Positions 1 through 38,563 of a stretch of 38,563 bases of DNA are shown here, in pieces. This stretch comes from Spirochaetaceae bacterium (GTDB lineage: Bacteria > Spirochaetota > Spirochaetia > Treponematales > Breznakiellaceae), in NCBI GenBank assembly GCA_031283755.1, contig JAITBE010000159.1:1-38563 (forward strand). The letters run 5' to 3'. Both the position numbers and the translations under genes were made by a program. The first letter of the stretch is position 1; each line of letters begins with the position of its first letter. A model generated the notes under the pieces. It did not search any database and was not told the DNA's origin. It worked only from the letters and a program-made list of their open reading frames with translations.

Positions 1-88
1 GCCCGCCGGCGGCGCACGGCGTGGGAAAAAAAAAGCCACGCCAAAGCGTGCGTAAAAAAAGGCCACGACCGTCTAGCCGCCGGCGGGC
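1..88. repeat. Nested inverted repeats downstream of the solute-binding protein gene
   Basis: GCCCGCCGGCGGC (1-13) / GCCGCCGGCGGGC (76-88), enclosing GGCGTGG...CCACGCC and poly-A runs. Confidence 0.7.
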
Positions 89-125
89 AATTGCGCCCCG
101 GCCCGGCGGGAAGGCAGAACGCGGA

Positions 126-1403
126 TCAGTTACTGAGGATCTGATTCGCCCGAGTCATAAAACGGGTAACCGCGTCCGCGGAAGAAACGCTCTTGTTCAG
201 CACCTGTACGGTGGTATCCCTGAAAAGGGCGAGAATTTCGCCGGAAGCGGCGGGATCCGGGGGATCAATCACGCTGGAATTGGCCGCCGCCAGGGTAATA
301 AAGGCAAAAATCTTCTGATTTATGGGGTCAACTTTACCGGCAAGATAATCCCGTACATCTTCGGGAACCGGCACTCCCCGTTCCGCCATAAGGATGTCAT
401 TGGCCCCCTTGTCGTTTAAGAAGAAGTTGAAGACCCGGGCCGCCAGATCCGGATTTTCAGCATTGGCGGTGATAGTGAAAAACATCGAAGGCTTGAGGAA
501 GGTTCCGGACCGCGCCGCGTTGGGAATCGACGGGAAAAGGGCCAATTCTATGGGCCGGTTGGCGCCGTTGGCGGTAGCCACGAACTGGTTGCTCCAAACG
601 AATTGACACCAGGATTGGCCTTTGGAGAAGGGGTCCTCCTCTATGCTGACGGTGATAAAGGCCTGCTCGGCGGGAACCAGAGCGCCCGCGTTCAGAAGAC
701 GGAGCTGTAGATCCCAGAATTCCTTGAGCATGGAACCATCGGTAAAGCCCAAGCTTTTACCGTCGGCGGCATAGAAGGACTTCCCGGTCTGACGGATAAA
801 ATTGTCAAAACTCACCTTGGGATCAGTGGTGGAAAAGGGCAGGGTTTTGACTCCCGTTTTCTGGTAAACCGTCAGAGCGATGTTTTCAAAATCTTTCAGG
901 GTCCACCTGGTGCTGTCAAAGCTGACCCCGGCTTTGGCCAGAACCGCCGGATCATAGGCAATGCCAAAGGCGTTGGTCCCCAGGCTTATGGCGTAGAGTT
1001 TGCCGTTAAGCTTCCCCGCGGCCAGGACTGATTCGGGGATCCGGGAAACATTGATAGTACCATTCTGCGTATAGGGGGTCAGATCCTTGAGCTGATTCCT
1101 CCCTGCCCATTGCAGGATATAGGCGTAATCGTGCTGAATGAGATCCGGCAGGTTGCCGGCGGCCGCCTGGGTGTTGAGTTTATCCCAGTACCCTGCCCAG
1201 CCGGTGGTTTCTGTCTCAATAGTAACGCCGGGGTTCTGTCTCTGGTACAGTTCCACGGTCTTGATGGTCCGTTCGTCCCGAACTGTGTTCCCCCACCATG
1301 CCAGGCGCATGTAATTGTTTGCGGCGGCGCCGTCCCTTCCCCCTGTGCCAAAGGCAAATGCCGGAAAAAGTAAAACTGCCAGGATTAAACTGATCTTTTT
1401 CAT
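126..1403 (-). CDS. ABC transporter extracellular (sugar) solute-binding protein, family 1
   Basis: Long ORF; trimmed start MKKISLILAVLLFPAFAFGTGGRDG gives a signal peptide; SBP_bac_1-like sequence (LAWWGNTVRDERTIKTVELYQRQNPGVTIETETTGWAGYWDKLNTQAAAGNLPDLIQHDYAYI); divergent from a sugar operon containing two permeases. Confidence 0.9.
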   Translation of the reverse strand: MKKISLILAVLLFPAFAFGTGGRDGAAANNYMRLAWWGNTVRDERTIKTVELYQRQNPGVTIETETTGWAGYWDKLNTQAAAGNLPDLIQHDYAYILQWAGRNQLKDLTPYTQNGTINVSRIPESVLAAGKLNGKLYAISLGTNAFGIAYDPAVLAKAGVSFDSTRWTLKDFENIALTVYQKTGVKTLPFSTTDPKVSFDNFIRQTGKSFYAADGKSLGFTDGSMLKEFWDLQLRLLNAGALVPAEQAFITVSIEEDPFSKGQSWCQFVWSNQFVATANGANRPIELALFPSIPNAARSGTFLKPSMFFTITANAENPDLAARVFNFFLNDKGANDILMAERGVPVPEDVRDYLAGKVDPINQKIFAFITLAAANSSVIDPPDPAASGEILALFRDTTVQVLNKSVSSADAVTRFMTRANQILSN

Positions 1404-1446
1404 ATTCTTCCCCCTGTTCTTTCCGTTTCCACGGTTATTTAAGTAA

Positions 1447-1471
1447 GTATACAAAAATAGTGTTTGTATAC
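1447..1471. promoter_or_regulatory. Candidate GntR operator pair (GTATACAAA-N7-TTTGTATAC)
   Basis: Two GTATAC palindromes with centres 19 bp apart, together forming a 9-bp inverted repeat, downstream of the predicted start site of the solute-binding protein promoter. Confidence 0.6.
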
Positions 1472-1490
1472 ATAATGGTGATTTGAATAC

Positions 1491-1519
1491 ATTATATGTT
1501 TGTTTATTTAATCTGTCAA
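1491..1519 (-). promoter_or_regulatory. Sigma-70 promoter for the solute-binding protein (TTGACA-N17-TATAAT on the minus strand)
   Basis: Minus-strand TTGACAGATTAAATAAACAAACATATAAT: perfect consensus hexamers and 17-bp spacer. Confidence 0.8.
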
Positions 1520-1535
1520 TAAAAATTCAAAAGTC

Positions 1536-1564
1536 TTTACATTCCTTTTAAAGTCTTTTATACT
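1536..1564 (+). promoter_or_regulatory. Sigma-70 promoter for the isomerase gene (TTTACA-N17-TATACT)
   Basis: Hexamers with 17-bp spacer; the predicted +1 falls on the ATG at 1571. Confidence 0.6.
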
Positions 1565-1570
1565 GATTTT

Positions 1571-2440
1571 ATGTTAAGGATAGGCCTTAGGGCCCATGAT
1601 TACGGCAGCCTTCCCCCGGCGGAGCTGGCCCAAACCATTGCCGCTTACGGAGTAGAATCCGTACAGCTTGCCCTGTCAAAAGCCCTTTCCCGCCCTCCGG
1701 CGGCGGGATCCCTCAGCCCCGGTTACGCCCGGAGTCTTCGGAGGGCCTTTGAGGAAAAGGGGATCGCCATTGCGGTTCTTGGCTGTTATATCAATCCGGT
1801 ACATCCCGGCCGGGACGAACGGGAGCGAGGCCTCCGGCTGTTTGAAGAACACCTGCGCTTCTCCCGGGACTTCGGCTGTTCCCTGGTGGGGACTGAAACA
1901 GGTTCCTGTAATCCCGACTGCTCCTGGCATCCGGATACAAAAAAGCGGGAAACCTTCGACCTTTTCTGTGCGTCCCTGGAGCGGCTCCTTAATACCGCGG
2001 AAAAATGCGGTTCCATGGTGGGGATAGAGGCGGTAGCGGATCGCCATACCCTTTCTTCAATCGAATTGATGGAAAAACTCATTGAGCGCTTTCCGTCGCC
2101 CGCCCTGGCTTTTATTTACGATCCCGTGAACCTCATTCCCGGCGGCGGCCTTTCCCAAGGCCAGGAGGAATTTTTCAGGGAGGCCCTGGATACCCTGGGG
2201 AGCAGGATCATGGCCGTACACCTCAAGGACTTCAGGATGGAGGGCGGGAAAAAAACCGGGGACCTTCCGGCGGGGACCGGAGAGCTGGACTGGCCCTGCC
2301 TGTTAAAGCTCCTCATGGAAAAAAAGCCCGGCGTTGACCTCCTCCTTGAAAACAGCGGCCCCGTGACGGGCCGGGGATGCGTTGCCTTTCTTAGGGAAAC
2401 TGCCGCGAAAATCATTGACAAAAAATCAGAGGAGATATAG
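1571..2440 (+). CDS. Sugar phosphate isomerase/epimerase (TIM barrel, AP-endonuclease-2-like)
   Basis: MLRIGLRAHDYGSLPPAELAQTIAAYGVESVQLAL..., ...VGIEAVADRHTLSS..., ...AVHLKDFRMEGGKKTGDLPAGTGELDWP typical of the xylose-isomerase-like TIM barrel family. Confidence 0.85.
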   Translation: MLRIGLRAHDYGSLPPAELAQTIAAYGVESVQLALSKALSRPPAAGSLSPGYARSLRRAFEEKGIAIAVLGCYINPVHPGRDERERGLRLFEEHLRFSRDFGCSLVGTETGSCNPDCSWHPDTKKRETFDLFCASLERLLNTAEKCGSMVGIEAVADRHTLSSIELMEKLIERFPSPALAFIYDPVNLIPGGGLSQGQEEFFREALDTLGSRIMAVHLKDFRMEGGKKTGDLPAGTGELDWPCLLKLLMEKKPGVDLLLENSGPVTGRGCVAFLRETAAKIIDKKSEEI

Positions 2441-2442
2441 GT

Positions 2443-2469
2443 TGTATACATATATCGATTTTGTATACA
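2443..2469. promoter_or_regulatory. Candidate GntR operator pair (TGTATACA-N11-TGTATACA)
   Basis: Two TGTATACA palindromes with centres 19 bp apart between the isomerase stop and the likely regulator ATG (2488). Confidence 0.6.
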
Positions 2470-2487
2470 TTTAACCTTGAGGAAGCC

Positions 2488-3192
2488 ATGGCCGACGCGC
2501 TGACCGCTGTTCCGCAGCAACAGGACAATGTTAAAACTATTTACACCACCCTCAAAAGGGAGATCCTCAACCTGACTATTCCACCGGGGACGGTAATATC
2601 GGAAAGCGAAATCTGCGGCCGCTTTTCCGTTTCCCGCACGCCGGTGCGGAGCGTTTTTCAGCGTCTTTCCGATATGCGTCTCATAGAAATCGTGCCCTAC
2701 CGGGAGACCAGGATCAGCCTTATAAACCTTCATCAGATAAAACAGATGATCTATATGCGGATCGCCATTGAGTCAAAGGTAGTCCGGGACTTTATCGACC
2801 TCAACGACAGCCTGTTGATGGAAAAGCTGCGGTATTTTCTACGCAAACAGAGGGTGTTTCTTGGCACCGATTTTACCCCCCAGGATTTTTACAACGAAGA
2901 TTCGGCCTTTCACCGGATATGGTTCAGCGCCATGGACATGGATTTTCTGTGGCGGAAGATCCAGCACGCCCAGGTGCATTACACCCGTTTCAGGATGCTG
3001 GACATTGTGAGGGTGCGGAATTTCAAGGTCATAGTCAAGGAACACGAACAGATTTTTTCGATTATTGAACATAAAAAAAAGGATGAGGTGGAACCTTTTT
3101 TCACCAAACATTTCAACGGCGGTATACGGCGGCTGGGAAAGCGGATCTATACCGAATATGCGGCTTATTTTGAAAAGACGGCTGACACCTGA
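2488..3192 (+). CDS. GntR-family transcriptional regulator
   Basis: wHTH signature TLKREILNLTIPPGTVISESEICGRFSVSRTPVRSVFQRLSDMRLIEIVPYRETRISLI plus helical C-terminal domain; start moved from TTG 2461 to ATG 2488 with upstream GAGGA. Confidence 0.88.
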   Translation: MADALTAVPQQQDNVKTIYTTLKREILNLTIPPGTVISESEICGRFSVSRTPVRSVFQRLSDMRLIEIVPYRETRISLINLHQIKQMIYMRIAIESKVVRDFIDLNDSLLMEKLRYFLRKQRVFLGTDFTPQDFYNEDSAFHRIWFSAMDMDFLWRKIQHAQVHYTRFRMLDIVRVRNFKVIVKEHEQIFSIIEHKKKDEVEPFFTKHFNGGIRRLGKRIYTEYAAYFEKTADT

Positions 3193-3227
3193 ATAGTCCG
3201 GGCAGCCGGTTCAAAAAGGAGGTGTCC

Positions 3228-4064
3228 ATGATATTAGAAAAACGCTACACCGAACATCCTGAGGATGTAAAACGCTATGATACCGCGGCTTTGCGCGCCC
3301 ATTTTCTCTTTGACAAGGTTTTTGTTCCCGACGAGATAAGCCTTTGCTATACCCATACCGACCGGGTAGTCTTCGGCGGGGCGTCTCCGGTTAGAAAGGA
3401 ACTTGTCCTTGAAGGCGGAAAGGATTTCGGCAGCGATGTTTTCCTGGATCGCCGGGAACTCGGCATTATCTGTATTGCCGGGAAAGGCAGGGTAAAGGCC
3501 GGGGACCTGAACTATGACATGAAAAAAGGCGACGGCCTCTACATCGGCAAGGGGGTACGGGATGTGTCGTTCTCTTCCCTGGACCCGGCGGATCCGCCAA
3601 GATTCTACATGGCCAGCGCCCCGGCCCATAGGGCCTATCCCGCGGTGTTTATCCCCATTGAAAAGGCGAACCCCCGGAAACTCGGCGATCAGGCTAACGT
3701 AAATGTCCGTACCATCTACCAGTACGTACATCCCGCGGTTTGTCAAAGCTGCCAACTGGTAATGGGAATGACTATTCTGGAAAAAGGATCGGTGTGGAAT
3801 ACCATGCCCTGTCATACCCATGAGCGGCGTATGGAGGTTTATTTTTACTTCGACATCGATCCCGGCGCCGTGGTTTTCCATATGCACGGCGAACCCGGGG
3901 AGACCCGGCACCTGGTACTTCGAAACGAGGATTCGGTTATCTCCCCCTCCTGGTCGATTCACACGGGGGTGGGGACTGCTTCGTACACCTTTATTTGGGC
4001 CATGGCCGGGGAAAATCAGACCTTTGACGATATGGATGTGGTACCGGCGGTGGATCTGCGATAG
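3228..4064 (+). CDS. kduI: 5-dehydro-4-deoxy-D-glucuronate isomerase
   Basis: Characteristic KduI sequence: RYTEHPEDVKRYDTAALRAHFLFDKVFVPDEISLCYTHTDRVVFGGASPV, MPCHTHERRMEVYFYFD. ATG at 3228 is preceded by AGGAGGTG. Confidence 0.95.
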   Translation: MILEKRYTEHPEDVKRYDTAALRAHFLFDKVFVPDEISLCYTHTDRVVFGGASPVRKELVLEGGKDFGSDVFLDRRELGIICIAGKGRVKAGDLNYDMKKGDGLYIGKGVRDVSFSSLDPADPPRFYMASAPAHRAYPAVFIPIEKANPRKLGDQANVNVRTIYQYVHPAVCQSCQLVMGMTILEKGSVWNTMPCHTHERRMEVYFYFDIDPGAVVFHMHGEPGETRHLVLRNEDSVISPSWSIHTGVGTASYTFIWAMAGENQTFDDMDVVPAVDLR

Positions 4065-4071
4065 GAGGTAG

Positions 4072-4974
4072 ATGATGATCTATACCACGGCGAAACGGCG
4101 TCTCCATGAAGATATTGCGGGTTACGCCTTTATCAGTCCCTGGCTCGCGGGTTTTTTTGCCTTTGCCATATTCCCCATACTCATTTCTCTCTACTATTCC
4201 TTTACCGATTACGACATCCTGGCAACTCCGGTCTTTTCGGGATTAAAAAATTTCAGGCGTATGCTGGGGGATGAACTGTTCTGGAAATCCCTGGGGGTTA
4301 CCTTCTATTACGCCTTTGTTTCGGTTCCGGCGCGGCTCGTCTTTGCTTTCTTTGTGGCCCTCGTTTTCCGCAGGACCTCCCGCATGATCCGGCTCTACCA
4401 GGCGGTGTACTACCTTCCCTCCATTGTGGGGGGGAGTATTGCCATTGCGGTGATGTGGCGCAGGCTTTTTATGTCCGACGGCGCCCTCAACGCCGCCTTG
4501 GCCTTTGTCGGCATTGATTCCACTATCAGTTGGATAGGCCGGCCTGATACGGCCATCTGGACCCTCATTATCCTCGCGGTATGGCAATTCGGTTCTTCCA
4601 TGCTCATCTTCCTGGCGGGCCTGCGGCAGATCCCGGTAACCTATTATGAAGCCGCCTCCATTGACGGGGCAGGGCCCTTCAGGCAGTTTCTCAATATTAC
4701 CCTGCCGCAGATGACATCGGTGATCTTCTTCAATTTGATCATGCAGCTTATCAACGGGTTTACGGTGTTTACCCAGGCATTTGTGGTCTCAGGCGGTTCC
4801 GGGGACCCCCAGTATTCGACCCTCGTATACGCTCTGTATCTTTACCAGCGGGCGTTCAAATATTTTAACATGGGATACGGCTCCGCTATGGCCTGGGTAC
4901 TGGTTTTGATCATTGCCCTTTTTACGGGGCTCATCTTCAAAACATCCGGCAAATGGGTATTTTACGAATCCTAG
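4072..4974 (+). CDS. Carbohydrate ABC transporter permease (MalF/UgpA type)
   Basis: Multi-TM; EAA-loop sequence YYEAASIDGAGPFRQFLNITLPQM. Confidence 0.93.
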   Translation: MMIYTTAKRRLHEDIAGYAFISPWLAGFFAFAIFPILISLYYSFTDYDILATPVFSGLKNFRRMLGDELFWKSLGVTFYYAFVSVPARLVFAFFVALVFRRTSRMIRLYQAVYYLPSIVGGSIAIAVMWRRLFMSDGALNAALAFVGIDSTISWIGRPDTAIWTLIILAVWQFGSSMLIFLAGLRQIPVTYYEAASIDGAGPFRQFLNITLPQMTSVIFFNLIMQLINGFTVFTQAFVVSGGSGDPQYSTLVYALYLYQRAFKYFNMGYGSAMAWVLVLIIALFTGLIFKTSGKWVFYES

Positions 4975-4983
4975 GGGTAAACC

Positions 4984-5841
4984 ATGACCAATGTTCAAAA
5001 AAGAAAACTGGGTCTGTTGTTGAACAACATCGCTTTTCACTGCGGTGTAATTATCCTGGGTTTTTTTATGCTCTACCCTATATTGTGGATGATCTCAAAC
5101 TCTTTTAAGGAATCCCGGGAGATTTTTAATTCGGTTTCCCTTATCCCCCGGAATTTCAGGTTCGATAATTACCTGCGGGGCTGGAAGTACAACAACGCTA
5201 CCACTTTTGCCGTGTTTTTCGGTAATTCATTTTTTTACACGATTCTTTCGACCATGGGGGCGGTATTGTCTTCGGCGCTGGTAGCCTATGGGTTCGCCCG
5301 GATCCATTTTAGGGGGAACGGCTTCTGGTATAGCTGCATGTTCCTGACTCTTATGCTGCCCTACCAGGTAGTAATGGTGCCCCAGTTTATTATTTTTCAG
5401 AAAATAGGCTGGGTAAACACCTTTTTGCCCCTCATCGTCCCCCAGTTTTGCGGCCAGGCTTTTTTTATCTTTTTGATGGTCCAGTTTATCAAGGGCATTC
5501 CGGCGGATCTTGACCACTCGGCCATGATAGACGGCTGCAATAAATTCACGATCCTTGCGCGGATCATCTTTCCCCTGATAAAACCGGCGATCATCACCTC
5601 CATGATTTTTAGTTTTTACTGGCGCTGGGATGACTTTCTGGGGCCCCTTCTTTATCTGAACCGGCCCCGCAGTTTTACCGTTTCCCTGGCCCTGCGGATG
5701 TTCAGTGATCCCATGACTTCCACCGACTGGGGCGCCATCTTTGCCATGGGAACCCTTTCGCTGATCCCGGTTTTCGCCATATTTATTATCTTTCAGAAGT
5801 ACATTGTACAGGGCCTTGTTACATCGGGCCTTAAGGGTTGA
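4984..5841 (+). CDS. Carbohydrate ABC transporter permease (MalG/UgpE type)
   Basis: Multi-TM; SAMIDGCNKFTILARIIFPLIKPAIITSMIFSFYWRWDDFLGPLLYL. Confidence 0.93.
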   Translation: MTNVQKRKLGLLLNNIAFHCGVIILGFFMLYPILWMISNSFKESREIFNSVSLIPRNFRFDNYLRGWKYNNATTFAVFFGNSFFYTILSTMGAVLSSALVAYGFARIHFRGNGFWYSCMFLTLMLPYQVVMVPQFIIFQKIGWVNTFLPLIVPQFCGQAFFIFLMVQFIKGIPADLDHSAMIDGCNKFTILARIIFPLIKPAIITSMIFSFYWRWDDFLGPLLYLNRPRSFTVSLALRMFSDPMTSTDWGAIFAMGTLSLIPVFAIFIIFQKYIVQGLVTSGLKG

Positions 5842-8031
5842 ATGATGGATCGGTATTTTGATGAGGCCGAATCAATCGGCAGGCGCAGCGGCGGGGACAT
5901 CGAAAGGACCTTGACAACTATTGCCGGCCGTTATATTTGCGCCAATCCGCCCTATCCGTATACGGCCCGGCCCTTTACCACCCGGGGTTTAGTCCGGAAC
6001 CGGGATTCCCGTTACGAAGCTGATTTTTCCTCGATTTTCCCCCAAGCGCCCCCCGGTTCTTTGGTGTATGCCTGGGGGAAGTACCCGGCGGAAACCGGGG
6101 GCACGATTCTTTTTACGCTGATACCCCGGGGGCCCGCCAAACTTTGGATGAACGGCGAGGAAATCTATGGTACCGACTTTCGGGCGGAGCGGTATGACCA
6201 TAATCCGGTCTCCCTTACCCTGCCGGTGAAAAAGGGCTGGAATCACCTGGTGCTGCGCTTTACCCGCACCAAGGCGGGGTTCGGCGGCGAATTCGGCGCA
6301 TGGCTGGGGAAACTGGCGTACTATTTTTACCGCGGGACTTCATCCTTCCCCGGTATTGAGGGTTTTGATTACACCCCGCCCCTGGCGGAATCCCTGGCGG
6401 ACCTTTCCCCCGAATTTTTGTCAGCCCGCTGTTTTCCCCTGCCTGCGTGGAAGGCAGAAGAAACGGATGTTGGTGTTTTCGGCCGTATATTCGGCAAGGC
6501 GCCGGGGAAACACGCCCTGGCCCGGACTTCAGTGGAGGCCCTTATTGGCGCCCCCTGCGTTATCCGGGGGAGGCATGAAGGAAGATGCGTGTTCTTTATG
6601 AATGGTGAAAAGGTCTTTGAAAAAGAAGGTTCCGGCGTCTATGAAGCAAAGGCTCATCTTGCGCCGGGGAAGAATCAGATTGCGGTGATAAGCGAAGGCC
6701 CCGCAGCCGGAGCCTGGGACTTTTCAATTGACCGCGTCTTTACCCAAGCGGACCGGGGAACGGAACTTTCTCTGGCGAACCCCTTTTGGAGGGAGGGCGG
6801 TTTTTTCCCCTGGCTTTATGCCGGTCTTTTCGAGATGACCCCTAAAGAGGCGCTGCTTCCCTTCGATCCGGATCTTTTGGTGGGGGAAGGGGACGAAAAG
6901 ACCTGGTGGCGCCTGGACCTCCCCGGGGGCTGGGCGCGGCTTTACAACGACAACCCCCTCTACGGCCATTGGAACTACCCCCTGGGGGTTACCCTCTACG
7001 GCCTTGTGGAAACAGCCCGTTACTTTGAGAAAAAAGGCTTGCCATGTACCGCGGGTTCTTATGTTTCAAACCACCTGCGCCAGTCCCTGCGTACCCTGGA
7101 TTACGCCCTTTTTGACCGGGATCATTTTGGGGGGTCTTCGGCGGTACACCACCTCTTAACGTCTATCGACAGCCTGGACGACTGCGGTTCCTTTGGCGCT
7201 CTGGTTCTGGAAGCTGCCCGGGACCGGGACCTGGGGGATTATCGCCGGGCGGTGGAATTTGCCGGCGATTTTATCCTCCGCCGCCAGGACAGGCTGGAAG
7301 ACGGTACTTTTTTCCGCAAGAACCTCATGCACCATTTCCACAACGGCACCCTCTGGGCCGATGACCTCTACATGAGCGTTCCCTTTCTCTGCCGTTACGC
7401 CGCTTATAAAAAAGACCCTTCGATCCTCGACGACGCGGTTTCCCAGTTCGAAGGGTTTAAAAAACTTCTGTACCTGGAAGATGAAAAACTCATGGCCCAT
7501 GTCTACGACTTTAAGCGGAAGATGAACACCGGCATACCCTGGGGCCGGGGAAACGGCTGGACGGTTTTTTCCCTTTCCGAACTCCTCCTGGCGCTGCCCG
7601 AGGACCATCCCCGGCGGGACTTTTTGCTCATGTTTTTCCGGGACCTCTGCGCCGGTTTTCTTGCCTGCCAGGATGAAAAGGGCCTGTGGCATCAGGTTCT
7701 CAATATGCCCGCGTCATATCCGGAAACCTCCTGTACCGCCATGTTCATCTGCGCTTTTTCCCGGGGAATCCGCCGTCGCTGGCTGGAAGATGCGGCGCCC
7801 TACCGTGAAGCCGCGGAAAAGGCTTGGAAAGCCCTGGAATATTACGCGATTGACCATGCCGGCAATATCCACGGCGTCTGCCAGGGCTCAGAGTTTGCCT
7901 TTAACCCGCGGTATTACGCGGAACACCTCCTGCCCCGGCTCAACGATACCCATGGTATCGGTATAGTACTCCTTGCCGGCACGGAAATTCTCAAATTACG
8001 GGGGACAAATCCCCTTCCCGCGGCCGATTAA
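5842..8031 (+). CDS. Glycoside hydrolase family 105/88-type unsaturated uronyl hydrolase with N-terminal beta-sandwich-like region
   Basis: C-terminal half has YteR/YesR-like motifs (NGTLWADDLYMSVPFL, GIPWGRGNGWTVFSLSELL, YPETSCTAMFICAFSRGI); 729 aa, with about 330 extra N-terminal residues. Confidence 0.85.
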   Translation: MMDRYFDEAESIGRRSGGDIERTLTTIAGRYICANPPYPYTARPFTTRGLVRNRDSRYEADFSSIFPQAPPGSLVYAWGKYPAETGGTILFTLIPRGPAKLWMNGEEIYGTDFRAERYDHNPVSLTLPVKKGWNHLVLRFTRTKAGFGGEFGAWLGKLAYYFYRGTSSFPGIEGFDYTPPLAESLADLSPEFLSARCFPLPAWKAEETDVGVFGRIFGKAPGKHALARTSVEALIGAPCVIRGRHEGRCVFFMNGEKVFEKEGSGVYEAKAHLAPGKNQIAVISEGPAAGAWDFSIDRVFTQADRGTELSLANPFWREGGFFPWLYAGLFEMTPKEALLPFDPDLLVGEGDEKTWWRLDLPGGWARLYNDNPLYGHWNYPLGVTLYGLVETARYFEKKGLPCTAGSYVSNHLRQSLRTLDYALFDRDHFGGSSAVHHLLTSIDSLDDCGSFGALVLEAARDRDLGDYRRAVEFAGDFILRRQDRLEDGTFFRKNLMHHFHNGTLWADDLYMSVPFLCRYAAYKKDPSILDDAVSQFEGFKKLLYLEDEKLMAHVYDFKRKMNTGIPWGRGNGWTVFSLSELLLALPEDHPRRDFLLMFFRDLCAGFLACQDEKGLWHQVLNMPASYPETSCTAMFICAFSRGIRRRWLEDAAPYREAAEKAWKALEYYAIDHAGNIHGVCQGSEFAFNPRYYAEHLLPRLNDTHGIGIVLLAGTEILKLRGTNPLPAAD

Positions 8032-8192
8032 TTTAGCCCTGCCCAGGGCGTTTAATTTAAGGGTATCCCAGAAACCTTGATTGGAAGGCCTGGTCCATAC
8101 CCCGGAGCTTGCTCCTGGGTGTCTTCGTTGGGTTTGTAGAGGTGCCTCAGCGTGATATAGGCAAGAGCTCTCAAGTCAAAGGAACTCCGGCC

Positions 8193-9119
8193 CTACCTGA
8201 TAACCCCGACTTTAAGGAACCCCGCGTTTAACCCTCCGCAGCGAATCCCCTGGGCCGCTGCATCCTCCAGGGAGGCGCCGTCCCCCAAGGCGGCGGCAAG
8301 TCCGGCGGTAAAAGCATCCCCGGAACCAACGGAATTGACCGGCTTTACCGGCTCAAAGGCGCTTTCAGAAAAACGATCCCCTTCGGCAAGCCAAACGGCT
8401 TTGGCCCCCCGGGTAAGGACAATCCGGCATTGGTATTTTTCGCAAAGCTCCCGGCAAATTTCCCGAATCCCTGCTTTAACCCGTTTTTCATCGTCCATAA
8501 TTTCGTTGTTGCGGATCAGATCCGGCGCGAAGGTTTGGGCGAATTCAAACAGGTTCGGCTTAATCAGGTCCGGACGGTATTCCAGGCTGCGGAGCAGATC
8601 CGTCCCCCGGAGGTCCAACAGCACCCCCTTGCCTATTTCTTTGGCGCGGCGGACCATAAGCGGGACCAGGGCGTCGGAAAACCCCCGGGCTTTGGCCCCG
8701 GAGATGATGATAAGCCCCTGTTCCGGGAGGAGTTCCATATACCGGTCCAGTATCCGCTGCTCTGTCCCGGAATCCACCGGATCCGACTCTTCCACCAATT
8801 CGGTGATGCTTTCATCTCCCTTATTTATCAGGGTATAACAGAACCGAATGGGGCTTCCGCTTTCCACCCACTGAACCGTTACCCCGTCTTGTTGACACAT
8901 TTCCAAATACAAAGACCGGGTCGGCCCCCCAAGCTGGGTGAGATGGACGGCGGACTTTCCCAGTTGGGTTAAAACTCTACAGGTATTTGCCCCTTTCCCG
9001 CCGATGTCCAGACGGTGGTTTCCGGTCCTGTTCACCGTATTCCCCACTATCGTAGAAAAACAGAGGGTTTTCTGGAAAGTCGGGTTCATACATACCGAAA
9101 GATAGGATACTGGTTTCAT
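8193..9119 (-). CDS. PfkB-family carbohydrate kinase (1-phosphofructokinase/hexose kinase-like)
   Basis: MNPTFQKTLCF..., DIGGKGANTCRVLTQLGKSAVHLTQLGG, and C-terminal NSVGSGDAFTAGLAAAL signature. Confidence 0.87.
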   Translation of the reverse strand: MKPVSYLSVCMNPTFQKTLCFSTIVGNTVNRTGNHRLDIGGKGANTCRVLTQLGKSAVHLTQLGGPTRSLYLEMCQQDGVTVQWVESGSPIRFCYTLINKGDESITELVEESDPVDSGTEQRILDRYMELLPEQGLIIISGAKARGFSDALVPLMVRRAKEIGKGVLLDLRGTDLLRSLEYRPDLIKPNLFEFAQTFAPDLIRNNEIMDDEKRVKAGIREICRELCEKYQCRIVLTRGAKAVWLAEGDRFSESAFEPVKPVNSVGSGDAFTAGLAAALGDGASLEDAAAQGIRCGGLNAGFLKVGVIR

Positions 9120-9367
9120 AGGATTCCTTTAAAAAGATTTTTTGGCCCGCAAAGTCCCGGGATTTATCTTGAATCAAAAGAGTATCTTGAAGTACTGTAT
9201 ACAAACAACCGATTCGGTACAATAGACTTTAAAAAGCCTCAGGAGTCCGGGGGTGCTGCAAAATTTGCCCTGTTTGATAACCCCGTTGGGTGTCTCGCCG
9301 GTCTTGCGATTTTTCAGACTCAGGCCCTGCAAGACCTGGAATCGGCGCTATTGATGGGGGAATTATC

Positions 9368-9850
9368 ATGACGGAACCGTATAAAAGGCCCAGTTGGGAT
9401 GAATATTTTATGGAGGTTTGCGACGCTATCGCTAAACGGGCTACCTGTGACCGGGGACGATCGGGCTGTGTGATCGCCAAGGATAATCAGATCCTGGTGA
9501 CCGGTTATGTGGGGGCCCCCGCGGGGCTGCCCCACTGCGACGAAGTGGGACACCAGTTCAAAAAGATGGTCCACGAGGACGGAAGTGTTACCACCCACTG
9601 TGTCAGGACGGTTCACGCGGAGCAAAACGCCATCTGCCAGGCCGCTAAACGGGGTATCGCGATTGCCGGGGCTACCCTGTATTGCCGGATGACCCCCTGC
9701 AGAACCTGCGCCATGTTGATTATTAACTGCGGCATCCTTCGGGTGGTATGCCAGCGGCGTTACCATGACGCGGAGGACTCCGAGGCCATGTTTAAAAAAG
9801 CCGGAATACAGTTGGAGTATGTTTTTGATGAAATTCAGCGGTACGAATGA
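9368..9850 (+). CDS. dCMP deaminase (ComEB-like cytidine/deoxycytidylate deaminase)
   Basis: Zinc motifs HAEQNAICQAAKRG and PCRTCAMLIINCG; start trimmed to ATG 9368 (MTEPYKRPSWDEYFMEVCDAIAKRATCDRGRSGCVI). Confidence 0.93.
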   Translation: MTEPYKRPSWDEYFMEVCDAIAKRATCDRGRSGCVIAKDNQILVTGYVGAPAGLPHCDEVGHQFKKMVHEDGSVTTHCVRTVHAEQNAICQAAKRGIAIAGATLYCRMTPCRTCAMLIINCGILRVVCQRRYHDAEDSEAMFKKAGIQLEYVFDEIQRYE

Positions 9851-9876
9851 AAAAGCGCTCCTAATGGGCGCCTTTC

Positions 9877-9966
9877 AATGACGGAAATGACTGAAAATGC
9901 CGGTTGAGGCGATTTCAAAATCGGTTATTTTGAAATCGCCTCGGTTTTTAGCCATTTCCGGTCATT
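9877..9966. terminator. Long hairpin after the dCMP deaminase gene (16-bp perfect inner stem plus imperfect outer arms)
   Basis: Inner GAGGCGATTTCAAAAT-cggtt-ATTTTGAAATCGCCTC (9906-9942); outer arms AATGACGGAAATGACTGAAAATGCC / GGTTTTTAGCCATTTCCGGTCATT; T tract at the 3' side. Confidence 0.6.
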
Positions 9967-10054
9967 TTTTTCCTGGTGGATAAAAAAAATAACATCATAA
10001 GGTAGTTTCAGGTGAGTGGAGGCCTGCTAGGGTTGCCGGGGTGAAACTTTTATA

Positions 10055-11005
10055 TCATTCCATGGCAATACGGTAACGCAGGTAAGTTTCTTCCAGGGTC
10101 CTTTTGGGACCCGGGGCGGAGATCCGTTTGCGAAAGGCCGCCGCGTCCCTTCGATCCACATAAAAATCATAGATAGCCCGGGGATCGGCGTTGGTTACCT
10201 CGGTATAGGCGGGTTTGCTCCCCAAAAAGGTAGGGATCTCGTCATAGTTAATCGCGCTTACCCCAAAACGTCTAAGCCGGGAACGGACTTCGGTGATTTC
10301 TTCATAGGAGAGGCCAAAAAGAAATTCCTCCAGGGCCCACCGGGTTTCGTCATTGTCCGTATGAGACACCAGAAAGTCCCGCCAATCCTTCTCCAGTTCC
10401 AGGGATATCCGGATCAACTCGCTGGCCCCATCCATGGTGCCAAAACTGGGGGGAGCCGCATCCCGGGCTGCCCAGAGGGCTTCCAGGGCGGGTAAATGCT
10501 GTACCGATCGGGGGTCGGTTCCGCTGTCCCATAGGGAAATGAGATCATCGGCCAGGCGGAATTTAATATCTCCGGAAAAACCGGGGTCGGATAAAAACGA
10601 TAAATAGACCTCCTCGGTCATAATAGTACAAATAATGGAAAATATAATGCTTCGTATCGGGGTATAAAATCGATCCGTATCCTGTACCAAAATGGAAAGC
10701 AGGGAAAACGCGTGGGCCTTGGCAATCAAATAACTCCTGGTTGCCACGATTTTTGTCGGAATATGGAGCAGCCGGGCCGAAGGCATAAAATCGCAGAGGG
10801 CCTCTATCAGCTTTTCTTCGTCCCGAAATACTCCCCGCAGAGTATGGGCATCCCGTACCGAAGGAAAGGAGGAAACCGCTTCGCCCAAGGCCCTGAGGCA
10901 GACAAAACGCTGGCGGACCAACGCCGCATCTTCGGGAAATTGTGAAGCCAGATATGCATCTATCTCCCTGACCAGAAGTTCTTCAGTTTCTTTTAGTGCA
11001 ACCAT
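10055..11005 (-). CDS. Hypothetical protein, predicted mostly alpha-helical
   Basis: 316-aa ORF with good codon character; start MVALKETEELLVREIDAYLASQFPEDAALV; no family recognised. Confidence 0.75.
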   Translation of the reverse strand: MVALKETEELLVREIDAYLASQFPEDAALVRQRFVCLRALGEAVSSFPSVRDAHTLRGVFRDEEKLIEALCDFMPSARLLHIPTKIVATRSYLIAKAHAFSLLSILVQDTDRFYTPIRSIIFSIICTIMTEEVYLSFLSDPGFSGDIKFRLADDLISLWDSGTDPRSVQHLPALEALWAARDAAPPSFGTMDGASELIRISLELEKDWRDFLVSHTDNDETRWALEEFLFGLSYEEITEVRSRLRRFGVSAINYDEIPTFLGSKPAYTEVTNADPRAIYDFYVDRRDAAAFRKRISAPGPKRTLEETYLRYRIAME

Positions 11006-11113
11006 GAGGAGGTGTTTTCCTTTACGTTTGATATAAAAAAGCTATATAAATAACCCTTCCCGTCAATATTGATAGATCAAGCAAAGGACGGTAATTTTCG
11101 TTTCCGTTACCTA

Positions 11114-11142
11114 TTGACCATGGTCTATGTGCCTAATATACT
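11114..11142 (+). promoter_or_regulatory. Sigma-70 promoter for tmRNA (TTGACC-N17-TATACT)
   Basis: Hexamers with 17-bp spacing about 70 nt upstream of the mature tmRNA 5' end. Confidence 0.7.
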
Positions 11143-11212
11143 ATTATTTTAGGCTTTTGTAAAAGAGATAAGGAACCGGAAAGACCGGCATATCGCTGAT
11201 TTTTCTGGATCC

Positions 11213-11559
11213 GGGGGTGCACCGGTTTCGACTGGTACGGTTCGGGGTGCAGGTTGCAGGTGGAGTGCCGAGCTCCTAACATTCGGCAACAATTTAACTG
11301 CCGACTACGACAGTTACGCTCTCGCTGCATAAACAGCGGAACGCGGGAACCGGCTCCGCCGCCTTGAGGGGCCGAATTTCCGTCGCAATCAAGGCTGGTC
11401 AAGCTCCGCTTCCGGACGGGGTGCGACGAGATATTTTCGGAATACGGACGGGCCGCGGGCCGCAAAGCTAAGCTTGTCCCGACAAAATAAAATGCGGCTA
11501 AACCTGTAGAGACCGGTATTTCGCGTATTAGGACGCGGGTTCGACTCCCGCCACCTCCA
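11213..11559 (+). ncRNA. ssrA: Transfer-messenger RNA (tmRNA)
   Basis: 5' GGGGGTGCACCGGTTTCGACTGGTACGG and 3' GGTTCGACTCCCGCCACCTCCA tRNA-like halves pair (GGGGGUG/CACCUCC); internal tag ORF GNNLTADYDSYALAA-stop at 11285-11332; CCA not encoded. Confidence 0.97.
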
Positions 11560-11853
11560 AAATATACCTCCTGATCGGAGCCGTGGGGCTGGGAAGGGGG
11601 TTTCCCGCAGACAAATCCCGCGGTAAATCGGAATCGTCCCCTTTTTTAGGGCTGCGCCGGCATAAATTTTTCCCCTTCAACTTAATTTTTGGTCAAAAAA
11701 TGAGAGAAACCGTTTTTTTTGTACAAAACTAAAAAAAATAGTAGTATATTATGATTACTTAACAAATTCAGGGAAAAAATGCTTGTGAATTATCCAAAAA
11801 CAGACTATAAATCTCATATAGTAGGAAATTAAAAATGCCGATAATGAACCAAT

Positions 11854-12699
11854 ATGCGGGTCAGAAACAGCTTTTTTTATCTCCTTTTATTTTCGGCGGT
11901 ATTTATATTCGCCGAAGAAACAGTACATGTGATACAAAGGGGGGATACTATTTATTCTATAGCCCGGTCTTATGGGGTTAGAGTTGAAGATGTTTTATCC
12001 CTGAATGGTATGACCGATGCGGATGTCCTGAGGATTCAAGTGGGACAACGTATTAAAATACCCGAAAGTTTTCAAACTTCCGCTCCGGCTGCTTTTAAGG
12101 AACACCGGGTAGCTAAGGGGGAAACCTTTTACGGGATAGCCCGGGCCTACGGCATTACCCTGCAGACCCTTCGGAATGCCAATAAAATCGCGGAAAATTA
12201 TGTATTAAAGGCCGGGGATGTATTGCGTATTCCCCTTCCCGCCGCCGCTATTCCGGAGGTTTCTGCGGCGGCTACCCAGGGAGGGCATTCAAATCCGGCG
12301 GCCGGGGTTGTTACCCGTTCGATGGAAACCAGGCAGGTGGATACTTCCATCCTCTGGCCGGTGCGGGCTCAAGAAGTCTCCTATATGACGGGGAAACTCA
12401 ATGGGGTAGTGGTTTTAGGGGAGAAATCAGAATCCATACGGAATCTTGTCCCGGGGACGGTAGTATCCGCGGGACCTTACCGTGGTTTTGGAAAGGTTGC
12501 GATAATACAGGTTACAGGAGGTTATTTGTACGTATATGGCGGTTGTGAAAGTCTCTCGGTAAAGATAGGCGACAGGGTCGCTTCGGGAACGGAACTGGGA
12601 AAGTTAGGCATTGATGCGGTATCCGAAAAACCACAGTTGTTTTTTCTGGTATACCGGAATAATAATCCTATAGATCCGGCCCATGCCCCCCGGGCGTAA
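11854..12699 (+). CDS. LysM-domain cell-envelope protein with degenerate LytM/M23 domain (NlpD/EnvC-like)
   Basis: Two LysM repeats (VIQRGDTIYSIARSYGVRVEDVLSLNGMTDADVLRIQVGQRIKIP; HRVAKGETFYGIARAYGITLQTLRNANKI...LKAGDVLRIPLP); C-terminal M23 fold without the zinc-binding His/Asp residues. Confidence 0.88.
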   Translation: MRVRNSFFYLLLFSAVFIFAEETVHVIQRGDTIYSIARSYGVRVEDVLSLNGMTDADVLRIQVGQRIKIPESFQTSAPAAFKEHRVAKGETFYGIARAYGITLQTLRNANKIAENYVLKAGDVLRIPLPAAAIPEVSAAATQGGHSNPAAGVVTRSMETRQVDTSILWPVRAQEVSYMTGKLNGVVVLGEKSESIRNLVPGTVVSAGPYRGFGKVAIIQVTGGYLYVYGGCESLSVKIGDRVASGTELGKLGIDAVSEKPQLFFLVYRNNNPIDPAHAPRA

Positions 12700-12760
12700 G
12701 GTTACTGAATAGTTTCACAAATAGTTAAAAATATAGCTAAAGCCTGAGAAAGGTGGTAAT

Positions 12761-13831
12761 ATGGCAAGAACGGTATCTACTTTGGGGAAAAGTAAACAGA
12801 CAGGAAGAAAAGGGGTTTTACATCCTATGAGTGATGTTGGCATGGAAAGAAGCCGTGCAAAAAAAAGAACATCAGAACTCTCATCAATGAAAAATACAAA
12901 AAAATCGAAAGCTTCCAAAGAAACAGATCCTTTGGCTCTTTATTTTAAACAGATTTCAAAATACCCGCTATTGACAGTTCAAGAAGAACAGTTAATCGGT
13001 GAACGGATCGTGGTATTGCGGCAGCAGATCCAGAAACTTGCCAAGGAATATGAGGAAAGGGAAGCGGACGGGGGGTATCAAAAAGAACGGTCCGGCCTGG
13101 AAAATGCGCTGCTTTTATATAAAAACCGGATGATCAACTCTAATTTACGTTTGGTCGTTTCTATCGCCAAAAATTACCAGCACCGGGGTTTGTCCCTGCT
13201 TGATCTTATTGATGAAGGTAATATCGGGCTCATAGAAGCGGTAGAGCGGTTTGATTACACCAGGGGCTGCCGTTTTTCAACCTATGGCACCTGGTGGATC
13301 CGGCAGGCTATCATTAAGAGTATCGCCGATAAAGGACGGGTGATCCGTATCCCTATCCATATGCTGAACACCATAAAAAAATGTTATTTTGTGGCTAAGC
13401 AATTGACCCAGGATTTAGGCAGAGACCCAAGTGAAGAAGAATTGTCCGAATATTTGGGGGTATCCATTTCCAAGGTGAAGGAGATCGTAAAACTCTCCCA
13501 GGAAACCACCAGCCTTGATACTATTGTGGATGACGGTAATCTGACCCGTCTTGCGGATCTCATCAAAGATGATACCATGGAAGAACCCTTTGAAATGGTT
13601 TTTTCCATGACCCTTCAGGAAACCATGGAGGATATTCTGTCCCACCTTTCGGAACGGGAGATGAAGATTATCCAGCTCAGATTTGGACTGACCGGAGAAG
13701 GGCCCCTTACCCTGGAAGAAACGGGAAAACTTTTGGGTATAACCCGGGAACGGGTCCGGCAGATTCAGGAAAAGGCGACCTTTAAACTCCGTAACTTGAA
13801 GCAGCTCTACGAATTACGGGAGAACCCGTAA
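12761..13831 (+). CDS. RNA polymerase sigma factor, sigma-70 family (RpoD/RpoS type)
   Basis: Region 2 ([57 protein letters not shown]) and region 4 ([29 protein letters not shown]). Confidence 0.95.
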
Positions 13832-13949
13832 GGAGGGGCTGCCCGAAGAGGTGCGAAAACCTTACGGACAGCTTCCTTCGGGCGGCATTTGCGCGCTGTT
13901 TTAACGGAACGGGTAAACGCGCAGGACCGCAGATCCTCGGCCGGCCGGG

Positions 13950-13980
13950 AAGCAGCCGCTTTCCCGGCCGGTCCCAACCC
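13950..13980 (+). terminator. Strong GC hairpin downstream of the sigma-factor gene
   Basis: CCGGCCGGGAA...TTCCCGGCCGG inverted repeat (about 11 bp); coordinates approximate. Confidence 0.45.
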
Positions 13981-14041
13981 TGGCCGCATATTTTTCAAAG
14001 CGTCATGTTTTGAAAAAGCCGCAAAGAAAAAATAAAAAAGC

Positions 14042-14071
14042 TTGACAATTTTGAATTCCTCAATTTATAAT
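14042..14071 (+). promoter_or_regulatory. Sigma-70 promoter TTGACA-N18-TATAAT
   Basis: Two perfect consensus hexamers with 18-bp spacing. Confidence 0.75.
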
Positions 14072-14127
14072 AAGGAAGATATTATGAGGTATTATAAGGA
14101 GCATTTGTAAACCCCAGGTGTTCCGCT

Positions 14128-14343
14128 GTGAAATTGGAAGTACCTATGGATGATTGTTTTTATAATTATGACAATGTTGGTTCTGCACAACCACCGATGC
14201 TGTGGGAGCTGTGTCATGGTTATCCCTATATTAATCCCTGCGATACCCATTCCCAGGAGTATTACTGCTTGATGCGCTATGTTCATTGGGCATTCAGGGA
14301 GAAACCCCGTTTTACCCAGGTCAGTATTAAATTCCGCTGTTGA
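14128..14343 (+). CDS. Possible small Cys-rich hypothetical protein (GTG start, or ATG at 14146)
   Basis: 71-aa ORF downstream of a strong promoter; MKLEVPMDDCFYNYDNVGSAQPPMLWELCHGYPYINPCDTHSQEYYCLMRYVHWAFREKPRFTQVSIKFRC; no strong Shine-Dalgarno. Confidence 0.45.
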   Translation: MKLEVPMDDCFYNYDNVGSAQPPMLWELCHGYPYINPCDTHSQEYYCLMRYVHWAFREKPRFTQVSIKFRC

Positions 14344-14466
14344 AAATCCCGCTGTTTTTTTAAATTCTGATTATTACTCTATTTAGTGCCGCGTTATTTG
14401 CCGGGTGAGGTTGCCGTAAGAAATTTTTTTCGGCATAAAACCAGAGGACCCTGGGGAGGGAATAAT

Positions 14467-15408
14467 ATGATCCAAAATGATTCGGGCTTGCTTTCCCAAA
14501 AAAGCAGGGGATGGGGCCGTTATTTCTGGATGAACCGGTATCTCTACTTTTTGCTGTTACCGTGCCTGGTTTATTTTATTATTTTTCATTATGTTCCCAT
14601 GTACGGCCTTATATTGGCTTTTAAGGATTTTAAATTCTCCAAAGGCATTGTGGGCAGCCCCTGGGTGGGACTCGAAAATTTCAGATATCTTTTCAGCCTT
14701 GATACATTTTACCGGGTAATGGGGAATTCCCTCTTTTTAAGCATTTTACGGCTCTTTATCTTTTTCCCTATTCCTATAATCCTCACCCTGCTGATGAACG
14801 AGATCCCCCTGTTGACCTTCAAGCGGATCGCTCAAACGCTGTTGTATCTGCCCTATTTTATCTCCTGGGTAGTTATAGGCGGTATTTTGGTTAATCTCCT
14901 GTCTCCGTCCTGGGGGATTGTGAACAATTTTATTAAGGCCCTGGGAGGGGAACCGGTGTTTTTTCTGGGCAGCGCGCAATACTTCCGGGGGATCGCCGTG
15001 ATATCCCATATTTGGAAAAACGCCGGCTGGGACACCATCATCTACCTCGCGGCGGTAACTTCCATTGATCCGGAATTGTACCAGGCCGCGACCATTGACG
15101 GCGCTTCCCGGCTGCAGCGTATCTGGTACATCACCCTTCCTGGCATACAGGGGACCATAATTATCCTGCTGCTCCTCAGTATCGGCAACCTGATGAATAA
15201 CGGGTTTGAGCAGATCTTTATCCTGCAGAACGGCAGTAATCTGGCGGTATCCGAGGTCTTTGAAACCTATACCTACCGCCTGGGTATTATCAACGGGCGG
15301 TTTTCTTTTGCCACCACGGTAGGGCTTTTTGGTTCGGTGGTCGGATTTGTACTTCTCATGTCGGCTAACGCCGCGGCAAAACTGTTCGGCAAGGAAGGGA
15401 TATTTTGA
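14467..15408 (+). CDS. ABC transporter permease (LplB/YteP type)
   Basis: Multi-TM; FLLLPCLVYFIIFHYVPMYGLILAFKDFKFSKGIVGSPWVGLENF, YQAATIDGASRLQRIWYITLPGI; start trimmed to ATG 14467 after GGGAGGGAATAAT. Confidence 0.92.
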   Translation: MIQNDSGLLSQKSRGWGRYFWMNRYLYFLLLPCLVYFIIFHYVPMYGLILAFKDFKFSKGIVGSPWVGLENFRYLFSLDTFYRVMGNSLFLSILRLFIFFPIPIILTLLMNEIPLLTFKRIAQTLLYLPYFISWVVIGGILVNLLSPSWGIVNNFIKALGGEPVFFLGSAQYFRGIAVISHIWKNAGWDTIIYLAAVTSIDPELYQAATIDGASRLQRIWYITLPGIQGTIIILLLLSIGNLMNNGFEQIFILQNGSNLAVSEVFETYTYRLGIINGRFSFATTVGLFGSVVGFVLLMSANAAAKLFGKEGIF

Positions 15409-16310
15409 AGTTGCGAAGAAATTCCGTCAGCCTTAACCGGGGAGCTGAGGATTATTTTTTGGAAGGTTTCGCGATCCTGGTAATCACCCTGTTTGCCCTG
15501 GCTTGTTTTATCCCCTTTGTGTATGTATTTTTTACATCCTTTATGTCCTATGAAGAATACCTTTCGGACCCCTTTAGAATAATTCCCTCTCATCCGGACC
15601 TTCATGCGTATAAGGAGATATGGGGCTATGACCTTATCCATTCCGGTTATCTGGTAACCTTAACGATTACCGTGGCGGGAACCATCCTGAGCGTGTTTTT
15701 GCTGGTTGTTTCCGCATATCCCCTTTCCAAGCCGAATCTGAAGGGCCGCCGTTTGTTCATGGGACTGATCCTCTTTACCATGTTTTTTAACGGCGGCATG
15801 ATCCCCAATTACCTTTTGGTCCGTAATTTGGGGATCTATAACAGTATCTGGGCGCTGATCTTGCCCGGGTGTATAGGCGGTTTTAATTTGATCCTGATGA
15901 AGAATTTTTTTATAACCGTGATTCCCCCTTCTTTGGAGGAGGCCGCCAAGGTTGACGGGGCGAATGAGATACGGATCCTTTTTTCAATTCTGGTTCCCCT
16001 GCTCAAACCCGCCATCGCCACCATGACTATTTTTTCCGCGGTCAATTATTGGAACAATTATTTTTCCGCCATGATGTACATCGCGGACAGAAAGCTGTGG
16101 CCCCTGATTTTGGTACTGCGGGAACTGGTGGTAGAAAATACCGATACCGTATCGCCGGTATCGGCGATGCTCACCGCCTTGGCCCGCAGTCATCCCTTTA
16201 CCCTCAAAATGGCGGCGATCATCATTGTGATTCTGCCTATATTGCTTATTTACCCCTTTATGCAGCGGTACTTTGTACGGGGTGTCGTCCTGGGTTCTGT
16301 AAAGGAATAA
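15405..16310 (+). CDS. Carbohydrate ABC transporter permease (LplC/YtcP type)
   Basis: Multi-TM; NGGMIPNYLLVRNLGIYNSIWALILPGCIGGFNLILMKNFF, LEEAAKVDGANEIRILFSILVPLLKPAIATM; TTG start overlaps the upstream stop. Confidence 0.92.
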   Translation: MKLRRNSVSLNRGAEDYFLEGFAILVITLFALACFIPFVYVFFTSFMSYEEYLSDPFRIIPSHPDLHAYKEIWGYDLIHSGYLVTLTITVAGTILSVFLLVVSAYPLSKPNLKGRRLFMGLILFTMFFNGGMIPNYLLVRNLGIYNSIWALILPGCIGGFNLILMKNFFITVIPPSLEEAAKVDGANEIRILFSILVPLLKPAIATMTIFSAVNYWNNYFSAMMYIADRKLWPLILVLRELVVENTDTVSPVSAMLTALARSHPFTLKMAAIIIVILPILLIYPFMQRYFVRGVVLGSVKE

Positions 16311-16407
16311 CGATAGAGGAATATCATCCCCGAAAGGGGCGGTTATTCCGGTGATACGGTGTATTACCATGCCTGGCATGGTAAAAAATAATAACGGAGG
16401 AACAAAA

Positions 16408-17955
16408 ATGAAAAAGGCTTTGACCCTGGTTTTATTGGTATTTTTATTGGGGGCGAAACAGGCGGAATGTGCCGGCAGCAGAAGCGCCGGTTCCGCGGGT
16501 TCAGGACCAATAGAAATAAGCGCGGTACTCCAGCTTAACCCGGAGATCCAGTTGGAAGGGAATCCCCTGATCCGCCTCATCGAAGAGGACCTGAACATCC
16601 GCCTTAAAATCGAAGCGCCCCCGCAGAACGGCTACGGGGATCGGGTAAAGATGCTGGTTTCCACCGGGCTCATGCCCGATCTGGTACATTACGGCGCCGA
16701 TATTTTCGCGACCCAGTGGGCGGAGGAAGGATTGCTGCTGGACCTGACGGACCGTATCGCCCAATACCCCAATTTGGCGGCGAATATCTCCAAAGAACAA
16801 TACGGGGATTGTGTGTTCCTGCCGGACGGCAAAATTTATGGGATCCCCCGGCCAAACAGTTATGATAAATTCGGGTTTGTGATAAATAAAAAATGGCTTG
16901 ACAACCTTGGCCTTAAACCTCCCCGGACAGTAGCGGAGTTTGTGGAGGTGTGCCGGGCGTTTACCTTTAATGATCCCGACCGGAACGGCAGAAACGATAC
17001 CTACGGGGTAAGTCTGAATGCTCAGCAGTCGTCTCTGGATTCGGGGATCTGGCATCTGCAAAACGACTTTTTCTCTATGGCATACAATATTTCAAGCTGG
17101 CACCATGGTATGCCCGATGTGGACGGCAGCGCCAAGCTGCGGCCCCTTAAAAGCCGTTATCCGGATTATATGCGGCAGCTTCGGGCAATGTACGAGGAGG
17201 GCATCATAGACCGGGAATTTATAACCCACAACGCGTCTGAGAATTACGATAAGATAGCCCAGGGCCGGGTCGGTATCGTGGGAGCATCCCAATCCAATTA
17301 TACCACCAACCTATTGGAACGATACAGCATGAACCTGGATGACTTTATTTATTGTCCGCCCCTGGTCCTAAATAGCGGGAACAAACCGGTTTATGCCGTG
17401 CCCCCCAGTAATTGGATGGCCTATTATGTAAAGGCCGGTTCTTCACCGGAAAAACAGGATGCGGTATTGCGGCTGCTCAATTGGGCCAATGGGGAGAAAG
17501 GATTTATAGCCATGCAATTAGGTCTCGCGGGGGCTGACTACACCAGCTACAACATCAATACCCGCACGGTGGTGCGGACCTCCGCCCAAGCCCAGGCTGC
17601 CCAGCGGGTGACCAGTAATATGTTTGGTTTTGCCCACGCCTACCAGGGGCTTCCCGCCTTGCAGGGAGGTTCCACCGCCGCTCAGATAGCCAAATGGCAG
17701 GCCGAGGCCGGGGCGGCGGAGGCGGCCGCCCTGAAGTGTTATTTCGGTTTTACCAAGATGCTGGATCGGATTGGTACGGAATTCCCCGACCAGGTAAGCG
17801 CCCTGAACAGTCTGGAGGTACGGTACATTACCGGTGAGGTTCCCTACCAGCAGTTGGAAACCTATATCAAAAATGTCTATGCCCCCGCCACCGCGGGCAT
17901 AGCCCGGGAACTGTCCGATTATATGACGGCCAACCCGCCCCGTTTTGTGAATTAA
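16408..17955 (+). CDS. Extracellular solute-binding protein (LplA/YtcQ type)
   Basis: Signal peptide MKKALTLVLLVFLLGAKQAEC; SBP-like body (DRVKMLVSTGLMPDLVHYGADIFATQWAEEGLLLDLTDRIAQYPNL); follows two permeases. Confidence 0.9.
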   Translation: MKKALTLVLLVFLLGAKQAECAGSRSAGSAGSGPIEISAVLQLNPEIQLEGNPLIRLIEEDLNIRLKIEAPPQNGYGDRVKMLVSTGLMPDLVHYGADIFATQWAEEGLLLDLTDRIAQYPNLAANISKEQYGDCVFLPDGKIYGIPRPNSYDKFGFVINKKWLDNLGLKPPRTVAEFVEVCRAFTFNDPDRNGRNDTYGVSLNAQQSSLDSGIWHLQNDFFSMAYNISSWHHGMPDVDGSAKLRPLKSRYPDYMRQLRAMYEEGIIDREFITHNASENYDKIAQGRVGIVGASQSNYTTNLLERYSMNLDDFIYCPPLVLNSGNKPVYAVPPSNWMAYYVKAGSSPEKQDAVLRLLNWANGEKGFIAMQLGLAGADYTSYNINTRTVVRTSAQAQAAQRVTSNMFGFAHAYQGLPALQGGSTAAQIAKWQAEAGAAEAAALKCYFGFTKMLDRIGTEFPDQVSALNSLEVRYITGEVPYQQLETYIKNVYAPATAGIARELSDYMTANPPRFVN

Positions 17956-18047
17956 GTCCGGCGCCGCCCCGCTTAGGGGTGGTACCGGGGGCCGTTTTCA
18001 AATCCCGTATGGGCGGCCTTGAATAAATTTTTTGGAGGATTTTGAAA

Positions 18048-18869
18048 ATGAGTCAAGTTTTTAAGATAGGTATTGTGGTTGATGTGGTACCCATCAATGC
18101 CTTAAGCCGGGATTGGGAATATTTTGAGGTGCCCGCCAGTATTCACGGCGATGCTACCCTTTCGGAAAAGGAATGGCTGGAATATAAAAAGATGTACCTG
18201 GCCGACGGCCGCCCGACTCCGGTAACCAGCCATCTTCTGGGTCCCGGTAATATGTGGCGGGGGGCCAGCGGAGAATATTATGATCGGGAATTGCTGGAAT
18301 TTTCTCTTGCCAGAACGATTAACCGGATGTCGCAGTTGGGGGTTAAATACTTGGGCGCCTGGGGAGGGCATTTCCGCTGCCAGGATGGATTCGACCGGAA
18401 TACCGCCATAGATCAGGCCATCAGCACCATTAATATTGCCGCGGATTTTGCCGCCCAATACGGTATGGAGATTGCCCTGGAACCCCAGGCGGAGCAGGAT
18501 ACCCTCTTTCCCCGCTACCTGGAGGGGGTGGAATTCGCAAAAAGGACCGGCAGAAAAAATGTTAAGGTCATGGCGGACCTGAACTATTTTCTTGAACTGG
18601 ATCAACCCCTGGAGGATATTCTCAAATATCCCGGTTATTGTCTTAACGTACATGTCCAGGGAGACGGAGGCGCCCAGCCCAATGTGGGGAACCGGAAAGA
18701 AGTGCTGCTGCACCTCTTTCGAGTATTAAAAGACGCCGGATATGACAAGGGGGTATCGGCCGCCTGTCCTTGGGTGAGTACCCGGGAACATCAGGAACCG
18801 GATTTCCGGTATGAGACCGATATAACCCTGGCTTTTTTGCGGGATCTGCGGGAGAAGGTGTATCATTAG
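18048..18869 (+). CDS. Sugar phosphate isomerase/epimerase family protein (TIM barrel)
   Basis: AADFAAQYGMEIALEPQAEQDTLFPRYLEGVEFAKRTGRKNVKVMADLNYFLELDQPLEDILKYPGYCLNVHVQGDGG; start ATG 18048. Confidence 0.75.
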   Translation: MSQVFKIGIVVDVVPINALSRDWEYFEVPASIHGDATLSEKEWLEYKKMYLADGRPTPVTSHLLGPGNMWRGASGEYYDRELLEFSLARTINRMSQLGVKYLGAWGGHFRCQDGFDRNTAIDQAISTINIAADFAAQYGMEIALEPQAEQDTLFPRYLEGVEFAKRTGRKNVKVMADLNYFLELDQPLEDILKYPGYCLNVHVQGDGGAQPNVGNRKEVLLHLFRVLKDAGYDKGVSAACPWVSTREHQEPDFRYETDITLAFLRDLREKVYH

Positions 18870-18910
18870 GGTTTTTGTTACGGAGAATATCAGAAAAGGA
18901 GGCGTCTGAA

Positions 18911-19561
18911 ATGGATAAGCGGATGAGGGTTGCGGTGTTGGTGGAAAATCATCCCTATGATGTCGTGGGGTTTCAAAAGATGTTGGATTCTTTTACGGAT
19001 TGTGAAACCTTTGTGCAGCCCCTGGATTTGTTTATACAAGACGAGGAAAATAAACAAACCTATTCCGCGGTCCTGTGGTACAATATACATTGGGATCCCC
19101 CCGCGGAAAACAGTATCTTACGGATCTATATGGAGCGGGAACTGGGTAAAACCGGTCAGGGCCTGGTGCTTTTGCATCACGCCCTGCTCTGTTTCCAGGA
19201 TTGGGACCTTTTTACCGGGGTCTGCGGACTGAGAAACCGGGGGGGCGCTTCCTTTACCTATACCCAAAATCAGACGGTGAAGGAACACATCATTGACCGG
19301 GACCATCCCATTACGACGGGGCTTTCGGATTTTACCGTGGTGGACGAAACCTATGGTGTGGGGGAGCCGGAAGAGGAGGGCAGCCGGATCCTGATTGCCG
19401 CCGATACCCCTGGGAGTATGAAGCATATCGCCTGGACCCGGCAATACCAAAACAGCCGGGTGTTTTGTTATGCCTCCGGGCACGACAACCGGGTTTACGG
19501 GGATCCTAATTTCCGGCGGATCCTTCACCGGGGGCTGCGCTGGGCGGGAGGCTTGCTGTAG
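18911..19561 (+). CDS. ThuA-like domain protein (glutamine-amidotransferase-like fold)
   Basis: RVAVLVENHPYDVVGFQKMLDSF...YSAVLWYNIHWD...GQGLVLLHHALLCFQDWDLFTGVCGLRNRG...HPITTGLSDFTVVDETYG...RVFCYASGHDNRVYGDPNFRRILHRGLRWAGG. Confidence 0.82.
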   Translation: MDKRMRVAVLVENHPYDVVGFQKMLDSFTDCETFVQPLDLFIQDEENKQTYSAVLWYNIHWDPPAENSILRIYMERELGKTGQGLVLLHHALLCFQDWDLFTGVCGLRNRGGASFTYTQNQTVKEHIIDRDHPITTGLSDFTVVDETYGVGEPEEEGSRILIAADTPGSMKHIAWTRQYQNSRVFCYASGHDNRVYGDPNFRRILHRGLRWAGGLL

Positions 19562-19611
19562 ACAATCCTCCCTGATCCCGGCGGCGCTTGTCCATCGTTC
19601 GTTCCGGGGTT

Positions 19612-21498
19612 TTAGAAGAACCGGGTGAGGAACGTGGAAAGGGCCGGGATATAGGTTACGAGGAGTACCACCGCCAGTTGGATGAGGAGAAAGGGAAAGA
19701 CATAGCGGCATATATCCACAAAGGGTTTGTTAAACCGGTAGCTTGCCAGGAAAAGATTGAGCCCCACCGGAGGGGTAAGGAAGCCCACTTCCAGGTTGGT
19801 GATGAAGATGATCCCCAAATGTACCGGATCGATCCCGTAGGCCATACCCAAGGGGGTTATCAGGGGTAAAACGATAAGGATCGCCGAGAAGATGTCCATA
19901 AGACACCCCACCACGAGGAGGCTCAGGTTGAGGAGCAGGAGAAAGAGGAATTTGGAACTGATGGTTTCCAGCATCCAGTCCGCGAGGATCATCGGCGCGT
20001 TGGTATCCACAATATAAAAAGACAGGGACTGGGACAGGGCCAGGATGGCCAGGACCCCGCCGATAATGGGAACCGATTTGAGAAACACCTGGGGAACCTG
20101 GGCCAGGGTAATATCCCGGTGAATAAGTACCTCGGTGATAAAAATATAGATTACCGCCACTCCGCCGATTTCCACCAGGGAGAGGAAACCCGTAAAATAA
20201 CTCACCACCAGAAAGAAAGGAAGGATAATCTCCAAAGCCGAACCCCTGAGGGAGCGGAGGGCCCTCTTGAGACTAAAGGGTTCCACGGGAATCTTAATCT
20301 TGATTGACGCGGCAATTCCGAAGATGATCACCGCGGCAACCAGGATGATGCCGGGGATAAGGCCCCCTAAAAACATGTGAAAAACATTGAGTTGGGCCAT
20401 GGCCCCCACCAGGATCAAGGGAAGGCTGGGGGGAAAGAGGAGGCCCACACTCCCCGCCGAAGTAAGAAGGCCGATGGAGAATTTTTCCGGGTATTTAACA
20501 TGCTCCGAGAGGATGCTGTAGAGGATCCCTCCCAAGGCCAGGATTGTTACCCCCGACGCCCCGGTAAAGGAGGTGAAGAAGGCGCAGATAATTACCGTGG
20601 CGATGATCATTCCCCCGGGAAGCCAGGAAAAGAGGCTGCGGAAGGTTTCCACCAGCCGGATACCGGCCTTGCTTTCCGAAAGGAAAAATCCCACCAGGGT
20701 AAAAAGGGGAATGGCGATGATGTTGTCATTGGTCAGGGCTGAATAAATGTCGGTGGACACCGTATCAACCTGACTCCCTGCTGCCTCCAGCAAGATGAGA
20801 ACCAGTCCCCCCATGATCACAAAAAGGGGGGTTCCCGCCAAGGCGGCGAGGAGGAGGAAGATCACCACCGGTACTTTAAGATACAAGGCCCCCAGATAAA
20901 AAAGATCCGACAGATCATAGGCCCATAGGGGAAGATCGAATTCCCAGATGAATTTTGCTATGGATGGAAAGGACACCAGGGTCCCCAGAAGTATGGCCAG
21001 AACGGGAAATACCCGCTTCCAGCCTGAAAGCCCGGTCCGCCGGGCAAAACGACAGGCGATAACCCCGTATCCCAGGGGGATGATCAGGGCAAACAGGCGA
21101 TCCGGGATAAAACCGATTATCCTTCCTGAAAGGCCGATTCTGATAAACGCCGGCGCGGTCCAGGCGATAACCGTGACCACAAAAGCGGAGAGAAGGTTTA
21201 CAAAAATCCGAAGCCGGCGTTTGATACCCTCCCCGGAAAAATACTGAACCAGGGCAATAGCAAGGTGTTCTTCATTCCGGGTGGCGGCCATGCCGGAGAA
21301 CATCCCTACCCAAAGGAGCAGATGGATCATAACCTGGGAAGATCCGCTGATACCGGTCTTAAAAAAGATCCGCGCCGCCGCTTCCGATACAGGAAGCAGG
21401 GTCAGAAAGGCCAGGGAAAGAACACAGAACCCGTTTTCAATCAAGATGAGGATGGATGTCCCCTGGGATTTTTCCTGCCCTTTCCCCGACCCGCTCAT
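19612..21498 (-). CDS. TRAP transporter fused small/large permease (DctQM; TatQM-like)
   Basis: N-terminal 4-TM DctQ-like region followed by DctM (NDNIIAIPLFTLVGFFLSESKAGIRLVETFRSLFSWLPGGMIIATVIICAFFTSFTGASGVTILALGGILY). Confidence 0.92.
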   Translation of the reverse strand: MSGSGKGQEKSQGTSILILIENGFCVLSLAFLTLLPVSEAAARIFFKTGISGSSQVMIHLLLWVGMFSGMAATRNEEHLAIALVQYFSGEGIKRRLRIFVNLLSAFVVTVIAWTAPAFIRIGLSGRIIGFIPDRLFALIIPLGYGVIACRFARRTGLSGWKRVFPVLAILLGTLVSFPSIAKFIWEFDLPLWAYDLSDLFYLGALYLKVPVVIFLLLAALAGTPLFVIMGGLVLILLEAAGSQVDTVSTDIYSALTNDNIIAIPLFTLVGFFLSESKAGIRLVETFRSLFSWLPGGMIIATVIICAFFTSFTGASGVTILALGGILYSILSEHVKYPEKFSIGLLTSAGSVGLLFPPSLPLILVGAMAQLNVFHMFLGGLIPGIILVAAVIIFGIAASIKIKIPVEPFSLKRALRSLRGSALEIILPFFLVVSYFTGFLSLVEIGGVAVIYIFITEVLIHRDITLAQVPQVFLKSVPIIGGVLAILALSQSLSFYIVDTNAPMILADWMLETISSKFLFLLLLNLSLLVVGCLMDIFSAILIVLPLITPLGMAYGIDPVHLGIIFITNLEVGFLTPPVGLNLFLASYRFNKPFVDICRYVFPFLLIQLAVVLLVTYIPALSTFLTRFF

Positions 21499-22526
21499 GG
21501 CTGCCGTCCCCGGTAATTCTGAAGAATGGCCTGGATTCGTTCGTACATTCCCCGGTGGAAAACATTCCGGTTGACCAAATCCGGAATATGCCGGTTTATT
21601 TCCTGGTACCATTCCTGTTCCTGTTGGGGACTTGCCTGGTTTATACTGACGCCGTTTTGCCTCATATTGGCTATAGCATCTTCCTCTCCCTGTTGAAAGG
21701 AATTTTCAATTTCCGTACCCGCCCGCCGGACTATTTCCAAAAGGGGGCCCTGGTATTGGGAGGGAATTCTGGCCCAGGCACGTTTGCTCATCAGAACCCC
21801 TCCCATAAAAGGAGCCAGGTTGACGGTACTCATGTGTTTGGCGACCCGGTAAAGCTGAAAGGCGGAAACGGAGATAGGGCTTTGGTAAATCGCGTCGATC
21901 ATACCGCTGTTGAGCCGCTGGGCCACATCGGTCAAATTTACCCGGACCATCTGAAATCCCATGGTCCTGAAGGCATCCATGAGTTCCTGTTCATCCGGGT
22001 TGGTTCCCACTTTAAGGCGTTTAAGGTCCTGGGGGGTATAAATGGGGCTTCGGGAAAAGATCTTGACCCAGCCCGCTTTGACCAAAACCATGTTGATATA
22101 CCCTTCTTCTTCAATCCGGGAATTGAGGACCGGCCGTACCTCCTGTAATACCACGTCCAGTTCCTCATTATTCCGGATAAGAAAGGGGATGCTCAGGGCC
22201 ATAACTTCCGGGGCTACCGAATTGAGGGCGATGCTGGTAAAGATCGCCGCCTGGATTTTATCCTGCCGGAGTTTCATCAGGTAATCCCCCTCGGAACCGG
22301 GGTACTGGTGGAGGATGTGTAGATCTACCTCCCCATTGGTGGTCCGGCTCCACTCGGCGGCTATTCTATCCAGGGTCCTTCCCCAGGGGGAATTCCGCGG
22401 GAGGGAGGATGCCAGATTGATGGTGATCTTCCGCTGACGCTGTGCGTAAAGAAAACCGGGGGACGTAACACAGAACAAAAAAACAAGGAGAACAAGGGAA
22501 AAGCGGACAAATTTTTTATGCGTCAT
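21495..22526 (-). CDS. TRAP transporter substrate-binding protein (DctP; TatP-like)
   Basis: KITINLASSLPRNSPWGRTLDRIAAEWSRTTNGEVDLHILHQYPGSEGDYLMKLRQDKIQAAIFTSIALNSVAPEVMALSIPFLI; ATGA overlap with the QM gene. Confidence 0.93.
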   Translation of the reverse strand: MTHKKFVRFSLVLLVFLFCVTSPGFLYAQRQRKITINLASSLPRNSPWGRTLDRIAAEWSRTTNGEVDLHILHQYPGSEGDYLMKLRQDKIQAAIFTSIALNSVAPEVMALSIPFLIRNNEELDVVLQEVRPVLNSRIEEEGYINMVLVKAGWVKIFSRSPIYTPQDLKRLKVGTNPDEQELMDAFRTMGFQMVRVNLTDVAQRLNSGMIDAIYQSPISVSAFQLYRVAKHMSTVNLAPFMGGVLMSKRAWARIPSQYQGPLLEIVRRAGTEIENSFQQGEEDAIANMRQNGVSINQASPQQEQEWYQEINRHIPDLVNRNVFHRGMYERIQAILQNYRGRQP

Positions 22527-22586
22527 GTCAATGCTCCTTTTTCGGCGTTAAGCCCTTAAAAATCCGGTATTTTGGAATCGCTCCCG

Positions 22587-23549
22587 TTACTCGTAACTAT
22601 CCCATTCTTCACCGGTATCAATATCAATAAAATAATCGGAAACCGCATCCAAAAGACTTTGAGCCTTACGCTGGGCAATAATGTTCAAGAGGCGGCTGTC
22701 GGGATCGGCGTCCACATCCAGGGCCAGGGCCTTTTCCAAATAGTCTTTAAAGGTATCATAATCCTGGGCAGGGATCGAGACCGCCTGGGCATAAGAGACA
22801 TAGGGTCCCGCCAGGATCCCTTGGGACTTTTCCAGGGCCCGGTGGAAATGCTCCTCAACCCGGCTTTTATCCCCCCCCATGGATTCGGGCAGAGAAGAGA
22901 GGGCGAGGATATAGAATTCATCCAGGGCCCCGTGGTTAAAATCAGGATCCAGGGCATAGGCCCGGTCTATGAGGAACATCAGATCCGGCACCCGGCGGCC
23001 TAGGGCAAGGTCAAAGGGATCCAGGGAATAGGCGGAGAGGTAGCCCGCGGCGGTCCAGTAGAGGAGGGGTACATCGTCCTTTTTCATCCGGGCCAGGTAC
23101 GGTTCCAGGGTGCCGTCAAGGGACGAAGCCTCGCTGAATCCGGGATACTTTTTATCCAAGCCCCCGTAGAGGATGTCCGCTCCCCGGAGATAGAATCTTT
23201 TTGCCCGTTCCAGAGCGGCCAGCCGGTTTTCATACTCGGTGACCGGTAAAAATTCCGCCGGTCCCTGGATAAAGGCATTGGAGTACATGATAAAGAGGGA
23301 TCCGGTGGTGAGGATCAGGCCTTGATGTTCGGGATTAGAGGATAAGAGGGTTTCATACATTTTTATCGCGAAGGGCAGGGCATCCCCCACCAGCTTGGGA
23401 TCCGGATCTCCGGTAAAGACGGAATTGCTTCCTTCCCCGGTTAAAGCGTTGGATACCGCCCGGATCGCCATTTTGTTGATCGAACAGGCGGAAAATAGTA
23501 CCAGGACCGCGAGAAAACCTCCGTAAGCCGGTATAAAATGAGGTTTCAT
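22587..23549 (-). CDS. TRAP transporter T-component-like TPR lipoprotein (TatT-like)
   Basis: Lipobox LFSAC; helical repeat protein (ALPFAIKMYETLLSSNPEHQGLILTTGSLFIMYSNAFIQGPAEFLP) immediately upstream of DctP/DctQM. Confidence 0.85.
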   Translation of the reverse strand: MKPHFIPAYGGFLAVLVLFSACSINKMAIRAVSNALTGEGSNSVFTGDPDPKLVGDALPFAIKMYETLLSSNPEHQGLILTTGSLFIMYSNAFIQGPAEFLPVTEYENRLAALERAKRFYLRGADILYGGLDKKYPGFSEASSLDGTLEPYLARMKKDDVPLLYWTAAGYLSAYSLDPFDLALGRRVPDLMFLIDRAYALDPDFNHGALDEFYILALSSLPESMGGDKSRVEEHFHRALEKSQGILAGPYVSYAQAVSIPAQDYDTFKDYLEKALALDVDADPDSRLLNIIAQRKAQSLLDAVSDYFIDIDTGEEWDSYE

Positions 23550-23842
23550 CCTTACCTCCCTTAAAAAACTACGAAAATAAAAGAAAAGCCGGTCCAAAAC
23601 TTCGATTTTGAAACAACTTCCTTGACTCCTAGAATATCCCTAAAGAATAAAAAATAAAAGTACCTGTCCAAAAAACATAAAATTCCCGCGCCGCTTCCCG
23701 AACCGGTTGTTTTGGCGTCAATTTTTGCGGTTTTCAGGCGAAATCTTACAAAACCGCATTTTTCAAGGGGGCCGGACAAGCAAAGCCTGTCTTTCAAAAT
23801 CATGGCCCTCTGAACTGCCGGATCTTGGCGCCGCCTCTCCTG

Positions 23843-25582
23843 TTAATCCCCGATCGCCCGGTTTATATCCTTTTTGATAGCCTCCAGTTTCCGGGCCGCT
23901 TCTTCCCTGGCCGCGTGGAGGCCGCCGCTTCCTACATCGGCGCAGCAAGTGGCGTAAAATTTTATCTTCGGCTCGGTACCGCTGGGCCGGGCACTGACCA
24001 CGGTTCCGTCCTCAAGGAAAAACTGGAGGACATCGCTGGGGGGAAGATCTTCACTGCCCCGGGCAAGGTCCCGGACCCCGGTTACCTTGACTCCCCCCAG
24101 GGCTGCCGGAGGATTGCCCCGGTACTTATCCATGATCCCCTTCATGATGGCCGGGCCTTCGGGGCCCGGAAAGTATTTGGAGATCCCCAATTCCTGCCAA
24201 TAACCGTTTTTCACATAGAGTTCATCCAGGCGGGTGAGGAGGCTTTTTCCCAGGCTCCTCCAGTAGAGGGTCATCTCCGCGGTGAGGGCCGCGGCGGAAA
24301 CTCCGTCTTTGTCCCGAACTTCGTTTTCTATGAGGAAACCGTAACTTTCCTCGGTGCCGAACACAAAGGTCTTGCCGCTCCCGCCTTCATAACGGCGCAT
24401 GATATCGGCGATCCATTTAAAACCCGTCAGACATTCAATACATTCCACCCCATAGGAGGCCGCCACCCGCTTCTGCATTCCCGTGGTAACGATGGTATTA
24501 ACCATCACCGGTTTTGCCGGCATCTTCCCCGTCTCCTTAAGGGAGAGGAATATATAATCCGCCAGGAGCGCCCCCAGTTGGTTTCCCGTTAACAGGGTGT
24601 AGGCTTCTCCGCCTGAGTCCTTGCCGGGAACGGCAATGCCAAAACGGTCCGCGTCGGGGTCGGTGGCCATTACCACATCGGCTTTTTCCTTTTTTCCCAA
24701 TTTTATTGCCATATCCAGGGCCGCCGCTTCCTCGGGGTTCGGGAAGGCCACCGTGGGGAAGTCCCCGTTCCCCTCCCGCTGTTCGGGGACGGTAATAACC
24801 TTGAGCCCCAGGTCTCCGAGGACCTTTTCTACGTGTTTTGCCCCGGTACCGTGGAGGGGGGTATAGACGATCTTCACTTCTCCGGCCTTGGCCTTGATCA
24901 GATCCGGCCGGAAGAGGCGGCTTTTCACCATGGCCTGATAAGGCTCGTCCACGTCTTTATCAATTATCTCCAGGAGCCCTTGGCGAAGGGCTTCATTTCG
25001 GCTTATTTCTTTTATTTCCCTAACGGCGTTTACCTCGTCGATGATCCCCTGATCATGGGGGGGGATAACCTGGGAACCGTCGTTCCAGTAGGCCTTATAC
25101 CCGTTATACTGGGGAGGGTTATGGCTGGCGGTAACCACGATCCCCGTATCGCAGCCCAGATACCTGATGGAAAAGGACAGTTCCGGGGTAGGTCTGAGGG
25201 AAGAAAAGAGGTAAGCCTTGATCCCGTTGGCGGCAAAGATCAACGCCGAGGCTTCGGCAAATTCCGCCGAATAATGGCGGCTGTCATAGGCGATCGCCGC
25301 CTTCAGGGTTCCCGCCGCAGCCTTATCGGGCACGGCCTTGAGGAGGTAGGCGGCAAGGCCCTGGGTAGCGCTTTTGACCACCAGGGTGTTCATCCGGTTA
25401 TATCCACCCCCTATCACCCCCCGCAGGCCTCCGGTACCGAACTCCAGGTTCCGGTAGAACCGATCCTCCAGTTCCTTAAGGTCCCCGGCGGCCAGGAGTT
25501 TTTCCACCTCGGCCCTGAAATAAGCGTCTGTTTCTTTGGTTATATAATCCTTCGCCCGGTCTAAGATTGCGTTTTTGTCCAT
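23843..25582 (-). CDS. Phosphoglucomutase/phosphomannomutase (alpha-D-phosphohexomutase)
   Basis: TASHNPPQYNGYKAYWNDGSQVIPPHD active-site region, ATDPDADRFGIAVP metal-binding loop, FGTEESYGFL, ARPSGTEPKIKFY phosphate loop. Confidence 0.96.
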   Translation of the reverse strand: MDKNAILDRAKDYITKETDAYFRAEVEKLLAAGDLKELEDRFYRNLEFGTGGLRGVIGGGYNRMNTLVVKSATQGLAAYLLKAVPDKAAAGTLKAAIAYDSRHYSAEFAEASALIFAANGIKAYLFSSLRPTPELSFSIRYLGCDTGIVVTASHNPPQYNGYKAYWNDGSQVIPPHDQGIIDEVNAVREIKEISRNEALRQGLLEIIDKDVDEPYQAMVKSRLFRPDLIKAKAGEVKIVYTPLHGTGAKHVEKVLGDLGLKVITVPEQREGNGDFPTVAFPNPEEAAALDMAIKLGKKEKADVVMATDPDADRFGIAVPGKDSGGEAYTLLTGNQLGALLADYIFLSLKETGKMPAKPVMVNTIVTTGMQKRVAASYGVECIECLTGFKWIADIMRRYEGGSGKTFVFGTEESYGFLIENEVRDKDGVSAAALTAEMTLYWRSLGKSLLTRLDELYVKNGYWQELGISKYFPGPEGPAIMKGIMDKYRGNPPAALGGVKVTGVRDLARGSEDLPPSDVLQFFLEDGTVVSARPSGTEPKIKFYATCCADVGSGGLHAAREEAARKLEAIKKDINRAIGD

Positions 25583-25801
25583 AAAAGACTCCCCGTATAG
25601 TATGAATTTAGTATAGTCCCCCGGCTATTTGAAGGCAAGGGAGTTTTAAGGTCTTAATTGGGAAAGAACCTTGGATTTAAACGGAAAAGCGGACGGTTTA
25701 ATATGGGGCTTAATAGCTTTTCCCAAACTGGTCTTACCCCGGGGCTTGAAGCCGGTTCGGCCGGCATTGAATATTTCCCGATGAGTAATGTAATAAAAGC
25801 G

Positions 25802-25830
25802 TTGACAAGGTTCCGGTACCCGTCTAAGGT
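25802..25830 (+). promoter_or_regulatory. Sigma-70 promoter TTGACA-N17-TAAGGT
   Basis: Perfect -35, 17-bp spacer; predicted +1 on the ATG at 25837. Confidence 0.55.
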
Positions 25831-25836
25831 TCTTTT

Positions 25837-27042
25837 ATGCGGAGAATTTTTTTTATTGTTTTTATGAGCTTGGTGTTTTTAGGGGGTTGTTTTCGGGAGA
25901 AGATCCCTTCCGTCGCCCGCAAGGATCTTTTCACTATTAATATTGGAAAACTGGAAGATCAAATTGATCTTTTTAATCTTGAGGGAGAACGGAGTAACCG
26001 AAAAACCGACATAGCCATGCGGGATGGGTTATTGTATATTTCCAATGGGAATGGGAGAAAAATCGTTCGATACAATTCATATGGGGACCTCCTCTTTATG
26101 ATATATAACGAAGAACAAAATCCGCCCCCCCTTACCTTACGGCGGAAAAATGAGGGTCAAGGAATTGTTACCCGCTGGGCTTATGCGTATCCCCTCCGGG
26201 AACCGGGAATTATCGCCGTAGATTCCCGTAAACACATCTATGTGGAAGACCGCCTTCCCCAGGGTCAAGAGAGTTTTGATGAAAAAAATAAAGCCAGCCT
26301 GGATCGAAGGGTACTTCATTTTGATATTGACGGCCGTTTTGTAAAATATCTGGGGCAGGAAGGGGTAGGGGGGACGCCTTTTCCGAATATTATTGGAATT
26401 TATACCTCGGTGAATGATGAATTGGCGGTGGTTTGCCGTCTTTCCACCGGATGGAATATCTATTGGTTTGATGCCGCCGGGACCCTTCTGTATCTCATCC
26501 ACCTGGGGAATGATGATATTCCCATCCCTCTTGACCGGGATTTGGTTATACCCTTTATAAATTCCCTCTGTGTGTCCCCGGATGAAAGAAGATTATATCT
26601 GCAAGTCGATTATTACCGGGATACCTATGATGTATCCACCAATACCAGGTCCGGGAGTGAACCCGACAGTTCGGTCATTTGGATTATGGATGTGGAAAAC
26701 GGAACCTATACCAGAACCGTTGAGGTTCCCTTTTACGAATCCCTGATTACCCAGAATAACCGGAAGATAACCGAAAATATGTTTTATTCGATGCTGGGGG
26801 TCATAGAAAACAGCAAGATTTTTCTTTATTTCCCCGTGGAAGAGGGGTATTCCATTTTGATCCTGTCTTCAGAATCCCAGGAGCAGCGGCGGGGATTTAT
26901 CCGGGTGGATAATGAGGAACTGCAATTTAATACCTTTAATCTTTCCTCGGAAGGTATATTATCCGCCCTTCTGGCTACAGACTGGGAGGTCCGGATGGTT
27001 TGGTGGAGAACCGATGAATTAATAGGGGATGTTTCATCATGA
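25837..27042 (+). CDS. Lipoprotein with beta-propeller/NHL-like repeats, hypothetical
   Basis: Signal peptide and lipobox MRRIFFIVFMSLVFLGGC; repeated blade-like segments (MRDGLLYISNGNGRKIVRYNSYGDLLFMI; RRVLHFDIDGRFVKYLGQEG). Confidence 0.75.
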   Translation: MRRIFFIVFMSLVFLGGCFREKIPSVARKDLFTINIGKLEDQIDLFNLEGERSNRKTDIAMRDGLLYISNGNGRKIVRYNSYGDLLFMIYNEEQNPPPLTLRRKNEGQGIVTRWAYAYPLREPGIIAVDSRKHIYVEDRLPQGQESFDEKNKASLDRRVLHFDIDGRFVKYLGQEGVGGTPFPNIIGIYTSVNDELAVVCRLSTGWNIYWFDAAGTLLYLIHLGNDDIPIPLDRDLVIPFINSLCVSPDERRLYLQVDYYRDTYDVSTNTRSGSEPDSSVIWIMDVENGTYTRTVEVPFYESLITQNNRKITENMFYSMLGVIENSKIFLYFPVEEGYSILILSSESQEQRRGFIRVDNEELQFNTFNLSSEGILSALLATDWEVRMVWWRTDELIGDVSS

Positions 27043-28676
27043 CCGGAAAACAGATCCCGGTTTTCTCCGGGGGAGAAAAGCTTTTTTCCGCCGGATCCGC
27101 CCAGGCCTTGGATGCCCAGGCCCCTTCTTGGGGCTTGGATCCCTTTGCGCTGGTAGAAGCCGCAGGCCGTGGGTGCGCCCGGATCTTTACCGAAGTTTAT
27201 CCCGGTTTTTTTTCCGCTTCGTCCCCCAAAATCGCCGTGGCGGCAGGCTCGGGGAATAACGGCGCCGATGCCATGGTTATGCTGCGGACCCTCATCTTGG
27301 ACGGCCGTGTTTCTCCCGCCGCTTCCGCGGTGGTAATAAACCGTATGCCCGGCGCCGAAGATCGTACCCCCCGTTCCGAGGCCCTGCGGACGCTGGAAAA
27401 AATGGGAGTTTTGATATATCCGTGGCAGGGAGCCATATCAAAAAACGGTTCTGCCGGAATTGATGAAAGGGACGTACTGGCCCGGGCGGATATTATTATC
27501 GACGGTATCGCGGGAACGGGTTTGCGGGGGCCCCTTTCCGGGGCTTCCGGGGAGATGGCCGCTTGGATTAGGGAATGTAAAAAGAAGGCGGGAACCGGAG
27601 TTACCGGCGCGGGAAGGCCCCGGATCGTTTCCATTGATATCCCCTCCGGGAATTTTGATCTTTTTGAACCTTCCATGCCTATTATTCAGGCGGATCTTAC
27701 CCTGGCAATTGAGCCGAAAAAATTGTGCCTCTACAGCCCGGGGGCCCGGGTTTTTGCCGGAACCATCCGGTCCGTAAAGGGTATTTTTCCTTCCGGCCTG
27801 ATGCAAACCTTTGACGGCCCGGAACTTCTGACCTGGAAACAGATCCGGCGCCGCCTTCCCCCTATAGGGCCCGACGCCTATAAATATGACCGGGGGGTGG
27901 CGGAAATTCATGCGGGATCTCCGGGAAGCGCCGGGGCCGCCCGGATTGCCGCCCGGGGGGCCCAGGCGGCGGGGGCCGGGATAGTCCGGCTTTTGGTGGA
28001 CGAAACCCTGTATCCGATCCTTGCTGTTTCCGCGGGGGGTATTATGGTAGCCCCGGTAAAAACCTCCGGGGGAGGGGGGGGGATGGACCCTTCGGAGGAA
28101 AATCGCTTTTATCCCGATGCGGTACTCCTGGGGCCCGGTTGGGGAAGATCCCCGGACCGCCTCCCGGTTCTGCACAAGGCATTGGACCGGGAAGCGGAAA
28201 TTCCCCTGATCCTGGATGCGGATGCCATCGCCCTGTCCCGGGACCTAACTTTTCATGGCAATACAATCCTGACCCCGCATCTGGGGGAATTTACGGCCTT
28301 TACCGGACTCTCCAAAGAGAAGATTTTATCGAATTCCATCCCTTCTGTCGTTGATACGGCCCGGAAAATACGGGCCACGATCCTTTTTAAGTCCCATGTA
28401 CTCATCATTGCCGGGGAAGACGGACGGGTGGGAATCGTAGACGGAATGGCTCCGGTTCTGGCCGCCGGTGGAAGCGGCGACCTTTTGGCGGGGTTTTGTC
28501 TTGCCATTGCCGCCCGAATGAAGCGGGGGGGATATTACGATGGCTATACCTGTGCGGCGGCGGCGGCGGCGTTGTTGGCGAAAATCGGCAGGGCCCCGGA
28601 TAAAGCCCATAGTTTTGCGGATCCCCTGGACCTGGCGGAAAAAGCCGCGTCCCTGGCCGGCAGGGCCTGGCTTTAA
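27039..28676 (+). CDS. nnr: Bifunctional NAD(P)H-hydrate epimerase / ADP-dependent NAD(P)H-hydrate dehydratase
   Basis: N-terminal YjeF_N (VAAGSGNNGADAMVMLRTL, VSIDIPSGNFD) and C-terminal carbohydrate-kinase-like domain (LLGPGWGRSPD, LILDADAIAL, LTPHLGEFTAFTG, AAGGSGDLLAGFCLAIAAR). Confidence 0.94.
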   Translation: MTGKQIPVFSGGEKLFSAGSAQALDAQAPSWGLDPFALVEAAGRGCARIFTEVYPGFFSASSPKIAVAAGSGNNGADAMVMLRTLILDGRVSPAASAVVINRMPGAEDRTPRSEALRTLEKMGVLIYPWQGAISKNGSAGIDERDVLARADIIIDGIAGTGLRGPLSGASGEMAAWIRECKKKAGTGVTGAGRPRIVSIDIPSGNFDLFEPSMPIIQADLTLAIEPKKLCLYSPGARVFAGTIRSVKGIFPSGLMQTFDGPELLTWKQIRRRLPPIGPDAYKYDRGVAEIHAGSPGSAGAARIAARGAQAAGAGIVRLLVDETLYPILAVSAGGIMVAPVKTSGGGGGMDPSEENRFYPDAVLLGPGWGRSPDRLPVLHKALDREAEIPLILDADAIALSRDLTFHGNTILTPHLGEFTAFTGLSKEKILSNSIPSVVDTARKIRATILFKSHVLIIAGEDGRVGIVDGMAPVLAAGGSGDLLAGFCLAIAARMKRGGYYDGYTCAAAAAALLAKIGRAPDKAHSFADPLDLAEKAASLAGRAWL

Positions 28677-28705
28677 AAACTGGCCCATAGAGGAGCTTGA
28701 TAAAT

Positions 28706-29293
28706 ATGGAAGAACCGCAGCCCTCCCTTCCTGAGTTCCGGAAAAAACCCGCGGCCGGGAAAGAAAATGCGGAACAGGAACTGGTCTTTTATTATTCCCG
28801 GGAACGGCGCCTGGAACGGGCGTCCCCGGTAGTCAGGGAGTTAAATGATACCACCCCGGTAAGGCGGCCCACCCTGTTTAGAACCCTTACCGCTACTAAA
28901 CCCCTCACCTTTCTTTTTATGTCCATTGTTATATTAGTCATCGGCGTTTTTATCACCTCCTATTTTTTCTCAAAGGATGATCGGTCTGTCCTGGGGGGGA
29001 ATTCCCTGAGCCTTTCCGCCATGAGGTTTGAGGGTTCCTCCTATATCGTTATCAAAAAAAACATCCCTGAAAAAACAGAGGCTTATACAGGGGTAGTGGA
29101 TATGGCCATTTCCGTTTATGTAAGGTCCGGGGAGGAATATCCCGGGGAACTTCCCCTTGCAAACCGCAGGGTATATTTTTCCCCGGAGGCGGAAGAAGAA
29201 TACCGGATAACGGTTCCCTTTGAGGCCCGGGAATTGCTGTTCCTTATGCGGGCCGGAGAGGAATACCTCAGCTTGCGGGTAAAAACCGAATGA
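28706..29293 (+). CDS. Hypothetical single-pass membrane protein
   Basis: One TM segment PLTFLFMSIVILVIGVFITSYFF between a basic N-terminus and an extracytoplasmic beta-rich domain. Confidence 0.7.
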   Translation: MEEPQPSLPEFRKKPAAGKENAEQELVFYYSRERRLERASPVVRELNDTTPVRRPTLFRTLTATKPLTFLFMSIVILVIGVFITSYFFSKDDRSVLGGNSLSLSAMRFEGSSYIVIKKNIPEKTEAYTGVVDMAISVYVRSGEEYPGELPLANRRVYFSPEAEEEYRITVPFEARELLFLMRAGEEYLSLRVKTE

Positions 29294-29300
29294 GCGGAGG

Positions 29301-29331
29301 TTTTTCCAAAACCAACCGGGTTTTGGAAAAA
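29301..29331. terminator. Terminator-like hairpin with AACCG loop
   Basis: TTTTTCCAAAACC-AACCG-GGTTTTGGAAAAA, 13-bp perfect stem just after the 28706-29293 stop. Confidence 0.6.
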
Positions 29332-29526
29332 CAGCTCCTTTTTTTGCCGCTACTCCCCATCCTGCCAGGTCTTTTCTTGACCTGGAATACGTAATGGAGT
29401 ATCTTTAAAATCATAGAGGCTGGTTCAAAATCCGGCGGCCCTGCCGGGCCGTGATTGGTTTTTCAGAATACCGGTTTTTGAAAAAGGCCCTAAGCATAAA
29501 AATCGTTCTGGTAATGGGGAGTTTGC

Positions 29527-29937
29527 ATGATCCAATTTTATTTTTTGTCTATCCTTTTTAACGCGGTGTCAGGGTATGCTCTGGCCATGGAGGATAAGGA
29601 TCGGGAAGAGCTTCTTGAAACCGGGCCGTACTCCTCCTTGAATAACGAGACCATCCGTTTGGTTTTGGGAATTTTAACCCTGGTCAGTGGTTTATTAAAA
29701 CTTCTTTCTTCAATTCAAGGGGATATTCCGATAATTGGGGATCTGTTACCGGCAGTGCTGGGGTTACTTGTGGGCTTTATCCTTATTTTTGACTATTACC
29801 GTAACAAAACCAGTATCGGATCGGAAAAATCCGAACTAATTGAACGGATTATCGCAAAAAACAAAAGATGGTTAGGGTTTGCCGCTATCGCATCGGCCAT
29901 ACTGCATTTTCTTTTTCCAACGGTGTTGTTTCTTTAA
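29527..29937 (+). CDS. Hypothetical integral membrane protein (about 4 TM)
   Basis: 136-aa hydrophobic ORF MIQFYFLSILFNAVSGYALAMEDKDREELLETGPYSSLNNETIRLVLGILTLVSGLLKLL. Confidence 0.7.
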   Translation: MIQFYFLSILFNAVSGYALAMEDKDREELLETGPYSSLNNETIRLVLGILTLVSGLLKLLSSIQGDIPIIGDLLPAVLGLLVGFILIFDYYRNKTSIGSEKSELIERIIAKNKRWLGFAAIASAILHFLFPTVLFL

Positions 29938-30330
29938 GTGGCGGCTCGGAGATCAGTTGCGGGTATAGCACTGGAAGGGGGGAAATTTTTTATTGCCCGG
30001 CGTTTACCCGGCGGGGACCTGGGAGAGAAATGGGAATTTCCCGGAGGCAAGGCGGAAGCGGGGGAGTCCGATGAGGAGGCCCTTATCCGGGAATACGATG
30101 AGGAATTTCAGGTTCCCATTAAAACCGGCGCTCTTTTGGGAACCGTTTCGTTTGATCACCGTGGTATTACCCATGCCTTACATGCCTACCGGATCTATTT
30201 TTGCGGCAGGGACTTTACCCTAAAGGAACACAGCGAATGGCGCTGGGTCGATTTTGAAGAGATGGAAAAATTGGATTTTGCCGATTCGGATCGTAAACTT
30301 TTTTGTTATCTAAAGGCATCTGCAGAATGA
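29938..30330 (+). CDS. NUDIX hydrolase (MutT-like (deoxy)nucleoside triphosphate pyrophosphohydrolase)
   Basis: Nudix box GGKAEAGESDEEALIREYDEEFQV; GTG start directly after the upstream stop. Confidence 0.9.
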   Translation: MAARRSVAGIALEGGKFFIARRLPGGDLGEKWEFPGGKAEAGESDEEALIREYDEEFQVPIKTGALLGTVSFDHRGITHALHAYRIYFCGRDFTLKEHSEWRWVDFEEMEKLDFADSDRKLFCYLKASAE

Positions 30331-30344
30331 CGAATTTTAAAACT

Positions 30345-30389
30345 GCCGAGGCTTTCCCAAAATCAACCGGGTTTTGGGAAAGCCTCGGC
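30345..30389. terminator. Bidirectional hairpin between convergent genes, AACCG loop
   Basis: GCCGAGGCTTTCCCAAAA-tcaaccggg-TTTTGGGAAAGCCTCGGC, 18-bp perfect stem ending 1 nt from the omptin-like stop codon. Confidence 0.7.
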
Positions 30390-30390
30390 C

Positions 30391-31392
30391 TTATCTAAAT
30401 TTGTATTTTAGTGAAAGCCCTACGCTCAGGGCGGAATAGGCCGCCCCCGCTTTATTGTTGTCCCTGACGGTAATATTGTTGGCGAGATCTTTTATGATGG
30501 TTAACCCCCGGGGCCCCTTGATAAACCGGTAAGAAACATATGCGGAGAGATCGATTTTTTCATTCAAGGAAAAGATAAATTCTCCCGTGGGTTCAAGAAA
30601 AAGACCGCCAAACATATAATCGTTAAACTGCAGCGGCGGGCTCCTCAAAGGATGATTATCCTGATCCAAACAAAATATTAAGGGGCTTATCTGAAAATCT
30701 ATGTTGACGGCGAAAAAACGGTACGGAATATACAAAGAAATCCCGGGGGTTATTATAAACCAATTTTGGGTATAGGCGATCACCAGCCCGTATTGGGAAA
30801 CCCTTGGAATATTTTCAGTCCACGGGGAATAAACGCCGGACACAATCTCCGTCCCGTATTGGGAATAACCATCCTGGGCGGCCCACCTAAAATACATATA
30901 ATTAAAACCGGTGTAAAATTTAAACAACATCCTGGATATAACGGGCATGGAAACACCTACGTTAAGCTCTGCGAGCATGGCCCAATTGGTATAATTATCA
31001 TGGGAGGAAAAATGGGACAGCTGATCCCCCTCTGCCTGCCAATCCCGGTCTTCCATAATCCCTGTTTTAGCGGGAAATGAGAATTGGGCGGTTAAATTCG
31101 TAACAAATCCCATCTTTTCCATGGGATAACGGCGGTTTAAATCCAAAGAAACGCCCCATAAAAAGAGAGGTTTTATATCCCAACTAAGCTGGCTTAATAA
31201 AGTATCGCTGTCGGTCGTTTTATATACTAATTCTTTAACCTGCCCGTATAAAAAACCGGAAACCGGAGCAACCGAAAAGACATAGGTTGTTTCGGATTGG
31301 GGGGACCCGTTCGTTTCTCCCGCCAGGGGCAGGACAATAAAAAAAACATATAAAAGACTGGCTAATATTTTAAAAAAAGATATAATATTCAT
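30391..31392 (-). CDS. Omptin-family (OmpT/Pla-like) outer-membrane aspartyl protease homologue
   Basis: Signal peptide; amphipathic beta-barrel pattern; GQVKELVY...LLSQLSWDIKPLFLWGVSLDLN, MEDRDWQ (OmpT DQDW), YTNWAMLAELNVGV, LDQDNHP (OmpT NDEHY). Start placed at ATG 31392 (MNIISFFK); ATG 31404 is possible. Confidence 0.82.
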   Translation of the reverse strand: MNIISFFKILASLLYVFFIVLPLAGETNGSPQSETTYVFSVAPVSGFLYGQVKELVYKTTDSDTLLSQLSWDIKPLFLWGVSLDLNRRYPMEKMGFVTNLTAQFSFPAKTGIMEDRDWQAEGDQLSHFSSHDNYTNWAMLAELNVGVSMPVISRMLFKFYTGFNYMYFRWAAQDGYSQYGTEIVSGVYSPWTENIPRVSQYGLVIAYTQNWFIITPGISLYIPYRFFAVNIDFQISPLIFCLDQDNHPLRSPPLQFNDYMFGGLFLEPTGEFIFSLNEKIDLSAYVSYRFIKGPRGLTIIKDLANNITVRDNNKAGAAYSALSVGLSLKYKFR

Positions 31393-31552
31393 TAATATGA
31401 ACATATATATACCGGGTGTAGTCGGTCAAGGGAGCCGGGTACAAAATCCGGTTGGTACAGGCCTTGGATCCGGTGAAACCGGTATGGGAAAAAGCGCCAC
31501 CAAAACTATTTTTTGCCGTAAATATAAGGCGGTTATCTCAAAATCTGACATT

Positions 31553-31933
31553 TTGAGACAGCCGAGGCGCTTCATTTTTTTTATGCTCATATCCGTTATC
31601 GGCCTTGCTTCCTGCAGCCGCGGCTCCGATGATATCGCCTTTATTCCCCCCCCCACTCCGCCCCTGTCCCGGTATTTCCTGGGCTATGGGGTGGTAACCG
31701 TTTCCTATATCCAGGTGTTAAAAGAGCCGGTTCCGGGCTCGGAATCTTTAGGATACCTGAGAAGAAGTTCCCTGGTGCGGGTTCTGGAACGGAAGAAGGT
31801 AAATTACCGGGGGACCTTTGAATCCTGGGTCCTGGTGGAAGGGAATTATCGGGGATGGTTACAGGAAGATATGGTCCGGATCTACGATAACGAAGCCCAG
31901 GCCAAAACCGCCGCGGAGTCTATGCCCCAATGA
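31553..31933 (+). CDS. Small lipoprotein with SH3-like domain
   Basis: Signal peptide/lipobox MRQPRRFIFFMLISVIGLASC (TTG start) and SH3b-like VSYIQVLKEPVPGSESLGYLRRSSLVRVLERKKVNYRGTFESWVLVEGNYRGWLQEDMVRIYD; start uncertain (ATG 31583 alternative). Confidence 0.65.
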   Translation: MRQPRRFIFFMLISVIGLASCSRGSDDIAFIPPPTPPLSRYFLGYGVVTVSYIQVLKEPVPGSESLGYLRRSSLVRVLERKKVNYRGTFESWVLVEGNYRGWLQEDMVRIYDNEAQAKTAAESMPQ

Positions 31934-33330
31934 ACCCCCTATTGGGATGGCTGCTTCCCCCGCTGGTAGGCGCCTTAATAGGGTATATCACCAACGCGGT
32001 GGCAATAAAAATGCTCTTTCGTCCCCTCCGGGCGATCGTTGTTTTTGGGATCCGTCTGCCCTTTACCCCGGGGATACTGCCCAAACAGCGGCATAAACTC
32101 GCGGACAGTATAGGGGCCATGGTTGAACGGGAACTCTTTACGGTGGAAATCATAAAGGCCCGGCTCCGCCACCCCGAAGTTCGGGAGTATGTCCGGAAAT
32201 CCCTGGTTCTATATACGGAAAAAATTCTCAACATCCCCCTGGAACAAATTATCCATGTTCCGGCGGCCTTGACCGGCAAAAGCCCTTCATCCCCGGGTGA
32301 GGATATTCAGGGGTTCCTCACCAGACTTGCCCAGGGGTTTATCACATCCCCGGCTTTTGATTCGGTCATGGATAAACTCTTTTCCACCCTGGCGGATACC
32401 TATGGAAACCGTACCATCCGGGATATTTTGGGTAATTCCGGGGAATTGGAAAATATGGTGGAAAAAATAATCCGGGAGGACATAGATTTTTCAAATCCGG
32501 TTCTTGAACATGCCATTACCCGGATAGTCGAACTGGCCGGTCCGGTCTTAACCGATTCTTTGATACAATTTTTAAAAAAAGAAGATACCCACAGGGATCT
32601 GGAGACCCATGGCCGTATTTTTCTCACTAAAACCATCCTTAAATTAAACGTCTTTCAGCGCCTTTTTATTTCCGCCGGCCAGTACGACCGGACCCTCCTC
32701 GAACGGATGCCCGAAATAATTGACGATCTTATCCTGGAATTGGAACACATGATATATGATGAGAATACAAACCGGCGGATCAGGGCCTTTCTCCGGGAAA
32801 AAACCCGGACTTTTATTTTCGGCCGGGAATTTTCCGGAGAATTTGTCCAGAAAATTACCAAACTCATCCTGGCATATCTGGATCGTCCCCTGGAAGAATT
32901 GATCCGTCAGTGGACTGCTTCTGATTTTTCCGGCTTGGGACAAAAGGTTCTTTCCCTGATAAAACAGAAAGAAGGATTGGACATAAAAATAAGGGCTGCC
33001 CTGGACCATTTTTTTGAAAATCACCGGGAGACCAGCCTGGCGGCGCTTTTTTCGGTGGAAGAGGAAACTAAGAAAAAAATCGATGCCCTGGTATGCCATG
33101 AAATTCTTTCGATGATGGATAAACAGACGGAAGCTTTCCTTAACTCCATCAATGTAAAAACCCTGGTTTCTGACCGGATAAATTCCCTGGATATGATCCG
33201 GGTTGAGAGGATAGTTCTGGATGTGATGATCGATCAGCTCAAATGGATAAATTTTTTCGGCGCGGTATTAGGCGCCCTTATCGGGCTATTTCAGTCCTTT
33301 CTTTCCTGGTTCATTCGCGGCGGAGTCTGA
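31930..33330 (+). CDS. DUF445 family membrane protein (YheB-like)
   Basis: N-terminus LLGWLLPPLVGALIGYITNAVAIKMLFRPLRAI...PFTPGILPKQRHKLADSIGAMVERELFT and C-terminal TM LIGLFQSFLSWFI. Confidence 0.9.
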   Translation: MNPLLGWLLPPLVGALIGYITNAVAIKMLFRPLRAIVVFGIRLPFTPGILPKQRHKLADSIGAMVERELFTVEIIKARLRHPEVREYVRKSLVLYTEKILNIPLEQIIHVPAALTGKSPSSPGEDIQGFLTRLAQGFITSPAFDSVMDKLFSTLADTYGNRTIRDILGNSGELENMVEKIIREDIDFSNPVLEHAITRIVELAGPVLTDSLIQFLKKEDTHRDLETHGRIFLTKTILKLNVFQRLFISAGQYDRTLLERMPEIIDDLILELEHMIYDENTNRRIRAFLREKTRTFIFGREFSGEFVQKITKLILAYLDRPLEELIRQWTASDFSGLGQKVLSLIKQKEGLDIKIRAALDHFFENHRETSLAALFSVEEETKKKIDALVCHEILSMMDKQTEAFLNSINVKTLVSDRINSLDMIRVERIVLDVMIDQLKWINFFGAVLGALIGLFQSFLSWFIRGGV

Positions 33331-33411
33331 TACCCTCTACGCCGTATGCGGACTTCAGGGCGGGGAGGTTCACTGCCAGAGAACCTTTGGTCCTCCGGCT
33401 ATGAAATTCCG

Positions 33412-34494
33412 TTATGAGGGAAGCACAAAACGGATAAGCCCTTGAGCCAGATGCCATCGCATAAGGCTGTTTTTCGGGGGAAGTTCCATCCTGAGCCTTC
33501 CAAGGGCCCGGAGCAAGGCGCCGCCGGGGAGTTCCGCCTCCAGGATCATCCGTTCCCCCTCAAAAAATTCTTGTTTAAACCGGGCGGTAAACAGAACCGG
33601 GTTTTCCCCCTTCCCTGCGGTGAGCCCCGGGGGAAGTTCTTCCCCGGCAGGGGAAAGGGCATCCTGCGGGATAAAGACCAGGGGCTTTTGGGAATCGTAA
33701 CTTGATCCCCGGGGGACCAGGAGTTCTCCCAGGGGGGAGGTGATCTTCCAGCCATCCTGGGTTTCCCCGGTGATAGTACAGGGAAAAACCAAGCCGGCCC
33801 CAAAAAACCGGGCGCCGAATTCGGTTTTTGGGGCAAGAAACAGTTCCCGGGCCGAGCCGGTCTCCAGGATCCGGCCCCCGGACATGAGGGCGATCCGGTC
33901 CCCCAGCACCGCCGCTTCTTCCCGGTCATGGGTCACAAAAATTCGGGGAATCGGGCTTTTCGTACCGATTTCCCGGAATTCCTTTCGTAATTCCCGCCGT
34001 AAGGGGGCGTCCAGGCTGGAAAAAGGCTCATCCAGGAGCAGGGCCCTAGGTTCCGTGGCCAGGGCCCGGGCTATAGCTACCCGCTGCCGCTCTCCCCCGG
34101 ACAGGGTATGGATCCGCCGTTTTGCATACCCCGAAAGCCGGACGATTTTAAGGGCCTCCTCAACTATAGTTTTCCGTTCCCTGCGGGATACCCCCCGAAT
34201 AAAGGGACCGTAGCCAATATTATTTCCTACATTTAGGTGGGGAAAAAGCGCTAAATCTTGAAAAACTACTGAAACATACCTTTCCCAGGGGGGGAGATGA
34301 TTAAGCGGCTTCCCGTTGATGAGGATAATCCCCGCGTCTTCCTCAACGAACCCGGCGATAAGGTTGAGGACCGTGGTTTTACCGCACCCCGAAGGGCCGG
34401 CCAGGACCAAGGTTTCTCCATCGGCTACCAGAAAATCAATATCCACCGAAAAATCATTGTATTGTTTTTGTAGTCCCCGTACTTCAAGCGCCAT
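33412..34494 (-). CDS. thiQ: Thiamine ABC transporter ATP-binding protein
   Basis: Walker A GPSGCGKTT, signature LSGGERQRVAIARAL, Walker B ALLLDEPFSSLD; downstream of thiP in a TPP-riboswitch operon. Confidence 0.9.
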   Translation of the reverse strand: MALEVRGLQKQYNDFSVDIDFLVADGETLVLAGPSGCGKTTVLNLIAGFVEEDAGIILINGKPLNHLPPWERYVSVVFQDLALFPHLNVGNNIGYGPFIRGVSRRERKTIVEEALKIVRLSGYAKRRIHTLSGGERQRVAIARALATEPRALLLDEPFSSLDAPLRRELRKEFREIGTKSPIPRIFVTHDREEAAVLGDRIALMSGGRILETGSARELFLAPKTEFGARFFGAGLVFPCTITGETQDGWKITSPLGELLVPRGSSYDSQKPLVFIPQDALSPAGEELPPGLTAGKGENPVLFTARFKQEFFEGERMILEAELPGGALLRALGRLRMELPPKNSLMRWHLAQGLIRFVLPS

Positions 34495-36157
34495 AACCGT
34501 TCCTTCCGGAACCTGCTTCTGATAAAAGCAAGGCCCCGGCACAGCATAAAATCAAGAGGGTCCCCGCGGCGCAGGCCGTACCATACCGGTAGGCTCCGGC
34601 AGCCCGGTAAATTAGAAGGGGCAGGGTTTCCCATTCCTCCATTCCCAGCATGAGTACCGCGTTTAACTCCCCTAAACTTAAAACTGCGGAAAAGGCCCAG
34701 GCAGATCGGATCCGCCGGAAAAAGAGGGGGAGGGCCACGGTGAAGATCCGTTTTGCCGGTCCTCCGCCGAATACCGAAGCGGCATTCAACAGATTTTCCG
34801 GAAGTCCGTTAAAGCCCTGACTCAGGGAATTAAAGGCAAAAGGGAGGGCGGTAACCCCATGGATCAAAACTATTGCCCAGAGAGAACGGGCGTGGTCCCT
34901 GCCGTAGAGAATAAGCCAACCCAGGCTCAATACTATTCCCGAGGAACTTAGGGGGGCGGTAACGCCTATCCTGATAAGAGTTCCCAGGAAAGCGCTTCGC
35001 TCCGGAACCGGCTTTTCGGCGGTTTTGACCGCGGCGGCGGCTAAAACCGCTAAAAGGCTTGCCAGGGTTGCCGACAGAGCCGCCAGGATCAGGGAACGGC
35101 CTAGGGCGGGGAGCAAAGTACCGGTTGTTTCCAGGGATCGCCACCAATGGAGGGAAAATCCCCGGGGAGCGGCCCGGGAGGGCTTATACAAAAAGGATTC
35201 CACCGGAACCGATATCAGGGGCCCCAGGACAAAAAACGCCGTCACCAGGCCGTATAGGGTTATGCCCAAAAACGCCGGAAGGGACCGGTTTTGTTTTTCC
35301 ATAATCCGGTACCGCAGTTCTGTCCCGGCGGCCAGCCTCCGTCCCCGGCGTTCAAAAAAAAGAAAAGCTAAAAAAGCGCATCCCGCGATGAGGGTTTCCA
35401 CCAGGGCAAGGAGCCCTGCGCGGTGATAATCCAGGGATATCCTGGCATACCGGTATATCTCCACCGCCAGGGTAGTGGCTTTCGGGCCTCCCCCCAGAAC
35501 CAGAACCACGGAAAAACTGGTAAAACTGTAAAGAAAGGTGAGGAGGGAGGCCGCAGCCACAGCGGGGAGGCTCAAGGGCAGGAGGATCGTCAGGGCGGTT
35601 TTAAGTCCCGGGGCTCCCAGAGAAGCTGCCGCGGATCCATAGGTGTTTTTTGTCTGGCTCAAACCGTCTCCTACCAGACGGATCACCAGGGGGAAGTTAT
35701 AGAACCCATGGGCCAGGACGATCGCCGCCGGCCGGTAGAGGAGCCGTAAGGGCCCTTCTTCCGTACCGGCAGCGGCCATAAAAAACCGGTTTATCCAGCC
35801 TGAATTCCCAAAAAAAAGTACGAACCCCAAAACCACGAGGATCGGGGGCATGGCAAAGGGTATCCCCGTAAGGGCTCTGATAAGGCTGGTCCCCCGGAAA
35901 CGGCCGGTCCCCAAAAGCCATGCCCCGGGGAGCCCCAGGGCCAGAGCGGTGAGGGTGCTGAGTCCTGCCTGCCGGATCGTAAAGGCCAGTACCGGAAGCA
36001 GGGTTTCCCTAGGCAAAGCGGCCCCCTCCCGTGCGATCCCCCCGGCCAAAGCCGAGGCGTAGGGCAGGATAAAGGCTGCCCCCGCCGCTCCCAGGGGCAG
36101 CAGTGCAAAGGCCCAGGAAACCATAGTTTCGTATCGATGATAACCGGTTTTTCCCAT
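34484..36157 (-). CDS. thiP: Thiamine ABC transporter permease (two fused permease halves)
   Basis: 557 aa, about 12 TM with two permease modules (GSAAASLGAPGLKTALTILLPLSLPAVAAASLLTFLYSFTSFSVVLVLGGG; LLNAASVFGGGPAKRIFTVALPLFFRRIRSAWAFSAVLSLGE). Confidence 0.9.
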   Translation of the reverse strand: MGKTGYHRYETMVSWAFALLPLGAAGAAFILPYASALAGGIAREGAALPRETLLPVLAFTIRQAGLSTLTALALGLPGAWLLGTGRFRGTSLIRALTGIPFAMPPILVVLGFVLFFGNSGWINRFFMAAAGTEEGPLRLLYRPAAIVLAHGFYNFPLVIRLVGDGLSQTKNTYGSAAASLGAPGLKTALTILLPLSLPAVAAASLLTFLYSFTSFSVVLVLGGGPKATTLAVEIYRYARISLDYHRAGLLALVETLIAGCAFLAFLFFERRGRRLAAGTELRYRIMEKQNRSLPAFLGITLYGLVTAFFVLGPLISVPVESFLYKPSRAAPRGFSLHWWRSLETTGTLLPALGRSLILAALSATLASLLAVLAAAAVKTAEKPVPERSAFLGTLIRIGVTAPLSSSGIVLSLGWLILYGRDHARSLWAIVLIHGVTALPFAFNSLSQGFNGLPENLLNAASVFGGGPAKRIFTVALPLFFRRIRSAWAFSAVLSLGELNAVLMLGMEEWETLPLLIYRAAGAYRYGTACAAGTLLILCCAGALLLSEAGSGRNGYGA

Positions 36158-36170
36158 GGGAGTCCGCGGA

Positions 36171-37226
36171 TCAGCCGCCCAGGGAGGAAGATAGGGCGGT
36201 CCACTCGTCCAGTTCCCTGTCGCTTACAGGCCGGGGCCGCAGGGGTTTATCGCTTTTTGGGTTGATCCTAAAGGAGGCCGGCAGGGGGATATCTATCACC
36301 GGGTACATCCAATTGGTCAGGGGGATCACCTCCTGGAAGGCAGGGCTCAGCATAAAATCCAAAAATTGTTTGGCGTTTTCTTTGTTTTTTCCCGCCGCCA
36401 AAAGTCCTGCCAGTTCAATCTGGATAGGATGGCCGTCGGTAAAAAGGGCGGCCCGGTATTGTTCGCTGTCTTCATATTCCAGGTGATACCCGGGGCTGGT
36501 GGTATAAGACAAAACCAGGGGGGCTTCTCCGGCGGTAAAGAGGCCGTATCCGGAACTCCACCCGTCGGCTATGGTTAGGATAGAGGGACCAAGCCGCCGC
36601 CAATAATCTTTCCAGCCGTCACCGTATACCTCACTGGTCCAGTTCAAAAATCCCAGTCCCGGCGAGGAAGTCCGGGGGTCCATCAGGATCAGCTTTTTGG
36701 CGTAAATCCCCTGGGTTAAATCTTCCAGGTTCCGGGGGGGATTGGGGATACGCCGGGAGTCGTAGACAATGGCAAAATAGCTGTAATCCCAGGGAATTAA
36801 CCGGTAACTCCCGTCAATAATAAGTTCCGGTAACAGGGCCTCCGCCCCCCGGGGCTTATAGGCTTCAAAAAGCCCTGACCCCAGGGCCCGGTCCGCCATG
36901 TTTTGATCCAATCCCAGAACAATATCCGCCCCGGCGTTTTTTCCCTCCAGAAGCAGCCGGGATAAAACCTCCCCGGCATCCCCGTGAACCACCCATTTAA
37001 CGGTGATCCCCGTTTCCGCTTCAAACCGTTTGCTTATTTCCGGGCCGGGTCCCCATTCGGAATTAAAGGAATCGTAGGTCCAAATAACGACTTCCCCGGC
37101 TGCGGCCTCCCCGGCGGAAGGCTTTTGCCGGTTTCCCCCCCCGAAAACAAGGGAAGGAAAAAGCAAAAAAAACGTGAAGCCTAAAACAAGGAAAAGGTCA
37201 ATGGAAGCATGATTTTTTCCATACAT
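36171..37226 (-). CDS. thiB: Thiamine ABC transporter substrate-binding protein
   Basis: VVIWTYDSFNSEWGPGPEISKRFEAETGITVKWVVHGDAGEVLSRLLLEGKNAGADIVLGLDQNMAD matches the ThiB/TbpA pattern; immediately follows the TPP riboswitch. Confidence 0.94.
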   Translation of the reverse strand: MYGKNHASIDLFLVLGFTFFLLFPSLVFGGGNRQKPSAGEAAAGEVVIWTYDSFNSEWGPGPEISKRFEAETGITVKWVVHGDAGEVLSRLLLEGKNAGADIVLGLDQNMADRALGSGLFEAYKPRGAEALLPELIIDGSYRLIPWDYSYFAIVYDSRRIPNPPRNLEDLTQGIYAKKLILMDPRTSSPGLGFLNWTSEVYGDGWKDYWRRLGPSILTIADGWSSGYGLFTAGEAPLVLSYTTSPGYHLEYEDSEQYRAALFTDGHPIQIELAGLLAAGKNKENAKQFLDFMLSPAFQEVIPLTNWMYPVIDIPLPASFRINPKSDKPLRPRPVSDRELDEWTALSSSLGG

Positions 37227-37332
37227 GTTGATGCTCCTTACACTGACCGGAGGGAGGATGCGGGATCTGCCGTTTAGCCGCGTTCCTGAAACTTAAAAGA
37301 CCCCGTAGGTCCCCCTGTTCAGGCGGGCTTTT

Positions 37333-37412
37333 TTCCCTTCGCCGGCATTATCCGGATCAGGTTCAGCGGGTGTGATCTCAGGCATCGCGTTTTACCAAAG
37401 CCCCTATACTGC
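37333..37412 (-). ncRNA. TPP riboswitch (THI element)
   Basis: Minus strand GTATAGGGGCTTTGG...ATGCCTGAGATCACACCCGCTGAACCTGATCCGGATAATGCCGGCGAAGGGAA contains CUGAGA and the near-invariant CUGAUCCGGAUAAUGCCGGCGNAGGGA core. Confidence 0.96.
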
Positions 37413-37487
37413 CGGCCCTCGCTAAAACGGTCAACCACCCCGATATCGGTGTGCGATAAAATAGGTCTGAAAAATCAAACCAACCAT

Positions 37488-37516
37488 ACTATATCAGATC
37501 CGGACCGGACCGTCAA
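37488..37516 (-). promoter_or_regulatory. Sigma-70 promoter of the thiBPQ operon (TTGACG-N17-TATAGT)
   Basis: Minus-strand hexamers with 17-bp spacer, upstream of the riboswitch. Confidence 0.7.
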
Positions 37517-37522
37517 GTTTTA

Positions 37523-37551
37523 TTGACAACAAATCGCCGGAATAGTATGTT
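37523..37551 (+). promoter_or_regulatory. Divergent sigma-70 promoter (TTGACA-N17-TATGTT)
   Basis: Hexamers with 17-bp spacer just upstream of the 37572 CDS (SD AGGAGG). Confidence 0.6.
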
Positions 37552-37571
37552 TATGGTATCAGGAGGGGATT

Positions 37572-38150
37572 ATGCCTGGTCAAAATACCGGTGAATCAAC
37601 AGGGCATCCGACCTTTGAAGATGTTTGGGTTATGTTCCAGGAAACCGACCGGAAGTTCCAGGAAACTGACCGGAAATTCCAGGAAACCGACCGGAAAATC
37701 AAAGAAGCATCCCGTATCATTGGTGATTTGGGAAACAAATTAGGGATCGTCGTCGAACATCTGGTATTAGCCAATATTAAGGAAAAATTTAACCGGCTGG
37801 GGTATACATTTACCAAAATGGGGCCTGGCGTATTAATTGAGGACCCGGATAAAAAAATCATTACGGAAATCGACGCGCTGTTGGAAAACGGAGAATATGT
37901 CCTGGCAATAGAAGTAAAAACCCAGCTGCGGATTGATCATGTAGATGAACATCTTGAACGGATGGAGAAACTCCGCTCTTATGCCGACCATCGCCGGGAT
38001 GAACGTAAATTTCTGGGTGCGGTAGCAGGAGCGGTTGTGGCGGAAAATGTAAAAAAATATGCTCAAAAAAAGGGTTTTTATGTAATACAGCAATCCGGTG
38101 ATACGGTAATTATAGAAAATCCCGCGGGCTTTAAACCCCGGGAGTGGTAA
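37572..38150 (+). CDS. DUF3782-like / PD-(D/E)XK nuclease-superfamily-like protein with coiled-coil N-terminus
   Basis: EIDALLENGEYVLAIEVKTQ (D-Xn-E-X-K core) following the coiled coil FQETDRKFQETDRKFQETDRKIKEASRIIGDLGNKLGIVVEHLV. Confidence 0.8.
   Translation: MPGQNTGESTGHPTFEDVWVMFQETDRKFQETDRKFQETDRKIKEASRIIGDLGNKLGIVVEHLVLANIKEKFNRLGYTFTKMGPGVLIEDPDKKIITEIDALLENGEYVLAIEVKTQLRIDHVDEHLERMEKLRSYADHRRDERKFLGAVAGAVVAENVKKYAQKKGFYVIQQSGDTVIIENPAGFKPREW
37635..37697 (+). repeat. Three in-frame 21-bp repeats encoding FQETDRK
   Basis: ttccaggaaaccgaccggaag / ttccaggaaactgaccggaaa / ttccaggaaaccgaccggaaa. Confidence 0.9.
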
Positions 38151-38276
38151 CCCTGTTTTTCCTTTATAAAGATTAAAAGGGCAGGGCAATGTCATTTAGT
38201 TTTTGAATCGTTAAAATGTCCTTGAACTCACCGGAATTTTTAAGAAAGACTAACCACAAAAGCGTACTAAGGCGCA

Positions 38277-38334
38277 GAAGGGAAGAGGAAGAAAATAAAA
38301 ACCACGAAGGGAAGAGGAAGAAAATAAAAACCAC
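38277..38334 (+). repeat. 29-bp tandem direct repeat (two copies)
   Basis: gaagggaagaggaagaaaataaaaaccac x2 back to back, followed by related accaaggacacgaagg. Confidence 0.9.
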
Positions 38335-38368
38335 CAAGGACACGAAGGATTACCTGAAGCCGTCTCTT

Positions 38369-38563
38369 GGGCCTGTCAGATTTTTTGTGTAAATGAACTG
38401 GCTGAAATTTTGACCGTCATTCCACCTTCAGTTTTCCATAGGGTTGGTTTCCGTAATTCCTTGTGTCATAAGAAATTACGACATTTCTAGAAAAAGCCGA
38501 ATTGTTCAAAATTTCAAAGAAGGGAAATAAGGAAGAAATTTACTCTTAATATCTGACAGGCCC
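38369..38563. mobile_element. Candidate MITE or internally deleted IS256-like element, reaching the window edge
   Basis: Terminal inverted repeats GGGCCTGTCAGAT (13/13), extending to 22/26 as GGGCCTGTCAGATTTTTTGTGTAAAT versus GGGCCTGTCAGATATTAAGAGTAAAT; about 195 bp without a significant ORF. Confidence 0.65.

Follow-up and report, generated by a model that had tools for sequence, protein, structure and literature searches.

The omptin family of outer-membrane endopeptidases (PF01278, MEROPS A26), known from enterobacteria and with a preference for dibasic sites, includes E. coli OmpT (PDB 1i78) and Pla (PDB 2x55). Omptins examined to date depend on rough LPS, which they bind through Y134, E136, R138 and R171/R175 (PMC3724046, PMC7696990), and activation of OmpT by LPS is about 80-fold (PMC7617971). 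In Pla, Ser99 and His101 serve to position the catalytic Asp pair (PMC3724046, PMC7696990). For divergent genes with closely packed promoters, the nearest described systems are the bidirectional promoters of E. coli and Salmonella, in which divergent transcription start sites lie 7-25 bp apart, most commonly 18, and the -10 element is shared (PMC12825309, PMC10268837). A second example is the lysG/lysE pair of M. tuberculosis, two divergent genes separated by 108 bp, whose promoters overlap and one of whose transcripts is leaderless (PMC5648196). Among other spirochaetes, Leptospira has many leaderless mRNAs (PMC5243855).

We analyzed a 38,563-nt stretch of DNA from a Spirochaetaceae bacterium (contig JAITBE010000159.1, hereafter the window), in which an earlier sequence-only reading had proposed an omptin-like outer-membrane protease in a spirochaete-like genome. 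The minus-strand ORF was recovered where that reading had placed it, at 31392-30391, and encodes 333 codons plus a stop (333 aa). The Pfam Omptin profile (PF01278) matched the protein along its full length (profile positions 4-283 of 283) with E=2.3e-40 and 138.9 bits, well above the curated cut-off of 22.6. A single-sequence phmmer search of the PDB detected Pla at 4.7e-8, and a spirochaete-only profile built from 15 sequences without OmpT detected Pla at 5e-32 and OmpT at 1e-21. In the alignments, D115 (31050-31048) and D117 (31044-31042), within the DRDW motif (31042-31050, minus strand), corresponded to OmpT D83 and D85, and D245 (30660-30658) and H247 (30654-30652), within DNH (30652-30660, minus strand), corresponded to D210 and H212. 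The four catalytic residues therefore lie at the positions the sequence-only reading had assigned, and the spacing it had estimated between the two pairs was also borne out (130 residues from D115 to D245, 127 in OmpT). Ser99 and His101 of OmpT and Pla were present as S129 and H131 (31000-31008, minus strand). The window protein also resembled OmpT and Pla in its similar length and hydrophobic N-terminus, which we read as a signal peptide, and differed in that identity to OmpT in the alignment was only about 19%. The start at 31392 was favored over an upstream ATG at 31404 because omptins of relatives begin at the same Met (MRNIYSFK..., MKNIYVFK...). The C-terminus was indeed ...YKFR, as had been described, but it did not prove to be an unusual end: a sister protein (L009) ends in IR and the C-terminal residue varied among the omptins compared, with F in 33/88 rows. 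An AlphaFold2 model built from a two-sequence alignment was of low confidence (pLDDT 46, pTM 0.45) and showed ten long strands; Foldseek with this poor model returned barrels of many kinds, Pla and OmpT among them, at TM 0.12-0.28, too weak to count. By sequence the window gene is a genuine and catalytically complete omptin, and its product is predicted to be an active protease.

The sequence-only reading had considered an intact omptin in this setting notable in itself. The survey of relatives did not uphold this. Profile searches found PF01278 in 38/59 related genomes, covering 30/48 genera, and in 58/198 genomes sampled across the phylum, and all four catalytic residues were kept in 84/88 spirochaete rows. 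The window omptin is thus an ordinary new member of its family and not a rare one. The nearest named record was from Spirochaetaceae bacterium isolate Cd354_bin11 at 66% identity. Because the literature attributes the spread of omptins to horizontal transfer (PMC3724046), recent acquisition of a proteobacterial omptin was weighed as an explanation for the gene. The phylogeny against proteobacterial omptins, with these controls taken from plasmid records, placed all 14 proteobacterial rows in one group (support 100) and the window protein apart from them in the spirochaete clade, nested within a group formed by 66 rows from its own order (support 97). The synteny of Nudix, lipoprotein and DUF445 genes around the omptin was also retained in the nearest relative. 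Both results argue against recent transfer, which we regard as highly improbable, and we take the gene to belong to a lineage long resident in spirochaetes. One scan of viral contigs found no viral carriers.

Several further omptins were observed during this survey. The genome of the window itself carries a second omptin (G000:C252:527-1378, L033), which belongs to a separate clade of paralogues that lack the interlocked start described below. A deep spirochaete branch (L073, L074, L075, L078, L079, L081-L086, L089, L090) mostly lacked the otherwise conserved Glu27 and had Ser at the His101 position. Four genomes of this branch carried LpxC (G070, G127, G166, G201), and some of its genomes had several omptin copies (G146, G201).

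The relation of these proteins to LPS was assessed using profile searches for lipid A synthesis genes, with E. coli, Caulobacter and Bacteroides as positive controls, all of which matched. LpxC and LpxK were each found in 0/59 of the related genomes, some of which are incomplete assemblies. Across the 198-genome phylum sample LpxC was present in only 5/58 omptin-carrying genomes, and the omptins of those five matched weakly. The host lineage therefore appears unable to make lipid A, and an omptin resident in it would have to work without LPS; activity of the window omptin without LPS is a prediction from these gene contents. Its lipid A contacts also departed from those of the LPS-activated enterobacterial omptins OmpT and Pla, with Y134/E136/R138/R175 replaced by F/Y/Y/N. 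The idea that loss of this motif directly reflects the loss of LPS was weakened by the rhizobial-type plasmid omptins (e.g. Mesorhizobium sp. AR07, L093), which share the catalytic set and come from LPS-bearing hosts, yet have E136 and R138 replaced in 12/12 rows. Loss of these two residues alone is consequently not an adaptation to the loss of LPS. The two groups did differ at OmpT position 175, where R or K was present in 10/12 rhizobial-type rows as compared to 8/88 spirochaete rows. In these alignments only loss of the basic residue at this position tracks the lipid A genes, and the groups that it separates are also separated by descent.

The dependence of the studied omptins on LPS, set against genomes with no LpxC or LpxK match, could also mean that the fold was kept for a function other than proteolysis, such as an adhesin or a structural barrel in an LPS-free membrane. 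Four rows with changed catalytic residues fit such a role: D83N in L015, L054 and L057, and E/I at D83/D85 in L037, which are possibly inactive or altered paralogues. An adhesin, however, needs none of the catalytic residues, and these were held in nearly all rows (D83 84/88, D85 87/88, S99 86/88, D210 88/88, H212 88/88) although the spirochaete omptins have otherwise diverged to 25-40% identity. We judge a non-protease role quite unlikely. With protease function as the preferred reading, a large and catalytically intact omptin branch without detectable lipid A genes offers a natural test of what LPS contributes to the enzyme.

Omptin genes of the window's family shared a block of DNA across the start codon despite the divergence of their proteins. 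A 19-bp pattern across the start codon matched 23 sites in a set of 60 genomes; 18 of these sites lay at omptin genes, and a reversed-pattern control matched 1. Comparison of the block to Rfam gave nothing above threshold, and a known RNA family was rejected. Across 44 distinct loci, 3-4 nt separated the omptin start codon from that of an SH3-like lipoprotein gene transcribed in the opposite direction, and the consensus of these loci was CTTGACc-N18-TAcTcT-CAT-N3/4-(A/G)TGARAANTATA-N18-GTCA. Read along the omptin strand, this consensus resembles a sigma-70 promoter: its two hexamers are 18 bp apart, and 7 nt separate the end of the -10 from the start codon (8 nt in loci with the 4-nt gap). The gap between TTGACN and TCAT was 23 nt in 44/44 loci, though the search had allowed a range. 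Because the -10 ends 7-8 nt before the start codon, the omptin mRNA is predicted to be leaderless; the gene has the geometry of leaderless genes, a -10 about 7 nt before the start and no Shine-Dalgarno sequence, as judged from sequence geometry only. On the lipoprotein strand, omptin codons 3-4 form a putative -10 (TATANT) and codons 10-12 a putative -35 (NTGACN), with a 17-bp spacer. This reverse promoter scored a mean of 8.9/12 against TTGACA/TATAAT in register and no more than 5.4 when slid. Each gene thus has its predicted sigma-70 promoter inside the first ~13 codons of its partner at fixed spacing.

Codon usage within the block was evaluated at positions outside the pattern by which the 44 loci had been gathered. 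Omptin codon 4 was ATA in 42/42 loci with Ile, as compared to a background of 30% in the rest of the same genes, and codon 11 was GTC in 42/42 with Val, over a background of 24%. As the loci are related by descent, 42/42 does not represent 42 independent events; the end branches of the protein tree, however, were mostly 0.3-1 changes per site, at which synonymous sites should have been scrambled. The two codons appear frozen because the opposite strand carries the predicted lipoprotein promoter there. For the reciprocal element, the lipoprotein CAA codon found in 44/44 loci was dropped as evidence since it was forced by the search pattern. We instead used 16 pairs chosen by their omptin match and not by the -35, two of which were added by eye as the lipobox pattern was too strict. 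The omptin -35 together with the matching lipoprotein CAA codon was kept in 15/16 of these pairs, over a CAA background of 26%. Together these data are consistent with purifying selection on synonymous sites, explained by the promoter on the other strand.

The window keeps this interlocked layout, with the lipoprotein side partly degraded. The predicted omptin -35, TTGACC (31424-31429, minus strand), lies inside codons 10-12 of the lipoprotein ORF and is followed after an 18-bp spacer by the -10, TATGTT (31400-31405, minus strand). This promoter was found by the consensus and independently by a promoter scan (9/12), and it places the predicted omptin transcription start at about 31393, resulting in an essentially leaderless mRNA as judged from the sequence. 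In the other direction, the lipoprotein ORF begins with an ATG at 31397, and 4 nt lie between it and the omptin ATG. Its candidate -10 is a perfect TATAAT (31381-31386, plus strand) inside omptin codons 3-4, and its candidate -35, inside omptin codons 10-12 with a 17-bp spacer, is CTGGCT (31358-31363, plus strand), degraded by one base from the NTGACN of the group. The SH3-like lipoprotein ORF (31397-31933, plus strand; weak SH3_3 match) has a stretch of about 45 extra residues before its lipobox, LASC, a feature of this genus, and because of this stretch the real start may be internal. Constraint on the lipoprotein side may have relaxed in the window's genus, or the start there may have shifted.

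The same block could be read as the operator of a DNA-binding regulator, acting instead of or besides two promoters. Its center is a near-perfect palindrome, TCATNNNATGA, and the outer TGAC...GTCA arms are nearly symmetric about that center. Such symmetry would, however, also arise from a pair of opposed promoters with an ATGA start on each strand, and promoters require spacers like the 18 and 17 bp found here between TTGACA-like and TATAAT-like hexamers, as well as a distance like the 7 nt from the omptin -10 to the start codon. An operator is in our judgment unlikely as the explanation of the block, with an additional shared regulator still compatible with these features.

Opposed promoters, the preferred reading, make the locus comparable to the bidirectional promoters described by Grainger and co-workers. 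In both, two opposed sigma-70 promoters, predicted ones in the window pair, share one stretch of DNA that polymerase can bind in just one direction at any moment, and those bidirectional promoters often lie between functionally linked divergent genes, a divergent layout like that of the window pair. The omptin/lipoprotein pair differs in that separate -10 elements flank the start codons, the predicted transcription start sites fall within a few bases of each other and each promoter lies inside the coding sequence of the partner. From the predicted elements the pair is therefore not a bidirectional promoter of the shared -10 type. The lysG/lysE pair is similarly divergent with overlapping promoters, but those promoters are not embedded in each other's ORF. 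No pair in which both promoters lie within the partner's ORF came up in a search of the open-access literature.

Under the mechanism we propose, the omptin would reside in the outer membrane and cleave peptides or surface proteins by the D-D/D-H mechanism. It would be transcribed from a sigma-70 promoter within the first ~13 codons of the opposed SH3-like lipoprotein gene, and the lipoprotein from a promoter within the first ~12 codons of the omptin. Both mRNAs would be leaderless, with start codons 3-4 nt apart. RNA polymerase could occupy just one of the two promoters at once, and as a result the output of protease and lipoprotein would be coupled or mutually exclusive. We hold it probable that this account as a whole is correct, that is, a complete, spirochaete-resident and LPS-independent omptin with interlocked leaderless promoters and coupled or exclusive output. 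We are evenly divided on whether the LPS-independent omptin and the SH3-like lipoprotein form an interlocked leaderless pair in which exclusive polymerase binding provides a built-in switch or balance. The interlocked start is a compact and testable case of two putatively leaderless genes sharing regulatory and coding DNA. The locus deserves a modest second look for two reasons: its setting is probably free of LPS, and its start region is interlocked.

The genes surrounding the pair were also compared. A lipoprotein ORF started at the opposing ATG in 44/44 loci, with the available sequence stopping before the end of the ORF in about half. Members of the lipoprotein family combine a short signal peptide and lipobox Cys with a weak SH3_3 domain, and the family extends beyond the pair, occurring in 48/59 relatives. 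Adjacent, divergent omptin and lipoprotein genes that lack the tight lock were seen in several genomes, one of which (G041) belongs to another family. Downstream in the window, a DUF445 membrane protein gene (31930-33330, plus strand; PF04286, 5.5e-36) overlaps the end of the lipoprotein ORF, and a DUF445 gene followed the lipoprotein in 20/25 loci with enough DNA. Other genes of these genomes (L130, L133, L143, L147, L150, L179 and L192) likewise have a TTGAC followed after 17-18 nt by a hexamer resembling TATAAT and, a few bases further on, an ATG, a sequence pattern which suggests that the group commonly uses leaderless promoters. Further along the window, an ABC importer operon (ATPase, permease and solute-binding protein) was observed on the minus strand at 33412-37226.
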